The notes beneath the pieces are model-generated. The model saw only the letters and a program-made list of their open reading frames with translations, did not search any database and had not been told where the DNA came from. From NCBI GenBank assembly GCA_029204225.1, contig CM055113.1, forward strand, positions 29,734,805-29,798,804: a DNA stretch of 64,000 bases, given 5' to 3'. The stretch's first letter is position 1, and every line of letters begins with the position of its first letter. Shown here piece after piece: positions 1-64,000 of this stretch. This DNA comes from Diphasiastrum complanatum. Lineage: Eukaryota > Streptophyta > Lycopodiopsida > Lycopodiales > Lycopodiaceae. Made by a program: the position numbers and the translations under genes.

Positions 1-2431
1 TGACAATATTGCTATCAACAAACTTTAGATACATGGAAGGATCATAGTCACTAAGAGTAAATCCTAGTGAGATAAGAAAAGAGTTAAGTCTTGAATACCA
101 TGATCTTGGTGCTTGCTTGAGTCCATAAAGACTTTTGAAGAGCAAGCACACTTTGGACTCATCCTTGATGAATCCTTGAGGTTGTTCCATATAGATCTCC
201 TCCTCAAGATAACCATTTAGAAAAGCATTGGATACATCTAATTGGAACACCTTCTACTTGAAAAAACAAGTAAGAGAAATAAGAATTCTTATTGTCACCA
301 TCTTTGCAACGGGTGCAAAGGTCTCCTCATAATCAAGACCATGGATTTGAGCAAATCCTTTGGCACATAATCTTGCTTTATGCTTGTTGATGGTGCCATC
401 ATGATTGAACTTGATCCGAAATACCCACTTGCAACCAATCACATGCTTGTTGGAAGGAGGATCCACAAGCTCCCAAGTATTGTTGGTGATCAATGCATCA
501 TACTCTTGCTTCATGGCATCATACCACTCCTTGGTATTGAGTGCCTCTTGTACATTCTTTGGCTCTTCATGAGAGACATAAAAAACATAATTAGTGGAAT
601 CAAGATCCACTTGTTTGCCTTTGTCAACATATGAGAGCCTCTTAGGCTCGGATCTATCTCTCATGGATCTTCTTGGTGAAAAAATTTGAGGAGAGTCTTC
701 TTCAAATCTCGACCCCATCACATCATGATTGTCTTCAAAATCAATAATTGATGATGCATCCATAGATTTCTTGATCTCGGCCTCTTCAAATGATGAGTGT
801 TGATCTTCATGAAAGACAACATCTCTACTTTCAATAACTTGAGAAGTAGAGAGTATAAAGACTCTATAGGCCTTCTTGGTGGATGAGTATCCAACCATGA
901 TCCCTTTGCATGCACTAGGATCTTCCTTCTTCCTTGTTTCCAAGGGAATATGGACAAAGCATAAGCATCCAAAAACTCTAAGGTGATCAGCCTTAGGCTT
1001 ATTCAAAAATAAGATTTCATATGGTGACTTTCCTCCAAGAGCTATATGTGGGAGCCTATTGCAAAGATAATTTGCACAATCAATGGCTTCTCCCCAAAAA
1101 TCTTTGGGCAAAGATGCCTCAATTCGCATAGATTTTGCACATTCACATAGAGATCTATTCTTTCTCTTGGCCACTCCATTTTGAGATGGAGAGTAGGCAC
1201 AAGAAAACTCTCTTTTAATGTCTTCAAGCTCACAAAAGTCTTGAAATTTATTGGAGATATATTCACCACCTCCATCACTTCTAAGAGCTTTAATCTTGAA
1301 TGAGAATTGCTTCTCTACATAAGCTTTGAACATAAGGAAATGATCAAACACCATAGATTTTGAAGCAAGACGATATATCCAAGTGAATCTCGTGAAATCA
1401 TCAATGAAAGTAACAAAACAAGTGGCTCCTCCCTTGCTTATAGTTGATGAGAAATGCACATCCGAGTGGATTAACTCCAAAGGATGCTTGCTTTTGAAAG
1501 AAGATCTTGTAAATGGTTTTTTGTGAGATTTAGCAATATCACAAGCCTCACAAGGCTTGATCTTCTTGGAGAATGACTTTGGCATGCCAATAGCTTTGGC
1601 CTCTTTGATCATAGAGGGCATGGATTTGTAGTTGGGATGTCCCAACCTCCTATGCCATAATTCCTCCATAGAGAGCCTGTTCACAAGAGCAACATTACAA
1701 GCATTCACATACTCATTTGGATCTACTATATAGATGCCTCCAAATCTAGATCCTAATGCAAGTATCTCATCATTCTTCTTGATAGTGCAAGTATCAACAA
1801 TGAATTTTACATCAAGGCCATTATCAAGCAATTGGCCAACACTAATAAGATTCTTAGTAAGCTTAGGTACATAAAGAACTTTAGAGAGATAAAGAACTTT
1901 AGAGGATGCAAGCTTCAAGGGAGTGTTTCCTATGCCTTCAACAGGACATTCAAAATCATTTGCAGTGTATATTGATTTCTTCACTCCATCATAAGGTGCA
2001 ATAGAAGAGAAAGAGTCCTTGGAGCTACACGTATGTGAAAAGGCTCCACTATCAATATACCATAGGCCGTCCTTTTTGAAAGGAGTAGATGAGAAACTAG
2101 AGACCATAAGAGATCCCTCTCCATCACTTGCAATAGTGTCTTCCTTCTCATTGGTAATATTGGCTTGCTTGAGTTGATTCTTCTTTTTGAAGCAATTGGT
2201 GGCATGATGACCTTTCTTGCCACAATAAAAGCACTTGATCTTCTTCTTCTTCTTGAGCTTGGATGATGAAGCATTAGAGGAATCATCTTCCTCCTCATCT
2301 TTGTCTTTGGATTTGACTTTGTCCTTGCTTGAGGATTGTTGATGTTGGTTCTTGCTCCTCTCTTTGTGCTTATCCTTGGCAAAAAGAGCTTTGCCATCAT
2401 TATGAGTGAGAGAAAGCTTGTCCATCCTCAA
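1..2431 (-). pseudogene. copia pol polyprotein (zinc knuckle, protease, integrase, partial RT)
   Basis: The long reading frame (2431 to 254) contains a lysine-rich stretch, a CX2CX4HX4C knuckle (CFYCGKKGHHATNC, about residues 67-80), the aspartic protease motif DSGAFSHTC, the GAG-pre-integrase motif LWHRRLGHPNYKSM, an integrase core with the two aspartates in HSDVHF and RSDGGGEY, and an RT start (CKWVFRIKFNHDG). The third integrase acidic position reads SPSQNGVAKRKN, where E (as in GVAERKN) is usual, so the DDE triad is lost. A TAG at 254-256 stops the frame, but the same frame continues to base 1 with good RT sequence ([20 protein letters not shown], then [11 protein letters not shown]). This is one nonsense mutation, not truncation. 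The frame opens at a TTG, so no true start is implied; gag is upstream in another frame. Confidence 0.92.
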
Positions 2432-2449
2432 GAGCTTATACTCTTGTCT

Positions 2450-2896
2450 TCATTCTTCTGAAATTAGCACACTTTGGAGAGCCTCCAAACTTGGTAGCTC
2501 CTCCTTAATGGCATAGGATTGGACAAGATTATCAAATTCACTTCTCAAGCCATTGAGAATGACTTGAACTAGCTCATTTTGATTGATGGAATCACCAATA
2601 CAAGCAAGCTCTCTATGAATATCTTTTACTCTCAAAACATAACTAGATGCACTCTCATCACTCTTTTGGCTACTTTGAAAGATTTGATTCCTAAGAGTGA
2701 GAAGCCTAGAGGTATTCTTAGCCTCATAGATAGTCTTGAGACAATCCCAAGCTTCTTTGGTTGTTGTACAAGTACCTATCTCCCTCAATATCTCATTAGA
2801 GACATTCATCTTAATGTAGTGGAGAGCCATCCTAGCTCTCTTTTTGTATTTTTGAACCTCAGATGATGAACAATAAATGTTGTTACACACTTTCAA
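2450..2896 (-). pseudogene. copia gag fragment (UBN2-type)
   Basis: About 148 residues match the plant copia gag domain: CTTTKEAWDCLKTIYEA, then a YVLRVKDIHRELACIG segment and LNGLRSEFDNLVQSYAI. Gag forms the virus-like particle that packages element RNA. The frame ends in TGA at 2450-2452, 18 bases before the pol frame opens, so a frameshift separates gag from pol where intact plant copia elements usually have one continuous frame. The N-terminal third of gag is missing or unrecognisable; an in-frame stop lies just upstream. Confidence 0.8.
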
Positions 2897-3585
2897 TAGG
2901 ATCCAATAATTGAGTACTATCTCCTCCTAAGAAAGACCTTACAACAATTTGTGAATTGATTCTCACTAGCTACACAAATCTCTCTAAAACAAGATCTATT
3001 TCACATCAAATGATGGAGTATAGGCATAGTTAGGATCCAACACTCTTAGCACGTGCGAAATACACTAAGAAACCAAATTTGACTCAAATACAATGATATT
3101 CCATGAAACAAAATGGCTAAGATCTCAAAACAGTGCCTAGATCACATATAGATGAGATTGGCAAGCATACAACTGTGATTTTGGATCAACCAAGCAATCT
3201 CTTGACCAAACCAAATGTGTCCACCCAGGTCTAGGTGCCCTACCTAACCCTCTTCAAAAGCTTATAACTTTTGATTGGCTCAACCAAATGGAATGAAACT
3301 GATTGCAACAGAAACTAGACAAAAATAGCTTCAAAACAAGCTATCAAGCAAAATAAATAGATCAAACATGAGAGAGAACTTCCAAACTGAAATTGGATGT
3401 TCCTCACACGTGTCTGAGCACCTGATTCCGTACAGTACCAGGTCAGACCCAATCAATGTCCTTTTGATCTCTTTTGATCCAAGATTGAACAAGATAGCTA
3501 GGAAAATGGGCCTTTACAATTTCTAGCTCAAGATTGATGAAAATTTTTCACTTAGATGGATCAAAATGCATGGTAACCTTAGGTA

Positions 3586-3598
3586 GGCTCTGATACCA
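3586..3598 (-). other. copia primer binding site (tRNA-Met initiator type)
   Basis: Read on the minus strand this is TGGTATCAGAGCC, the usual plant copia primer binding site. It follows directly after a CA dinucleotide at 3600-3599, as expected for the end of the 5' LTR. Confidence 0.88.
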
Positions 3599-4080
3599 TG
3601 TTGATTTTCACACGTGTGGACTGTCCACTACATGTACACAAAAACACACTCAATGTAGAGTAGTCGATAGGATATTACTTTTATTGATGAATTTTTGCTA
3701 GCTTCATTTATGTACAAGAGATTCATTAGTCCAAGCTAGAAATGAGCTTGAGGTTTGAAAGATCATTGATGCTTCAGTCTTGATTATACGCTGCACTTTG
3801 GTGGATGCAAATTGCAATCACAACTCTAGTCAAAGTAGACCAATTCATAAGGAACACAAGCTCATTTTGAGTTTTCAATCTCATTGTGTGTCAAGAGAAG
3901 CTTGAAAAGCATGAAGTCATTTTAAAATGTACACCATAAGGTTTCTACCAATGGAAATATTCGTTACAAATGAGATTAATTCTACAATGTACAATGGCAT
4001 TGTACAAAGGTCTGTCAGATCGGAGCAGAGCTTGTTGAATAAAAAACTAGTGATAGTGTCAAATGAAAGAGTGTAAGGAC
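3599..4080 (-). repeat. 5' LTR of the left copia element (outer end not resolved)
   Basis: The LTR must begin at 3599 (plus-strand TG, element-strand CA) next to the primer binding site. Its distal end cannot be placed, because the partner LTR and target duplication are outside the window; 4080 is a nominal limit, chosen where a different repeat field begins. No gene is visible here. Confidence 0.5.
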
Positions 4081-4081
4081 A

Positions 4082-4470
4082 GTGTCGGATGCAACTACCT
4101 CGAATGGAATTTGTATGAAATGGTCGTTGGATGCATGTCGGACAGAATGTCATCGGATGCAATCATTGGACAGAATATCTTGGATGGGAATTAGTGCAAA
4201 AGCACTATTGGATGCAACAGTATCAACTGCAATCTTTGGATGTAATAGTAGCGGATGGAAATTGTGAAATGTAGCTCTGACGGATGCAACATCGGATGGA
4301 ACTCTGGCGGATGCAACTCGAAATTTTTTTTTTAAGGTCGTCGGATGCACGTCAGAAAGGAGGTCATTGGACACAAAAAAAATTTTAAAGTCGTCGGATG
4401 CACGTCGGACAGGAGGTCGTTGGACACAATTTTTAGCTTGTTGGTGGGTGCACGTCGGATGGGATTTAAG
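4082..4470. repeat. degenerate GGATGCA repeat field with a 53-bp tandem duplication
   Basis: Variants of TCGGATGCAAC recur at irregular 10-70 base spacing, at about 4085, 4128, 4154, 4208, 4281, 4309, 4341, 4396 and 4450. The clearest piece is a tandem pair starting at 4337 and 4390 (period 53), each unit holding GTCGTCGGATGCACGTC, then GGAGGTC and TTGGACACAA. Short open frames on both strands here are products of the repeat and are not reported as genes. Bases 4471-5178 hold nothing recognisable. Confidence 0.7.
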
Positions 4471-5178
4471 CGGCGGGTGCAAGCGGTGGTTCAAGCAGGG
4501 TTTCAACCAACAGGTCCTCCTCCCCTGAAAAAAAATGCAAGAGAGGTAGAGGGCGGTGGGGCGGTGGGTTTTTAGAATCGTGCGTGGTTGGGTGTGGATC
4601 AAATGATGTTTGCAGATGCAATGCGTGTTGGTAGAAAATCAATGAATGCAAAAACACGTCAGGCAAACAAAAACTCTGAGAATCGAAAAATAAACTAATT
4701 GAAACGAATTCTTAATCAAGATGGAAAAAGATTATCAGGAGCGGCGATGCCAATGTTTGTTAATCTTGTCCCTACGGTCTCTAATGTAGCAGATTCACAA
4801 CCGACAGGGTCTGCTCCTCTTCTCACTCTACCGGTTGTAGTGCAATGATGGTGCAATGGTGATGTACCCCACTTGTCAGTTGGCACATCAATGACCTAAT
4901 CTGGATCCTACTCATATTGGATGTTCAACTTCAATCTGGATCTATCAAAATTTGAATTCCTACATTCTACAGTCTATTTCAGTTCTTTCTTTAATGCTTA
5001 CAAATTGTAGATTATTATTGATCTAATCTAAGCAGTACAGGGAATGAGATTGAAACTTGATCCTATTGAAATCAACAAAATCAATAACACAGCAGCTACA
5101 CAGAAACAATGTGAATCCTACAAAGTGCTTTTGCTACGACTGTCACTCAACACTTGTAACAAAAACTCCTCAAGGAGT

Positions 5179-5325
5179 TGTAGTGGGTTTCTTTCCTTGC
5201 CTAACTTGAATCCAAGATCTAGTCAATCTAGCATCAAAGAGATGGAGTTAGTTTTCACGCGGAGGTTCGTTCCCATGAGAGCGATAGTATAATTCAGATT
5301 TCAACATGAATGGAGGATCTAACAA
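5179..5325 (-). repeat. gypsy LTR-end fragment (family of the 23-34 kb element)
   Basis: This stretch is nearly identical to the first ~145 bases of the LTRs at 22974 and 33649: TGTAGTGGGTTTCTTTCC, then CAATCTAGCATCAAAGAGA, then GTTCGTTCCCATGAGAGCGA. It starts exactly at the LTR terminus, and similarity stops after GGATCTAACAATAACAT. It is a truncated LTR or the end of a diverged relative. Bases 5326-6774 hold no recognisable gene; part must be the 3' flank of the IQD gene. Confidence 0.82.
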
Positions 5326-6774
5326 TAACATCCTCACTTTTGATACTTCAATCTCAATCACGAAGAGCTATACTAAACTGAATTTATGTACACTATATTT
5401 TGCCATGGGCTAACAAGATCGAAGGGAAGGAAAAGTTTGAGAATGGAATAAAGAACGAGAGAGCTTGGAGCTATGGTTGGAAAAGGGGTAGCAAGAAAAA
5501 AGTGTCCCTAGAGAAGATCCAAAAAGTACTAGATTAAGTGACTTTCAATAACCAAGGTAGAATGCCCACATTGATTGACAGTAGGCTCAAGACTGATATC
5601 GTAGCCAAGTTTGCCTTTCGATCCTCCATTACCATTGTGAAAGTCTCATGTTATGTAAGCTAAGCCTCCCAGTGACTAGTGTATCAACAGCCTCTTTCAT
5701 TCAAGATACCTTGTTCTCCAGCATAGTTTCAGTTTTGCTTACTGGACATGCCTTGCGTATTGAATGCTCAATTCTAGCTTTTTTATGTGATAAAATCAAC
5801 AGTGTTTTTAATGTTGAAATCTTTACGTAAGCAGATCACAATGTATGGGATCAGGGTTGTTTTACAAACAAAGGTTTTCTCTACAAGTTTTATTCTGAGA
5901 TCAACATCCATTAAGTCCTATCCAAAAATTTTACCTTCAAAATAAATCGTAATAATTTGTAACTACACATTTATGGCCCATAAAATAATGTCATTGATGC
6001 CAGAAAATTTTGCCGGTTCATTAGAACAGCTTATTGTATAGAATGCAGAAATTTATCAACACGTATCTTACATTTATTAGTCAAGAAAAAAACATTTGAT
6101 CAACTTTTTATGTAAGGAATGGTCTTTCTAGTACTGAGTCGTGGTAAGGACAGGAATCTGTTCGTGTCACTTGAAAGGTGACAGTCCTCACCATCAACAA
6201 AGATATTGAGAACACCGTTCCAGTATATACATTGATTGATGGTTCTCATCATTTTCTAGTTGATGGCCACTAAGCCACTAACCTTCTATTTTGGATTTTT
6301 GGCTTTTCCTTCTCTGGCTGAATGGAAGGGTATAATTCATCATTCAAGTTTTACAAGCATGCTCTAGATCTCTTATTCTATCATATCTTGGCAGTTTCTC
6401 TAATTGCACAACTCGATTTGGAACCTGCTGCCATTATGAAGGATTTCACTTTAAGCACTCAATATACAACATATGCAACACCTTGCAATCCTTGTTTTCA
6501 GCATATCCTTTTCACAAATGTAAAAAGAGTGATATCTTCTATGTGCAAGCACAAAGAATCAAGATGAAGAACTTCAACTGTCACCCTTTTTCTTACTCAA
6601 TTATATGATACTTGGATGAAAATAAGTTAGGCAGAATAAAAGGATTGCTTTTCCACTTTTCTGTGCTCCTGGAAAAAGGCAGGGTGCATACATACCACAC
6701 CAATCTGGCCAAGAATTACAGTCTGGAGACTACCTTCAAATTTTGTATGTTAAGTAGCAGAAATTACTTGTCAG

Positions 6775-9700
6775 CTAAAACCTAAACGGTCTTCGGTAAT
6801 CTGCACTCACTGACCAAGCTGAATGTGCTTCATTGAGAGAGTTGGAGGACCTGTCCAAGGCCACAGAGGCGGCATATGTATTGTTCCGTGTTCGAAGTTG
6901 TGAGACGGATCTCCTAGATTGTGAAGCCCCTGAGCAGGATATGTTATCTGCCCAAGGCAATGAATATCTTTTCTTTGGTACTACAGGTGAGTGCTTTTCG
7001 AACACGACAGGCCTTTGCCTGGGAGCACTTTGAGAGCGCACCTTGGCTTTTGTAGATTTGGTTGGTGTCATATAGTTAGGGAACTGTGCATATCCACGCA
7101 GAAAATTTTCTTTCTGATCAATATCACCAACCGCAACCATCCGCTTCGTAGGTAATTGTGGACCGGATGAGTTAAATGCAGGGCTGCTGTTAGTGGAAGA
7201 CAAAGTACATTCTTCCTGCTTCAAACTAAGTTGCTCCTTCAATGAATAAAGCCCACTCTCTTGCACTCCCATTGGCAGCCCAGACCTGCTAGATCTCCCA
7301 CTCATTGAAGGTGTACTTGGGTGGGATGTTAATGCTGGTGCTGAAACGGGTTGCTTTCCTGACAATCCAGATCTTGGCGATGGGTCTGCCTGTCTGAAAG
7401 ATTCTGCTGGCGGGCTAGGCCATGTATATATTCCTGTTGAGGTACTGCTTGATGTGTTGGGTGCGATTGAGAAGGATTCTGGTGTATATCCCAACTTGGT
7501 CTTGTTTCGCAGGCCTTGTTTGTTATGATCAACCTCAAGAACTTTTGTGCTCCCCTCGGAGCTTTTTTCCACAGCACCACTTCCATACCCCCCTTTTAAG
7601 TTGTCAGCAGAAGGGCTTTCCCAGGGGCGGGCCGCCATCCACCGCTCCAACCAACTCCACTCCCAATGAGGACTGTCGGACTCCATGGCAGAAGAATCTT
7701 CTCTCACAATTTTCTGAGATTCACGCAATTGTTTGCATAAATTTAATCTAAACATGTGAGATAACAAACAGGAAAAATGCCTTGCACGTAGTCAGCAAAT
7801 TTACCTGTTGTGACATGGCATAAGCCAAAGCTCTGTCACGTTTCTTTGCTGCTTCTTGTCTTTTTTCAACCTTAGCCTGCAGATCTTCAACCGTGCCAGA
7901 GCTTGCATTCCAACCATCCTGACAATCACGGTGGAAGAAAAGTCTTAAGGAGCTCGTCCAATGATCAATCCCAGATTAAGCCTCAGATTTGCGACTAGGG
8001 CAAGCATTGATAAGTCTCACCTCTCCCAAGTTTTTCTAGAGAAGTCTATAGTCTATTACTACTTGCTTTTGAAAAGGGCAATCAAAGACAGAATATGTGC
8101 ACACTGCATTTGCAACTTGGATCCAGCGAATGATGGTAACAAGCAAGACCTTTATATACCTCAACAAAACAGCAACCTTCACCATAATAAACCAAATTCC
8201 AATATCAGTTCAGAAAAAAGTAAGATTCACCATAGACTTCCTTGGGCGAGCTTGTTGACGTCTGCGCCTTTGAGACAGTTGCCGCTGCACAGCCTGGCCT
8301 TCCTCTGACATCCTAACGCGACGTGCACGAACACGGGCTTGCACTCTTATAAGTGCTTGCATGCATCTGAGAGTCATGGCAGCCTGTTTTCTAACTCGAT
8401 GTCCACGGAACAAAGCTTGCAGTCGGACCAAACCTTTGAGTGCTCGTAGCGCCCTTCTAGCCTGAGAAAGCAAGATTTGCCAGGATTTTCAGAAATACCT
8501 TCACTAGTCAGTCTAATAAGAGACGTTTCTAGGAATTTCTACGTTTGATTTATCCTATGCATGACAAAATAAATATTGGGATAATCCATGTGACTCTACT
8601 TCATGTGGTTAAGCATGCCTACGTGAGCCAGTTACCAAAGGCAGAAGCATTTTCAGAAATATAATTTTTTAACTTAACATACACAATTTACCAATGCTCT
8701 TACGCATGTGGTAGAACAAACCAACGAAATAATCTGCAAAGAATTGGAAATGTCAAACTTTACAGATTATACCCACCATGCAGCAAACATTGTCATTACG
8801 AATTTCAACAATCGGTGTTTATGATCTCATACATAGTTTCCGCGAATCGCAGTTCGAACCTCCAATTGCTGTTCGAAACGAATGAATCATTTGGAGCCCG
8901 TTTGAACCGGGAAAAAGAAAAAAATACCCAATTCACTGTTGCTTACCAGTTACCATCATCTTTAGCTTTGTTTAATTGTAAACTTCTTACTTTCAAAGGA
9001 AAAAAGACAGAAAACAATCAGTTAACATTGTCAGGTGAAAGATTAAAATTGAAAACCAGGACAGACCTGGAGTTTAAGTTTCCAATACATTCTTTTTGAG
9101 ATTCTATTGAAATGCAAGGGTTTGGCATTTTAGGTCTGTGATCCTTAGCATACAAAGTTTCAGAAGTCTGAGGATCCAAGGCGACAAGAGACCTGTTTGC
9201 AAAGTGAAAGTCAACAAGCTTCAAGGTAAAGCAACATCATCCTCCAAAAGTATTCACTTTAACAAAAAGGACTGATTTGCCAAGTAAGATTCACAATGAA
9301 GCCAGATTTAGATTTTCTTCTATTCAATACTGAAATTATAATAGTTTATTTCACTTTGTTTTAAGGTTCTTCTGAGCCTTGACACAACTGAATGATTTAA
9401 GATTCTGCAAGAACTTTAAACTAAACAAAAGACCGTGAATTTTCAGATGACCAGCATGGTGAGAGCTTCTTTGCTTCTTTAGGGACAGATGAAAGAAATC
9501 ACTAGTTGGTCATGATCAAATAAGAATTTGATTGAGAAAGTTTATGAGCTAGTTCAGTACTTTAGTATGAACTCACTGGAAGAAGTTTGATAGATGGTTT
9601 TAGCACTTCACAGGACAAGACACACTTCAGCATTATACGCTTCCTTTCATGTCCATCAGAACCATCAGCAAGACATTATCAAATCAGGAGTCAGATTAAC

Positions 9701-11670
9701 AGCACCTCAGTTCAGAAATTGAAAGATACACAGTTGCCAAAGAAGCTACTGTGGACCGTAAGCCAGAACCTGTACACATTCTAAAGAAAGTTTCTAGAAG
9801 GATCTTGTGAGACTTGTGAAGAATAGCCACACTTGAAATAGCACCACAAGGGAATATCACTGCACGCTCTCCTGGCTGGAGGATCTCTCTGGTCAATTGT
9901 GTTAATAGAATGTAGTAGTGTTAGCTCTTTGGGATTATGTTATATCAAAGCAGCGACGACCTTCCGTTATGCTCTTGGAAGTATTGCGGATGCCGTTAGA
10001 TACCTGTGTTGAACACTAAGAAGCTGATAGATGAGGCTTCATTTTGGTATAGCATGAAGCTTGTTAAGAAGTCAAAGAACACTGACCATTTTGTATGCTG
10101 CGGCATTGTCAATAAATAGTAATCAGCTTATATCTAGTTACTACATGTGTATCAATAAGCTCAGCTGACCTCGCATCCATTGGAAAGTCTACTCTGATGT
10201 TAAAGGATGACTGCTTGTTTCAGGCATGCTCTTGTCTGCAAGATAGCCACAGGGAACCCACAATAGAGCTACACAGTATTCTCCAGTACTAGCACGAAGA
10301 TCAAATCTTTGCACTAGCAACCATTGACGTACGTTCAAGAGAGATTTGTTCAGCTACTTTTTTATGACAAATGGCCAATGCATGGCCCAGGATGCAGAGA
10401 ATACTTAGAGCAGGCACTTATTCACTTGTCACTTCCGCGACTCTGAAAAACGTTTCACAAACGGAGAAAATGTATATCTCCGCGACATAATCGAGTAAAA
10501 AGTGGACACTGTTAAAATTTAAGATAGGTTGGCGTACTCCCTGGTCCTCTCAACTGTTTGATCCTGCAGAATTTATTACTCATAAGTGACAAAAAGTGAG
10601 CTAAGGGCTTTTCTACGGAAGACTTAAGCAATGATCTAAAACTTTACGCTGTGTTGTATTTGCAAGTATTCCACTGCAATACAAGTCGTTGACCAAGGCA
10701 TATATCTACAAAACCATGAACGAACTGTCCCTCAAGTTCTGCTTTTTGTTTAAGAAACCATAAGAAAATAGGAAAACTATCCCTCTTCAGTAAAAGTCAA
10801 CATAAACTCTCACATAATGTGATTGAAGACGGACTACAAGGTAAGGAAGAGACAACGGAAACTGAAACTTTACCAAGTAACCTCGAAATGCTGTTTGAAT
10901 CTTGATGACAGCCCACTCGTCTCTGCAAGTTGTTCCGTGGAACGAGAAACCATTGCCTGTAAGACGAGCAACGGCGGCAGCAGCATTAGCAGCCGCAAGG
11001 GCAGCTTCTGCGGCGGCAGCTGAGGCAGCTGCTACTGCCATGGCGTGCTTGCTATGTTCGTGTTCCATATCCATGCTTCCAAACCTGTGAGAACGACTTG
11101 GTCCAGGTCCTGTCGGCGTAGCCGTGTAAGAGTTTACCGAAGGAGATGACCTTCCTGCTCCAAAGCTCCATCTTCGCTTTTCCTTCGGAGCACGCTTCTA
11201 GATTTTCAATGTAGAACGCGATGTATCAGATTAAAAGTTATTTGAAACACCTTTATTCATATACATGAAACGCCTGAAGCAAAGAAGGCAGCAAAAGTTA
11301 TTTCCAGTCAGAGTTACAATATAGAGAAAAGTCACAGAACCTTGGACAACTTTCCTCAGACAGGATGCAGAGAAACCATTGAGAGTTAGGCTAAAGGCAT
11401 ATGCTTTCCACTTCTAATAGGAAGCTGTTAAAATTCGTTGATCTAGTCAGCTTTCCACTGTCATGCAGAATGAGCTAACAAGCGGTTGCCGGGTGAATGG
11501 ACAAAACTAAAAGAACTGTTTTTCTGTGATTTTAGCAGTCACGGTGGTCTTGCTACAAAAATTACCGCATTGTCTTGGCCTCCGTCATCGGAAGGGCCTT
11601 TATCTTTGGAAGACTTCGAACTTTTTTTTCCACCGAACAAACGCAGAAACCATCTGGTGGACTTTCCCAT
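6775..11670 (-). CDS. IQD: IQ67-domain (IQD) calmodulin-binding protein, five coding exons
   Basis: Spliced gene encoding about 570 residues. Exons: 11670-11566 (residues 1-35), 11197-10874 (36-143), 8461-8231 (144-220), 7918-7805 (221-258), 7713-6775 (259-570, stop TAG). All junctions are GT-AG and all are phase 0. The start follows from the family signature [16 protein letters not shown]. An alanine-rich segment precedes the IQ67 domain (about 128-194), which begins [16 protein letters not shown] and continues [20 protein letters not shown] and [13 protein letters not shown]. The intron splitting AFRGYL from ARRALR is the conserved IQ67 intron. Residues 274-290 read [17 protein letters not shown], and a DUF4005-like box ([19 protein letters not shown]) starts near 472. 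IQD proteins bind calmodulin and act as scaffolds on microtubules, plasma membrane or nucleus. Intron 2 is about 2.4 kb and has no other gene in it. No frame defects: likely functional. Confidence 0.95.
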
Positions 11671-12439
11671 GTTTTTGAATCGCAACTGACCAGCAGGCTC
11701 CTTGCAAACGAAACCACACTCGCAAGCTCTGAATTCTCGCTAGGCACCAGGTGCAAAAAATTTCTTCAAGAACATTATGTCTGGGATAAGATCTCGATAA
11801 CAAACTGACTAAAAAATGGATCCTATAAACTTCTGAAAGCTGTTGCTACTGCAATGTCATCTTTCTGGGAGTTCATGTTTCATATGTATCACATATGAAA
11901 CATGAAACATGAACGCTTTCAGATGCATTCACCTATGCAAGCTCCGAACACAAGGATAAAACTTTTATATTGGCGTTGACGTTTTGCTTTTAGAAGAAAC
12001 AGACTAAGCAACACTGCCTCAAATATCCACCTGAAGGTGCAATACCTAGTGTTGCTCCGACCAACATGTGCTACGAACATCGGGTACAAGCATAAATACA
12101 AGACATTTTTCTTCGAAGAACGATCTTTCAGTTCTCGGCTCTCAATCCTCACGGTGACGGTGCAGAGAACCATTCATAAATGAATTCATCTGAGCAAAAC
12201 AGCCGTCCAAGCCTCAAAGGACGACTACACGGTACAGCTCCACCATTCCACTCCATGTCCATTCATCAATAACCGGTCTATAACGAAATTCATGACAAAC
12301 TAACGAACACTATCGGTGATGGAGATGCCTCAGGTCGACGATACAGGATACAGAAGCTCATCAAAAGCCATGATCATCCTGATATTATCGCCCTCCATTG
12401 TGCATTCTGCTCTGTAGTAGAACAATGTACAATGTAGAG

Positions 12440-12500
12440 ATGAAATCCATCGCTGTCTCCCCCTTTCTCTCGCTCTCCGTCTCCCTCTCGCTCCATTGTG
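12440..12500 (-). promoter_or_regulatory. CT/GA-rich tract upstream of the IQD gene
   Basis: A pyrimidine-rich stretch (CCCCCTTTCTCTCGCTCTCC and similar on the plus strand, GA-rich on the gene strand) lies about 0.8 kb upstream of the IQD start codon. Such tracts are common in plant core promoters and 5' leaders. It could mark the 5' leader, perhaps with an upstream non-coding exon, but no TATA box or splice pair was firmly placed. A G-run follows at about 12655-12669. Confidence 0.3.
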
Positions 12501-12777
12501 TTCTTTCACGAAGCACAGGGTCGAGACATTCCAGGCTGTCGATCCAGGCCTGTGACTGTAGCGGTCATAAGACGGTCAAACTTAGTCTCCCAATTATACC
12601 CCTACAGTCTATTCGGAGAGACTGGTCTGGTACGAATTTTGGAGGCCCAGAAGAGGGAGGGGGGGGGGGCCCGGCAAGACAAAGCATAAAGTCTCTGCAG
12701 GGGCCCTTACTTACGGCCCGCCAATTCAGAGAAAAGGTATTGAGGGAGAGTCATAATGTTTATTGTGGGGGATTAAG

Positions 12778-12950
12778 CTTTGTCAAGGAATGGGGGCGGA
12801 ATGCCCTTTAAGCTTTGTCAAGGAATGCTTTCTGGTTTTCAATGGAAGGCTCGAACTTGAGACCAAAGAAACTTTGGATGTCAAGCGTTAACCAATTGAG
12901 CCAACTTCCTTGGGTTTTGTCAAGGAATGGGGCGGAACTCCTTCAAAGGG
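12778..12950. repeat. short direct repeats GTCAAGGAATG
   Basis: The phrase TTTGTCAAGGAATG occurs three times, at about 12780, 12814 and 12918. Two copies are followed by GGGGCGGAA-type sequence. They flank the tRNA-like segment and may be the body or ends of a SINE-like unit. Confidence 0.5.
12845..12913 (-). mobile_element. tRNA-like segment, candidate SINE head
   Basis: On the minus strand GGAAGTTGGCTCAATTGG is followed by TTAACGC, which resembles a tRNA D-arm/A box (TGGCTCAATTGG). About 40 bases on, CAAGTTCGAGCC resembles the T-arm/B box (GTTCGANNC), and CTTCC can pair with the opening GGAAG. The D-arm is good but the T-stem is imperfect, so this is a decayed tRNA or the head of a tRNA-derived SINE rather than a working tRNA gene. 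A-tail and target duplication were not identified. Confidence 0.42.
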
Positions 12951-13039
12951 CATTCCCCCTCTAAAGGGCATTTTAGCTCAAGGGTAAAAGCCCCTTCTCA
13001 AGTGGAATGCTCTCGAAAGGGGGAATCCTTCACAATAAA

Positions 13040-13128
13040 TGTTTTTCTACATGCACCTGTCACACACAGGTGCTTATAAATTTTTTTTAGACGCACCTTC
13101 CGCATGGAAGGTACATGTAAGAAAAACT
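13040..13128. repeat. nested foldback, MITE-like hairpin
   Basis: Outer arms GTTTTTCTACATGCACCT and AGGTACATGTAAGAAAAAC are imperfect inverted repeats enclosing two inner hairpins, GCACCTGT-CACAC-ACAGGTGC (13053-13073) and ACCTTCC-GCAT-GGAAGGT (about 13095-13112). The 89-base unit fits a very small foldback element. No duplicated target site was convincing. Confidence 0.5.
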
Positions 13129-13369
13129 TCTCACACACCAAAAAGCACAGAGATTCTGTTGTGGAAGCAAACTCTTTTTTTTCATGAAAAAGAAAAAAGT
13201 GATTTTACGTACTAAGTAATGGTCATGTCGAAGTCCATTACACATATAATTGGGGACCCAAGCAATTAAAGGAAGCCATAAACTTGCTCCTCGATAATTG
13301 AATTACATGTGCAAATAAGCCAATCAAAGAATGAAATGTTATTGCACATAATTGCATTTAGTAAAATTT

Positions 13370-13690
13370 TAGGATATAGATTTCTTTTTGAAATGCGCAC
13401 AGATTTATGGGCCTATATTATATTAATATTATTGCACATTGATGTATTTAATAAGAATTTTAGAGTAAATATCTTGATACATTCCTCTTTCAAATGGGCA
13501 ATCAATTTATGAGCCTATCTTATGCAATACAATATAAGCATTAAGAAGTCTCATGTCAAAGGTTAGGGACATTGAAATTTGGTAGCTATTTAATACATTC
13601 TCTTTTCAAAATGGGAAGAAAATTTGGGGCCTATATTATGCAATCTAATATAGGTTTCAAAAAATCTCATGCCAAAGGCAATTACATAGA
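13370..13690. repeat. diverged tandem repeat, about 100-119 bp period
   Basis: GGGCCTATATTAT or GAGCCTATCTTAT appears at about 13409, 13511 and 13628. Each is preceded by TTTCAAATGGGCAA-like sequence, and the last two are followed by TCTCATGTCAAAGG or TCTCATGCCAAAGG. No coding potential. Confidence 0.6.
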
Positions 13691-13846
13691 TGTAAAGCAA
13701 ATCTCAATGAGTGGGAGTTGTGCATAAACACCAATTATTTGCCTAGGACTTGTGATGTACAAATGTAGAAAGTTTTTTAGTCTTTGATGGGTGGGAATGC
13801 CTAACGGTAGTATTTATATGTGTAATTTTCAGCTCGTAAGATTCCA

Positions 13847-14314
13847 AAAGTGTTGATGTGTTGAAAATAGTTAAATGTTGAAAATGTTGCCCTTCCTTAA
13901 AATAAAACTATGAATTTCGAGATAGGCATAAAACATTGAATCTCATAGTATAAACTTTGAAAACGGCTTCACTATATATTTTATTTTTACTTCACATATT
14001 ATGGACTACATAATGGATGTTTGGAGTCCCAATGTATAGAATATAATAGCAACTCTTGTAACTTAACAAGAAAATTTCAAAAGTTTTGATGTGTTGAAGG
14101 TAGTTAAATGTTGACAATGTTGCCCTTCCTGAAAAAAAACCTATGAAGTTGAAAAATTTATGAATTTTGAGACAGCCATAAAATATTGAATCTCATAGTA
14201 TGAACTTTGAAAATGGCTTCACTATATATTTTATTTGTACTTCACATATTATGGACTACATAATGGATGTTTGGAGTCCCAATGTATAGAATATAATAGC
14301 AACTCTTATGACTT
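13847..14314. repeat. direct tandem duplication, 232-250 bp offset
   Basis: Two adjacent copies share GTTGATGTGTTGAA (13852 and 14084, offset about 232) through GGAGTCCCAATGTATAGAA (about 14023 and 14273, offset 250). The difference is a short insertion in the second copy near GAAGTTGAAAAATTTATG. The copies remain highly similar, so the duplication is fairly recent. Bases 14320-18000 contain only AT-rich sequence, a CA-rich stretch near 16480-16640, and nothing I can name. Confidence 0.8.
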
Positions 14315-17300
14315 GACACAGGACTTGCCATTATACTGCGGGTTGACAAGAGGAAGACAAAAGTACATGCCATTACATTATTACAATGGGCTGAATTACA
14401 CTCATTATTGTACATAATGTGTCATGAGAAAATTAAAACAAAATAAAGACATGATTTTCAAGATTTACTTGAATGATCCATCCCTAAGAGCTACTCATTT
14501 TTAATATTCTATACATGACACCTATGTATTTCAAAATTAAACCTAGGAGAGTTAATTACTTTCAAGATTTGATTTGTGAGAATCCCCTATTTAGAGGGCT
14601 GAAAATTATAGCCATTCACAATTATGCCCTAGATTGTTAACAGTCTCTTTTGAGTTATTCTCAAAAGACCTGCATTTTGTAATTTCTTAGTTTTTTGAAG
14701 ACTTTTAGGTACATATGTTTGTATAAAAAATCGTCAGACATTTTATGATGCCAATTTTTAAGAAAATTTGCTAGTTTGCTAATTTTTTTGAGCACTGATA
14801 ACAATGATTTCGAAACTCATGTAAGATTTGAACGTACACATTATGAAATTTGAAGATTTTAATATACACACATTTGATTGTGACTCACCCGACTTTTTTT
14901 TGTGCATCACATAAACTATTCAATATAAAAATTTCACATTGCTCATAAAAAAAATGTAATAAAAAGTTTGACATGACCCATAACCATGCAAGCATGAGAT
15001 TTCAGAAGAAAATTAGGTCATTAAAAAAAAAGGTCTTTCTTGTCATCTTTTATGCTTAGAGATATCAAGTATAATACTTTATTGGATCAAATCAACATCA
15101 TAATTTTATGATGATTTTAAATTTTGGACTATTTGTTATTTTCATCATGAATTTAAAATTTGGATATTATAATCCAATTTTTTATTGACTCCATTAAAAC
15201 GTTATGGGCTATGATTTTTTTATTTACTTTTAAGAGCTGCTTGAAACCAGTGTTCGGAAAAGCCAGCATAGTCCAAGAATGGAACCGGCATCTTTTCCCA
15301 AAAACTGGCTTAACAAAAATTGTATAAGAATTTTTTATGTCATAAATTTTGGGTTTTATAAAAAAAAACCAGCAAATAATAGCTTGTCACTCAATAGAGG
15401 CCGAAGAACTTTTTCACATATCGATTTTTGGAAGGAAACCTCAAAAGGTTTCTCGAACACTGGCTTGAAACTTGTTGAAGAGCACCGAGAATAATATTGC
15501 CTTGCAAGAGAGGAGTGTCCGAGGTGTTACTTCAATTTCCTTGTGAAACTTCAATTTAGTTCAAACTATTTTAATTTTTTAATGAGACTTTTTTCATTGC
15601 AAAAGAAACAGCACTTCAATTTCAAAAGGACTCGTGTCACGTGTATATTGCTCAAACATAAAAGCTCCTCTAAAATTTTAACTACAGCTCAGAACTTTTA
15701 AAAAAACAAAGAAAATCTGGCATCGCGGACTACGGACTCCTTCGTAGTCCAGACTCTCTCTCGCTGTCTCAACTCTCAAGTCCGTGACTATCTTATCTCA
15801 ATACTATAGATTCTCTCGCAACTCCCCAGTCCTCCTGCAGCTGCGAATTTTGCCATTTCCCAAATCCGTTCCTTCATGCTGACACCTTTACAAACGAAGC
15901 AAATATTAGGAACAAGTAACTATGCTACTCTATAATTTCCAAAGCTCGCTGCTGGTGGCAAGTGGCAAGTCCGACGAAACACCGGTGTTTTGTAGGCTTT
16001 CTCGTCCGTGTACGACCTGACCTGTGTTTTTCGGAGACTGACAGATATCTTATAGGCTGCAACGTATAGGTGACGCTTTTTCAGCGTGCCCCTTTTCCAC
16101 CGTTTAGTATGTACACTCTAGACCCCTCAAAACTTCGAGCCTTATTTGATTGTGCAATTTGTATAGTTTAAATTGCTTCGGAATCCCGATCTCCACCGCC
16201 CAAGAGAAGAATCTAACCAGCAGGGTCCCATTTGTGGAATTCTTCTCTTCAGAAGCGTTTAGCTATGGAATTGTTCTCATTAGCTAATACATTACTGTTT
16301 GTCTGCTAATTCAATCGTCCTTTAATACATGATAACACAATTGTCCTCCTAGGACCAAAGGTTGTATCCATTAGCCTTCTTAAACTTCGAGTCTAGGGAA
16401 GGACAAGAAAAGATCTCCTTAGTGCTTTTGAAGACTTTTTGCAATTTATTTTTAAGTAAATATTTTCTAAACACAAATAAATCTCACATACACACAATGT
16501 CACACACACCCCCACCGGGCACACACATCTATCTCTATGGTTCTCACATTCACACATCCCTCTTTGTATATACACCACATCTCTTTAAACACACACTTAC
16601 TCGTCTTTTCTTTCTAACACAAGCAAACAAGACACTTTCTCTCTCACAAACAAACCAACGTCCTCTTAAGGACCCACTTGAATATCTTTGTCAATAATAC
16701 TTCCAAAATTTTGAGAATTGCAAGATGGTGGGCCCTATAAAACACCTAACATAGATAAAAAAATGACTTGCAAAAGGATGATTGCTTTTGGCTTGTTTTT
16801 TTAAAACCTCAAAGCTAAAACATAGAGCTCATGTTCTTGATTTGGAATCTATAACCTGGGCCTTCATCATTACGTATATATATTATTTACATCATAAATT
16901 AACACCACCAAGGCATAGCCAAGTTTGAACAACTGCACTCCTTGCAAGTACCTTTTGTTCACAACCACCAACATCATATCCTTTTATTTCTTTTTCCTCC
17001 CAACAATTGATACTCAAACATGCATTTTCATGGACATATGAACAATTTCTATTCATCTTGACTATGGTGGATACAAATTTATGACTCCCATCAAGTGTAG
17101 AGTGCTTTGAACAAAAATATGCTAGAGTCTATATTAGATATTTTCAGTTTCCTTCTAAAGTTTATAACACTCATGGATGTTGGACTCTTCAAAACATCAT
17201 TTCTCTTGCATCTTGTAATAAAAACAGTTTCGACAATGACTATTGAGAACAAGAAAAAGTGTTACGAGGTTTGGCTCCCAATAAAATTCTTGAAGTTAAT

Positions 17301-18002
17301 AGAGTTATTTTTAGTTTTTTACATCATTTTGGGGGGTTCCTTATGTTACCCTATTCTTACCTACATTCGTCAAACTTTGAAAAGGGTGCTTTTTCTCTCT
17401 TGAATACTAGTCGTCATCATACTGATTACAAAAACCCCCAATTCCACCACAATCAAGGGCTCTATGCTCCTCACCATGCTCATTTTACAACAATTTCCAA
17501 AACCCTAGTGTTATGTCTTGTCTTTCTCCTCCACCATGTTCTTTTAGTAAGGCAATCAAGTCTTATTTAAGATAGAAAAATTATGCATGTAGTTTGTTGA
17601 AAAGGGAACAAGACCAAAAATCATAATATAGCAAGTGATCTTCAGTAACCAACAAACCTTTGTTCTTTCTGCACCGCTAATTGTTCTTTTGTCTATGTCA
17701 ATTTTAATGAGAGAGATGTGAGATCGATGATGACTCTCTTGTGTAAGAATTTTTATAAGCCATTCCCCATGTAAAATATTCACATTCCATTTATGATGAG
17801 AACACTCACTAATCATCCTTTCTTATTTGAAGATTTTTTCATATATTAGTTAAAGAGAATACAAGCTCATCTACATAATAACTCAAATTATTTTATGATG
17901 AGCTATGTTATCATTGTAACTAACAATTTGATAAAGCCAACAAGAACAAAGAAAACTTCAAGCTTAAAATCACAAGGCAAAAAATATAAGGACGCGATTT
18001 TT

Positions 18003-18110
18003 TGGCGAGCATTTCTCGGCGAGTAGATTTTGGCGAGCAATATTAAGATACATTGTACGATGTTGTTTTTGGCGGGCAATATTATGATAGATTGTACGAT
18101 GGCGAGCTTC
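18003..18110. repeat. GGCGAGCA short repeats with a 39-bp tandem pair
   Basis: TTGGCGAGCAATATTAAGAT (from 18030) and TTGGCGGGCAATATTATGAT (from 18069) begin two tandem units that each end in ATTGTACGATG. Further GGCGAGC copies lie at 18004, 18019 and 18101. Confidence 0.65.
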
Positions 18111-18799
18111 CTTAATATGAGAAATATTCTAATACTATTATTTTCTGGTTTTAGGAATGAAGGTGTGGCAGCACATTGACGATTGAGTTTATAATCTCAA
18201 ATACATGAGCAAAGTACAATTTGTTTTATGCTGCTTCTTTTTAGTTCAAGTTTATGAGCCAATTTGAATTGAATCAAGATATTTGATTCAAACACTTTTT
18301 TAGTGTCAAAGCTTGACTATTGAAGGTTTTTGAACCATAGTTGCCCATTCTGAAACAAGTTCCATTTCGGAATGGGACTCCAAAAAGAAATTAAACAAAA
18401 ATATATATTTTTTACAAAGAAAATAAAAAACAACTACTTTGTGGACCTTGGTGTGAAGTCCAAATGTCAATTTTCTCTTGACAGTACACATTCATAACTT
18501 GAAAATTGTACACATACGTATGAACATAAATTGTGAGAGATTTCAACTAGTTTAGTCTACTTTAGTCATATTTTGATAAATTGTCATTAAGAGGCCAAAC
18601 CTCATTTTAGACTTAGAGATAAACTTTTTGAAGTTATATTAGTTTAAAATACATTCAATAAACCCTTTTTGAAAGTGTGGGAAAGTTGGTAGTCAAGTTT
18701 GAGAGAGATTCAAATTTGAACTTTGGGTACATTGTATCTAGACCCAAAAATAGTAGGGTTTACATTTTGGAGGGAAAGCCAAGTGGCCAAATAGGATTT

Positions 18800-19185
18800 G
18801 GACACTCTATAAAAGGATGTAACTCATGGAGAGACATATCTTCTCTCTTCTCTCTCTCATTTCATCATTATACATGGTTCTCTTTGGGTTCTACTACTCA
18901 TTGATGCACTATCTTGGTGATATCTTGCAATCTTGTGTGTAGAATGCTCATATTTTGCTATTTTTGGTTTCACACATGTGAAATACAGTAGGGTATTGTA
19001 ATTGTACAGACAAAAAACATATTTTATGGTTTGGTTCATGTTTGATCAGTATCTCTTAGAGTTTGCATCTCATTTTATATGTAGATGCTGATTTTTCTAC
19101 ATTGGCAGGATTGTTGGTTTGCTCCTTATTGTAACCAAAGATCAGGGACATGGATTGGATCTTGAATGATCTAAAATCCTTTACA
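18800..19185 (+). repeat. 3' part of a copia 5' LTR with TATA box
   Basis: The region ends in CCTTTACA directly before a copia primer binding site, so it is the downstream part of a 5' LTR. A TATAAAA box at 18808-18814 followed by a CT-rich leader would be the U3 promoter. The upstream end of the LTR could not be located. Confidence 0.6.
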
Positions 19186-19197
19186 TGGTATCAAAGC
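19186..19197 (+). other. copia primer binding site
   Basis: TGGTATCAAAGC, a one-base variant of the usual tRNA-Met(i) site, immediately follows the LTR end. About 490 bases of leader-like sequence separate it from the RNase H remnant, so gag, protease, integrase and RT are deleted. Confidence 0.75.
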
Positions 19198-19685
19198 TAT
19201 TGTGTTTCAGGTTATGAAAGGATCAGCCATCTTTAGCAAGGATTTGGAGGAGTTACCAATGCTAGAGCATGCTAGATTGATTTCTACTCAAAAATCAGCA
19301 TTTTTGCATGTGTAGAATGGATCTTTTGTAGGTCAAAACTCAATATAGGGTTATATACTTGATCAATTCTGATTTCACACTTGGTTTACTGGAATTAGAT
19401 GACTTTTGGTGCATTAGTAAGGTCTCACTGGAGTCTACAAGAAGATATATCAAGTTTTCAAAAATTGCATATAGAATTTGAGATATTCAATTTTTTGTGA
19501 TTTTGTCAAAACCCTAATTTTGATTGGATCTCTATTTTGTGAGGTTAATGAAATTCATTTGAGTGTGTTTCAATCTTAGAAAGTGGCAAGAATCATTAGA
19601 TTGAGGATAGATCATAGGTTGATCAAGATTTCACTATTCTATGTGTTGATTTTCTAGCTAGAAGTGCTAGAAGAGATTTGAGAAC

Positions 19686-20090
19686 GGTCCAGTTTCTTGG
19701 AACAGTCACAAGCAGTCTTCAATAGCTCTATCTTCCACTGAATAAGAGTATATCGTCGTCTCTCACGTTACAAAGGAAGCAATTTGGTTGAGGAACTTAC
19801 TCTCAAATATCGGTCTGAATCAATATACTCCGACGACATTATTTTGTGATAATCAAAGTGCCATTGCTTTATCAGCCAACCCTAGATTTCATTCTAGGAG
19901 TAAGCACATTGAACTGAAGTATCATTTCGTCAGAAGAAAAGTTCTCAACGAAGAGGTCAGATTGCAGTATTGTAGAACACAAGATATGACAACAGATGTT
20001 TTTACCAAAGCATTAAGTTTGGAAGCACACAGAAGGCTTTGTGCAAAACTAAGTTTGAAGGTCAAGGCTTTCAAGGATTCAGATTAAGGA
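19686..20090 (+). pseudogene. copia RNase H C-terminal fragment
   Basis: The frame reads GPVSWNSHKQSSIALSSTE, one TAA, then EYIVVSHVTKEAIWLRNLLS, LFCDNQSAIALSANPRFHSR, SKHIELKYHFVRRKVL and TDVFTKALS, the end of copia RNase H. RNase H degrades the RNA of the RNA-DNA hybrid during reverse transcription. The TAA replaces the A of the usual STEAEY. The frame ends at 20087, just before a polypurine tract (AAGGAGGAG). Confidence 0.9.
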
Positions 20091-20093
20091 GGA

Positions 20094-20270
20094 GTGTTGG
20101 ATTATTTTCCTTCTTACTAATCGACTAATTGGTTTTAATCTTCACCCATTGTTTATCCAGTTTTGTGGATTTTTCCGTGTTTTTACACAATTTGCAGAAA
20201 TACACGAAGTTGACAATAGTGTCGCATTTTTCGCCTATCAAGAATCTTGTGAAAAAAAATGCAGTGTCGC
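20094..20270 (+). repeat. copia 3' LTR, 5' portion only
   Basis: TGTTGGATTATTTTCC begins directly after the polypurine tract at 20084-20093, as a 3' LTR should. After about 177 bases it joins the gypsy primer binding region at 20271. The LTR is cut short here, or GTGTCGCA at its end is a genuine terminus; the sequence does not decide. Confidence 0.6.
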
Positions 20271-20275
20271 AATTT

Positions 20276-20293
20276 TAGCGACGTTGCCGGGGA
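20276..20293 (+). other. gypsy primer binding site (degenerate tRNA-Asp-like)
   Basis: TAGCGACGTTGCCGGGGA differs slightly from TGGCGCCGTTGCCGGGGA, the tRNA-Asp-type site I recall for several plant gypsy lineages. The following leader (20294-21498) matches the leader of the inner element. Confidence 0.7.
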
Positions 20294-21498
20294 GCTATGC
20301 CAATTTTTCAGTTTACAGCATGATTGTTGGATGGTTAGATTGCATTAGGCATCTTGTCGTGGCATGAATAGTGTTAGATCTGCATTTTAGGGTTAGTTTG
20401 GAATTGATTTTGCTTGATTTGAGTGGAATTGCTTGTTTGAAATGTAATCTGATTGTTAAACAGGGAAAGCTATTCAGATCACCAATCTTAAGATCCATTT
20501 GGATCTGAGATATCAGAAAAAACAACAAAAATCGGTCAAATCTACCAGATTTGGTCAAAAAGAGGCCAAAAAACGTCATCAGAGTTGATAACTTTTTGCC
20601 CTCTTTTAGGAAACCTTTGCCGAGTTGTATACACCTTTGGTTTTGTTCATAGAACCTTCAATTTGAAGGGTGAAGATTAATTCCCAGCAGATTTTCAAAA
20701 ACATCTAGAAAAACCACAAAAAAACACCAAAAAATCATCAAAACCCTAAAAATACAGAAAAAGAACCTTTGCCCGATTCACTATGCATAGGTGTGATTCA
20801 GACCTATCTACTGTCAGGTTGGTGAAGAAAGAAATCAAAAATAGAAAGGTTTTCAGAAGATCAGTTGTCATATTGCCATATTTTTGTCAAAAAGTCACTT
20901 TTTTACAAATACCAGTATTATTCTTGATCCTTCGCCAAAACCTTTGCCGAGTTTTCAAAACATTCTATTTATAATAAAATACTATTTTTGAGTTTGGCAA
21001 AGATTCTTCTTGATCAGATCATAGAAAATCTTGATTTTTACCCTCGTCAAACTATAGAAACTGTATTTGCTTGTGTCAGAAACCTTTGTCCGATTTTTCA
21101 TAGTTTTATCTGTGTCTAATCTGAGAGGTTGACAAAGGTTATTTCCCAAAAAATTGTCAAAAAAGTTGTTCAGAGAGTTTTTTTTCCAAACTAGCACTGT
21201 TGAACCTTCGTTGAGCCAATCTTGGCCTAGTGAACCTTCGCCAGTCCTATTTTTAGTTTCTGATTTTCCATATCAAGTCTCTGTCAAAATTTGGATCAAA
21301 TCTAATATATTCAGATTTGGATTCTAAGAGAGTTATCATTTTTGGGAAGTACCGATTGATTGTATTTCAAAATCCTTTTTATGATATAGAATCAAATTTT
21401 TGGAAAGTGGAATAGATCTAGCAGATCTGATCTGAGATAGTTTTTGATTGAAAAATCTAGATCCAATCTCATTGTCTGCTTGATCTAAATTTGTAAAG

Positions 21499-22400
21499 AT
21501 GGCTACTCCTAGAGCTGCTCCTAGAGGTGCTCCACAAGAAGTCAATCCAATCATTGTTAGAAGAGCACCTTGTTTGGATCTACCCAAATATAATGGATTA
21601 ACAGATCCAGTTAGATTTCTTCATATCTATGCTGAATTCTGTGAAGTCTATGGCGAGATTTATCCTCAAGATAAACTTAAGCTGTTTCCTATGGCCTTAA
21701 CAGGCGCCGCACAAGATTGGTACTTTAATGAAGATGAAACTGAGCATACGGATTGGGAGGATGTTAAATGAGCCCTCATCACACGGTTCAAAGCGTGGAA
21801 GTTTATGGAAGACCCTTTCCTACTTTTAAGTAAAATTCAAATGGGAAAGCGGAAAATGGTTCGCGATTACATTGAACGGGTGAAACACCTCAGATCTGAA
21901 TGTGAACTTGAGCTGATTAACAAAAATGCCATGATTATGTGGTTTTTGTCAGGTCTACCTAAATGGATCAGACGTGAGCTGAAACACCATAATGAGTATG
22001 CACTCTTGCAAAATACTATGGACGATGCAATTCGGGAGGAGGATGAAGATTCAGATGATGAGCCGAATATCAGTTTGTTGCCTTATACCACAAGGTAGAC
22101 TACTACGACATCCACCACTATTGCATCAGCGAATGCCAACGCTACTGCAGAAATGATGCTCAATGAGTTCGAGAAACTTGGGAAGAACCAGCAAAAACAG
22201 AGGAAAAGTTGCAGTCGCAATTTGATGAGAAGATCAAAGCATTGGAAATTTTTCATGGACAAGCGAACAAGGAACCTGAGAAGTTTGCGAAGACTTTTCC
22301 TACCAAGAAAAATGTCTGTTGTTCTATTTGTACAGGAAATCACACAATGAACGAGTGTCCTCAATTGAAAAACCGAATGGAAATCAGTGTTTCCCATCTG
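21499..22400 (+). pseudogene. gypsy gag of the outer element, broken
   Basis: Starts ATG GCT ACT CCT. Conserved gag sequence includes VNPIIVRRAPCLDLPKYNGL, KLKLFPMALTGAAQDWYFN and KRKMVRDYIERVKHLRSECE. TGA at 21769-21771 interrupts VK-RALITRF and TAG near 22096-22098 interrupts the next piece; the inner copy has sense codons at both places. A shift of frame then leads to a CX2CX3HX4C zinc knuckle (CSICTGNHTMNEC) near 22320-22360. Confidence 0.85.
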
Positions 22401-22973
22401 TGTGATTCACTTGACCATGAGATTGCTACAGTTCGTCATTACTTTCATAGTGATGGACTTACCAGAAGTGCCAAATGTAACCGAGTTTTATTGGGACGTC
22501 CTTGGTTACGAGTTGTGCAAGTAATTCATAATTGGGGTACCGAAAAAATCACTTTTGAAAATCATAAACATGCAGTTAAAGTTGATCCTACAACTTGGAC
22601 TATCAAACCAGTGGTTCAAAAAGAGGATGACGATTCATCAACAACAGATCACACTTGTGACCGACGAGAGAAAAAATTGAGAATTCATTACGATTCTCAA
22701 ATGGATACGGTCAATTGGAATGAAGCTCTTGCAACGATTGATTGTACAACAGCATATATGTGTCAACAAGATAATCAATCGGATTTGAACGAGATTTCCT
22801 TATTAGATCGAACTTTGGATACACCAATCACATTTTCACTGAATGTGCTGAATGTAGTCTGGATATCAATGGAACCTATACCAGATCCGATTGAAGATGA
22901 ACTCATTCTTGTGAGTCATGCCTTGACTTATGATGGCAATGCTGAACTTACGGATGAGCAGATTCTAAATCAT
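22400..22973 (+). pseudogene. gypsy post-gag linker, interrupted by the nested insertion
   Basis: The frame runs through RPWLRVVQVIHNWGTEKI and HYDSQMDTVNWNEALATIDC to NAELTDEQILNH, then enters the inserted LTR at 22974. The aspartic-protease active site seen in the inner copy is absent: the sequence jumps from the zinc knuckle to LPEVPNVTEFYWDVL-like remnants. Confidence 0.75.
22969..22973. other. left copy of 5-bp target duplication (ATCAT)
   Basis: ATCAT immediately precedes the left LTR terminus TGTAGTGG. The identical ATCAT at 34406-34410 follows the right terminus CCAACA. Removing one copy restores the reading frame of the outer element across the insertion. Confidence 0.95.
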
Positions 22974-23700
22974 TGTAGTGGGTTTCTCTCCTTGCCTAAC
23001 CTGAATCCAAGATCTAGTCAATCTAGCATCAAAGAGATGGAGTTAGTTGTCACGCGTAGGTTCGTTCCCATGAGAGCGATAGTATAGTTCAGATTTCGAC
23101 ATGAATGGATTTCTAACACTAACATCTACTAACCCTACTTCTATTAACCCTAAATCCACAACAATGATAGAACTTACTCTTCTCTCTCTCCTTTTCTCTC
23201 TCACAAAAAGCATAAGAAATAGCAATCCCAATAATGATCAAATCCAACAATTAACAAATATAAAGGAAGCATGAGAAATGGAGGAAAAGAGAGGAAGAGC
23301 AAGGACATTCATCAATCCATTTCTAAAGAGAACCAATCTGCTTTATTGAAATGAGGAAATGAACATCAGGAGCAACTCGAGTTGGTCCCTTTTTATAGTA
23401 GAGAGGAGGACCCTGGCCTTTGAATCCTATTGATCCAGTCTTGCCTCTCTTTTTATTCAAATTTAAAAAAGTGTGGGAACCATTAAAATTGGAGGGAAAC
23501 CCAACTTTATTCACTAACTTGACAATTAGGCCCTGCGACATTAAAAGTCCCGCAAAAAGGCCTAAAGTCCTTTTATTAACATTCTAATTAATCAAATAAC
23601 TATGTGGTCATCGGGTTGGACTTACACACGCAGGGTGCCAAATCCCTCTCACCTATTTACTAGGGTTAGGATTGCCTTGAGATCCACAAACCCTCCAACG
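22974..23700 (-). repeat. 3' LTR of the inner gypsy element
   Basis: Shares near-identical sequence with 33649-34405 from TGTAGTGGGTTTC to CACAAACCCTCCAAC. It is about 30 bases shorter because a CATTAACACTA-type repeat is contracted. The inner terminus reads CGTTGG where the 5' LTR reads TGTTGG. A G-rich tract (GTTGGGGGATTT on the element strand, 23712-23701) next to it serves as the polypurine tract. Confidence 0.93.
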
Positions 23701-24465
23701 AAATCCCCCAACAAAAAAAACTGGTGGCGGTCCCACGACACCTGCAATATGCAGTTATTGGGGACTTTTATTGGCTTCACGACGAATGTTAATTAAATGA
23801 TACTGCACCTTCTCCATAAAGTCAAGACGTGCAGTATTGAAATCCAAGTTGTGTGGCAGAAAACAATGGTGGGCTCCGACAATCCACTTGGAAGTTGTCC
23901 ATGAGGTGAAGCGGGATTTCCAAGAGCCTCCCATCATAGCCGCACGGAAATACAGTCGAGCAATCGGCAGCTGATCTTTGATTTGCTTTGAGGCCATTGG
24001 CTTATTTGGATCGAATGCCAGGGTAGGAAGGCAATCGTCTCATTTGGTTGCCACTGACACCAATAGAGTTAGATCTTTAGCAAACATTGCTGATTGTCAC
24101 ACCGTTGGATCCAAAGAGTGGACATACTCTCTCTGATATGCTTGTAAGGCACGGTGGAAGTCCACTGAAATGTTCCAATTGTAAGGCTGATGGATGATTG
24201 GCCAATTGGGCGTATGGATGGTGATTTTGTCCATAGCCAATCCCAAATCTTTCCACTTATGTCTTCACGGCATTGGCACGTAATAAGGATCGAGGGCTGA
24301 CGACGTAACTCCTAATTGATCTCGGAGTTTTCTCAAAAACTATGATTCTCCATGTCGGCTGCTCTCCCAGTGCAGGTATTTTGTCCAATTCTTTGCCGGC
24401 CTCGATTTCGGAGGTCTTAAATTTCAGAACCCATCCACCACGCGAGGACTCATGCGGATGTTGCT

Positions 24466-26571
24466 TTAAGAAGGTCTGGATCTGGTCCCCGACGCTGATG
24501 GGCCTTCTGAATAAATGGCTTGTCCTTGATGAGGATGTTTCGCTTGTATTGCCGGGATGGTTGGCGGTTGATCTGCTAGATCTGGAGCTCCCCCCTGGTC
24601 CATGCTCAAATCAACCCCTATATCCATTTGTACAGCTTCTTGGCCCGAAGGGGAGAATTGCGGCATGACTGGGACAGGGATTTGTGGTCCAGCTTCCAAC
24701 ACTTGAGTAGCGGCTTTTTTGTAGGCGTTGATGGTCTCTTTTGCCTTTGCCAACTCGGTTGAAGCTGCTCCTTTGAACCTATCAAAGTGGCCTTGGAATC
24801 CCTGAAGGGCCACTTTGTATATTTCCACTTTCTTGAATAAATACACAATCTTCGTCGGTGTGACCGGATGATCGGGTATTTGCGTTTGCAGATAGACATC
24901 ATGCTCAAAGGTGGTCGCATCCAATTCACCTTGAAGCCGTGTGCGATCTTGTTCGACCATCTGTAATTGCCCCTTCAGCAGCTGCACATGTTGCTTGACA
25001 TCTTGCACTGCCTTATCTACCTGATCCTGTGCGGTTGTCAGGGCATTTTGCAGGGAGCTTATGTAGGTTTCCAAGCGATCAGCTTGTTGCTGGGCCAATT
25101 TCTTTTCGCTTTCAGCCTTTCCTTCATGTTGTTTGGCTATCTTCACCTCTCGATCCAGCTGGACAATTTTCTGGCTGATCAGAGTGTTTTCGGATCCTAG
25201 AGATCCTCTGCTCCATTTTCTTTTTTTATCTAGCATAGACTGGACCACTTGCCCCAGGCTTGAAACTAACCCTAGAGCATCACCAGAATCTACAGTCGTG
25301 GAGGTGGCAGCAGCAAGAGACCCTGATGGTACTGTCCTTGGTAGGCGTGGAATAGGTGCCAAGGTCTCTTCTTCTTCAAAATTATCCTCTTCTTCAAACC
25401 CTTCAGCACCGTGGCGTCGAACTGCTTTGGTGACTTTACAGCTATGTCGACCCGAAGTGTGGCTGGGCTACCCTGTGTGGGTGGTTGTTGACTGACATCT
25501 TCGACACCAATAGTAGATTCATGGATATGCCCGAATCCTCTTCCAGGGGATTGGGGTTCAAAAGGTGCTGAGCTCTGGGGCATTTCAGACAGCCTGGGCA
25601 GCTGTGATGGGAATGGTAGGCCCAATGGTCATAGACTGTCCTTGTATGGGAGAAGAGGCGAGGGAAGCATCAAAGGCAAGGGGAATGGGAAGTTCAGTGC
25701 GAACAGCAGCAGGGGGTGGAAGCGTAGCTGACGAGGTATGCCTAGTGCGACATCGTGACGCGGAAGGTGAGTCAGGAATTACGATCTCGCTGCGTGGATG
25801 ACGACGACTATGAGAACTTGAGGCCTGATGAGATAACTCGATCGGTGCTTCTTCATAAACCGAAAGCACAGAATCCAGGTGGAAGCCATGGATTCTGTTT
25901 TCTAGGTGAGAAACGGCTAAGAGGGTCGATAAAGAGCCAGTGGCGAACTGCTGCCTAGTATTGGCCTTAATAGCTCGCTTGAGCTCACCAAAAACAATCT
26001 TGAACTAGTTATATGATTCAAGAGGGGCTTTGGCCAACTTAGTGTGGGACTCCACTATCCTGTGAAGGATTTGAGATGTGATGCGGTCTTTTATGAGGTT
26101 GCCAACCATCAGGAAATGATTCAATAGCTGGGCAGCGGCGTGGATGGAAGGCTCAGTGATGGCTTCCAAAAGGTAGCCATCATTAGTCCAGTGCAGATCG
26201 TTGGTGAGGTCAATGTATGGCTTGATGGCCTGTTTGGCGTGCTTGTGATTGGGTGAGGCTTGCGTACCGGATGAGATTCCTATAGCTTCAATGCGGCCTC
26301 AGTGACACGCGCCTGATGTGTGACTCCTTGGAAGGTTATATAAAACTTGGATTTCTCTTCCTTCCCTGTACTGAAGGCAAGAGTGATGAAATCCATATTG
26401 ATGCATCCCGAAAAGGCTGTCTCATGAATACCCATTGCAGTGAGTAGAAGCACCGCAAGGGTCATCCACTGAGTGACCATGCTTGTGCTAGAAAGAATCA
26501 TGATGTCCGTTGTAGATGGGACATCACGATGGATAGTATAGCGCGAAGACTAGGAAGTATCAGTAGAAGAC
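24466..26571 (-). pseudogene. additional gypsy ORF with C-terminal coiled coil
   Basis: Between integrase and 3' LTR, on the same strand as pol, a long but broken frame runs from ATG at 26571. Pieces read MVTQWMTLAVLLLTAMGIHE, then (other frame) KPYIDLTNDLHWTNDGYLLE and AAAQLLNHFLMVGNLIKDRI, then a Ser/Pro-rich middle and, at 25362-24466, a clean C-terminal frame of about 298 residues. The latter has a heptad-rich coiled coil (LDREVKIAKQHEGKAESEKK, LETYISSLQNALTTAQDQVD) and an acidic/proline tail. No known enzyme motif is visible. Position and strand make it an element-encoded accessory protein. At least two frameshifts and an early TAG (after MSSTDTS) break it. Function unknown. Confidence 0.75.
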
Positions 26572-27400
26572 ATGATGATCAGAAAGGAATTATAAACGCG
26601 TGAAAGTGTATCAGAAGGCAATGCAGGAAATTTGGAAGGCTTTGGTTGCAAGAAAAATTTGCAAGAGCTTCGCTAGCACAACTGAGGAATGAATCGAATT
26701 CAGCCAACTTATAGGTGAATTTGGTGGGTCCATTACACTGAATAGTAGTTTGGCTGATCAGTTCTGAACAAAAATTTGCAGGCATGTACAGTACTGTGAT
26801 AATAGGGTACAAAAATCTCGGCGAAGGTTTCTAGGGATCTTAACCTATCAGGCAAACGTTTTTCAGGGCTGGCGAAGGATGAACCTTCGCCCAGGAGGGT
26901 CCTTCGCCCAGGTACTGTCATAAATGCATTTTTTCACAATCTGAACTTATGGACAACCTAATTTTGACATTTTGAGATCATCTAGCAGGTCGGCGAAAGT
27001 TCATAATGAGGTTATGATGCTCGACGAAGGTTCTCAAAATGGCATATCACTGAACATTCGCCTGACTCAAAAATTGAATTTTCTCTTGTCAAAAACCTTC
27101 GCCTACCTCAATTTAGATAAATCAAGGGTGGATGTGCAGTCTGAGAGCTCAGCAAAGGTTTCTGATACTGTATTGGCCAAATGTGCCCAAAATAATAATT
27201 TTTTAAGTCATTTTCCATAAAAAAAAAATATTGTGCATCTTTTTCCTTATGTTGATGACTTTTTGACTTTTGCTCATCAGTCTTTCCTTATTTTTATTTC
27301 TTTTTGTAACTGTCTTTTTCCAAAAAAAGGTCAGCAAATTAGATACTGAAAACAAGAAATTGGAAAACAAATAAATCAAAAAAATATATTCAGATCAGGC
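26572..27400 (-). repeat. gypsy spacer rich in GGCGAAGGTT / AACCTTCGCC motifs
   Basis: This non-coding spacer between integrase and the extra ORF carries copies of GGCGAAGG in both orientations (about 26820, 26871, 26890, 26905, 26993, 27030, 27098). The same decamer recurs in the leader of both gypsy copies. No gene is visible. Confidence 0.6.
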
Positions 27401-28545
27401 TTGCTGAACTGGCGGAGCAGGCTGCCAAAACTTGCGTAATCGGCTGTCATTTACTGGAGTATCAAATCGTTTTCCATCCAAGTGTTCAAGAATTACTGCA
27501 CCATAGTTCAGGATTTCCTTCACTTTATACGGCCTTCACCAGTAAACTTCAACTTACCCTTGATCAGCTTGGTTTTGTACATCAATGCAAGATCTCCTAC
27601 TTCCAGATCTTTCTTGTGCAATCGACGAACGTGCCATGTCTTGCGGCGGGCTTTCTCTGCTGCTAAGGCATGAACTGCCATCAATCAGGTTTCACATAAT
27701 TTGTGCAATGCTTTATGATGGAGTTGTAAAAACATATCATCATTTAATCGTTCCGTTGTTGTTGTGCGTAAAGATGGAATTAAAAATTCAATTGGCATAA
27801 CAGCATCTTGACCATAAATCAGTTGAAAAGGTGTTTGATTTGTACTATTTTTGTAAGGGGTTCTGAATGCCCATAATGCTGCATACAGTTTATGTTCCCA
27901 ATCCGACCGACTCGCTTCAACTGTCTTTGTCATAATGGTGCAGAGAATCTTATTGGAAGATTTAGCTTGGCCATTCCCTCTAGGATAATAGGGAGTACTA
28001 AATCTGTGTATAACAAAAATATCTTCCAGTAAACACTTTATTGTTTGATTAACAAAGTGTGTACCCCAATCACTGACAATTTCGATCGGACATCCAAATC
28101 TGATAATAATATTTTCATATAGAAACTTGGCCATAGATTTCGCATCAGCCACTTTGGCAGCTTTGGCTTCAACCCACTTGGTCATATAATCAGTTGCGAC
28201 GATAATGTATCGGGCCTAAGATCCTTGCGCAGCAGGATGAATAGGACCAACATAATCCAGTCCCCATTTTTCAAACGGTGCTTGCGATAAAACCGGATGT
28301 AAGGGTTCATAATTTTGTCGAGTAGGCTGTCGTGCTCGCTGGCAGACATCACATGTCTGAATAAAATTTTTTGTGTCCTTATGAAGCGTAGGCCACCAAC
28401 AACCGGATTGCAAAAGTTTGCGAACAGTAATATCTGTAGAGAAGTGTCCTCCACCCATGCCATTATGTGAAAACATGATTAAATCTGGTACTTCGTGCGG
28501 TAAAACACATCTTCGTAAAATATTATCTGCTCCACGATGATACAA
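27400..28545 (-). pseudogene. gypsy integrase of the inner element
   Basis: The zinc-binding half (MGGGHFSTDITVRKLLQSGC, then CDVCQRA) is followed by the catalytic core: first Asp in KWGLDYVGPIHP, second in IVSDWGTHFVNQT, third position in PRGNGQAKSSNKI. The third catalytic residue is K where the outer copy has E (GQAESSNK), so the DDE triad is broken. A stop separates the zinc half (ends 28216) from the core, and TGA follows HKALHKLCET at about 27685. Remnants of the C-terminal SH3-like part (KDLEVGDLALMYKTKLIKGK) lie at 27530-27640. Confidence 0.88.
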
Positions 28546-28596
28546 TTATCCTGCAATTAATTGATAAGGTTGAGCCTTATGGATCAATTGTCTTTT

Positions 28597-29408
28597 CTAT
28601 ACTTTTGTCAAAGAGTCATTCGGTTGTCCTAGCATCAAGTACTCAACAATATCTGCCGCCCACTCAAGTACTGCTTCAACATAGAACAACGCAACATCTG
28701 GCAGTTCATCATCCACTTCAGTATTAACTGGTGCGAATTCCATTCGCGAAACGTGATCGACTAGATAATGTTGCTTCCCCTTTCTGACCACAATTCGAAA
28801 GTCAAATTCAGTCAATAATAATAACCATCTTGCAATACGTCCAGTATTACACATCTTATTTACCAAGTAAAGTAACGGTTGATGATCCGTATAAAATGCA
28901 AAGTGCATTTCCATGAGGTAGTGATGAAATTTTCGAACAGAAAAAATCATGGCTAGCGCTTCACGTTCTGTTGTTGAATAATTCTTCTCTGGATCTGTAA
29001 GCTGTCTGCTTGTGAATCGTATAGGATAATCCTTCTTATATCACCTGGCTTCGTCAAAACTGATCCAATGGCGTATTTTGAGGCATCAGTATGAACATGA
29101 AACTCTAATGTCCAATCTGGAGAATGCAGTATTGGTGCCTCTACTGTCCAAATAGGAACAATAGTTAATTTGTATATAGGTCGTGCTAAATCCGCAAAGA
29201 AGATAATAAAAATTCGATAGTAGTTCACATGACCCATAAACACATAAACTCCTCGAATTGTTGCTGGCGGTGGCAATTCCACAATAACTTTGATCATAGA
29301 ATAATCGGTGAGAATACCATGTCGTGATATCACATGTCCAAGCACAACTCCGTGCGAAACCCATATCTGGCATTTTCTGGATTCAGAGAAATCTAATATT
29401 TGCGGCAT
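28597..29408 (-). pseudogene. gypsy RT thumb and RNase H of the inner element
   Basis: Segments read CQIWVSHGVVLGHVISRHGI, ELPPPATIRGVYVFMGHVNY (thumb/connection) and HVHTDASKYAIGSVLTKPG (RNase H first strand), then FSVRKFHHYLMEMHFAFYTD and RIARWLLLLTEFDFRIVVRK. The expected link between the DASKYAIG strand and the KFHHYL part is garbled by frameshifts near 28950-29040. Confidence 0.85.
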
Positions 29409-30178
29409 CTTTCAAAGACTTTCTTCAATCGATCCAGGTGGTCTATATCTGTACTATGAACTCCCAAGTCGTCCAAGTAAATTTCAAGAAATTTTTGTAG
29501 ATAATCTTTAAAGGCAAATTGCATTACTCTTTGGAATGAACTTGGTGCATTACAGAGTCCAAACGACACTACTTTGTAAGCATAGGTGTCCCATTTTGTT
29601 GCAAAAGCAGTTTTGTGACGATCGGCAGGTGCAATCTTAATCTGGTTATAACCACTAAATCCATCCAGGAAACTATAAGCTTCTGCTCCAGCAAGGCGAT
29701 CCAAAATGCTTTCAGTAAAAGGTAACAAAAAGTGATCCTTCCGTGTCACTTTATTCAATGCTTTGAGATTCACACAAATTCGCAATTTCCCATTTTTCTT
29801 AGGAACAATGACAATCGGTGAAATCCATTCGGTATGCTCAATCTCATAAATGAAATCGGCGTCAAGCAGTCTCTTAAGTTCTTTCTTTATCAGATCTACC
29901 ACATTAGGATTACAGCGATAGAACTTTGTAACCTTTGGTACTGCATCAGGTACTAAAGGTATGGTATGTTCAATGACTGATGTCAGAATACCCTTCAAAT
30001 CTTGATAAGTCCATGCAAAACAATCTTGATACTTAATAAGTAACAAACAGAGTGCTTGATACTGTTCAGGAGTAAGTTGTGATCCCACTAGTACAATCTT
30101 TTCCGGTTCTCCTAGTTCTACAAGATTCATTGGTTGCGTCCTAACTGGGCCATCGTAAATCTCTTTAGAATCTGGCAT
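29393..30178 (-). pseudogene. gypsy reverse transcriptase of the inner element
   Basis: A 260-residue open frame covers the RT fingers and palm: HTEWISPIVIVPKKNGKLRI, CVNLKALNKVT, AYSFLDGFSGYNQIKIAP, TYAYKVVSFGLCNAPSSFQR, and the catalytic YLDD in IYLDDLGVHS. All three palm aspartates are present (LDG and YLDD). The piece itself is intact; it is disconnected from its neighbours by stops. Confidence 0.9.
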
Positions 30179-30999
30179 GCTTTAGGTAAGATGATAACCA
30201 CATCATCCAGTTTATAACGTTTAAAATGCTCTGGCATATCACGTTGGACTACATTTGCTTGTTCTTTTTCGAAAGGACTTGTCTTGGATCTTCGTTTAGT
30301 CTTTTTAGCAGGAATTGATCGTGGAGATGATGACTTTCGGGATGATAAATTTTTCTTCACAGGTGAAGACTTTCTAGACGATAATGTCTTGCTGGAAATC
30401 TGACTTGAAGAATCATTCTTGACTTTTCCTTTGCCTTTATCCAATAAATGTGGCAGTTTCTTTGAATCAATCTTTTGAGGGGGATTTTCCCATTTCAGGA
30501 CCGTATTATAATGTTGCTTTGCTTGTTTCTTCGTCATTGAACATGTGATCCTGTCTCCCTTCAATATAACTGCTTTGGGCGATTTGATTGTTGGTTCATC
30601 AGGAACATTACGCACTCCAAATCTGGTCGGATCCATATGATGTAGAGTCTGTTCATCCATAAGTTCTGCATTGCCATCATAAGTTAAGGCATGGCTCATT
30701 GGTATGAGATCGTCCTCAATTGGATCTGGTATAGGTTCCGTTGATATCCAGACTACATTCAACACATTTAGTGTAAACGTGATTGGCATATCCAAAGTTC
30801 GATCTAATAAGGAAATCTTGCTCATCTCTAGTTGAATATTTTGTTGACACATATATCTTGTTGTACAATCAATTGTTGCAAGAGCTTCGTTCCAATTGAT
30901 AGTATCCGTTTGAGAATCGTAGTGAATTCCCAATTTTTTCTCTGGTCGATCACAAGTGTGATCCGTTGTTGATGAATCGTCATCCGCTTTTTGAACCAC
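30127..30999 (-). pseudogene. gypsy protease-RT linker of the inner element
   Basis: A 290-residue frame follows the protease. It contains HMDPTRFGVRNVPDEPTIKS (the sequence into which the inner element inserted in its relative) and a Ser/Lys-rich low-complexity stretch (repeats of SSRKSSPVKK). It overlaps the RT frame by about 50 bases in another frame, showing a frameshift. No enzymatic motif. Confidence 0.75.
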
Positions 31000-31157
31000 T
31001 GGTTTGATAGTCCAAGTCGTAGAATCAACTTTAACTGCACGTTCACGATTTTCAAAAGTGATTTTTCCGGTACCCCAGTTATGAATTACTTGCGCAACTC
31101 ATAACCATGGACGTCCTAAGAGAACTCGGTAGACATTTGGTGCTTCTGGTAAGTCCA

Positions 31158-31658
31158 TCACGACAAAAGTAATGACGAACTGTATCCTGACAGGTATATC
31201 TTCCACCATTCCATTTGATCAGCTAGCTTAATAGCAAAAGTAGCAGGCTTAATCTTTGTAAGGCCCCATTTTGTACATAGCTTTGTAGAAATCAGGTTAG
31301 CTCCTAAACCGCCATCTATCACGGCTGCTTCTTTAGAAAATTGTCTATGCTGTATCGGCAGAGTGATATTCTTTTGTTCACTTTCCCAAGCGGCTCCAAC
31401 ATGGAGTACATCGTTAGATTCTTCATATCCAGCACAAAAAAGCGGCTCCTGATGGTCTTCTGATTCTTCTTGAGCTAACTTTTGCGCTAAGACTTCTTTT
31501 GCTTTTGGCACCAACTTTAGGAACTCTCCCAATGAAATATTGATCTTGCTAGACAAAATGTTTATGAGTAATTCTGTATGCGGTGCTTCCGATTTTCCAT
31601 TCGTTTTTTCCATTGAGGACACTCGTACATTGTGCGATTTCCTGTACAAATAGAACAC
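31158..31658 (-). pseudogene. gypsy aspartic protease of the inner element
   Basis: About 166 residues contain AAVIDGGLGANLISTKLC, which fits the retroviral-type active site with DGG in place of DS/TG, followed by WGLTKIKPATFAIKLAD. A fragment of zinc knuckle (WCSICTG in another frame) lies just upstream. It would cleave the gag-pol polyprotein. Frameshifts isolate it. Confidence 0.72.
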
Positions 31659-31697
31659 CAGATATTTTCCCTGGTAGGAAAAGTCTTTGCCAACTTC

Positions 31698-32477
31698 TTA
31701 GGTTTCCTTATTCACTTCTCCGTGGAAATTTTTCAATGCTTTGATTTTCTCATCAAATTGCAACTGCAACTTTTCCATCTGTTTCTGCTGGGTCTTCCCA
31801 AGTTTCTCGAACTCATTGAGCATCATTGTAGTAGCATTGGCATTCATTGATGCAATAGTGGTGGATGTCATAGTAGTCTGCCCTATTGTATAAGGCAACA
31901 TACTGACATTCGGCTCATCATATGAATCTTCATCCTCCTCCCGAATTGCATCGTCCATAGCATTTTGCAAAAGTGCATACTCATTATGGCGTTTCAACTC
32001 ACGTCTGATCCGTTTAGGTAGACTTGACAAAAATCACATAATCATGGCATTTTCATTAATCAACTCAGGTTCACATTCAGATCTAAGACGTTTCACCCTT
32101 TTGATGTAATCTCGAACCATTTCCCGCTTTCCCATTTTAATTTTACTTACAAGTAGGAAAGGGTCTTCCATAAACTTCCGCGGTTTGAACCGTGTGATAA
32201 GGGCTCGTTTAACAACCTCCCAATCTGTACGCTCAGTTTCATCTTGGTTATAGTACCAATCTTGTGTTGCGCCCTTTAAGGCCATAGGAAACAGCTTAAG
32301 TTTATCTTGAGGATAAATCTCACCATAGACCTCACAGGATTCAGCATAGATCTGAAGAAATCTAACTGAATCTGTTAATCCATTATATTTTGGTAGATCC
32401 AATCGGGGTGCTCTTCTAACAATAATTGGATTGACCTCCTGTGGAGCACCTTCAGGAGCAGCTCCAGGGGCAGCCAT
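31698..32477 (-). pseudogene. gypsy gag of the inner element
   Basis: ATG at 32477 opens MAAPGAAPEGAPQEVNPIIV, then APRLDLPKYNGLTD and DKLKLFPMALKGATQDWYYN. A TGA near 32033 replaces the Trp seen in the outer copy (MIMWFLSGL), after which the same frame continues to a stop after HGEVNKET. The RALITRFKPRKF segment is intact here but stopped in the outer copy. Confidence 0.88.
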
Positions 32478-32479
32478 CT

Positions 32480-33626
32480 TTACAAATTTAGATCAAATCA
32501 ATAATGAGATTGGATATAGATTTTTTCAAAAAAAACTATCTCAGATTAGATCTGCTAGCTCTATTCCACTTTTCAAAAATCTGATTCTATATGATGAAAA
32601 ACTTTCCGAAATTCGATCAATCGATACTTCTCAAAAATGATAAATCTCTCAAAATCCAATTCAGAATATATCAGATTTGATTCAAATTTTGACAGAGACT
32701 TGATCTGGAAAATCAGAAACTAAAAATAGGACTGGCGAAGGTTCTCTAGGCGAAGGTTGTCTCGGCGAAGGTTCAACAGTGCTATTTTGGAAAACAAACT
32801 CTCTGAACACTTTTCTTGGCAATTTCTTGGGAAATAAACTTCGCCGACTTCTCAGATGGAAGATCTAACACAGATAAAACTATGGAAAACCGGACGATGG
32901 TTTTTGACACAAGAAAATATAGTTTTTGTAATCTGACGAGAGTAAAAATCAAGATTTTTTGTGAACTGATCAAGATGAATCTTCGTCGAATTTAAAAATA
33001 GTATTTTTTTATAAATAGAATGTTCTGAAAACTTGGCGAAGGTTCTGGCGAAGGTTCTGGCGAAGGATTAAGAGTAATACTGATAATTTTGTAAAAATAT
33101 GACAATATGACAACTAATCCTTTGAAAAGCTTTCTATTTTTGGTATTATTCTTTGTCGACCTGGCAGTAGATAGATCTGAATCACATCTAAGCACAGTTA
33201 ATCGAGCAAAGGTTCTTTTTCTGTATTTTTTAGGGTTCTAATAATTTTTGATATTTTTTTGGTGGTTTTTTGGATGTTTCTGAAAATCTGTTGGGAATTA
33301 TTCTTCGCCTTTCAAACTGAAGGTTTTGTAAGCAAAACCGAAGGCGTTTGCAGCTCGACGAAGGTTTCTTGAAAGAGGATAAAAAGTTCTGAGCCTTGAT
33401 GATGCTTTTTGTCTCTTTTTGACCAAATTTGACAGATTGGACCGATTTTTGTTATTTTCTCTGATATCTCAGATCCAAATGGATCTTAAGATTGATGATC
33501 TGAATAGCTTTCTCAATCCCAAACTAACCCTAAAATGCAGATTTAGCACTATTCATGCTACGACAAGATGCCTAATGCAAGCTAACCATCAACCAAACAT
33601 GTTGTAAACTGAAAAATTGGCGTAGC
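32480..33626 (-). other. leader of the inner gypsy element
   Basis: Untranslated region between primer binding site and gag. It is collinear with 20294-21498 of the outer copy. Its main feature is repeated GGCGAAGGTT, including three in tandem at about 33034-33068. No gene. Confidence 0.8.
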
Positions 33627-33644
33627 TCCCCGGCAACGGCGTCA
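33627..33644 (-). other. primer binding site of the inner gypsy element
   Basis: On the minus strand: TGACGCCGTTGCCGGGGA, close to the tRNA-Asp-type site TGGCGCCGTTGCCGGGGA. It lies four bases inside the 5' LTR terminus. Confidence 0.85.
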
Positions 33645-33648
33645 AAAT

Positions 33649-34405
33649 TGTAGTGGGTTTCTTTCCTTACCTAACCTGAATCCAAGATCTAGTCAATCTA
33701 GCATCAAAGAGACGGAGTTAGTTGTCACACATAGGTTCGTTCCCATGAGAGCGATAGTATAGCTTCAGATTTTGACATGAATGGAGGATCTAACACTAAC
33801 ACCCATTAACACTAAGCATTAACACTACATCCATTAACCCTACTTCCATTAACCCTAAATCCACAACAATGATAGAACTTACTCTTCTCTCTCTCTTTTT
33901 CTCTCTCACAAAAAGCATAAGAAATAGCAATCCCAATAATGATCAAATCCAACAATTAACAAATATAAAGGAAGCATGAGAAATGGAGGAAAAGAGAGGA
34001 AGAGCAAGGACATTCATCAATCCATTTCTAAAGAGAACCAATGTGCTTTATTGAAATGAGAAAATGAACATCAGGAACAACTCGAGCTGGTTGCTTTTTA
34101 TAGTAGAGAGGAGGACCTTGGCCTTTGAATCCTGTTGGTCCAGTCTTGCCTCTCTTTTCATTCAAATTTAAAAAAGTGTGAGAACCATCAAAATTGGAAG
34201 AAAACCCAACTTTATTCACTAGCTTAACATTTAGGCACTGTGACATTAACAGTCCCTCAAAAAGGCCTAAAGTCCTTTTATTAACATTCTAATTAATCAA
34301 ATAACTATGTGGTCATCGGGTTGGACTTACACACGCAGGGTGCCAAATCCCTCTCACTTATTAACTAGGGTTAGGGTTGCCTTGAGATCCGCAAACCCTC
34401 CAACA
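33649..34405 (-). repeat. 5' LTR of the inner gypsy element
   Basis: 757 bases from TGTAGTGG to CCAACA on the plus strand, the partner of 22974-23700. It carries the extra CATTAACACTAAGCATTAAC block near 33806-33835. Flanked on the right by the ATCAT target duplication (34406-34410). Confidence 0.94.
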
Positions 34406-34410
34406 ATCAT

Positions 34411-34972
34411 ATGGATCCGACCAAATTTGGAGTGCGTAATGTTCCTGATGAACCGACGATAAAACCACCTAAAACAGTTATATTGAAAGAAGACAGGATC
34501 ACATGATCAATGATGAAGAAACAAGCTAAGCAACATCATAATACGGTCTTGAAATGGGAAAATCTTCCTCGAAAGATTGATTCAAAGAAGGTGCCACCCT
34601 TATTGGATAAAGGCAAAGGAAAAGTCAACTCTGATTCTACAAGTCAGAAATCTAGTAAGACATCATCGTCTAGGAAGTCTTCACCTTTGAAGAAGAGTTT
34701 ATCTTCTCAGAAGTCATCACCTCCATGATCGATTCCTGCTAAGAAGGCTAAGCGAAGATCCAAGACAAGTCCTTTCGAAAAAGAACAAGTAGACGTAGTC
34801 CATCATAATATGCCCGAATATTTTAAACGTTATACACTGGATGATGTGGTTATCATGTTACCTAAAGCGCATCGTGAATCTAAAGAACACATGCCAGAAT
34901 TGAAAGAGGTTTACGATGGCCCAACTAGGATGCAGCTAATGAATCTTGCTGAACCAGGAGAACTGAAAAAGA
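34411..34972 (+). pseudogene. gypsy linker of the outer element, right half
   Basis: Resumes the interrupted coding sequence: MDPTRFGVRNVPDEPTIK, then KKQAKQHHNTVLKWENLPRK, a Ser/Lys-rich block and MPEYFKRYTLDDVVIMLPKA. Stops occur at about 34504 (TGA) and 34726-34728 (TGA), so it is dead. Confidence 0.85.
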
Positions 34973-35764
34973 TTGTACAAGTTGGATCACAACTTAATCC
35001 TGAACAGTATCAAGAATTCCACATGTTACCATACCATACCTTTAGTACCTGATGCAGTTCCAGAGGTTACAAAGTTCTATCGCTGTAATCCTAATGTTGC
35101 GGATCTGATAAAGAAAGAACTTGAAAGACAGTTTGATGTCGATTTCATTTATGAGATCGAGCATACTGAATGGATTTCACCGATTGTCATTGTTCCTAAG
35201 AAGAATGGAAAATTGAGAATATGTGTGAATCTCAAAGCATTGAGCAAAGTGACGTGGAAGGATCACTTTCCGTTATCTTTCACTAAAAGCATTTTGGATT
35301 GCCTTGATGGAGCAGAAGCTTATACCTTCTTGGATGGATTTAGTGGTTACAACCAGGTTAAAATTGCACCTACAGATCGCCACAAAACTGCTTTTGCAAC
35401 AGAATGGGGCACCTATGCTTACAAAGTTATGTTGTTTGGACTTTGTAATGCACCAAGTTCATTCCAAAGAGTAATGCAATTTGCTTTTAAAATTTATCTG
35501 CAGAATTTTTTTGAAATTTACTTGGATGACCTGGGAGTCCATAGTACAGATACAGACCACCTGAATCGATTGGAGAAAGTATTTGAAAGATGCCGCAAAT
35601 ATCAGATTTCTCTAAATCCAGAAAAATGTCAGATATGGGTTTCCCACGGAGTTGTGCTTGGACATGTGATATCGAGACATGGTATTGCCACAGATGTGGA
35701 ATTGCCACCGCCAACAACAATTCGTGGAGTTTATGTGTTTATGGGTCATGCAAACTACTATTGA
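34973..35764 (+). pseudogene. gypsy reverse transcriptase of the outer element
   Basis: Fingers, palm and thumb: HTEWISPIVIVPKKNGKLRI, CVNLKALSKVTWKDH, AYTFLDGFSGYNQVKIAP, LFGLCNAPSSFQRVMQ, IYLDDLGVHSTD and EKCQIWVSHGVVLGHV. Compared with the inner copy, about 28 codons are deleted after PEQYQEF, and another short deletion follows SRHGIATD. YLDD is intact. Confidence 0.88.
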
Positions 35765-35769
35765 ATTTT

Positions 35770-36996
35770 TATTATCTTCTGTAGATTTAGCACGACCTAT
35801 ATACTAAAAAAAGCATTAACTTCAGTACCAATACTGCGTTTTCCAGATTGGACGATAGAATTTCATGTTCATACGGATGCCTCAAAATACGCCATTGGAT
35901 CAATTTTGACGCAGCTTACTGATCCAGAGAAGAATTATTCAACAACAAAACGTGAGGCGTTAGCCATGATTTTATCTATTCGAAAATTTCGTCACTACCT
36001 CATGGAAACGCACTTTGCATTTTATACGGATCACCAGCCTTACTTTACTTGGTAAACAAGACGTGCAATACTGGACGTATTGCAAGATGGTTATTGTTAT
36101 TGACTGAATTTGACTTTCGCATTGTGATTCGAAAGGGGAAGCAAAATTATCTAGCCAATCACGTTTCATGAATGGAATTCGCACCAGTTAATACTGAAGT
36201 GGATGATGAACTGCCAGATGCTGCATTGTTCTATGTTGAAGCAGTACCGGAATGGGCAGCGGATATTGTTGAGTACCTGATGCTAGGACAACCGAATAAC
36301 TCCTTGACAAAAGTACAGAAGAGACAACTGATTCATAAGGCTCAACCTTATCAATTAATTATAGGACAATTGTATCATCGTGGATCAAACAATATTTTAC
36401 GAAGATGTGTTTTACTGCATGAAGTACCAGATTTCATCATGTTTTCACATGATGGCATGGGTGGAGGACACTTCTCTACAGATATTACTGTTCGCAAACT
36501 TTTGCAATCAGGTTGTTGGTGGCCTACGCTTCATAAGGATACAATTTTTTTTCTTCACACATGTGATGTCTGCCAGTGAGCATGATGGCCTACTCGACAA
36601 AATTATGAACCCTTGCGTCCGGTTTTATCACAAGCACCATTTGAAAAATGGGGACTGGATTATATTGGTCCTATTCATCCTGTCGCGCAAGGATCTCAGG
36701 CCCGATACATTATTGTAGCAACTGATTATATGACCAAGTGGGTTGAAGCCAAAGCTATCAAAGTTGCTAATGCGAAATCTACGGCCAAGTTTCTATATGA
36801 AAATATTATAATCCGATTTGGATGTCCGATCGAGACTGTCAGTGACGGGGGACACACTTTGTTAATCAAACAATAAAGTGTTTACTGGAAGATTTTTTTG
36901 TTATACACAGATTTAGTACTCCCTATTATCCTAGAGGGAATGGCCAAGCTGAATCTTCCAATAAGATTTTCTGCACCATTATGACAAAGACAGTTG
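35770..36996 (+). pseudogene. gypsy RNase H and truncated integrase of the outer element
   Basis: RNase H remnants (FHVHTDASKYAIGSILTQL, KFRHYLMETHFAFYTDHQP) precede integrase: DGMGGGHFSTDITVRKLL, CDVCQ, KWGLDYIGPIHPVAQGSQAR, and YPRGNGQAESSNKI with the third acidic residue E retained. A frame shift after VSDGG and several stops occur. Similarity to the inner copy ends at about 36996 (MTKTVD), where unrelated sequence begins. Confidence 0.87.
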
Positions 36997-37025
36997 ATCG
37001 ATAAGTTTGGTAAACTTACGATCAT

Positions 37026-37412
37026 GCCTTTGCTTGGCACTAGGATGTAGTAACAAGGTCACTCTCACATGATGTTCGCTGGAACATAACAGCCCTAGAA
37101 GCCCTCCATATTGCCTATGAGGACTTTCAAGTCAAATTCTTTGAGGACTCCACGCTTTGCACAGTGCACGCTAAGAGAGTTACCCTCATGCCTCAGGACA
37201 TGCATCTTGTCATGAGGCTAATGAGTACATACGATCAGGTCTTTAAGAGTGGCTTCACCTCTAGGCCACCACCTACAGAGAGAGGTCCTGTTTCTCAACG
37301 AAGAAGGAGGAAGCAGACCAAGCCCACCAGGCCTGCCAAGCAAAGCGTGGTACTCAGCGAATCAGCATCTCCCCCTCACATCTCTCGTCCTTTGGTTGGA
37401 CCATCACACTAG
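37026..37412 (+). pseudogene. histone H3-fold-like segment (CENH3-like features), 5' truncated
   Basis: Codons 37026-37220 align without gaps to histone H3 residues 66-130 as I remember them, about 25 of 65 identical by my count. The match is strongest in alpha-2, loop 2 and alpha-3: DVRW, then YEDFQVKFFEDSTLCTVH and HAKRVTLMPQDMHL. W after DVR, the ED before the aromatic residue and TLM recall plant centromeric H3, while MPQD recalls canonical H3. TAG at 37041-37043 falls where H3 has Val71. Upstream there is no recognisable N-tail or alpha-N, because the truncated gypsy element ends about 30 bases before. After the fold comes a basic stretch (SQRRRRKQTKPTRPAKQ), a Ser/Pro-rich stretch and TAG at 37410-37412, in frame with the next entry. 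It may be the N-terminal part of the same gene. Confidence 0.68.
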
Positions 37413-38649
37413 TCTACAATGCCTTCTTATCCTCCCACCACCCCTAAATATTCAAGTAGTTCATCTTCCATTCCCTCCATTCCATCCCACAATAACGAGG
37501 ATATGAACTCGACTACAGATAAAATAATATCGGATCTAGATTTAAGTTTAATAGGTGATTTTTATAAGGATCTTTGTGTAAGATTTCCTGTTGATCCCAA
37601 AGATTCATTTTTGGATTATGAGAGGTACATAATTTTTTATGAGTATGTTGGCAAAGAAATTGATAAGCTAGGAGGTCAATTTTCTTTTTGTCTAAGCTCA
37701 AATAATTATGTAAATCACATAAATAAAGACTTTTGTGATGCCCTGAAGGAGAAGACCTCAGATATATCATATTCAGTTGTGGAGGCTGGTTTGATGTATT
37801 TTGTAAATAGATGTAAATCCGATGATAGTAAGGACATTGGAGTTGTGTTGTCCTTTTTTGCACACACCCTTCATAGTCCAACTAAGGCGATGAAATATCT
37901 TCTCCATACAACCTTGGAGACCAAAGTCTTTATTATTCCATACTGCCAAACATAGAATATATTCTAGTAATATTTTTAATAGGTATGGTAATTCCTTTAG
38001 TTTAACTAATTATCTCTTGTTTGCAATAAGCATTGGAGTATGCATATAATCTCCCTTAGGGAAGATTCAAATGGGATCATTAATCCCATCTGTTTAAAGA
38101 TGAACTCCTTAAAGTCTACCCATGCCGAAATGGACGTGATGTATAGCAGAATGTTGCCATTTTTGCCAAGGCCGGACGGGGCCACTGTAAATAGCCACCT
38201 GGAGATTGTTGATGCAGAAGAAGTATTTCTCATCAAGTATCTGATAGGTAATATGATCTGTTTTTTTCAGAGTGCACAACTAACCTATTATACGTTTTGT
38301 GATTGAAGTCAGCTCAGCAAAATGATGGACATAATTGTGGATGGTTCTCCATCCGCAATGTACAGGACTTCTTAGAGTGGTACATCATGCAATCTGGGGC
38401 TCCAGATATACGAAAGGTAAATAGACTAGTGAATGGCCTAACTAAGTTAATTTCGATTTGATTTTTGATAAGTCAATTGACTTGGTTCTTTTGGATTTGC
38501 AGTATAAATGTCGAGCATTTTCAATGAATGAGATATATGAGCTTCGTCAACAGATGTTGGTGAACTTATTATCATGCAACACCCATTTTAGCTGCGGAAA
38601 CGAGAGGCCAATCAAGTCCACAACTGACACTAGTGCAGGGTGGAGATAA
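37413..38649 (+). CDS. Ulp1/C48-like cysteine protease domain gene, four exons (5' end uncertain)
   Basis: Inferred exons: up to 37925, 38031-38247, 38313-38416, 38503-38649 (TAA); introns 105, 65 and 86 bases, GT-AG, with phases that join correctly. The first donor (AAA/GTCTTT) is weak. The protein has a Ser/Pro-rich linker, a helical region (SVVEAGLMYFVNRC), a strand KYLLHTTLETK joined to HWSMHIISL with the catalytic-type His (38031-38033), CLKMNSLKSTH where C48 proteases usually have LDS (Asp is Asn at 38103-38105), and QQNDGHNCGWF across the second intron, with Gln six residues before the nucleophile-type Cys (38336-38338). The last exon supplies a helix (MNEIYELRQQMLVNLL). C48 enzymes cleave SUMO or related tags; related domains are also found in some plant transposons. 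With Asn for Asp, activity is uncertain. The first ATG in frame is 37419, but the frame is open back to the TAG at 37410. Confidence 0.75.
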
Positions 38650-38829
38650 TCCATATTACTTTGAGTTGTAGATAATAGATTAAATAGATATATACATTTT
38701 TGATGTAATGCCCTGTGAATAATTATGGGCATATAGAAAGATAGAGACAATGAGAAAAAGCATCCATTGTTAAATACAGGACACACATGTACATTCTCAA
38801 AAAATGAGAAATATATTGATATTTATGAG

Positions 38830-39040
38830 AGCTTTTACAAATCTTGTATCGTGATTGCTCTCAACATATCTTCCATGAGTCTGATTAGTCCTTTCGGTAT
38901 GGCCATCTGATTCAAGATGATCAGGAGAACTAAAACCAAAAAAAGTTTCTAGTTTATGGAATAGAGGTGTTGTCCATCTGCAAGACCAGAGGCTCACTCC
39001 TTGTTTCGTCCAATTCGTCCTTTTATACTTATGTACAGTT
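38830..39040 (-). pseudogene. chromovirus integrase-core fragment, inverted
   Basis: On the minus strand: TPLFHKLETFFGFSSPDHLE, then SDGHTERTNQTHGRYVES, the end of the gypsy integrase catalytic core (usual form: FSSAYHPQTDGQTERTN). The E of the DDE triad (TER) is present. It faces the opposite way to the integrase C-terminal piece that follows, so part of one element has been flipped. Confidence 0.8.
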
Positions 39041-39054
39041 TTCAACCTAGATAT

Positions 39055-39213
39055 CTTGTTAATGTGGAGATAAAATCTATTAAGATCCAGAAGGTTGCTA
39101 ATTTCCTACATGATATGCAAGAAATATTGCAAGTGGGTAAGGATAGTATCTGGAGTGCTCAAGATAGAGCTAAAAACTATGCCAATCTTAAGAGATTTGA
39201 CAAAATTTCCAGA
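39055..39213 (+). pseudogene. chromovirus integrase C-terminal linker fragment
   Basis: Reads VEIKSIKIQKVANFLHDMQE, ILQVGKDSIWSAQDRAKNYA and NLKRFDK, the helical linker of gypsy integrases (usual form: KAQDRQKSYADKRRRD). It is interrupted after RFDK by a 782-base insertion and continues at 40001. Confidence 0.75.
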
Positions 39214-39995
39214 ATTCACACATGTGGGGAAGATCCACAAGTATGATAGATCTAATTAAGCTTTATGATTAGCACAATAACCTGATTCTAGATTGAATAG
39301 CAAGATCTAGTACAGAAGTTATGGCTTAACCACAATCTAGCATGCTAAGCATCAGAGAATGATAGCAATTAATCATAAATGAGCAAAAGTACAAGAAATT
39401 AGTGTATTAGCATTAGCCTCAACACGAGTTAGAGAGAGAAAGATAGAGAGATATCAAGCAAAAATTTTGTGGATCCAAAATGGCAAGAGATAGCTACAAA
39501 GCTTTGGTTCTTCATCAAAGATTATGAGGAGAGCTACACATAATTATGGAGTTTAAGGTAGCTCGAGGTAGAACCACATCCATCCACTTTAAATGACATC
39601 TAAAGTGAAAACTAGAGTCTATTTGACATTTGTCACATCTCATGCATGTATCTCTACCTACTTTTACCAAGTGTCCTAGTTCTAACTAGAATTGTACAAA
39701 TCATCATGGATGTGTCCGTTTCACTTTGTGCATGCCTTGCATGTCACTATGGATCACTTACAATTAATGCATGTGAAATGCCACAAGTTTCTACAAGCAT
39801 AATATTGCTATTTCTAGGTCTACAATCTATATGCAAGTTGTAATCATCAAACTAGATATGACATCTCCATATAGCTCGAGTTCTATCTAGGCCAAACTTG
39901 GCATTTGCATTTATGAAACAACATACTTGCATGGTACAATGTTTGTGGCAAGCCTAAAGTCAAGATGGATTATTTTTCCATTTCAACAAGATCTC
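39214..39995. mobile_element. unclassified insertion flanked by CCAGA
   Basis: The chromovirus sequence is interrupted by 782 bases flanked by CCAGA (39209-39213 and 39996-40000), a probable 5-bp target duplication. The inserted piece begins ATTCACACATG and ends CAAGATCTC, so it lacks TG...CA ends and I could not classify it. No coding capacity was seen. Confidence 0.5.
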
Positions 39996-40000
39996 CCAGA

Positions 40001-40445
40001 GATTTAAAGTTGATGACTAGGTATATCTTAGAATACCAAAAGATTCTAAGACATTACATACCGGAAATCATTATAAACTGTCTACTCGACATTGTGGATC
40101 ATTTAGGGTTATACAAAAATTTGGTTCTTTAGCTTATGAACTAGATTTTCAAGGCAAATTTATTGCACACCTAGTTTTTCATGTGAGCCAGTTAAAATTA
40201 AGTATACATGAAGGTGATACAGTTGGATCTGATGAGGATCTATCCCACCTGGAAGATTTATCGCTTAGTGTAAAGTTTGGAACCTGAGAAAGTACTCAGA
40301 ACCAGAGAAAAACAATCGAGAAATCGTTCTATCTCTTAGTTCTTAATTCGATGGAAACTTCGGACTGAGGATGATGATTTGTGGGAGAGAGTTGATAGCA
40401 TAAAGAAAAATTTCTCTAAGTTCTGCTTCTGAGGACAGTAGCAGT
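40001..40445 (+). pseudogene. chromovirus integrase C-terminus and chromodomain
   Basis: Frame pieces: RFKVDD, TAG, VYLRIPKDSKTLHTGNHYKL, then GSLAYELDFQGKFIAHLVFH and VSQLKLS (the GPF/SH3-like module), then after a frame change LEPEKVLRTREKQSRNRSIS and FLIRWKLRTEDDDLWERVDS, a chromodomain. Chromovirus chromodomains steer integration to marked chromatin. Stops and a frameshift make it dead. Confidence 0.85.
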
Positions 40446-40460
40446 TCAAGGGGAGAAGAA

Positions 40461-40950
40461 TGTTATGTCCATGTCCTGAATATAGAATTCAGTATAATCC
40501 TAGACTTGGATACATGGTACTCTAGTGCTCGAGATTATTGGTTATGCCACATCATATTGGACGAGACTCGTAAAGTAACTAATAGCCTTGTGAGGCCCAG
40601 ACACACTATTTGGAATTAGTACATGGTTTAAGACAGTCAATGCATGTGTAGAGTATCAATAGCAATGAAATTTCTTAATTTGGGGATTTAGGCCTTGCAT
40701 GATTGCATGCATAGGGTGGCTTGCTATATGAGCCTTGGAAACTCATGCTACTACCTCATTCATTTGGTGATTCATTGCCAGCGATTCATTGTCAGGTTCT
40801 CTCACTCTACTCTTGCTTCCTAATCAGTGGCTCGTGGGTGAAGCTTCCAAAGATTGATCAGTTGCTTCTACTTGGTTCTATGGTCTATTCCATAGTGTTT
40901 TCTCTTGTGTTTTGTCTTGTAAGCAGGATCTAGAGGAGCTTTCCCTTACA
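40461..40950 (+). repeat. chromovirus 3' LTR
   Basis: TGTTATGTCCATG starts directly after the polypurine tract AAGGGGAGAAGAA (40447-40460). The LTR ends CTTTCCCTTACA. It matches the opposite-strand LTR at 61744-62639 over both halves (shared TTGGATACATGGTACTC and GGAGCTTCCCTTACA-like end). Bases 40951-41308 hold nothing recognisable. Confidence 0.88.
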
Positions 40951-41308
40951 CACATCCATATGAATTAAGTAGAATTCATTAAAAATGTCTCATGCATCAC
41001 CTCCCTTTACAAATTCTGGCTGCTCCATGACTCACTAATTGTTGTATAAATCATCATGAGTTTGAAAACCAACACACATTCTCATCTTTGTAAGGGAAAT
41101 TGAAAAAACACATCAAGGCACCATAATGATCTTAGAACTTGACTTACTCTCATACTTGACTTAAGACACGAATATCCATAGACATCCTATCTTTCAAGCA
41201 CATGGAGCTCGATATCAAAATGTCTTTAAGTAAGTGTGACTATATTGTCCAATCAAACCGAAGGAAGCAAAACCTGTCTAGGATACTCTCATGACATCCT
41301 AGGGACAC

Positions 41309-41691
41309 TGTAGCGCAGGCATCCCAAAGGGAGCCGGGAACCACGACTTAGCTTCCCAGCCTTCAACTCTTGCCGTCCAAACCCACTTGACATACAAGCA
41401 GCCAACTCGCCAACAATGATCAGACTTAACCAACTGGAAATTCAGAAACCAACATTGAGATCCAACTTGGTGCCATGCCAGAACGGGGGTCGATGTGGGT
41501 GACTTCCCTCCAAGCAAGCCGCCCGACATACATCAAACTTCACCAACTCGAAGCTTTGTTACAAACAAGTAACATCCATTCCAAGCAAGTGGTCAGACGA
41601 CTTACATCAGACTTAACCAACTGGAAGCTTCGTCACGAGCCCTGGAAGCCAACCTGGCGCCATGCCAGACTGGACAGCCATAAATAGGTAA
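41309..41691 (-). repeat. LARD-type LTR fragment (terminal 383 bp, minus orientation)
   Basis: Begins at the LTR terminus TGTAGCGCAGGCATCCC and matches 46929-47305 base for base except for scattered changes. It stops at AAATAGGTAA, exactly where the next, oppositely oriented LTR starts (41692). Confidence 0.85.
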
Positions 41692-42906
41692 TGTTGTAAA
41701 GCTACCTTTACAAGCTTTACTTCCGGCGGCACTGGCGCCAGCATTGTCCCCGGCGCCAGCAGCGCCCCTGTTGCTCCAGGCGCCCCTGTGACCAAAATCC
41801 AGCCGGCACCAAGTTCCTATGGCTGAAAATCTTTGATCGATTCTAGCGAAGTCCAGAGAGCTTAGATCGATGTGCAATCACCTCACACGATCTAGACATG
41901 ATTAAAGGAATCATGGGGATCAATAAATTCTAGAGAGAGAAAATGACTTTCTAGAGAGTGAAAATTCTAGAGAGAGAAAACGTACTTTACCAGCCTGGGT
42001 AGAGCACTTGGTACGAGGGGAGGTGCCGAATCCCACCAATACTATAGGGGAGTGCGGGTTGTGACTCAGGGCGAGCTCCAACCGAGTCTCAGCCTCCCTT
42101 GCTAGAATGTTGTCTTGACACTCGCCTTGGCATGCCAGCGCCCCGGAGACTAGGGTCGGTCACACACTTGAAATGTAACCTTCTTAGATTTATCAATAAA
42201 GTGGGATTTTCCTCAAACTGACTCTGATTACCTTCTGGGTTTCAGTGTTTGGTAAAAGCGCCAGTTGTAAGGCTGCTTCAAACTTTTTAATCTGGCACAT
42301 AGGTGAGGGTCGTATCCCAGAACACCAACGGTATGCCGTCGGGACCATTCGGTCCGTGGCGCCAACGGTATGCTGTCGGGACCATTTGGTCCTGGAACTG
42401 GTTGTCCCCATATCTGTTGCGGCTTGTGGTTCTAAGTGTTCCTTGCATGAACGTGAATGGGTTAAGCTCTTGGGGAACGGGCTCTAATTTGTCGACTGAG
42501 TTGGATGGCTTGCTTGGGTGGAAGTTACATGTTTATGGCTGTCCAGTCTGGCGTGGCGCCAGGTTGGCTTCCAACGCTCGTGACGAAGCTTTCAGTTGAT
42601 TAAGTCTGATGTAAGTCAGACCACTTGCTTGGAATGTATGTTACTCATTTGTAACGAAGCTTCGAGTTTGTTAAGTTTGATGTATGTCGGGCGGCTTACT
42701 TGGAGGGAAGTCACCCACATCGGGACCCTCGATCTGGCATGGCGCCATGTTGGTTCTCAATGTTGGTTTCTAAACTTCCAGTTGGTTAAGTCTAATCGTT
42801 GATGGCGAGTTGGTTGCTTGGATGTCAAGTGGGGTTGGACGGCAAGAGTTGAAGGCTGGGAAGCTAAGTCATGGTTCCCGGCTCCCTTTGGGATGCCTGT
42901 GCTACA
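41692..42906 (+). repeat. 5' LTR of a non-coding (LARD-type) retroelement, plus orientation
   Basis: 1215 bases from TGTTGTAAAGCTACC to GCCTGTGCTACA, followed at 42909 by the primer binding site TGGTATTAGAG. Contains a GGCGCC-rich stretch near its start and TAGAGAGAGAAAA repeats. It is the inverted counterpart of 46929-48124. Confidence 0.9.
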
Positions 42907-43550
42907 TGTGGTATTAGAGTCGACTGGCCGGTCAGCTATGTTGATCTCACGGGGATGGCCATTTTTTGAGGTTCATCAAGACAACTGTTGTGCAAGGTGC
43001 TACCCACAGTGTAAGCACGGGTGTGTCCACGGTTAGGGTGGTCGGCAGAACGGGGACTTGATGAGTCAAGGTGCTGCCCTTGAGGTGTAAGCACGGTCAG
43101 TTTCCGTGGTTCGGGCCTGGCGTCGTTTGCACGTAGGATAGATGAGGCAATGTGGTACCATTAGATTGGTGTAAGCACGGTCTGTGCCTTGTGAGGTGCG
43201 GGGTGACATATTCGTGATAGCCTCCGTTCATTTAGCTATAAGGGCTATCGACCAAATTCGGTGGGGACGTTACTGAGAAAAGTGGTGGGCCGTGACTGAG
43301 GCAATGTGCTGCTTAATGGTGAAAGCACGAATAGTTGGATGGGTGTTCTCTGTGGGCTGATTCTGTGATCGATCTGTATGGGTGCGGCTTGGAAAAGGTC
43401 CTTTGGCAGGACTATCTCAAAGGGGGACCTTGCCTTTGTTACCTGTTAGTAAATCTGCCTGAGAGTCTTGCTTGTATGTATTCGTGGTGAGTCTTAGTAC
43501 TCGTGCTTTGTCTGGTTTGCATGATTGCTTGTGATACAAGGAGCTGATGG
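42907..43550 (+). mobile_element. non-coding leader of the plus-oriented LARD-type copy
   Basis: Starts with a tRNA-Met(i)-type primer binding site (42909-42919) and runs without coding potential. It contains repeated GTGTAAGCACGG and GAGGCAATGTG motifs. It is collinear, in reverse, with 46246-46928. It ends at GGAGCTGATGG, where an LTR fragment begins. Confidence 0.85.
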
Positions 43551-43889
43551 CTTCCAACGCTTGTGATGAAGCTTTTAGTTGGTTAAGTTTGATGTAAGTC
43601 AGACCACTTGCTTGGAATGGATATTATTCGTTTGTAAAGAAGCTTCGAGTTGGTTAAGTTTGATGTATGTCGGGCGGCTTGCTTGGAGGGAAGTCACCCA
43701 CATCGGGACCCCCGATCTGGCATGGCGCCAGGTTGGATATCAATGTTGGTTTCTGAACTACCAATTGGTTAAGTCTGATCGTTGTTGACGAGTTGGCTGC
43801 TTGGATGTCAAGTGGGGTTGGACGGCAAGAGATGAAGGCTGGGAAGCTCAGTCGTGGTTCCCGGCTCCCTTTGGGATGCCTGCGCTACA
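43551..43889 (+). repeat. LARD-type LTR terminal piece, plus orientation
   Basis: 339 bases ending GCCTGCGCTACA. It is the exact segment missing from the adjacent minus-oriented LTR at 43890-44693, but in the opposite orientation. Confidence 0.85.
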
Positions 43890-44693
43890 AGTAACTTCCA
43901 CCCAAGCAAGCCGTCCAACTCAGCCGACAGGTTAGAGCCCGTTCCCCAAGAGCTTAACCCATTCACATTCATGCAAGGAACACTCAGATTCGCAAGCCGT
44001 GATAGATATGGAGACAACCAGTTCCTGGACCAAATGGTCCCGACAGCATACCACTGGCGCCACGGACCAAATGGTCCTAACGGCATACCGTTGGCGTCCC
44101 GGGATACGACCCTCAGCTATGTGCCAAATCAAAAAGTTTGAAGCGGCCTTACAACTGGCACTTTTACCAAACACTGAAACCCAGAAGGTAATCAGAGTCA
44201 GTTTGAGAAAAATCCCACTTTATTGATAAATCTGAGAAGGTTACATTTCAAGTGTGTGACCGACCCTAGTCTCCGGGGCGCTGGCATGCCAAGGCGAGTG
44301 CCAGGACAACATTTTAGCAAGGGAGGCTGAGACTTGGTTGGAGCTCGCCCTGAGTCGCAACCCGCACTCCCCTATAGTATTGGTGCGATTCGCCACCTCC
44401 CCTCATACCAAGTACTCTACCCAGCCTGGTAAAGCACATTTTCTCTCTCTAGAATTTATTGATCCCTAGACTTCCTTTAATCATGCCTAGATCGTGTGAG
44501 GTGATTGCACATCGATCTGAGCTCTCTGGACTTCGCTAGAATCGATCAAAGATTTTTAGCCATAGGAACTTGGCGCCGGCTAGATTTTGGTCACGATGGG
44601 GCCGGGAGTGGTGCCGGGAGCAGCAAGGGCGCTGCTGGCACTGGGGACAATGCTGGCGCCGGAAGTAAAGCTTGTAAAGGTAACTTTACAACA
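43890..44693 (-). repeat. LARD-type 3' LTR remainder, minus orientation
   Basis: From GTAACTTCCACCC to GGTAACTTTACAACA, matching 47308-48124. With 46929-48124 it makes the LTR pair of a minus-oriented element whose interior is 44694-46928. Confidence 0.87.
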
Positions 44694-46928
44694 TCCACCC
44701 CACCTTTATAAAATCTGATGTCCTCATCAAATGTCAGATTAAAGTAAAGGTGCCTCCCAATTATTTGATCTACTTGGCACAGTACTCAATTTACTGGCCA
44801 CTTTTTATTAACATTGAAGCTGGCACACCACAAGTCGGAGGCTCAGCTCTTTGTACTGAAAAATTACTTAACTTGAAAATATCACTTTGTTTGGGAAAAG
44901 CGTAGATTTTATATCGCTTTCATAAAACCCAAGAACCTTATTAACTGGTGACAGAGGCGTTTCTTTGAATCGCCCCTGTCGCTTCTGACTTTCGACTTTG
45001 GAACTCCTTTGAGCTCCTGATTTGTCCTTGATGCACTTTGTGTTGAGCTCCCTGAGCTCCAGATTTGATCAGTTCTTGCACAGGTATCAGGGCTCCCTGA
45101 GCCAAAGGATTTATCGTTTGATTGCCCACTTTATGGTCCACTTCGTGCCTTGTTGCTTCTGCACCTTGATTTCTGTCCTTGTCCCAGCTTGATCTTGATA
45201 ATTTTCTTTTTTGGCTCTTTGAGGTAGGCAAATATTGAGTACTCCGCAATGCACCTCTCACTTAGCTTGAAGTAGCTGTCTTTGAATCAATCCAAATGTA
45301 ACTATTGACCTCATGGAGAGCTAAGGGGTCACACCAGTTTGATCCACATACGAACTATCTCTTTGCGTTCGTTTGAAGCGCCATGTTCGTCACACAAAAC
45401 TTGACTTTCACAATTCCATCACTGGTCAGTTGCCTCACAGTCAAAACAAGAAGTGTACATCTAGCTTGGCTTCAAGTAGCTCTCTTTGAATCAGACACAT
45501 GCACCCAGAGTTTGCACTAGTCCGATCTCAACACGAACTGTCCCTTAGCGTCCGTTCGAAGTACCAAGTCTCTCGTCTCATCATTGCTGGTCCAGAGAAA
45601 ACCTATAACAAGCTTTCCCTTCCACCAAAAACTTGTCAACTTATTAGGTGCAAAGTTCGCCAGTCTCCTCGCGTGAGTATGGCTAGGTTAGCTTGAATTT
45701 GCCCCCATTTTGATCAACTTTCATTCAAAATTTGCCCCAAGAGAGAGGTGTGTGTGACAGTTCCCCTGCACTTATAAAAGTAGCTGACCGGACTTAGAGT
45801 AGAGTTCTCAGACAAAAAGCCTTTCCAACACTGTGCTTCCCATCTACTAGGATTATGGCTTGATCCAACTTGTTGCCAATCTCTGAAGAGGATCCTAGTC
45901 TTTCCCCTTTGAGGAAAAACCCAACTGACAATGGATATCACCAATGCTCAGTGAGTTTCAGTTTCGAAAGTAGCCATCCCAAATGAAGACCCACTTCTCC
46001 ATAGAAGATCTCCCCTGAAATTGCCCTTTCCAACTTTTGACTTCTTGCTTGCATCTGGTGGGCATTGTCGCAAATGAAACTAACCCAAGTAACAGGCTAG
46101 CCATCCATCCTTTGTAAACATCGAGTCGTTTCGTTGCCGTTCCCGTGCTAGTACTTGAACTGCAAATCCGCCCCACAGATTCTGTTGTCCTCTTTGTTTG
46201 ATGGTATCAGCCTTCAAAAGAAAGGTGCCTTCTCGAGCCATCAGCTCCTTGTATCACAAGCAATCATGCAAACCACACAAAGCATGAGTACTAAGAATCA
46301 CCATGAATACATACAAGCAAGACACTCAGGCATGTTTACTAACAGGTAACAAAGACAAGGTCCCCCTTTGAGATAGTCCTGCCAAAGGACCTTTGCCTGG
46401 CCGTGCCCATACAAATCGATCACAGAATTAGCCCCCAGAGAACACCCATTTAACTATCCGTGCTTTCACCATTAAGCAGCACATTGCCTCAGTCACGCCC
46501 CACCACCTTTTGGTCGATAGCCCTTATAGCTAAACGATCGGCAGCTATCCCGCACCGGCAGCTAACCACCCATGCTTTACACCCGAATTCAAGTAGCATC
46601 TCTGTATCAATGGTTAACCTGTACAGTTCGAATATGTCACCTCGCACCCCACAATGCACAGACCATGCTTACACCAACCTAATGGCAGCACACTATCCTA
46701 CGTGCAGACAGCGCCAGGCCCGAACCGCGAGAACTGACCGTGCTTACACCTCAAGGGCAACACCTTGACTCATCAAGTTCTCCGTTCTACAGACCACCTC
46801 GACCGTGGACACACCTGTGCTTACACTGTGGGTAGCACCTTGCACAACAGTTGTCCTGATGAACCTCAAATCATGGCCATTTCCGTGAGATCCGCATAGC
46901 TGACCAGCCAGTCGGCTCTGATACCACA
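44694..46928 (-). mobile_element. interior of the minus-oriented LARD-type element, non-coding
   Basis: No gag or pol motif can be found in either strand. The part nearest the 5' LTR (46246-46928) is the conserved leader with primer binding site TGGTATCAGAGC (46926-46915 on the minus strand). The remainder has an imperfect direct repeat with 202-base offset (CAAGTAGCTCTCTTTGAATC-type phrase at about 45271 and 45473, each followed by CGAACT and CGTTCGAAG-like phrases). Confidence 0.78.
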
Positions 46929-48124
46929 TGTAGCGCAGGCATCCCAAAGGGAGCCGGGAACCACGACTTAGCCTCCCAGCCTTCAACTCTTGCCGTCCAA
47001 ACCCACTTGACATACAAGCAGCCAACTGGCCAACAACGATCAGACTTAACCAACTGAAAGTTCAGAAACCAACATTGAGATCCAACCTGGCGCCATGCCA
47101 GAACGGGGGTCCCGATGTGGGTGACTTCCCCCCAAGCAAGCCGCTCGACATACATCAAACTTAACCCACTCGAAGCTTCGTTACAAACGAGTAACATCTA
47201 TTCCAAGTAAGTGGTCTAACTTACATCAGACTTAACCAACTGGAAGCTTCGTCACGAGCGCTGGAAGCCAACCTGGCACCACGCCAAACTGGACAGCCAT
47301 AAACAGGTAACTTCCACCCAAGCAAGCCATCCAACTCAGTTGACAGGTTAGAGCCCGTTCCCCAAGAGCTTAACCCATTCACGTTCATGCAAGGAACACT
47401 CAGAACCACAGGCCACGACAGATATGGAGACAACCAGTTCCTGAACCAAATAGTCCCGACAGCATACCGTTGGCGCCACGGACCGAATGGTCCCGACGAC
47501 CCTCAGCTATGTGCCAGATTAAAGTTTGAAGCAGCCTTACAACTGGCGCTTTTACCGAACACTGAAACCTAGAAGGTAATTAGAGTCAGTTTGAGAAAAA
47601 TCCCACTTTATTGATAAATCTGAGAAGGTTACATTTCAAGTGTGTGACCGACCCTAGTCTCCGGGGCACTGGCATGCCAAGGCGAGTGCCAGGACAACAT
47701 TCCAGCAAGAGAGGCTGAGACTTGGTTGGAGCTCACCCTGAGTCGCAACCTGAACTCCCCTATAGTATTGGTGTGATTCGCCACCTCCCCTCATACCAAG
47801 TACTCTACCCAGGCTGGTAAAGCACATTTTCTCTCTAGAAAGTCATTTTCTCTCTCTAGAATTTATTGATCCCCAGACTTCCTTTAATCATGCCTAGATC
47901 GTGTGAGGTGATTGCACATCGATCTGAGCTCTCTGGACGTCGCTAGAACCGATCAAAGATTTTCAGCCATAGGAACTTGGTGCCGATTGGATTCTGGTCA
48001 TAGTGGTGCCGGGAGCGGCGCCTGCGCTGGTGGTGCCGGGAGCAGCAGGGGCACTGATGGCGCCGGGGACAATGCTGGCGCCGGTGGCGCCGAAAGTAAA
48101 GCTTGTAAAGGTAACTTTACAACA
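46929..48124 (-). repeat. 5' LTR of the minus-oriented LARD-type element
   Basis: 1196 bases, complete from TGTAGCGCAGG to CTTTACAACA on the plus strand. Near its outer end it is rich in GGTGCCGGGAGC / GGCGCCGG units. It shows small differences from 41692-42906. Bases 48125-49270 hold no recognisable gene; an imperfect 122-base-offset repeat (GGTGGTAGTAAGATTTTCTC at about 48495 and GGTGGCAGTGAGATTTCCTC at about 48617) lies there. Confidence 0.9.
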
Positions 48125-49277
48125 GACACACCACCTCTCTCACTCTAGTTTAACATAGGCTCAAAAACAATCTACAGACATTTTCCTGCTTCAAGTTTAT
48201 GCAACTTCAAGGGTTGATTCAACTATAAATCTAATATTCATACTCATATTGAAGAATCATCTCATAAATGACATTTGACATAACATCTCAAGAGAAAGAA
48301 ACATGAAATTTGAGCTTTCATTTGGCACGTTGGTTTGCATGAATGTATGTGCTTGCATGTTACCTTGTCATGGGAGTCTGGATCAAAGTTGGAGTTTTGT
48401 TGATTATGCATATGCTACATCAAAAACAAAGTAGCTAAGTCACTTGTTAATTATATCTACTAGTTGTTTATCTGGTGAGGGTATAGTCTTATGGTGGTAG
48501 TAAGATTTTCTCAGGTTGAGAGCCTTGGTTGATCATTGATATCACTTTATTGGTGTGTGCTTGTAAGTGTCTGATTGGATGTCAGCCTAGTCAGATGGAG
48601 GATGGTAGTCTCCTGGTGGCAGTGAGATTTCCTCAGTTTGAGTAGTGTCACTCATGTGGTCCACTTGTGTCTAATCGAAAATAGGTCAAATGACTTTATG
48701 TGAGCATTGTGTTTGCTTGATACTTTTTGTTGTCAAACCAGAACTTGAGCGTGTATGTCAAGTGGTTTGTTGGTGTGCTTGAGTGTGAGTCAAGTAAGTA
48801 GTAGCAAAAAAATGTGTAACATCTTTTGGACACTCCAAACATTGCTACAACTTATTGTTTTTCAGTCCTATCACATTTAAGCTTAAGGGAGAGTGTTCTC
48901 TTATCATAGTTTTTCCTAGTTTTGACCTTCTCGTAGGATTGACCCGTTGGTACACTACATACTTACTGACATATGGATCTTGCCTTTTGCCTTGCCATTG
49001 GGAATTGCCATTGGGATATCATATATGTGCTATTTTAGAAAGGATGGTCAAATAAAAGCCCTCGATTAGATGGCCAACATTGATAAAGGAAATGAGCTAA
49101 TTGTCCACCACACTAGATCCTTGCTTGGTTTCATCCCCATGTGCCTTTTAAAAGAGGCAAGCCAATGCAAACTTGTCATGTGAAGCATTTACATAAAGTA
49201 GATGTTCTATCATAAAGATAACTTTTGATACCTTTACCAATCTTCTATTCCCCACCCGTTAGCATTCCTTTCTTCTT

Positions 49278-49398
<121 letters not shown>

Positions 49399-50025
49399 TG
49401 TTTGGTAAAAGTTATTCTATGCATTGAGTATTCATCTTGAGTAAAAGCTTCACTTTGCAATACATGGTAGATTATTAACACTATGAATCATCAACTTAAT
49501 TTTAGATCCCTTAGCTACTAGTTAGAGACAAATGTCTACATTTTGATCTATAACGTTCTTAAAGAAGAGTCGACAATTGGAATGAATCATTGCTGAACCT
49601 CATTCATATTCTTTTCAAAAATTATAAAAAATAGCAATTCAAGAGTTCTAACCATAAGACTTGTGAAAACACAAAATAGTTTTGCTTACTTCAGAGACAT
49701 AAAATCAATGTTTTCTTTTTTGTACCTCCATGGTTCTATGCTGGTTATAAAATAATTCATAATCAAATTATTGACACCAGGATAAAAGTTTGTAATAAAA
49801 GTGTGTTCTTACCATAAACTATCACTAATCACAATCCCGACTGGCATGAGATTAGGAATAATCCGAGGTTGCCTGTGAATGATCTTGTATTCATAAGAAT
49901 GAGAAAAATGAGTCTGGATGATGAAGAGCCCTAAGAGAACTAGCTTGAGCTTTTTGAGGGAAAAAATATAGTCAGACAAGCAACTTGAGGTTTATAACGT
50001 ACTAGGTAGATCAAAAAACCATAAT

Positions 50026-51024
50026 CTAGGCACGGCATGTTGAAGCGCCCAGCAGCAATGGACTTGCAGACTTAAGGTTGAAGAGCATTTCTGCAGCTTC
50101 AATTTGAATAGGATACTGTCTTCGTCGCAGGGACTCCAAATCCTTTTGAGCTTTCTGTAACAAATTGACTTGGGTTTGCTTTGCAGAATCTAATCTGAGC
50201 CTTTCAGCTTTGAGTGTATCAATGGTTCTCTTTAGCTCTACGATCTCCCTTTCTGCAATATGAACAGATGCTGAAGTCTCTGAGTGCTTTCTATGAAGAG
50301 ATTCCAGCTGCGATTTGGCCTCTGCGAGCTGCAGAGATGAATTGGTTTCAGCGCTAACGGATGCTTTTTGGATGGCACGCGTGCTTTCAATTTCAGCTGA
50401 AAGTGAAGTAATTAGAGCTTCCTTCTGTTGAAGCTCAGAGGTAAGCTTGCTCAGCTCAGCTTTGTATTCGTGAATTTGCTCGAAGGTCTCAACTTCCACA
50501 TCTGCAAGCTGTGTGCAGAGCCTCTCTTCTGCATCCTCCAGGATGCTCTGCCTGCGCATCAGTTGCTCCAGATTCTTCTCCAGCACCTTTTGTCTAGCGT
50601 GGCTTGCTTCATCCTTTATCCTTAAATTAAGATTCTCGGATGTCAATGCTGATGTCTTCTCTTGATAGAGAATCGCTTCTGTCTGCGTTTGTTGCAGCTT
50701 TTGGTTCAGAAAAGCAATTGCATCATCTTTAGACTGGAGCGCCCAAATCATGGCTTGTATTTCTAACTTCAAATTCGCTATATGATCGTGATCTCTTTCA
50801 TCTGCTGCGAAGACTACGGATGAGGATTCTTCTTCACGAGCATTAAGGCTGACTATTCCTTCAGATGAATAGAGCTCTTTAGGCAACAAAAGATCATCCA
50901 AGCTATCAGAATACGATTTCAATGAGCCGTTTCCAGGAGAAGAAAGGCGAGGTTTTGCAGAAATTTCTGTAGTCTTCTCTGTGAATGGCATCAGCTGCTC
51001 AATCATAGATCTCCAAAATGTCAT
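50026..51024 (-). CDS. coiled-coil protein of unknown function, single exon
   Basis: Intact 332-residue frame. I chose ATG at 51024 (MTFWRSMIEQLMPFTEKTTE); the open frame extends about 12 codons further but without another ATG. Residues about 25-75 are Ser-rich and probably disordered. From about 80 to 305 heptad-like Leu/Ala/Glu spacing is continuous (LKLEIQAMIWALQSKDDAIA, LEKNLEQLMRRQSILEDAEE, ELKRTIDTLKAERLRLDSAK), a long coiled coil. The C-terminus (SASPLLLGASTCRA) is short and uncharged. No signal peptide, membrane segment or enzyme motif. It has no gag/pol neighbours, so I take it as a host gene. I do not recognise the family; cytoskeletal or scaffold roles are common for such proteins but this is not evidence. 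Confidence 0.72.
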   Translation of the reverse strand: MTFWRSMIEQLMPFTEKTTEISAKPRLSSPGNGSLKSYSDSLDDLLLPKELYSSEGIVSLNAREEESSSVVFAADERDHDHIANLKLEIQAMIWALQSKDDAIAFLNQKLQQTQTEAILYQEKTSALTSENLNLRIKDEASHARQKVLEKNLEQLMRRQSILEDAEERLCTQLADVEVETFEQIHEYKAELSKLTSELQQKEALITSLSAEIESTRAIQKASVSAETNSSLQLAEAKSQLESLHRKHSETSASVHIAEREIVELKRTIDTLKAERLRLDSAKQTQVNLLQKAQKDLESLRRRQYPIQIEAAEMLFNLKSASPLLLGASTCRA

Positions 51025-51188
51025 GACTTCTTGTTCGATGTGAAAAAAATATCCAAACACTCAACCTCAGAAATCGTCCCAAACCTTGTTCAATTTCGGA
51101 ACCCTGCAGATACTACAAAGTCCACTGGAAAGCGCGTTGGATAAACTAAAATCCCAAGTAGCAGGAACTTGACTTCAAGAAACAAAAA

Positions 51189-51345
51189 GAAAACTCAACG
51201 CAGAGGTGAATTATAAAGAAAAACAATACAGTCACTTCAGCCACGAAGTAGTTTCAATGAAAGACACCGAAAAACTCAATTCAGAGTTGAATTGTAACGA
51301 AAACAACGCAGTCACTTCACCCACGAAGCAGGTTGAATAAAGGGA
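51189..51345. repeat. 80-bp tandem duplication upstream of the coiled-coil gene
   Basis: Two adjacent units share AAAACTCAA, GAATT, and GTCACTTCAGCCACGAAG / GTCACTTCACCCACGAAG (51231 and 51312). They lie 165-320 bases upstream of the start codon, in the presumed 5' leader or promoter. Confidence 0.8.
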
Positions 51346-51491
51346 ATCAATCAAGCAACTTACAGAGCAATAAACGCTCTGAAGGAAACGCTCATGAGAG
51401 GTTATATATGCTTCCACACGCCAAACCCACATATATTATAACGTTTCTACTGCAAAACATAGCAACTATCGAAAGACTTTTCAAGCCAATA

Positions 51492-51640
51492 GCAAGATCC
51501 AACAAACAAACCGCCCAAACCCCTAATGAGGTCCAGGTGCAATGAATCTATCCAGCAAGATAATGCACCGCAAGATCCAACAAACAAACCGCCCAAACCC
51601 CTAACGAGGTCGAGGTGCCATGCATCTATCCAGCACCCAG
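51492..51640. repeat. 78-bp tandem duplication further upstream
   Basis: GCAAGATCCAACAAACAAAC, then CGCCCAAACCCCTAA and GAGGT, occurs at 51492 and again at 51570. A second tandem duplication of nearly the same period in the same upstream region. Bases 51641-53050 contain no gene I can name. Confidence 0.82.
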
Positions 51641-53056
51641 CTCGGATCCAGTAAGAAAGAAAAAATAAAAAATTTGCAGTGTATTTAGCATATTTAGAAT
51701 AAATGTTTTAGCAGAGGTAAATTGACAGATGTTTTTACCAACAATAAAATTACCTTATGTAAAAAAATTTCACTTATTGTAAAAACTATTGAAAAAATCT
51801 TGTGAACCGAATGCAATCTTCGCTCTTGTTTGAGCCTACTTTTGTTTAAACTTCCCCTTCGGGGTGTATATATCTTTTTCATCAATGTACCTATTACTTT
51901 TTCCTATGAATAAATGCACCAGGGTTTGAGAGTTTATCTTCTAAAACTGACCATAATCTATGCTAGACAAATCTGGTACCTCGTGGCAAGATATGATTGG
52001 TGCGGCTCGAATGAGACAGCATGCTCTATGTGCCTCTTAAGTCTTTCTCTATAAATGCTTATCGATGTGGAAGCAATGCAGGAATAAGCTGTAATTCAAT
52101 GTTATTTAGATCGATCAATTTCTTTTTCATCCCTCTGATTGCTTGCCCCTTCACTGTGGATTTTGATTCTAGTGCTCGGTTCTGTTGAAGTCTTGAGAAT
52201 CAAGCAACTATAAGGTAAGATTTTTGGAGCAAAAGTGATGTTTTGTAGATCAATTAGCTTGTTTCAGAGGCGTGTTTGTCCTCTTTCTGATTCATTCTTG
52301 TGGTTCAAGCAACTGGGAGTCAATATCAAGGTAGATATTTGAAATTTTATCTGAAGAATGGCAGCTTATAGAACAAAGATCACAACTTTGGTAGCAATAG
52401 CTCCGGTGATAATCTAAACTGTTGTTATAAATGCCGCTACTCCTACCCCTACGTCAGGAGCAACGATTGGCGTATCCATGCCATCAGTCTTCTGTGCAAG
52501 ATTTGCAGCCTCATTGGTTGCATGGTAAAAATGTAGAAAGAAAAAGGTAATTCTTGAAAGTTCAAAAAGGTCTAAATCTTTTTAAACTGCTTTTCGCCGG
52601 GAAGGGCCCCATCCTTGGGCCTCCCCTGATTTAAAGCCTTGGGCCCTCAAGCTCACGCCCTCAGGCCATTAGGGCCTTTTTGAACTAAAAAAGAGCCTCT
52701 TTTTTCACTCACTTAGTGATTTAATTCATTTTAATTAAATCACTATTCAGTCCTATGTGGCATTTAAACCATGGGTGTAACATGAGTTAGTGTCTAGTCT
52801 AGCAAGGGTTTATGCTATGTTTAGTAAGGTGAAAAGGGGGTTTTGGCCATATATTTAGTAGGGTGAAAATATGAATTAATCATAGGGTGGTCACAATGGC
52901 ATTTATTGAGTTAACTTTCAAATTTCATGGGCCATTTTGGCCATTGTTGCCTTTTCATTATATTGAATGAACTTATTGCTCTAATGATTTGAGTGTGCAG
53001 ATATTACTATATGTAGAACTAAGGACCCTTCTATGAGCCATGTCTAATGGTATGAA

Positions 53057-53340
53057 CATTGACCTTTCTTTGAAGGTATGTGCAGGTACTCAAGAAAGTG
53101 TCTGAAGGACAAGAACAAGAATAAGAAGCGTTCTAGGCTTAAGGACTGACCTCTCTTTGAGGGTATGTGTAGGAACTCAAGAAAGTACCTGAAGGACAAG
53201 AATCGAAAAAAGAAGCTTTTTAAACTTAAGACTATAAACAAAGAAGGCTTATTTTAAAGTCTACAATGAAGGCTCAGAGGAGTCTATAAAGAAGGCTTAT
53301 TTCTAAGTCTATAATGAAGGCTTAGAGAAGTCTATAAAGA
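53057..53340. repeat. two local tandem repeats (about 90 bp and 48 bp)
   Basis: GACCTTTCTTTGAAGGTATG / GACCTCTCTTTGAGGGTATG begin units at about 53060 and 53148, each continuing with ACTCAAGAAAGT and GAAGGACAAGAA. Then AAGAAGGCTTATTT units at about 53241 and 53289 each end in AGTCTATAAAGAA. Bases 53341-54100 hold nothing further. Confidence 0.75.
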
Positions 53341-54110
53341 ATTGGGACAAGGCCAAGGGACTGATCACCCTATTGACCCTTTTTCACCACGATTGAGGAT
53401 GGCCAACCTCTAGAAAAAAAAGGGCCTAGGAATTGATGGATATTATGCAAGATAAGATGGACATATACTAACCCTCTACCATAGAATGAATGCACTTGGG
53501 GTGAATTCCCAAGTTGTGACAATGTAATTCCATTTGTTTATAAGGCCAAGTCTAAACCTTGTGCCACCTACTTTGCCACATGGCTTCTAGGCAATTTTAC
53601 ATCTAGAATTGAGCGGCCTCCTACACTCTTACTTCACCATCAAACTCATCCTAATCACTCTCACAATCTAATACACCTCACCCCCTCACTCTACTTGCCC
53701 CTTACTTCTCCTAGAGCCCCCCTTACACTGTTGAAGGAGAAAAAGGCCTCTTTTTCTACCAACTTTTTGGATAAAGTTTCCCCTGATAGTGTTACCTATT
53801 GCTAGTTTTACCAGGCCATTGAATTGTAAACTTAAGGGTTGTTGCCCTTAGACATTTAAGGATGACCTGTGTATTGTATTTCATAGCTAGGACAGGTGTC
53901 CACAGCTCGCACTTTAAATATATGATGTGCATGAATGATGGAGATCTCTTCACACGTTTACGAGTACTACGGCGTGCCTGTCACATCAAAATGTATTTTC
54001 TAGATTTGGAATGTCTGGGTTGATGTGAAAACAAGCTCCTTTGTGTTTACGGAGGTCTCCTCATTCCCACTATTCTAGTAGATCACTCTCTGCACAAGGT
54101 AGAGTAAGGA

Positions 54111-55700
54111 ATGGATTCAGCTATGGCAAAACGAGATCCGGGCAAGTTTGTGGATTATGTGTCTGGCAAAGGCTGGCTGACATTGAAAGCTACTGGGTTG
54201 TTGGCTTTTGCTACACAATCATGGCTTAATGTTTTGTTGCAGGTGGTTGAACCCCTTGTCAAAAGTTCTGATCAAACAAATTGGACGTTACAAACCACAG
54301 ATGGATGAGTAAGGGTCCTCACACCGTTGGGTGGTTGATGCTTTGAAGCTCCCTTCCTGTGGTGAACCAGTGAAGAAGAGGTTGGATGATGCAAGGGAGT
54401 CCGAGGCATTGAAAGACTATTTCGGTGGTGAGAAACCAACCCTTGAGTCTGGCTTTGCTTTGGAAAAATGCCAATATACCAACCTAATGTTATTCCTGAA
54501 TTGGGTTGTTGAGGTGCTCACATGGCGGGTACACCCCAAGTTCTTGAGTGGGGCCTTGGTCCAAGCTGCTATCAAGGTCTATAATAGCATTGTGATGAAT
54601 TGGATAGAGTGGACACTTGACTGGATTAAACACGACACCAGCCACTTTGTGACCGGGAAGAGCAAGCGAGTGGAGTTTGCCCTGCCAATTAATAAGGTGG
54701 TGGTGGTCTGGTTAAATCTGCTTGTGTTTCATGTCATTGGGTCTGATTCTATCTCTGTTATAGATTCTGAATGTAATCTGACAGGTACTAAGGGGCATGA
54801 TGTTGTTCAAATAAAGATGACAGTCTGCCGTGGAAGTCCCGTATGAAATCAATGGCCAAGAGGAGGTTACTAGTTCAGTCAAGAACATGAGCCAAACGGA
54901 AGATCACAGAGCCAAAAGCTGTGGTTGAAGATGATCCTGATAGGTACTTAGATGTGAGCACCCCGGTTCATGATGCAAACGTGGCCTAACGCCTTTTTGA
55001 TGATGAGGCCGATGCGCATTTCTCTGATAATGTGGTGGATGTCGACGATGATATGGCTGACAATGACTCTTTTGATGGTGCTGACCCTCACGAGGCCCCT
55101 AACCTCGAACCAGTAAGTATCACTACAAATCTAACTAAGGAGGTCCCGGACTCCAAAAGGTCTTTTTACACCGAGAACTGCTGAGCCTGAACAGATTGAT
55201 GCTGGTGCTAGAAACCTAGGACCACCTGGGTTTATAAAGACACTTGATGAGGTCTGTGACGGGTTGCAGTATCTGACGGAAGAGGTGCTTCATCAGTCAA
55301 AGGATGCTACTCTTGCGAAGCCTGTGGGTACCGTTGTTGTTGTTGATAAGAATGCCATTGCTGTGGAATGGTCAGTTCCTGGTACCCCTATTGATGCACA
55401 ATGCGTGCTCTATGATACTGGTGACAGTACACTGCAAGGTGTTCGACTGTAGACATCGATTACGGTGTCATCTGCTGATGTTGTGAACAATGGCTAACTG
55501 CCAAGTGTGTTGACATTAAGTGGGTCGATGCATGGATTGAGAGGACCCCTTGTTGAAGGCACAACTTATGAAGACCCTTACTGGCAGAATTAGAGGAGCT
55601 ATTGAAGAAGAGATAATGAAGGAAAACCAAGCTGCTAGTGAAGCAAGATTGACAATGCTGAAAGCAGATAATGTTTGACTGCGCGAGAAGCTGTTGGGAG
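54111..55700 (+). pseudogene. broken ORF of unknown function upstream of a gypsy LTR
   Basis: Pieces in changing frames: ATG at 54111 opens MDSAMAKRDPGKFVDYVSGK, continuing LKATGLLAFATQSWLNVLLQ, stop at 54306. Another frame (54331-54846) has WVVDALKLPSCGEPVKKRLD and LVQAAIKVYNSIVMNWIEWT. Later pieces are acidic (DDEADAHFSDNVVDVDDDMA), then FIKTLDEVCDGLQYLTEEVL, and end in a short coiled coil (EIMKENQAASEARLTMLKAD). No domain is recognised. It lies directly before an LTR on the same strand, as the extra ORF of the 23-34 kb gypsy does, and like it ends in a coiled coil. I infer an accessory retroelement ORF; a decayed host gene is the alternative. Confidence 0.5.
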
Positions 55701-55761
55701 CGTGGTCATATTTCTAGTAAAGGACATGCCCTTAAGTTGTGAGTCCCTTTTTGGATTAAGA

Positions 55762-56379
55762 TGTGAATTGGTAGACGTCGCTAGGTAGGGCGGTTTTGCA
55801 GCCGTTCCATGGTTGGTAGCGTTTGAGATCTTTTTCCCCTCATGCGTGAGGGAAGTATATACAGGCGCTTGTGCCTTCATATGTGACAAGAGACGTTAGG
55901 GAGTAAGAGAGAGCGAGGATTTCTGATCTTATGTGTCCTCGCTTGGTTTTCTTGTCAGTACAATGATGAAAGTTCAGTTTGTGCCATGTTTTGCAGACAG
56001 TGTCTATGCCATTTTTGTTGCTTATAGTTGTGCTGATAGATGCTATAATTACTTCTCTCTATAACATCCATTCAATAAGAATTGTTGTGTGATCAAATTG
56101 TATCAGATTGAATATCTTGTATGAAGAATGTTTAAATTTGTCAGATCAACATTGATAGTGTATTAACAACGTAAAGGTCCTGACACTGATTCCTGATAAT
56201 TGGAAATCAGTTCGTTGAAGGGACCTCTTTGTTAATCGTTGTCAGTCTGTGTTGCTTGGAATGTATTGATAGTGAACATTCTAGAGTGATCTTTGTGGAC
56301 TTTGAATTAGATCCGGGTAGGTGAGTTGTGTTCTGTTTGCTCAGTGCCTAGAAGAATCGGGCCTAGATTAATTCCAACA
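55762..56379 (+). repeat. gypsy LTR (left limit approximate)
   Basis: Starts near TGTGAATTGGTAGACGTCGC and ends ATTCCAACA before a candidate primer site (TGGTGCGTCCACTAGGAGG). GTATATACAGGCGCTT at about 55854 is a TATA-like promoter. Its first ~115 bases recur at 62660-62775. The left limit is set by where the two copies begin to agree. Confidence 0.65.
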
Positions 56380-58735
56380 TTGGTGCGTCCACTAGGAGGA
56401 TGCTATATTGTGTCCTTTCGGATTTCGGTTAGTGCAGATAAGTCTTATCTGGCCTATACAATTACATTCCATTTTAATGATTTCTCTAATGGTAAGTCGT
56501 GTTGATGTCTGCCATCAATCGGACTCTACAACTAGGCCACCAAGATCTCTTGAAGAGTTTAGAGCAAGATTAACACTTGTTTTTAGCCAAGGATATCCTA
56601 CAAGGACTCGGTTGGAAGCCTGGGTCTGTCGGAGTTGCAATTCTGTTTTGATTCCGTTAATGAACCTGGTTCTTCTCTTGAGAGTCAGCCTTTCGAGAGA
56701 ACACCTTCTGCTGATCATACTAAACTTGACACAATTAAGTCGGATAGTTAAGATAGAGAGGATCTTGATGAGCATCTTGAAGAAGATATCACAGATGGTT
56801 TCAATAGGGATTCTGAGAAAGCTTTTGAGAAAATTCTTGACAAACCATCAAAAACTTCTGGTTCTAGAACTGACAGTCTCTCTATACACTCATCTGAACA
56901 TTTCTCGAATGGATTTTCTGAAAATCTTTCTGTAAGTTCCACAGTAGCTGAAATGGCCGATTCTCCTAATGTTAGACAAGGGGCTCAGGCCATTAATGTA
57001 TTGCCTACTGTTACAAAACAAGAATCGTTGACATAGCCTATGGCACAATTTTGGGCCACTATACAGGAAGACCCTGAGAAGCACGTGAATAACTTTTACA
57101 GATCCTGTTCTGTTAACAGGATAACTGATGAGGGCCACTAGATGCTGTTGTTCAGTGGCACTCTATGTGGCGGCACTAGTGACTGGTATTATTCGCTAGA
57201 GCCTCTCTCTATTAATAACATGGAGAATTTTATCTCCACATTTCTGAGTGAGTTTCATATACCTATGTCTTGTGACCACCTGATCTATGCTTTGACTAGC
57301 AACCGTCGAGAGAATTATGAGACCCTTAAACAATATACTTGGCGTATCAAGGAATGGGTTAGACAGTTCAGAACCAATAAGCCACCTGATGATTGGGTTG
57401 TGTCTCTTTACCTGAAAGGACTCAGATATGCAATCCAAATTGCTGTCAGACAGTCAAACCCTCGCACCTTGGAGGAAGCTACTACCAGAGTGTTGGATAT
57501 TGAAAGTTCTATGATTTCCACACAGGAGGTGGTGGCTATGGCGGAAGGGCAGCAGTCCCAATATGCTCCAGGACCCATTGCCGATGGCACAAATTTTCCT
57601 CGGAGCAATTACACTAATGGTGTTAGATTAGTGTATAGCTATGCACCAGTGCCTCCCATTCAACAAGTTATACAACCAATCTTTCATAACGTTGCAGCGC
57701 AACCACCTTTCATCAGGGCCGATTCAGGGGTGCCTCAATATGCACCTAATCAGAGCCATGCAAATGAATATCAGAAGGCAGCACCTCCTTATCAGGAACG
57801 TCCTAATGAAGTTTTTCCTTCTAGTACTGGTGTCATTGATCAAGCTGGCTATGAATCTTCTGCTTCGAATATCCATGACATGGTGAAGAACTATATGGAT
57901 ATTTTGAATGAGAACATCAAAGCCTTGACTATGGATGTCAATTTCTTGAAGTGGCAGCAAAATATTATTGGAGAGTGGAAACCTGACAAGCCAAGTGAGG
58001 TTCCTGCAGGTATTGCAAAGGTGCTCATTTGACTAGAGATTGCCCCAACATCAGATGTACAGTTTGCGGGAGGAATGGCCATTCCAGTGACAGGTGCTAG
58101 GTAAAGATGAAGGTCGATAAGGAGGCAGCTAATCAACCTGGACCTGAAAATCACAGACCGCTGGGACTCCTAAAGATCCGATAGAGCCGGTCAGAATCCT
58201 AAACCGTGGCGACTCCTCTGAAGATAGACATGTTATCTTGATCAATCTTGCTGATTCAGAAACAGATCCAGCCTGCCTGGTAATGACTAGAGCACAGAAA
58301 GTAGTTGCGGCCTCTGGGAAGCAGCCCATACCTGATGATCAATTACCTGTTGTTCAGGAAGAGCCTGAACTGGAGCCTGCACCTATATGGGTAGAAGACC
58401 CACAATCTAGTAATCCAAAGAAAACGGTTAAGGTGGTGGATCCTTCACATGGAAGGAGGATTTGGCGAGAAGGGCAGTTATTGAAGATTATACACCTTTC
58501 AAAATTTTCAATCATTTGAATGCTACTAAGGTAGATGTAAGTCTGTTACAATTGTTGCAAAAATCACCCACAGTAAAACGAGAACTGAGAGAGGTCCTAC
58601 TTATCTGATGGCTTGACTCACAGAAACCTGTGGTGGTGGAAGTGGACAAAGTCACTGACAACAACATTGAGCAAAATTGTCCAAAAGTTGATGTCATAAT
58701 TGATGGATTGTTGGTCCAGAATGCTATTGTTGTCG
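56380..58735 (+). pseudogene. gypsy gag and protease start, truncated
   Basis: Gag: MAQFWATIQEDPEKHVNNFY, TAG at about 57139-57141, then a 296-residue frame with GGTSDWYYSLEPL, LSEFHIPMSCDHLIYAL and TLKQYTWRIKEWVRQF (retrotransposon gag core). A frameshift near 58010 leads to two zinc knuckles, CRYCKGAHLTRDC and CTVCGRNGHSSDRC. Downstream EDYTPFKIFNHLNATKVDVS and DVIIDGLLVQNAIVV approach the protease active site, then similarity stops at about 58735. RT and integrase are missing. Gag knuckles bind element RNA. Confidence 0.85.
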
Positions 58736-61730
58736 CGGAAGCGAGACTTTTTTGTTTTCGTTTTCGTCTTCTTATTTGCGAATGATTTTGCGTCTTTGAA
58801 TTTTCTCTTTGCGCAGAAGCTGTTTACAGGATCCCAGACACTCGACTACACATCACAAAAAACATTCTATTCTAGCAATCAAGAAAAATGATAGCACAAG
58901 ACAGTGAGATGCACAAAAATAGAGTGACTATATTATCAGTTTAGTTTTTAGAGCGAGATCGTCAGTGTCTCGCTCGTTGGCGGAATGACACTCTGCTCTT
59001 TTGTTGAGTTTTGCTCGTTGGCAGACTTTCATGCACAGCCACGTATCAGATTCCACTTCTAACCTCACAATTGACATCCAAAACTGCAGATAACTCAATG
59101 GTTACAAAGATATCAGTTACGAATTCAACTGAATGAATTCTAACCAAGAAATTAATAACCAGTATTAAGCATTTATTTACAGAGATTACCAAAATCCTAA
59201 CTGCGAAATACATTTCCTGATCACACTTACTACCTCTGATGTCCACTCTTCTTCCCTCCTTAGAATTTTCAGTTCCCTGAAAATCTATTTCAGCTAAGGT
59301 ACCAAGAAGATGTAATGACATTAGTAAATGTTTAAAAAAACTAATTACTGTAGAAAAAAGTCTAAAACAATTTCATTTCTGTCCTATACCTGGGCTGAAT
59401 ATTTGATATATCAAAAATCATTTACTAGTATATGAAATAGTACTAGTCTAATCTTTTGAATATATTCACCATAGGATTTTACTGGAGACGAAATCAGCTA
59501 TTATTACAAATTTTCCAATAAAATTGGACTATTTTTCCTTTTCATTGACTGGTTTGGCATTACTCCGTTAATATTGACAAAACCTATTCAAACATGAAAT
59601 TACATGAATGGAAATCCCACCCATAGGATTTCAGTAATTCTTGAACCGTATCCTGTCAAATTTATTGACTAGATAAAGAATACTATTGCCACTCATTCAA
59701 CCTGGTCATTTCATATTGTATGAAGATTTTAATCAAATTTAATGAGTATCTTGCACAAACGTTCACTTCACTGATTTCTATCGATCAACATTGATTAGAA
59801 AACTATCGGACAAGTAACTGATTTCCAATTTTTACCAAATTGAAATTCAACAAAAAAGAAAAAGAATTCAAATTTTAACTTCAAATCTGGGAGTTCCCAA
59901 CTCCAAAGTTAAAAATGACAGCACAGTAAAAACTGTCGGCAATTCATTGCAGTTCCTTCTGTCAATTTTAACTTATCTATCACCTAGAAATAATTTAGAT
60001 TTAGTGAAAACACTGTGATCAATTCTGACTGATAAACTCAGTTTAATCAATTCACTAATCTAAACTGATTCAATAGATAACAAAAATTGACCAAAATTTT
60101 GATTTTTTTTGAAAAACTCAAATTTCGCTTTATTTTACGTAATTCAAAAATTCTGACGAAAATACTGTTAGTATAAAAGGCAATCGAAATCAAAAAAATC
60201 GAAACATTGTCCGATTCCTAATGTTACTAACCCAATGTCAAACTGGCATGCAAAGCACACTACATCAGTCATAAACGTCATTATGGAATTTTTTAACGTA
60301 AACTTCAGTTTTACGAAATTTGTCAGCCATTAACACTGATTTGTCACCCAACTGTCAGAGCACATGCGTATGACCACTCAAATCGATTGTAAATTCCTCA
60401 TGCATGTCAGAATCACTCTGAGAATGAGCATGCAACTAATCCATGCAAACACAGTACTACCAATTAGGAAAATGACTGGCATGCAATCAGAACAATTCCA
60501 AATTTTGCCAATTTTACTTACAAAACTGCAAAACTTCAGATGATCATAACTTTGGCTACAAGACACCAAATTGGGTGCTGTAAAGCTCAGTACAGAGGGA
60601 GACCAAGTGAACAAGATGCTTGCCATGTCAGTCTGCCACTTGGGCTTCACATGTACGAGATCAGAGTTGCCAAAAAACTATAGTAGGGCACAATTTTTGT
60701 AGACCAAATGATCAAAAAATGTGCAAACACCTCTCCAAGCTCAAAATTGATGCTACCAACAGTCTTAAACCATCTAGTAGACTTCCATGAAGCATTCATA
60801 CTGATCCTAAGATGCAGTAGAGACTGAGAACTAAGATTTCTTGATTTGTAGAAGTCAAAATAGCTTCAAACTTGATGGAGATGGTGCATAAGCCACCGAC
60901 CATCAATTCACAGGTCTGATAGCTTGCTGGGAAGGTAAAAAGGAATGCTAATCATTCTATAACTAATTTCAAAATGATCTCCTTATGGATTTGGAGAGAT
61001 CCATCCCCCAAAAATCACCAAAAATGGTCATTTTTTGAACTTTTTTGACTTCCTACAAGTTCAATTGCTGGAATTCTTGGTTCTAACTTCAGGGAAAGCT
61101 TCACTTTGGTCCACCACTTTACAAGCTCATCATGGTGTTTTACAGCCACCTACTATCCAACTTTATGAAAAAAAACAAGCAAAAATGATGATGTTTGGCT
61201 ATTTTCCGATTTTTTTACCACCATAAAGTAAAAATTCATGACCTACAACTCTTTCTCTAACACATGCAAACCAATTTACAGAATTACAACCATCTAATTG
61301 ATCCGATCATGTTGGATTTTGGTTTTTACTATCTATTTTGTGCCAATAAGCATGAAAAACCAAGCAAATTTTGACCAAAACATAGCCTAGAATCATAAAT
61401 CATTGGAGAGGACCAGCATGCATCATTAATTTCATTATTAATGAACCCTAAAATGAAAGTACACTCGCTGGAAAATTCAAATCTACCAAAGATTTGATCT
61501 ACAAAAGAAAAGCTCCAAAAAAGAATCACAAATTGGCCTTCAAGGACAATTCTCCATAAAACCACAAAGAATCCTAAGAGTAATGGATCTTAGCAACATG
61601 CAAATTGAAACTGGGATAGTACACCCACTTGCAACCTTGCTATCCACCTTGGAAGAGAATTCCAATGATCCAATCCGAAATTTCGACGAAAGGTAGCCCT
61701 TCTCTATGTTCTCCAATTTTCGTAAGCCTT
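58736..61730. other. 3 kb without recognisable genes
   Basis: AT-rich sequence with only short chance open frames. The right part may be the leader or interior of the minus-strand element whose primer binding site is at 61731-61742, but no gag or pol motif was found, so that element is either non-coding or cut off. Confidence 0.6.
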
Positions 61731-61742
61731 GCTCTGATACCA
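61731..61742 (-). other. primer binding site of a minus-strand chromovirus-family LTR
   Basis: GCTCTGATACCA on the plus strand (TGGTATCAGAGC on the element strand), one base inside the LTR end at 61744. Confidence 0.85.
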
Positions 61743-61743
61743 C

Positions 61744-62639
61744 TGTAAGGGAAGCTCCCTAAGATCCTGCTTACAAAATAACACACAATGGAAAACACAC
61801 TATGGAACAACCACCCAACCAAGTTGAAGCAACCAATCAACTCTAGAAGCTTCACTCCCAAGCCAAGGAATAAGAAGCATGAATGTAGAGTGAAACTCTG
61901 GCAATGAATCCATGATCACAATGAGGAGTAGGGTGAGTTTGGCCTCAATATATAGAGCCAAAAGCAACCTGGGCACATAGCCATGCATAGTACTAAGTTC
62001 CCTATACATAGATTCCCCTATAATAGAGTCCTAAGCATGGACCACCTATTCATAGAATTGCTATTGATAACTCTACACATGCATACACTGTCTCGAACCT
62101 TGTCTAAACTCTATTTAGTGTGTTTTGGGCCTCACAAGGATATTAGTTACTTTCATTAGAGGATTTTTGAGCTCCAAAAAGACCCTTTAAGAATTCGTGC
62201 AAGATGTAGTTTATATTATTAAAATATTATAACACTAATACTTTTGACTTGCCATAATTTTTTAATCGTAGCTCAAAAGCATGTCATGTAACATATCATT
62301 GGAATGCCCTTGTTGAGCACTTTTCAATGCACCAAACTTCGCTAAATTCAAACTTACCACTAAAAGCCATTTTTTGTGTGGAATCAAAATGTGGACTCAA
62401 AAAGTTACGTTACGTAGATTTCAAATTTGAGTGTTTTGATTGGTCCATGTGTAAGAAAAAATTGAGAAAAAATATAAAAAGAATCTTTACAAAGGGTCTT
62501 CTTTGGATTTAGAACTCTTCTAATGCGGGTCACATCCAGTATGATGTGGCATAACTAACAGCTTGATGTACTGGAGTACCATGTATCCAAGTCTATGAGT
62601 ATGTTTTTAGAATCCTACTTACTGGCCATGGACATAACA
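61744..62639 (-). repeat. 5' LTR of the 40.5 kb chromovirus family, minus strand
   Basis: Plus-strand ends TGTAAGGGAAGCTCCC and GGACATAACA are the reverse complement of the termini at 40950 and 40461. It is 896 bases against 490, the excess being mostly the MITE-like insertion at 62154-62525. No partner LTR was found leftward in the window. Confidence 0.85.
62154..62525. mobile_element. MITE-like insertion within the LTR
   Basis: Terminal inverted repeats of 35 bases (62154-62188 and 62491-62525), 27 of 35 matching, begin CATTAGA and reach GACCCTTT. The 372-base interior is AT-rich and non-coding. The homologous LTR at 40461 lacks it. No clear target duplication, so the superfamily is undecided. 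Confidence 0.75.
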
Positions 62640-62654
62640 CTACCCCTTATCGGG

Positions 62655-62775
62655 TGATATGAATTGGCGGATGTCGCTAGGTAGGGTGGTTTTGCAGCCG
62701 TTCCGTGGCTGGTAGCGTTTGAGATCTTTTTCCCCTCCTGCGTGAGGGATTATATATAGGCGCTTGTGCCTTCAT
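62655..62775 (+). repeat. fragment of the 55.8 kb gypsy LTR
   Basis: TGAATTGGCGGATGTCGC, then GGTTTTGCAGCCGTTCC, GGTAGCGTTTGAGATC and AGGCGCTTGTGCCTTCAT match 55764-55880. A copia LTR interrupts it at 62776. Confidence 0.85.
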
Positions 62776-62876
62776 TGTTAGAAACCAATGATAAACTTGT
62801 TACTGTTTACGATTTATTGTTGACAGCTGTTACCAGCTGTAAGTAGATGTAGGCTAGTCTATAGTCAACTACTAGT

Positions 62877-62942
<66 letters not shown>

Positions 62943-63057
62943 GGGTTTATTGTACTCTCTTTTATTCTGTGTGATATAGTGTGATGGTGTGTTCTTCCTC
63001 TTTCTCTTGGTGATTGCTTATGGTGATTGATCGATAGTGCTCATCAGATTATTGACA
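62776..63057 (+). repeat. copia 5' LTR with (TC)n(TA)n tract
   Basis: 282 bases from TGTTAGAAACC to TATTGACA. Inside it, 62878-62939 is a TC run followed by about 20 TA units. The primer binding site TGGTATCGGAGCC follows at 63058. Confidence 0.82.
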
Positions 63058-63070
63058 TGGTATCGGAGCC
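63058..63070 (+). other. copia primer binding site
   Basis: TGGTATCGGAGCC, a one-base variant of the tRNA-Met(i) site, adjacent to the LTR end. The leader from 63071 to about 63700 has no recognisable coding sequence. Confidence 0.82.
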
Positions 63071-63714
63071 CGATAGTCCTGCGTGCCTGATCAGTGGATA
63101 CAACTTGTCACAGGCTTCGCAATGAAGTGAGAAAGTCCTTCACAGGAGGTGAAAGCTTGGAGAGGCAAAAGTTGAAAGAAATTCTTCCTTGGAGTATTTT
63201 GCAGGTTTTGGAGCTCAGAATCATCAGTGGGGAACGAAGACACAGTCCCAGAGGCATAAAAAAGGCCAGGGTAGCATTAGACAAATTGAAAATCTGTTGA
63301 GTTGGGAGATTTTTACAATACTTCCAAGTTTTGTGTGAAAAGTGCTATTTGTGAGAGAGTTTTGCCAAGAAATCCCTCATTTGTTTGTTTGGGGAACTGC
63401 AAATCGCACTAGACTGTGTCTAGTACTACCATTCACAGTTATGGAGCATTTAGGAACTGAGAAACTGTGATTTCATTGAGTTTTAGCCTACTTTTGTGAT
63501 TTTGTGTAAAACTTGTGCAAACAAGTATGATAGGTCTGGAAAACTCAGCATCCTCCATCATTTATAGTGAGAGTAGTGTTGGGAGGTAGCCAACTACAAG
63601 GAGAGTTGGATTAGTAACCCATTACATAAAAAATCACGGATTTTGGTGGAGATTTGAGTGAAAAACAAAGTTTTTTGGGCTGGAAAACAGTGTTTTGCAG
63701 GTCGAGTGCTAATC

Positions 63715-64000
63715 TTGAAGACGAAGTTGCACACATTACGGATGGATGATGGTGCAACTATTGTAGATCACCTATTGAAGGTAAAGGAGATATGTGATCA
63801 ACTAGTTGCCGTTGGAGAGTGAGTACAGGATCGCGAGATCGTTCAATTGACATTGAACAGCTTGAGTGAGTCACATCATATGTTTGTGACAAGCATTGCC
63901 ACACGAGAGAATCTTCCAACCTATGAAGAGCTAGGTGGATTACTCTTGCAGAACTTAAATCATCGTAACAGGGGCTATGATCAAGCTCTTGCAGTTAGAG
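63715..64000 (+). pseudogene. copia gag fragment, runs off the right edge
   Basis: Frame reads LKTKLHTLRMDDGATIVDHL, LKVKEICDQLVAVGE, TGA, VQDREIVQLTLNSLSESHHM, FVTSIATRENLPTYEELGGL, the C-terminal half of plant copia gag. One in-frame TGA replaces a codon after VGE. The N-terminal half of gag is not visible upstream, so part is deleted. Confidence 0.83.

Follow-up and report, generated by a model that had tools for sequence, protein, structure and literature searches.

A transposon gene of Diphasiastrum complanatum that joins a histone H3 fold to a C48/Ulp1-like domain

Introduction

A stretch of 64,000 nucleotides of the Diphasiastrum complanatum genome, referred to here as the window, contains a histone H3-like fold next to a Ulp1-like protease domain. 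The initial annotation placed both at 37026–38649 in one reading frame and offered two readings: a fusion of the two domains, or an H3 fragment and a Ulp1 gene that came to lie side by side by chance. The question raised by this locus is whether the two domains belong to one gene and, if so, what kind of gene it is. We are fairly confident in the identification given here of an H3–C48 gene and of the transposon that carries it, with the mechanism proposed in the last section as the likeliest single reading of its role.

Results and discussion

The gene copy in the window

The frame at 37044–37412 (+) matches the Pfam family Histone (PF00125; profile positions 67–121 of 122) with 53.2 bits and an E value of 4.4e-14, the curated cut-off being 26.4 bits. 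Against the PDB, the fragment finds histone H3 chains, with a best E value of 5.3e-12. The H3 fold is thus real. Its gapless alignment with H3 had been set at 37026–37220 and residues 66–130; the match stands, and its limits shift to 37044–37220 (+), approximately residues 74–131, the fold being truncated at its 5′ end. The sequence 37026–37043 is junction sequence with a stop and lies outside the H3 homology.

The fold is followed by a linker (37221–37409, +) which was delimited by alignment and includes the basic stretch RRRRKQTKPTRPAKQ; comparable stretches occur in families B and C described below. A single in-frame TAG at 37410–37412 (+) is a lesion that is also found in the duplicate locus L049 and is missing from the open copies. 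The remainder of exon 1 (37413–37952, +) encodes a Ser/Pro linker and the N-terminal half of the C48 domain, and is colinear with the protein of the complete relative L027. The exon 2 equivalent (38029–38217, +, end approximate) contains the His of HWS and lacks an Asp where the catalytic one usually stands, and its splice sites are lost on both sides. The exon 3 equivalent (38309–38416, +) encodes QQNDGHNCGW with the Gln and the Cys, and shares 42.9% identity with L027 over 42 amino acids (E 1.6e-6). The exon 4 equivalent (38503–38649, +) encodes the C-terminus in a frame open to a TAA; it resembles exon 4 of L027 by eye and is identical in L049. The 3′ flank of the gene (38650–38861, +) is homologous to the relatives L046–L048, and this homology ends at 38861. 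All of the motifs listed in the initial annotation (HAKRVTLMPQD, the basic and Ser/Pro linkers, HWS and QQNDGHNC), as well as the one TAG between the halves, were recovered on re-reading the frame.

Searched singly against Pfam, the C48 pieces of the window gave no match, the cut-off of Peptidase_C48 (PF02902) being 20.7 bits. The C48 domain of L027 passes with 39.9 bits. When aligned with the protein spliced from L027, the window pieces are colinear (E 9.8e-27 and 1.6e-6). The description of the window domain as spliced has to be withdrawn: in the window and in L049, intron 1 has lost its donor and acceptor and intron 2 its donor, sites that are present in L046–L048.

Upstream of the gene lie the remains of a gypsy element (34406–36997, +) with reverse transcriptase, RNase H, zinc-binding and integrase pieces, a foreign neighbour of the H3–C48 relic. 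They were recognized by Pfam (RVT_1, 87.7 bits; RT_RNaseH_2, 72.2 bits; Integrase_H2C2, 34.4 bits; rve stayed at 21.1 bits, under its cut-off of 32.6) and by homology, as far as 36997, to a gypsy copy in inverted orientation at 27.9–30.6 kb. The two inverted copies in the window, 27917–30641 (−) and 34406–36997 (+), are 85–92% identical. Between the gypsy homology and the L049 homology, which starts at 37044, there is a 46 bp junction filler (36998–37043). An integrase-like reading of 38797–39102 (−), made by eye only, was dropped, as Pfam returned nothing.

The segment 37044–39609 is duplicated approximately 170 kb away at C22:29941336–29943900, the locus L049, with 99.88% identity over 2,566 bp; the far copy ends at 29943900, which is the end of the sequence piece compared. 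The 5′ part of H3 that is missing here is kept in L049, so the truncation of the window copy lies at about 37044. This copy is a dead, 5′-truncated pseudogene, which has lost its 5′ end at the gypsy junction and its splice sites and carries an in-frame stop. L049 is a pseudogene as well, as the stop and the splice-site losses are common to both duplicates. The two may be an assembly duplicate. Several further copies also occur in pairs of equal score, often with one member on a small contig, and these may be recent duplications or assembly haplotigs.

Genome-wide pairing of the two domains

The 1.74 Gb genome was searched with the C48 half of the window and with the H3 half of L046, the best 150 candidates being scored for each query, so that the counts given here are lower bounds. 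All 150 scored candidates matched in both cases: the best 150 of 3,765 for the C48 half, the window itself included, and the best 150 of 6,896 for the H3 half, L046 itself included. Pairing of the two best-150 lists yielded 90 H3/C48 pairs, all on the same strand and with H3 upstream. Across both lists, no H3 and C48 matches within 3 kb of each other lay on different strands or had C48 first, and 60 of the 150 matches on each list have no partner on the other best-150 list. The modal gap is 33 nt (31 pairs), and in 58 of the 90 pairs the gap is divisible by three. Fourteen of the 90 pairs form one uninterrupted frame; some of these are near-identical copies, such as three with frames of 336 aa, which reduces the number of independent cases to about ten by reading. 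Stops occur in many rows of both match lists, which shows that many copies are broken. The fusion claimed from the window copy is confirmed by these frames and by the fully open loci L017 and L027: with 14 of the 90 pairs in one frame, the window is not the only place where both domains are joined. The H3 fold and the C48/Ulp1-like domain form one recurrent fused gene and not a chance pairing. The initial annotation overlooked that the locus is a copy, and a truncated pseudogene, of a multi-copy transposon gene.

Copies of the gene in four families

Twenty H3-like loci, picked for long frames among the genome matches, fall by sequence into family A (13 loci), family B (six) and family C (one). 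The copy in the window belongs to a further subfamily, D, from which L046, L047 and L048 were chosen for long frames.

The sister family B contains two loci, L027 and L017, with an open gene for a protein of 470 aa in four exons with GT/AG borders; L014, L016, L025 and L026 are broken or incomplete. The spliced protein of L027, the copy of the open pair that was searched against Pfam, scores 94.2 bits for Histone and 39.9 bits for C48, both above the cut-offs. L046–L048 share 92.6–93.0% identity with 37044–38861 of the window (L046 from 37050). A single open frame of 448 aa in L046 starts with MARTKQIAH and spans fold, linkers and the N-terminal half of C48; its product spliced through exon 3 scores 74.8 bits for Histone and 24.8 bits for C48. 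None of the three is perfect: the fold shows small in-frame gaps in L047 and L048, and L046 has a broken last exon.

Family A lacks C48 in the frame of the H3 fold, which ends directly after the fold, and Pfam found no C48 in six other family A ORFs. The members (L009–L013, L015, L018–L024) are built from an H3 start motif (in 9 of the 13), about 300 aa of SR-, Gln- and Pro-rich disorder and the H3 fold; in L009, tail and fold lie in one frame of 417 aa. At the locus L028, two distinct H3-like genes of this class of elements lie within 3.5 kb, at 4840–5718 and 8034–8321; they probably represent nested or rearranged elements.

The C48 part

In the C48 domain of L027, H330, Q394 and C400 are in place, and His, Gln and Cys are also found in this order in L017. 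The HW and PQQ...CG core aligns with yeast Ulp1 (1euv, E 0.0013) and with a Ulp1-like SUMO protease (6dg4, E 0.00076). Compared with these enzymes the element domain is weakly similar, is fused to H3 and lacks the catalytic Asp. In the column of this Asp, as defined by the 1euv and 6dg4 fragments, L027 and L017 have Lys and L046 has Asn; the PDB alignments put Ile, Lys or Met there, and the Asp is absent from all C48 copies aligned. A KMNS motif lies near the position in 10 of the 12 copies read, L026 and L028 having no such stretch. Its Asn was considered as a substitute for the Asp, which the alignment does not support, the residue at that place being uncertain. Of the His-Asp-Cys and Gln set that defines Peptidase C48, the Asp is therefore missing; for this reason the domain is not classified here as a proven Ulp1 protease, and a function in the SUMO pathway becomes less certain.

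The chances are close to even that the C48 part is a dead enzyme serving as a SUMO- or protein-binding arm, that is, as a decoy or scaffold. The replacement of the Asp by Lys in B and by Asn in D, as aligned with Ulp1 and 6dg4, speaks for such an arm; the preservation of His, Gln and Cys in order in L027 and L017 speaks against it. The domain is also constrained (dN/dS 0.29–0.59, see below), and this fits an enzyme and a binder equally well.

The histone part

The H3 folds of the elements share 41–53% identity with host H3 and 39–60% between families. Ten positions (F104, E105, D106, L109, H113, K115, R116, V117, T118 and D123) are the same as in host H3 in all seven aligned element sequences. 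H113, R116 and D123 belong to the H3:H3′ bundle. These bundle residues and a complete fold are found in 7/7 element sequences; the window copy lacks the 5′ part. Departures from H3 are a Pro at position 63 in all seven, K122 to Gln and L100 to Gln in both D sequences, and C110 to Leu in families B and C. Structure prediction from small alignments returned mean pLDDT values of 34 for exon 1 and 39 for the transposase-like ORF described below, and gave no usable model.

The start of H3 is also recognizable. In family A, 9 of the 13 loci match the start motif, six of them with the exact MARTKQTAR. In D, two of four loci are exact (L047 and L048) and two are variants (L046 and L049); the start is in frame with the fold in L047 and in another frame in L048. 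Family C starts with MARTESTAR, and family B with MDRRKQTRR or MDKRKQTRR. Thus, copies of three of the four families keep the first residues of H3 (ARTKQTAR or a variant), and the residues beyond are unrelated.

Selection was assessed by pairwise Nei–Gojobori counts among the six B copies, which include eight comparisons between two B lineages. Between the lineages, dN/dS is 0.08–0.19 for the H3 fold, 0.17–0.26 for the tail, 0.29–0.59 for C48 and 0.36–0.59 for the linker. Within the lineages the values scatter, with several pairs near or above 1, as is expected for copies that decay after insertion. Synonymous divergence is uneven along the B gene, which may reflect recombination. The values between the lineages point to strong purifying selection on the H3 fold of family B.

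These data bear on the possibility that the H3 piece is a passenger, an anciently transduplicated H3 amplified together with the element and having no function. A precedent is known from fungi, where, according to the part of PMC6710886 that was available, an H3 captured by a hAT element was amplified to 784 mostly truncated copies; the many broken copies and the within-lineage ratios near or above 1 in several pairs also agree with a passenger. We consider it improbable, given the low ratios of the fold between the B lineages and the fact that four families with 39–60% H3 identity all keep the fold, with the ten host-like positions in 7/7 sequences.

The host transposon

Family B carries the complete H3–C48 gene inside a 9.3 kb DNA transposon with terminal inverted repeats, together with a transposase-like gene and accessory genes on the opposite strand. 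In L027, the 9.3 kb lie between inverted repeats with ends of the CATTAGAGGA... type, which are 84% identical over 43 bp. The left end was seen in three copies (L027, L017 and L025) and the right end in four (L027, L017, L026 and L014); no left end was seen for L014 in the sequence piece examined. With at most one mismatch, the terminal motif occurs 2,486 + 2,499 = 4,985 times in the genome, compared with 1 + 2 = 3 times for the reversed control. Beside the window relic the motif is absent, as expected for a truncated copy; the single match in the window, at 62508, has two mismatches, with 0.43 such matches expected by chance.

The L027 element is inserted in a repeat that looks, by eye, like the gag gene of a copia element. 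When the flanks were joined into the empty site, 12 of 12 loci matched across the junction without a gap, and therefore no net target duplication is seen at this site. No empty site was found for L017, so that the target-site result describes one insertion (L027).

Upstream of H3–C48, the B element has a plus-strand gene. Its homologue in A, with about 40% identity, lies downstream of the H3 gene of A on the opposite strand. Pieces of the upstream ORF tested against Pfam gave no match above the cut-off, and its role as a transposase is therefore inferred. The gene is called transposase-like because it is conserved in the elements, has acidic motifs (by eye) and matched in 150 of 150 scored candidates, the best 150 of 9,148 in the genome. 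Twelve of these matches lie 1–4 kb upstream of H3-like matches or of the H3 of L027, on the same strand (paired by eye).

Downstream of H3–C48, a gene on the opposite strand is common to B and D (50–58% identity), and part of it shares 33% identity over 103 aa with an ORF of A. This accessory gene, of unassigned family, lies at L050:3–1116 (−) and L027:6913–8192 (−); in L027 it shows a sub-threshold TnsA-like match (18.5 bits, cut-off 26.5). The right end of D is similar to that of B by eye. Subfamily D thus has the same downstream gene as B and a similar terminus.

Membership in CACTA was rejected, as the element ends are CATTAGAGGA and not CACTA. MULE elements, including Vandal and its KIU genes, are marked by a MULE transposase domain and a target duplication of 9–11 bp, and hAT elements by hAT Pfam domains and an 8-bp duplication. 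In the ORF pieces tested, neither MULE nor hAT Pfam domains were found above the cut-off.

From the window, where the H3–C48 gene lies just downstream of the integrase on the same strand, one might propose that it belongs to the neighbouring gypsy element as an additional ORF. This is very improbable: the complete relative L027 sits in an inverted-repeat element and keeps its introns, Pfam finds no retroelement domain among ten ORFs tested, and L049 has the gene's own 5′ end where the window has gypsy. The weakest explanation, that an H3 fragment and a Ulp1 gene came together by chance, agrees with the contact of the window copy with an unrelated gypsy remnant across 36998–37043. For the domain pairing it is scarcely credible against 90 pairs in one order, on one strand and with a modal gap, and against frames in B and D that are open across both halves; it is the gypsy/H3 junction itself that is a chance juxtaposition.

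Proposed role and relation to known systems

We tentatively propose that the protein is an accessory chromatin factor or anti-silencing protein of the transposon, similar in principle to the VANC–Ulp1 protein (KIU) of Vandal elements. By this analogy, the H3 fold would take the place of VANC. The H3 part would form a pair with host H4 or be incorporated into nucleosomes on or close to the element DNA and would display a short mimic of the H3 tail, and the C48 part would strip SUMO from nearby silencing or transposition proteins, or bind SUMO if it is inactive. As a result, silencing would be eased or insertion guided.

A bolder reading, which we regard as rather doubtful, is that a superfamily of DNA transposons encodes its own H3 variant, with a nucleosome-competent fold, an ARTKQTAR mimic and a SUMO-directed domain, and forms element-specific nucleosomes. 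Such nucleosomes would recruit or block readers of the H3 tail and remove SUMO-dependent silencing, so that the transposon would write its own chromatin. Family A, in which no C48 is seen and a long disordered insert separates the tail from the fold, would then represent an alternative version of this scheme.

The features of the H3 part can be compared with those of CENH3/CENP-A, which likewise has a diverged H3 fold. CENH3 is marked by a longer loop 1 and by its location at centromeres. In the alignment of the element H3 folds, one extra residue is found in loop 1, in family B only. The IPRAPF, RW and AAEDY-like residues are, as we take them, reminiscent of plant CENH3. In the PDB, fission yeast cnp1 ranks third and fifth for the H3 fragment of the window; for the full fold of L046, H3.Y and canonical H3 lead, and cnp1 is far lower.

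The nearest precedent for the anti-silencing proposal is found in the Vandal elements, in which, according to the available part of PMC13317346, VANC and Ulp1-carrying proteins act in anti-silencing, KIU consists of VANC and a Ulp1 domain, and silencing of related elements is relieved. The same part describes Vandal elements as non-TIR MULEs of Arabidopsis, reports similar Ulp1 domains in MULEs of grapevine, melon and rice, and gives the role of Ulp1 in KIU as unknown. As far as that part goes, KIU resembles the H3–C48 gene in being an accessory gene of a DNA transposon, one of several element genes, in which a Ulp1 domain is joined to another regulatory part. It differs in that the partner here is an H3 fold and not VANC, that the element here has terminal inverted repeats, and that the transposase-like ORFs here have no Pfam match above the cut-off. 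The text of PMC5735166 has no match to Ulp1, Kaonashi or KIU.

For H3 in transposons, the nearest precedent is fungal: an H3 gene is carried and amplified by hAT elements of Pseudocercospora fijiensis and Pyrenophora tritici-repentis, of about 9.5 kb in P. fijiensis; as stated in the accessible part of PMC6710886, that H3 was captured from a transcript, is mostly RIP-damaged in P. fijiensis and comes with no Ulp1. In contrast, the H3 described here is diverged, fused to C48, constrained and common to four families. A fusion of H3 with Ulp1/C48 was not found in the literature searched, which was covered in part.

Transposons with anti-silencing factors, with Ulp1 domains or with captured genes are already known; what was not expected is that four element families carry a constrained H3 fold as an accessory component. 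The many-copy H3–C48 gene suggests that the elements make their own chromatin-tampering protein. Should this protein be incorporated into nucleosomes, a mobile element would be providing a histone of its own, which would allow a direct test of the contest between element and host over chromatin, a contest that would possibly extend to centromeres. As a caution, an H3-like gene in such a genome can belong to a transposon.

Three further regions of the window contain long open frames, all on the minus strand. At 254–2926 (−) there are copia-like gag-pol frames of 731 and 158 aa, named by eye. A 338-aa frame at 6775–7791 (−) is, we presume, reminiscent of plant IQ-domain (IQD) proteins, and a coiled-coil-like frame of 344 aa at 50026–51060 (−) is possibly an exon of a host gene.
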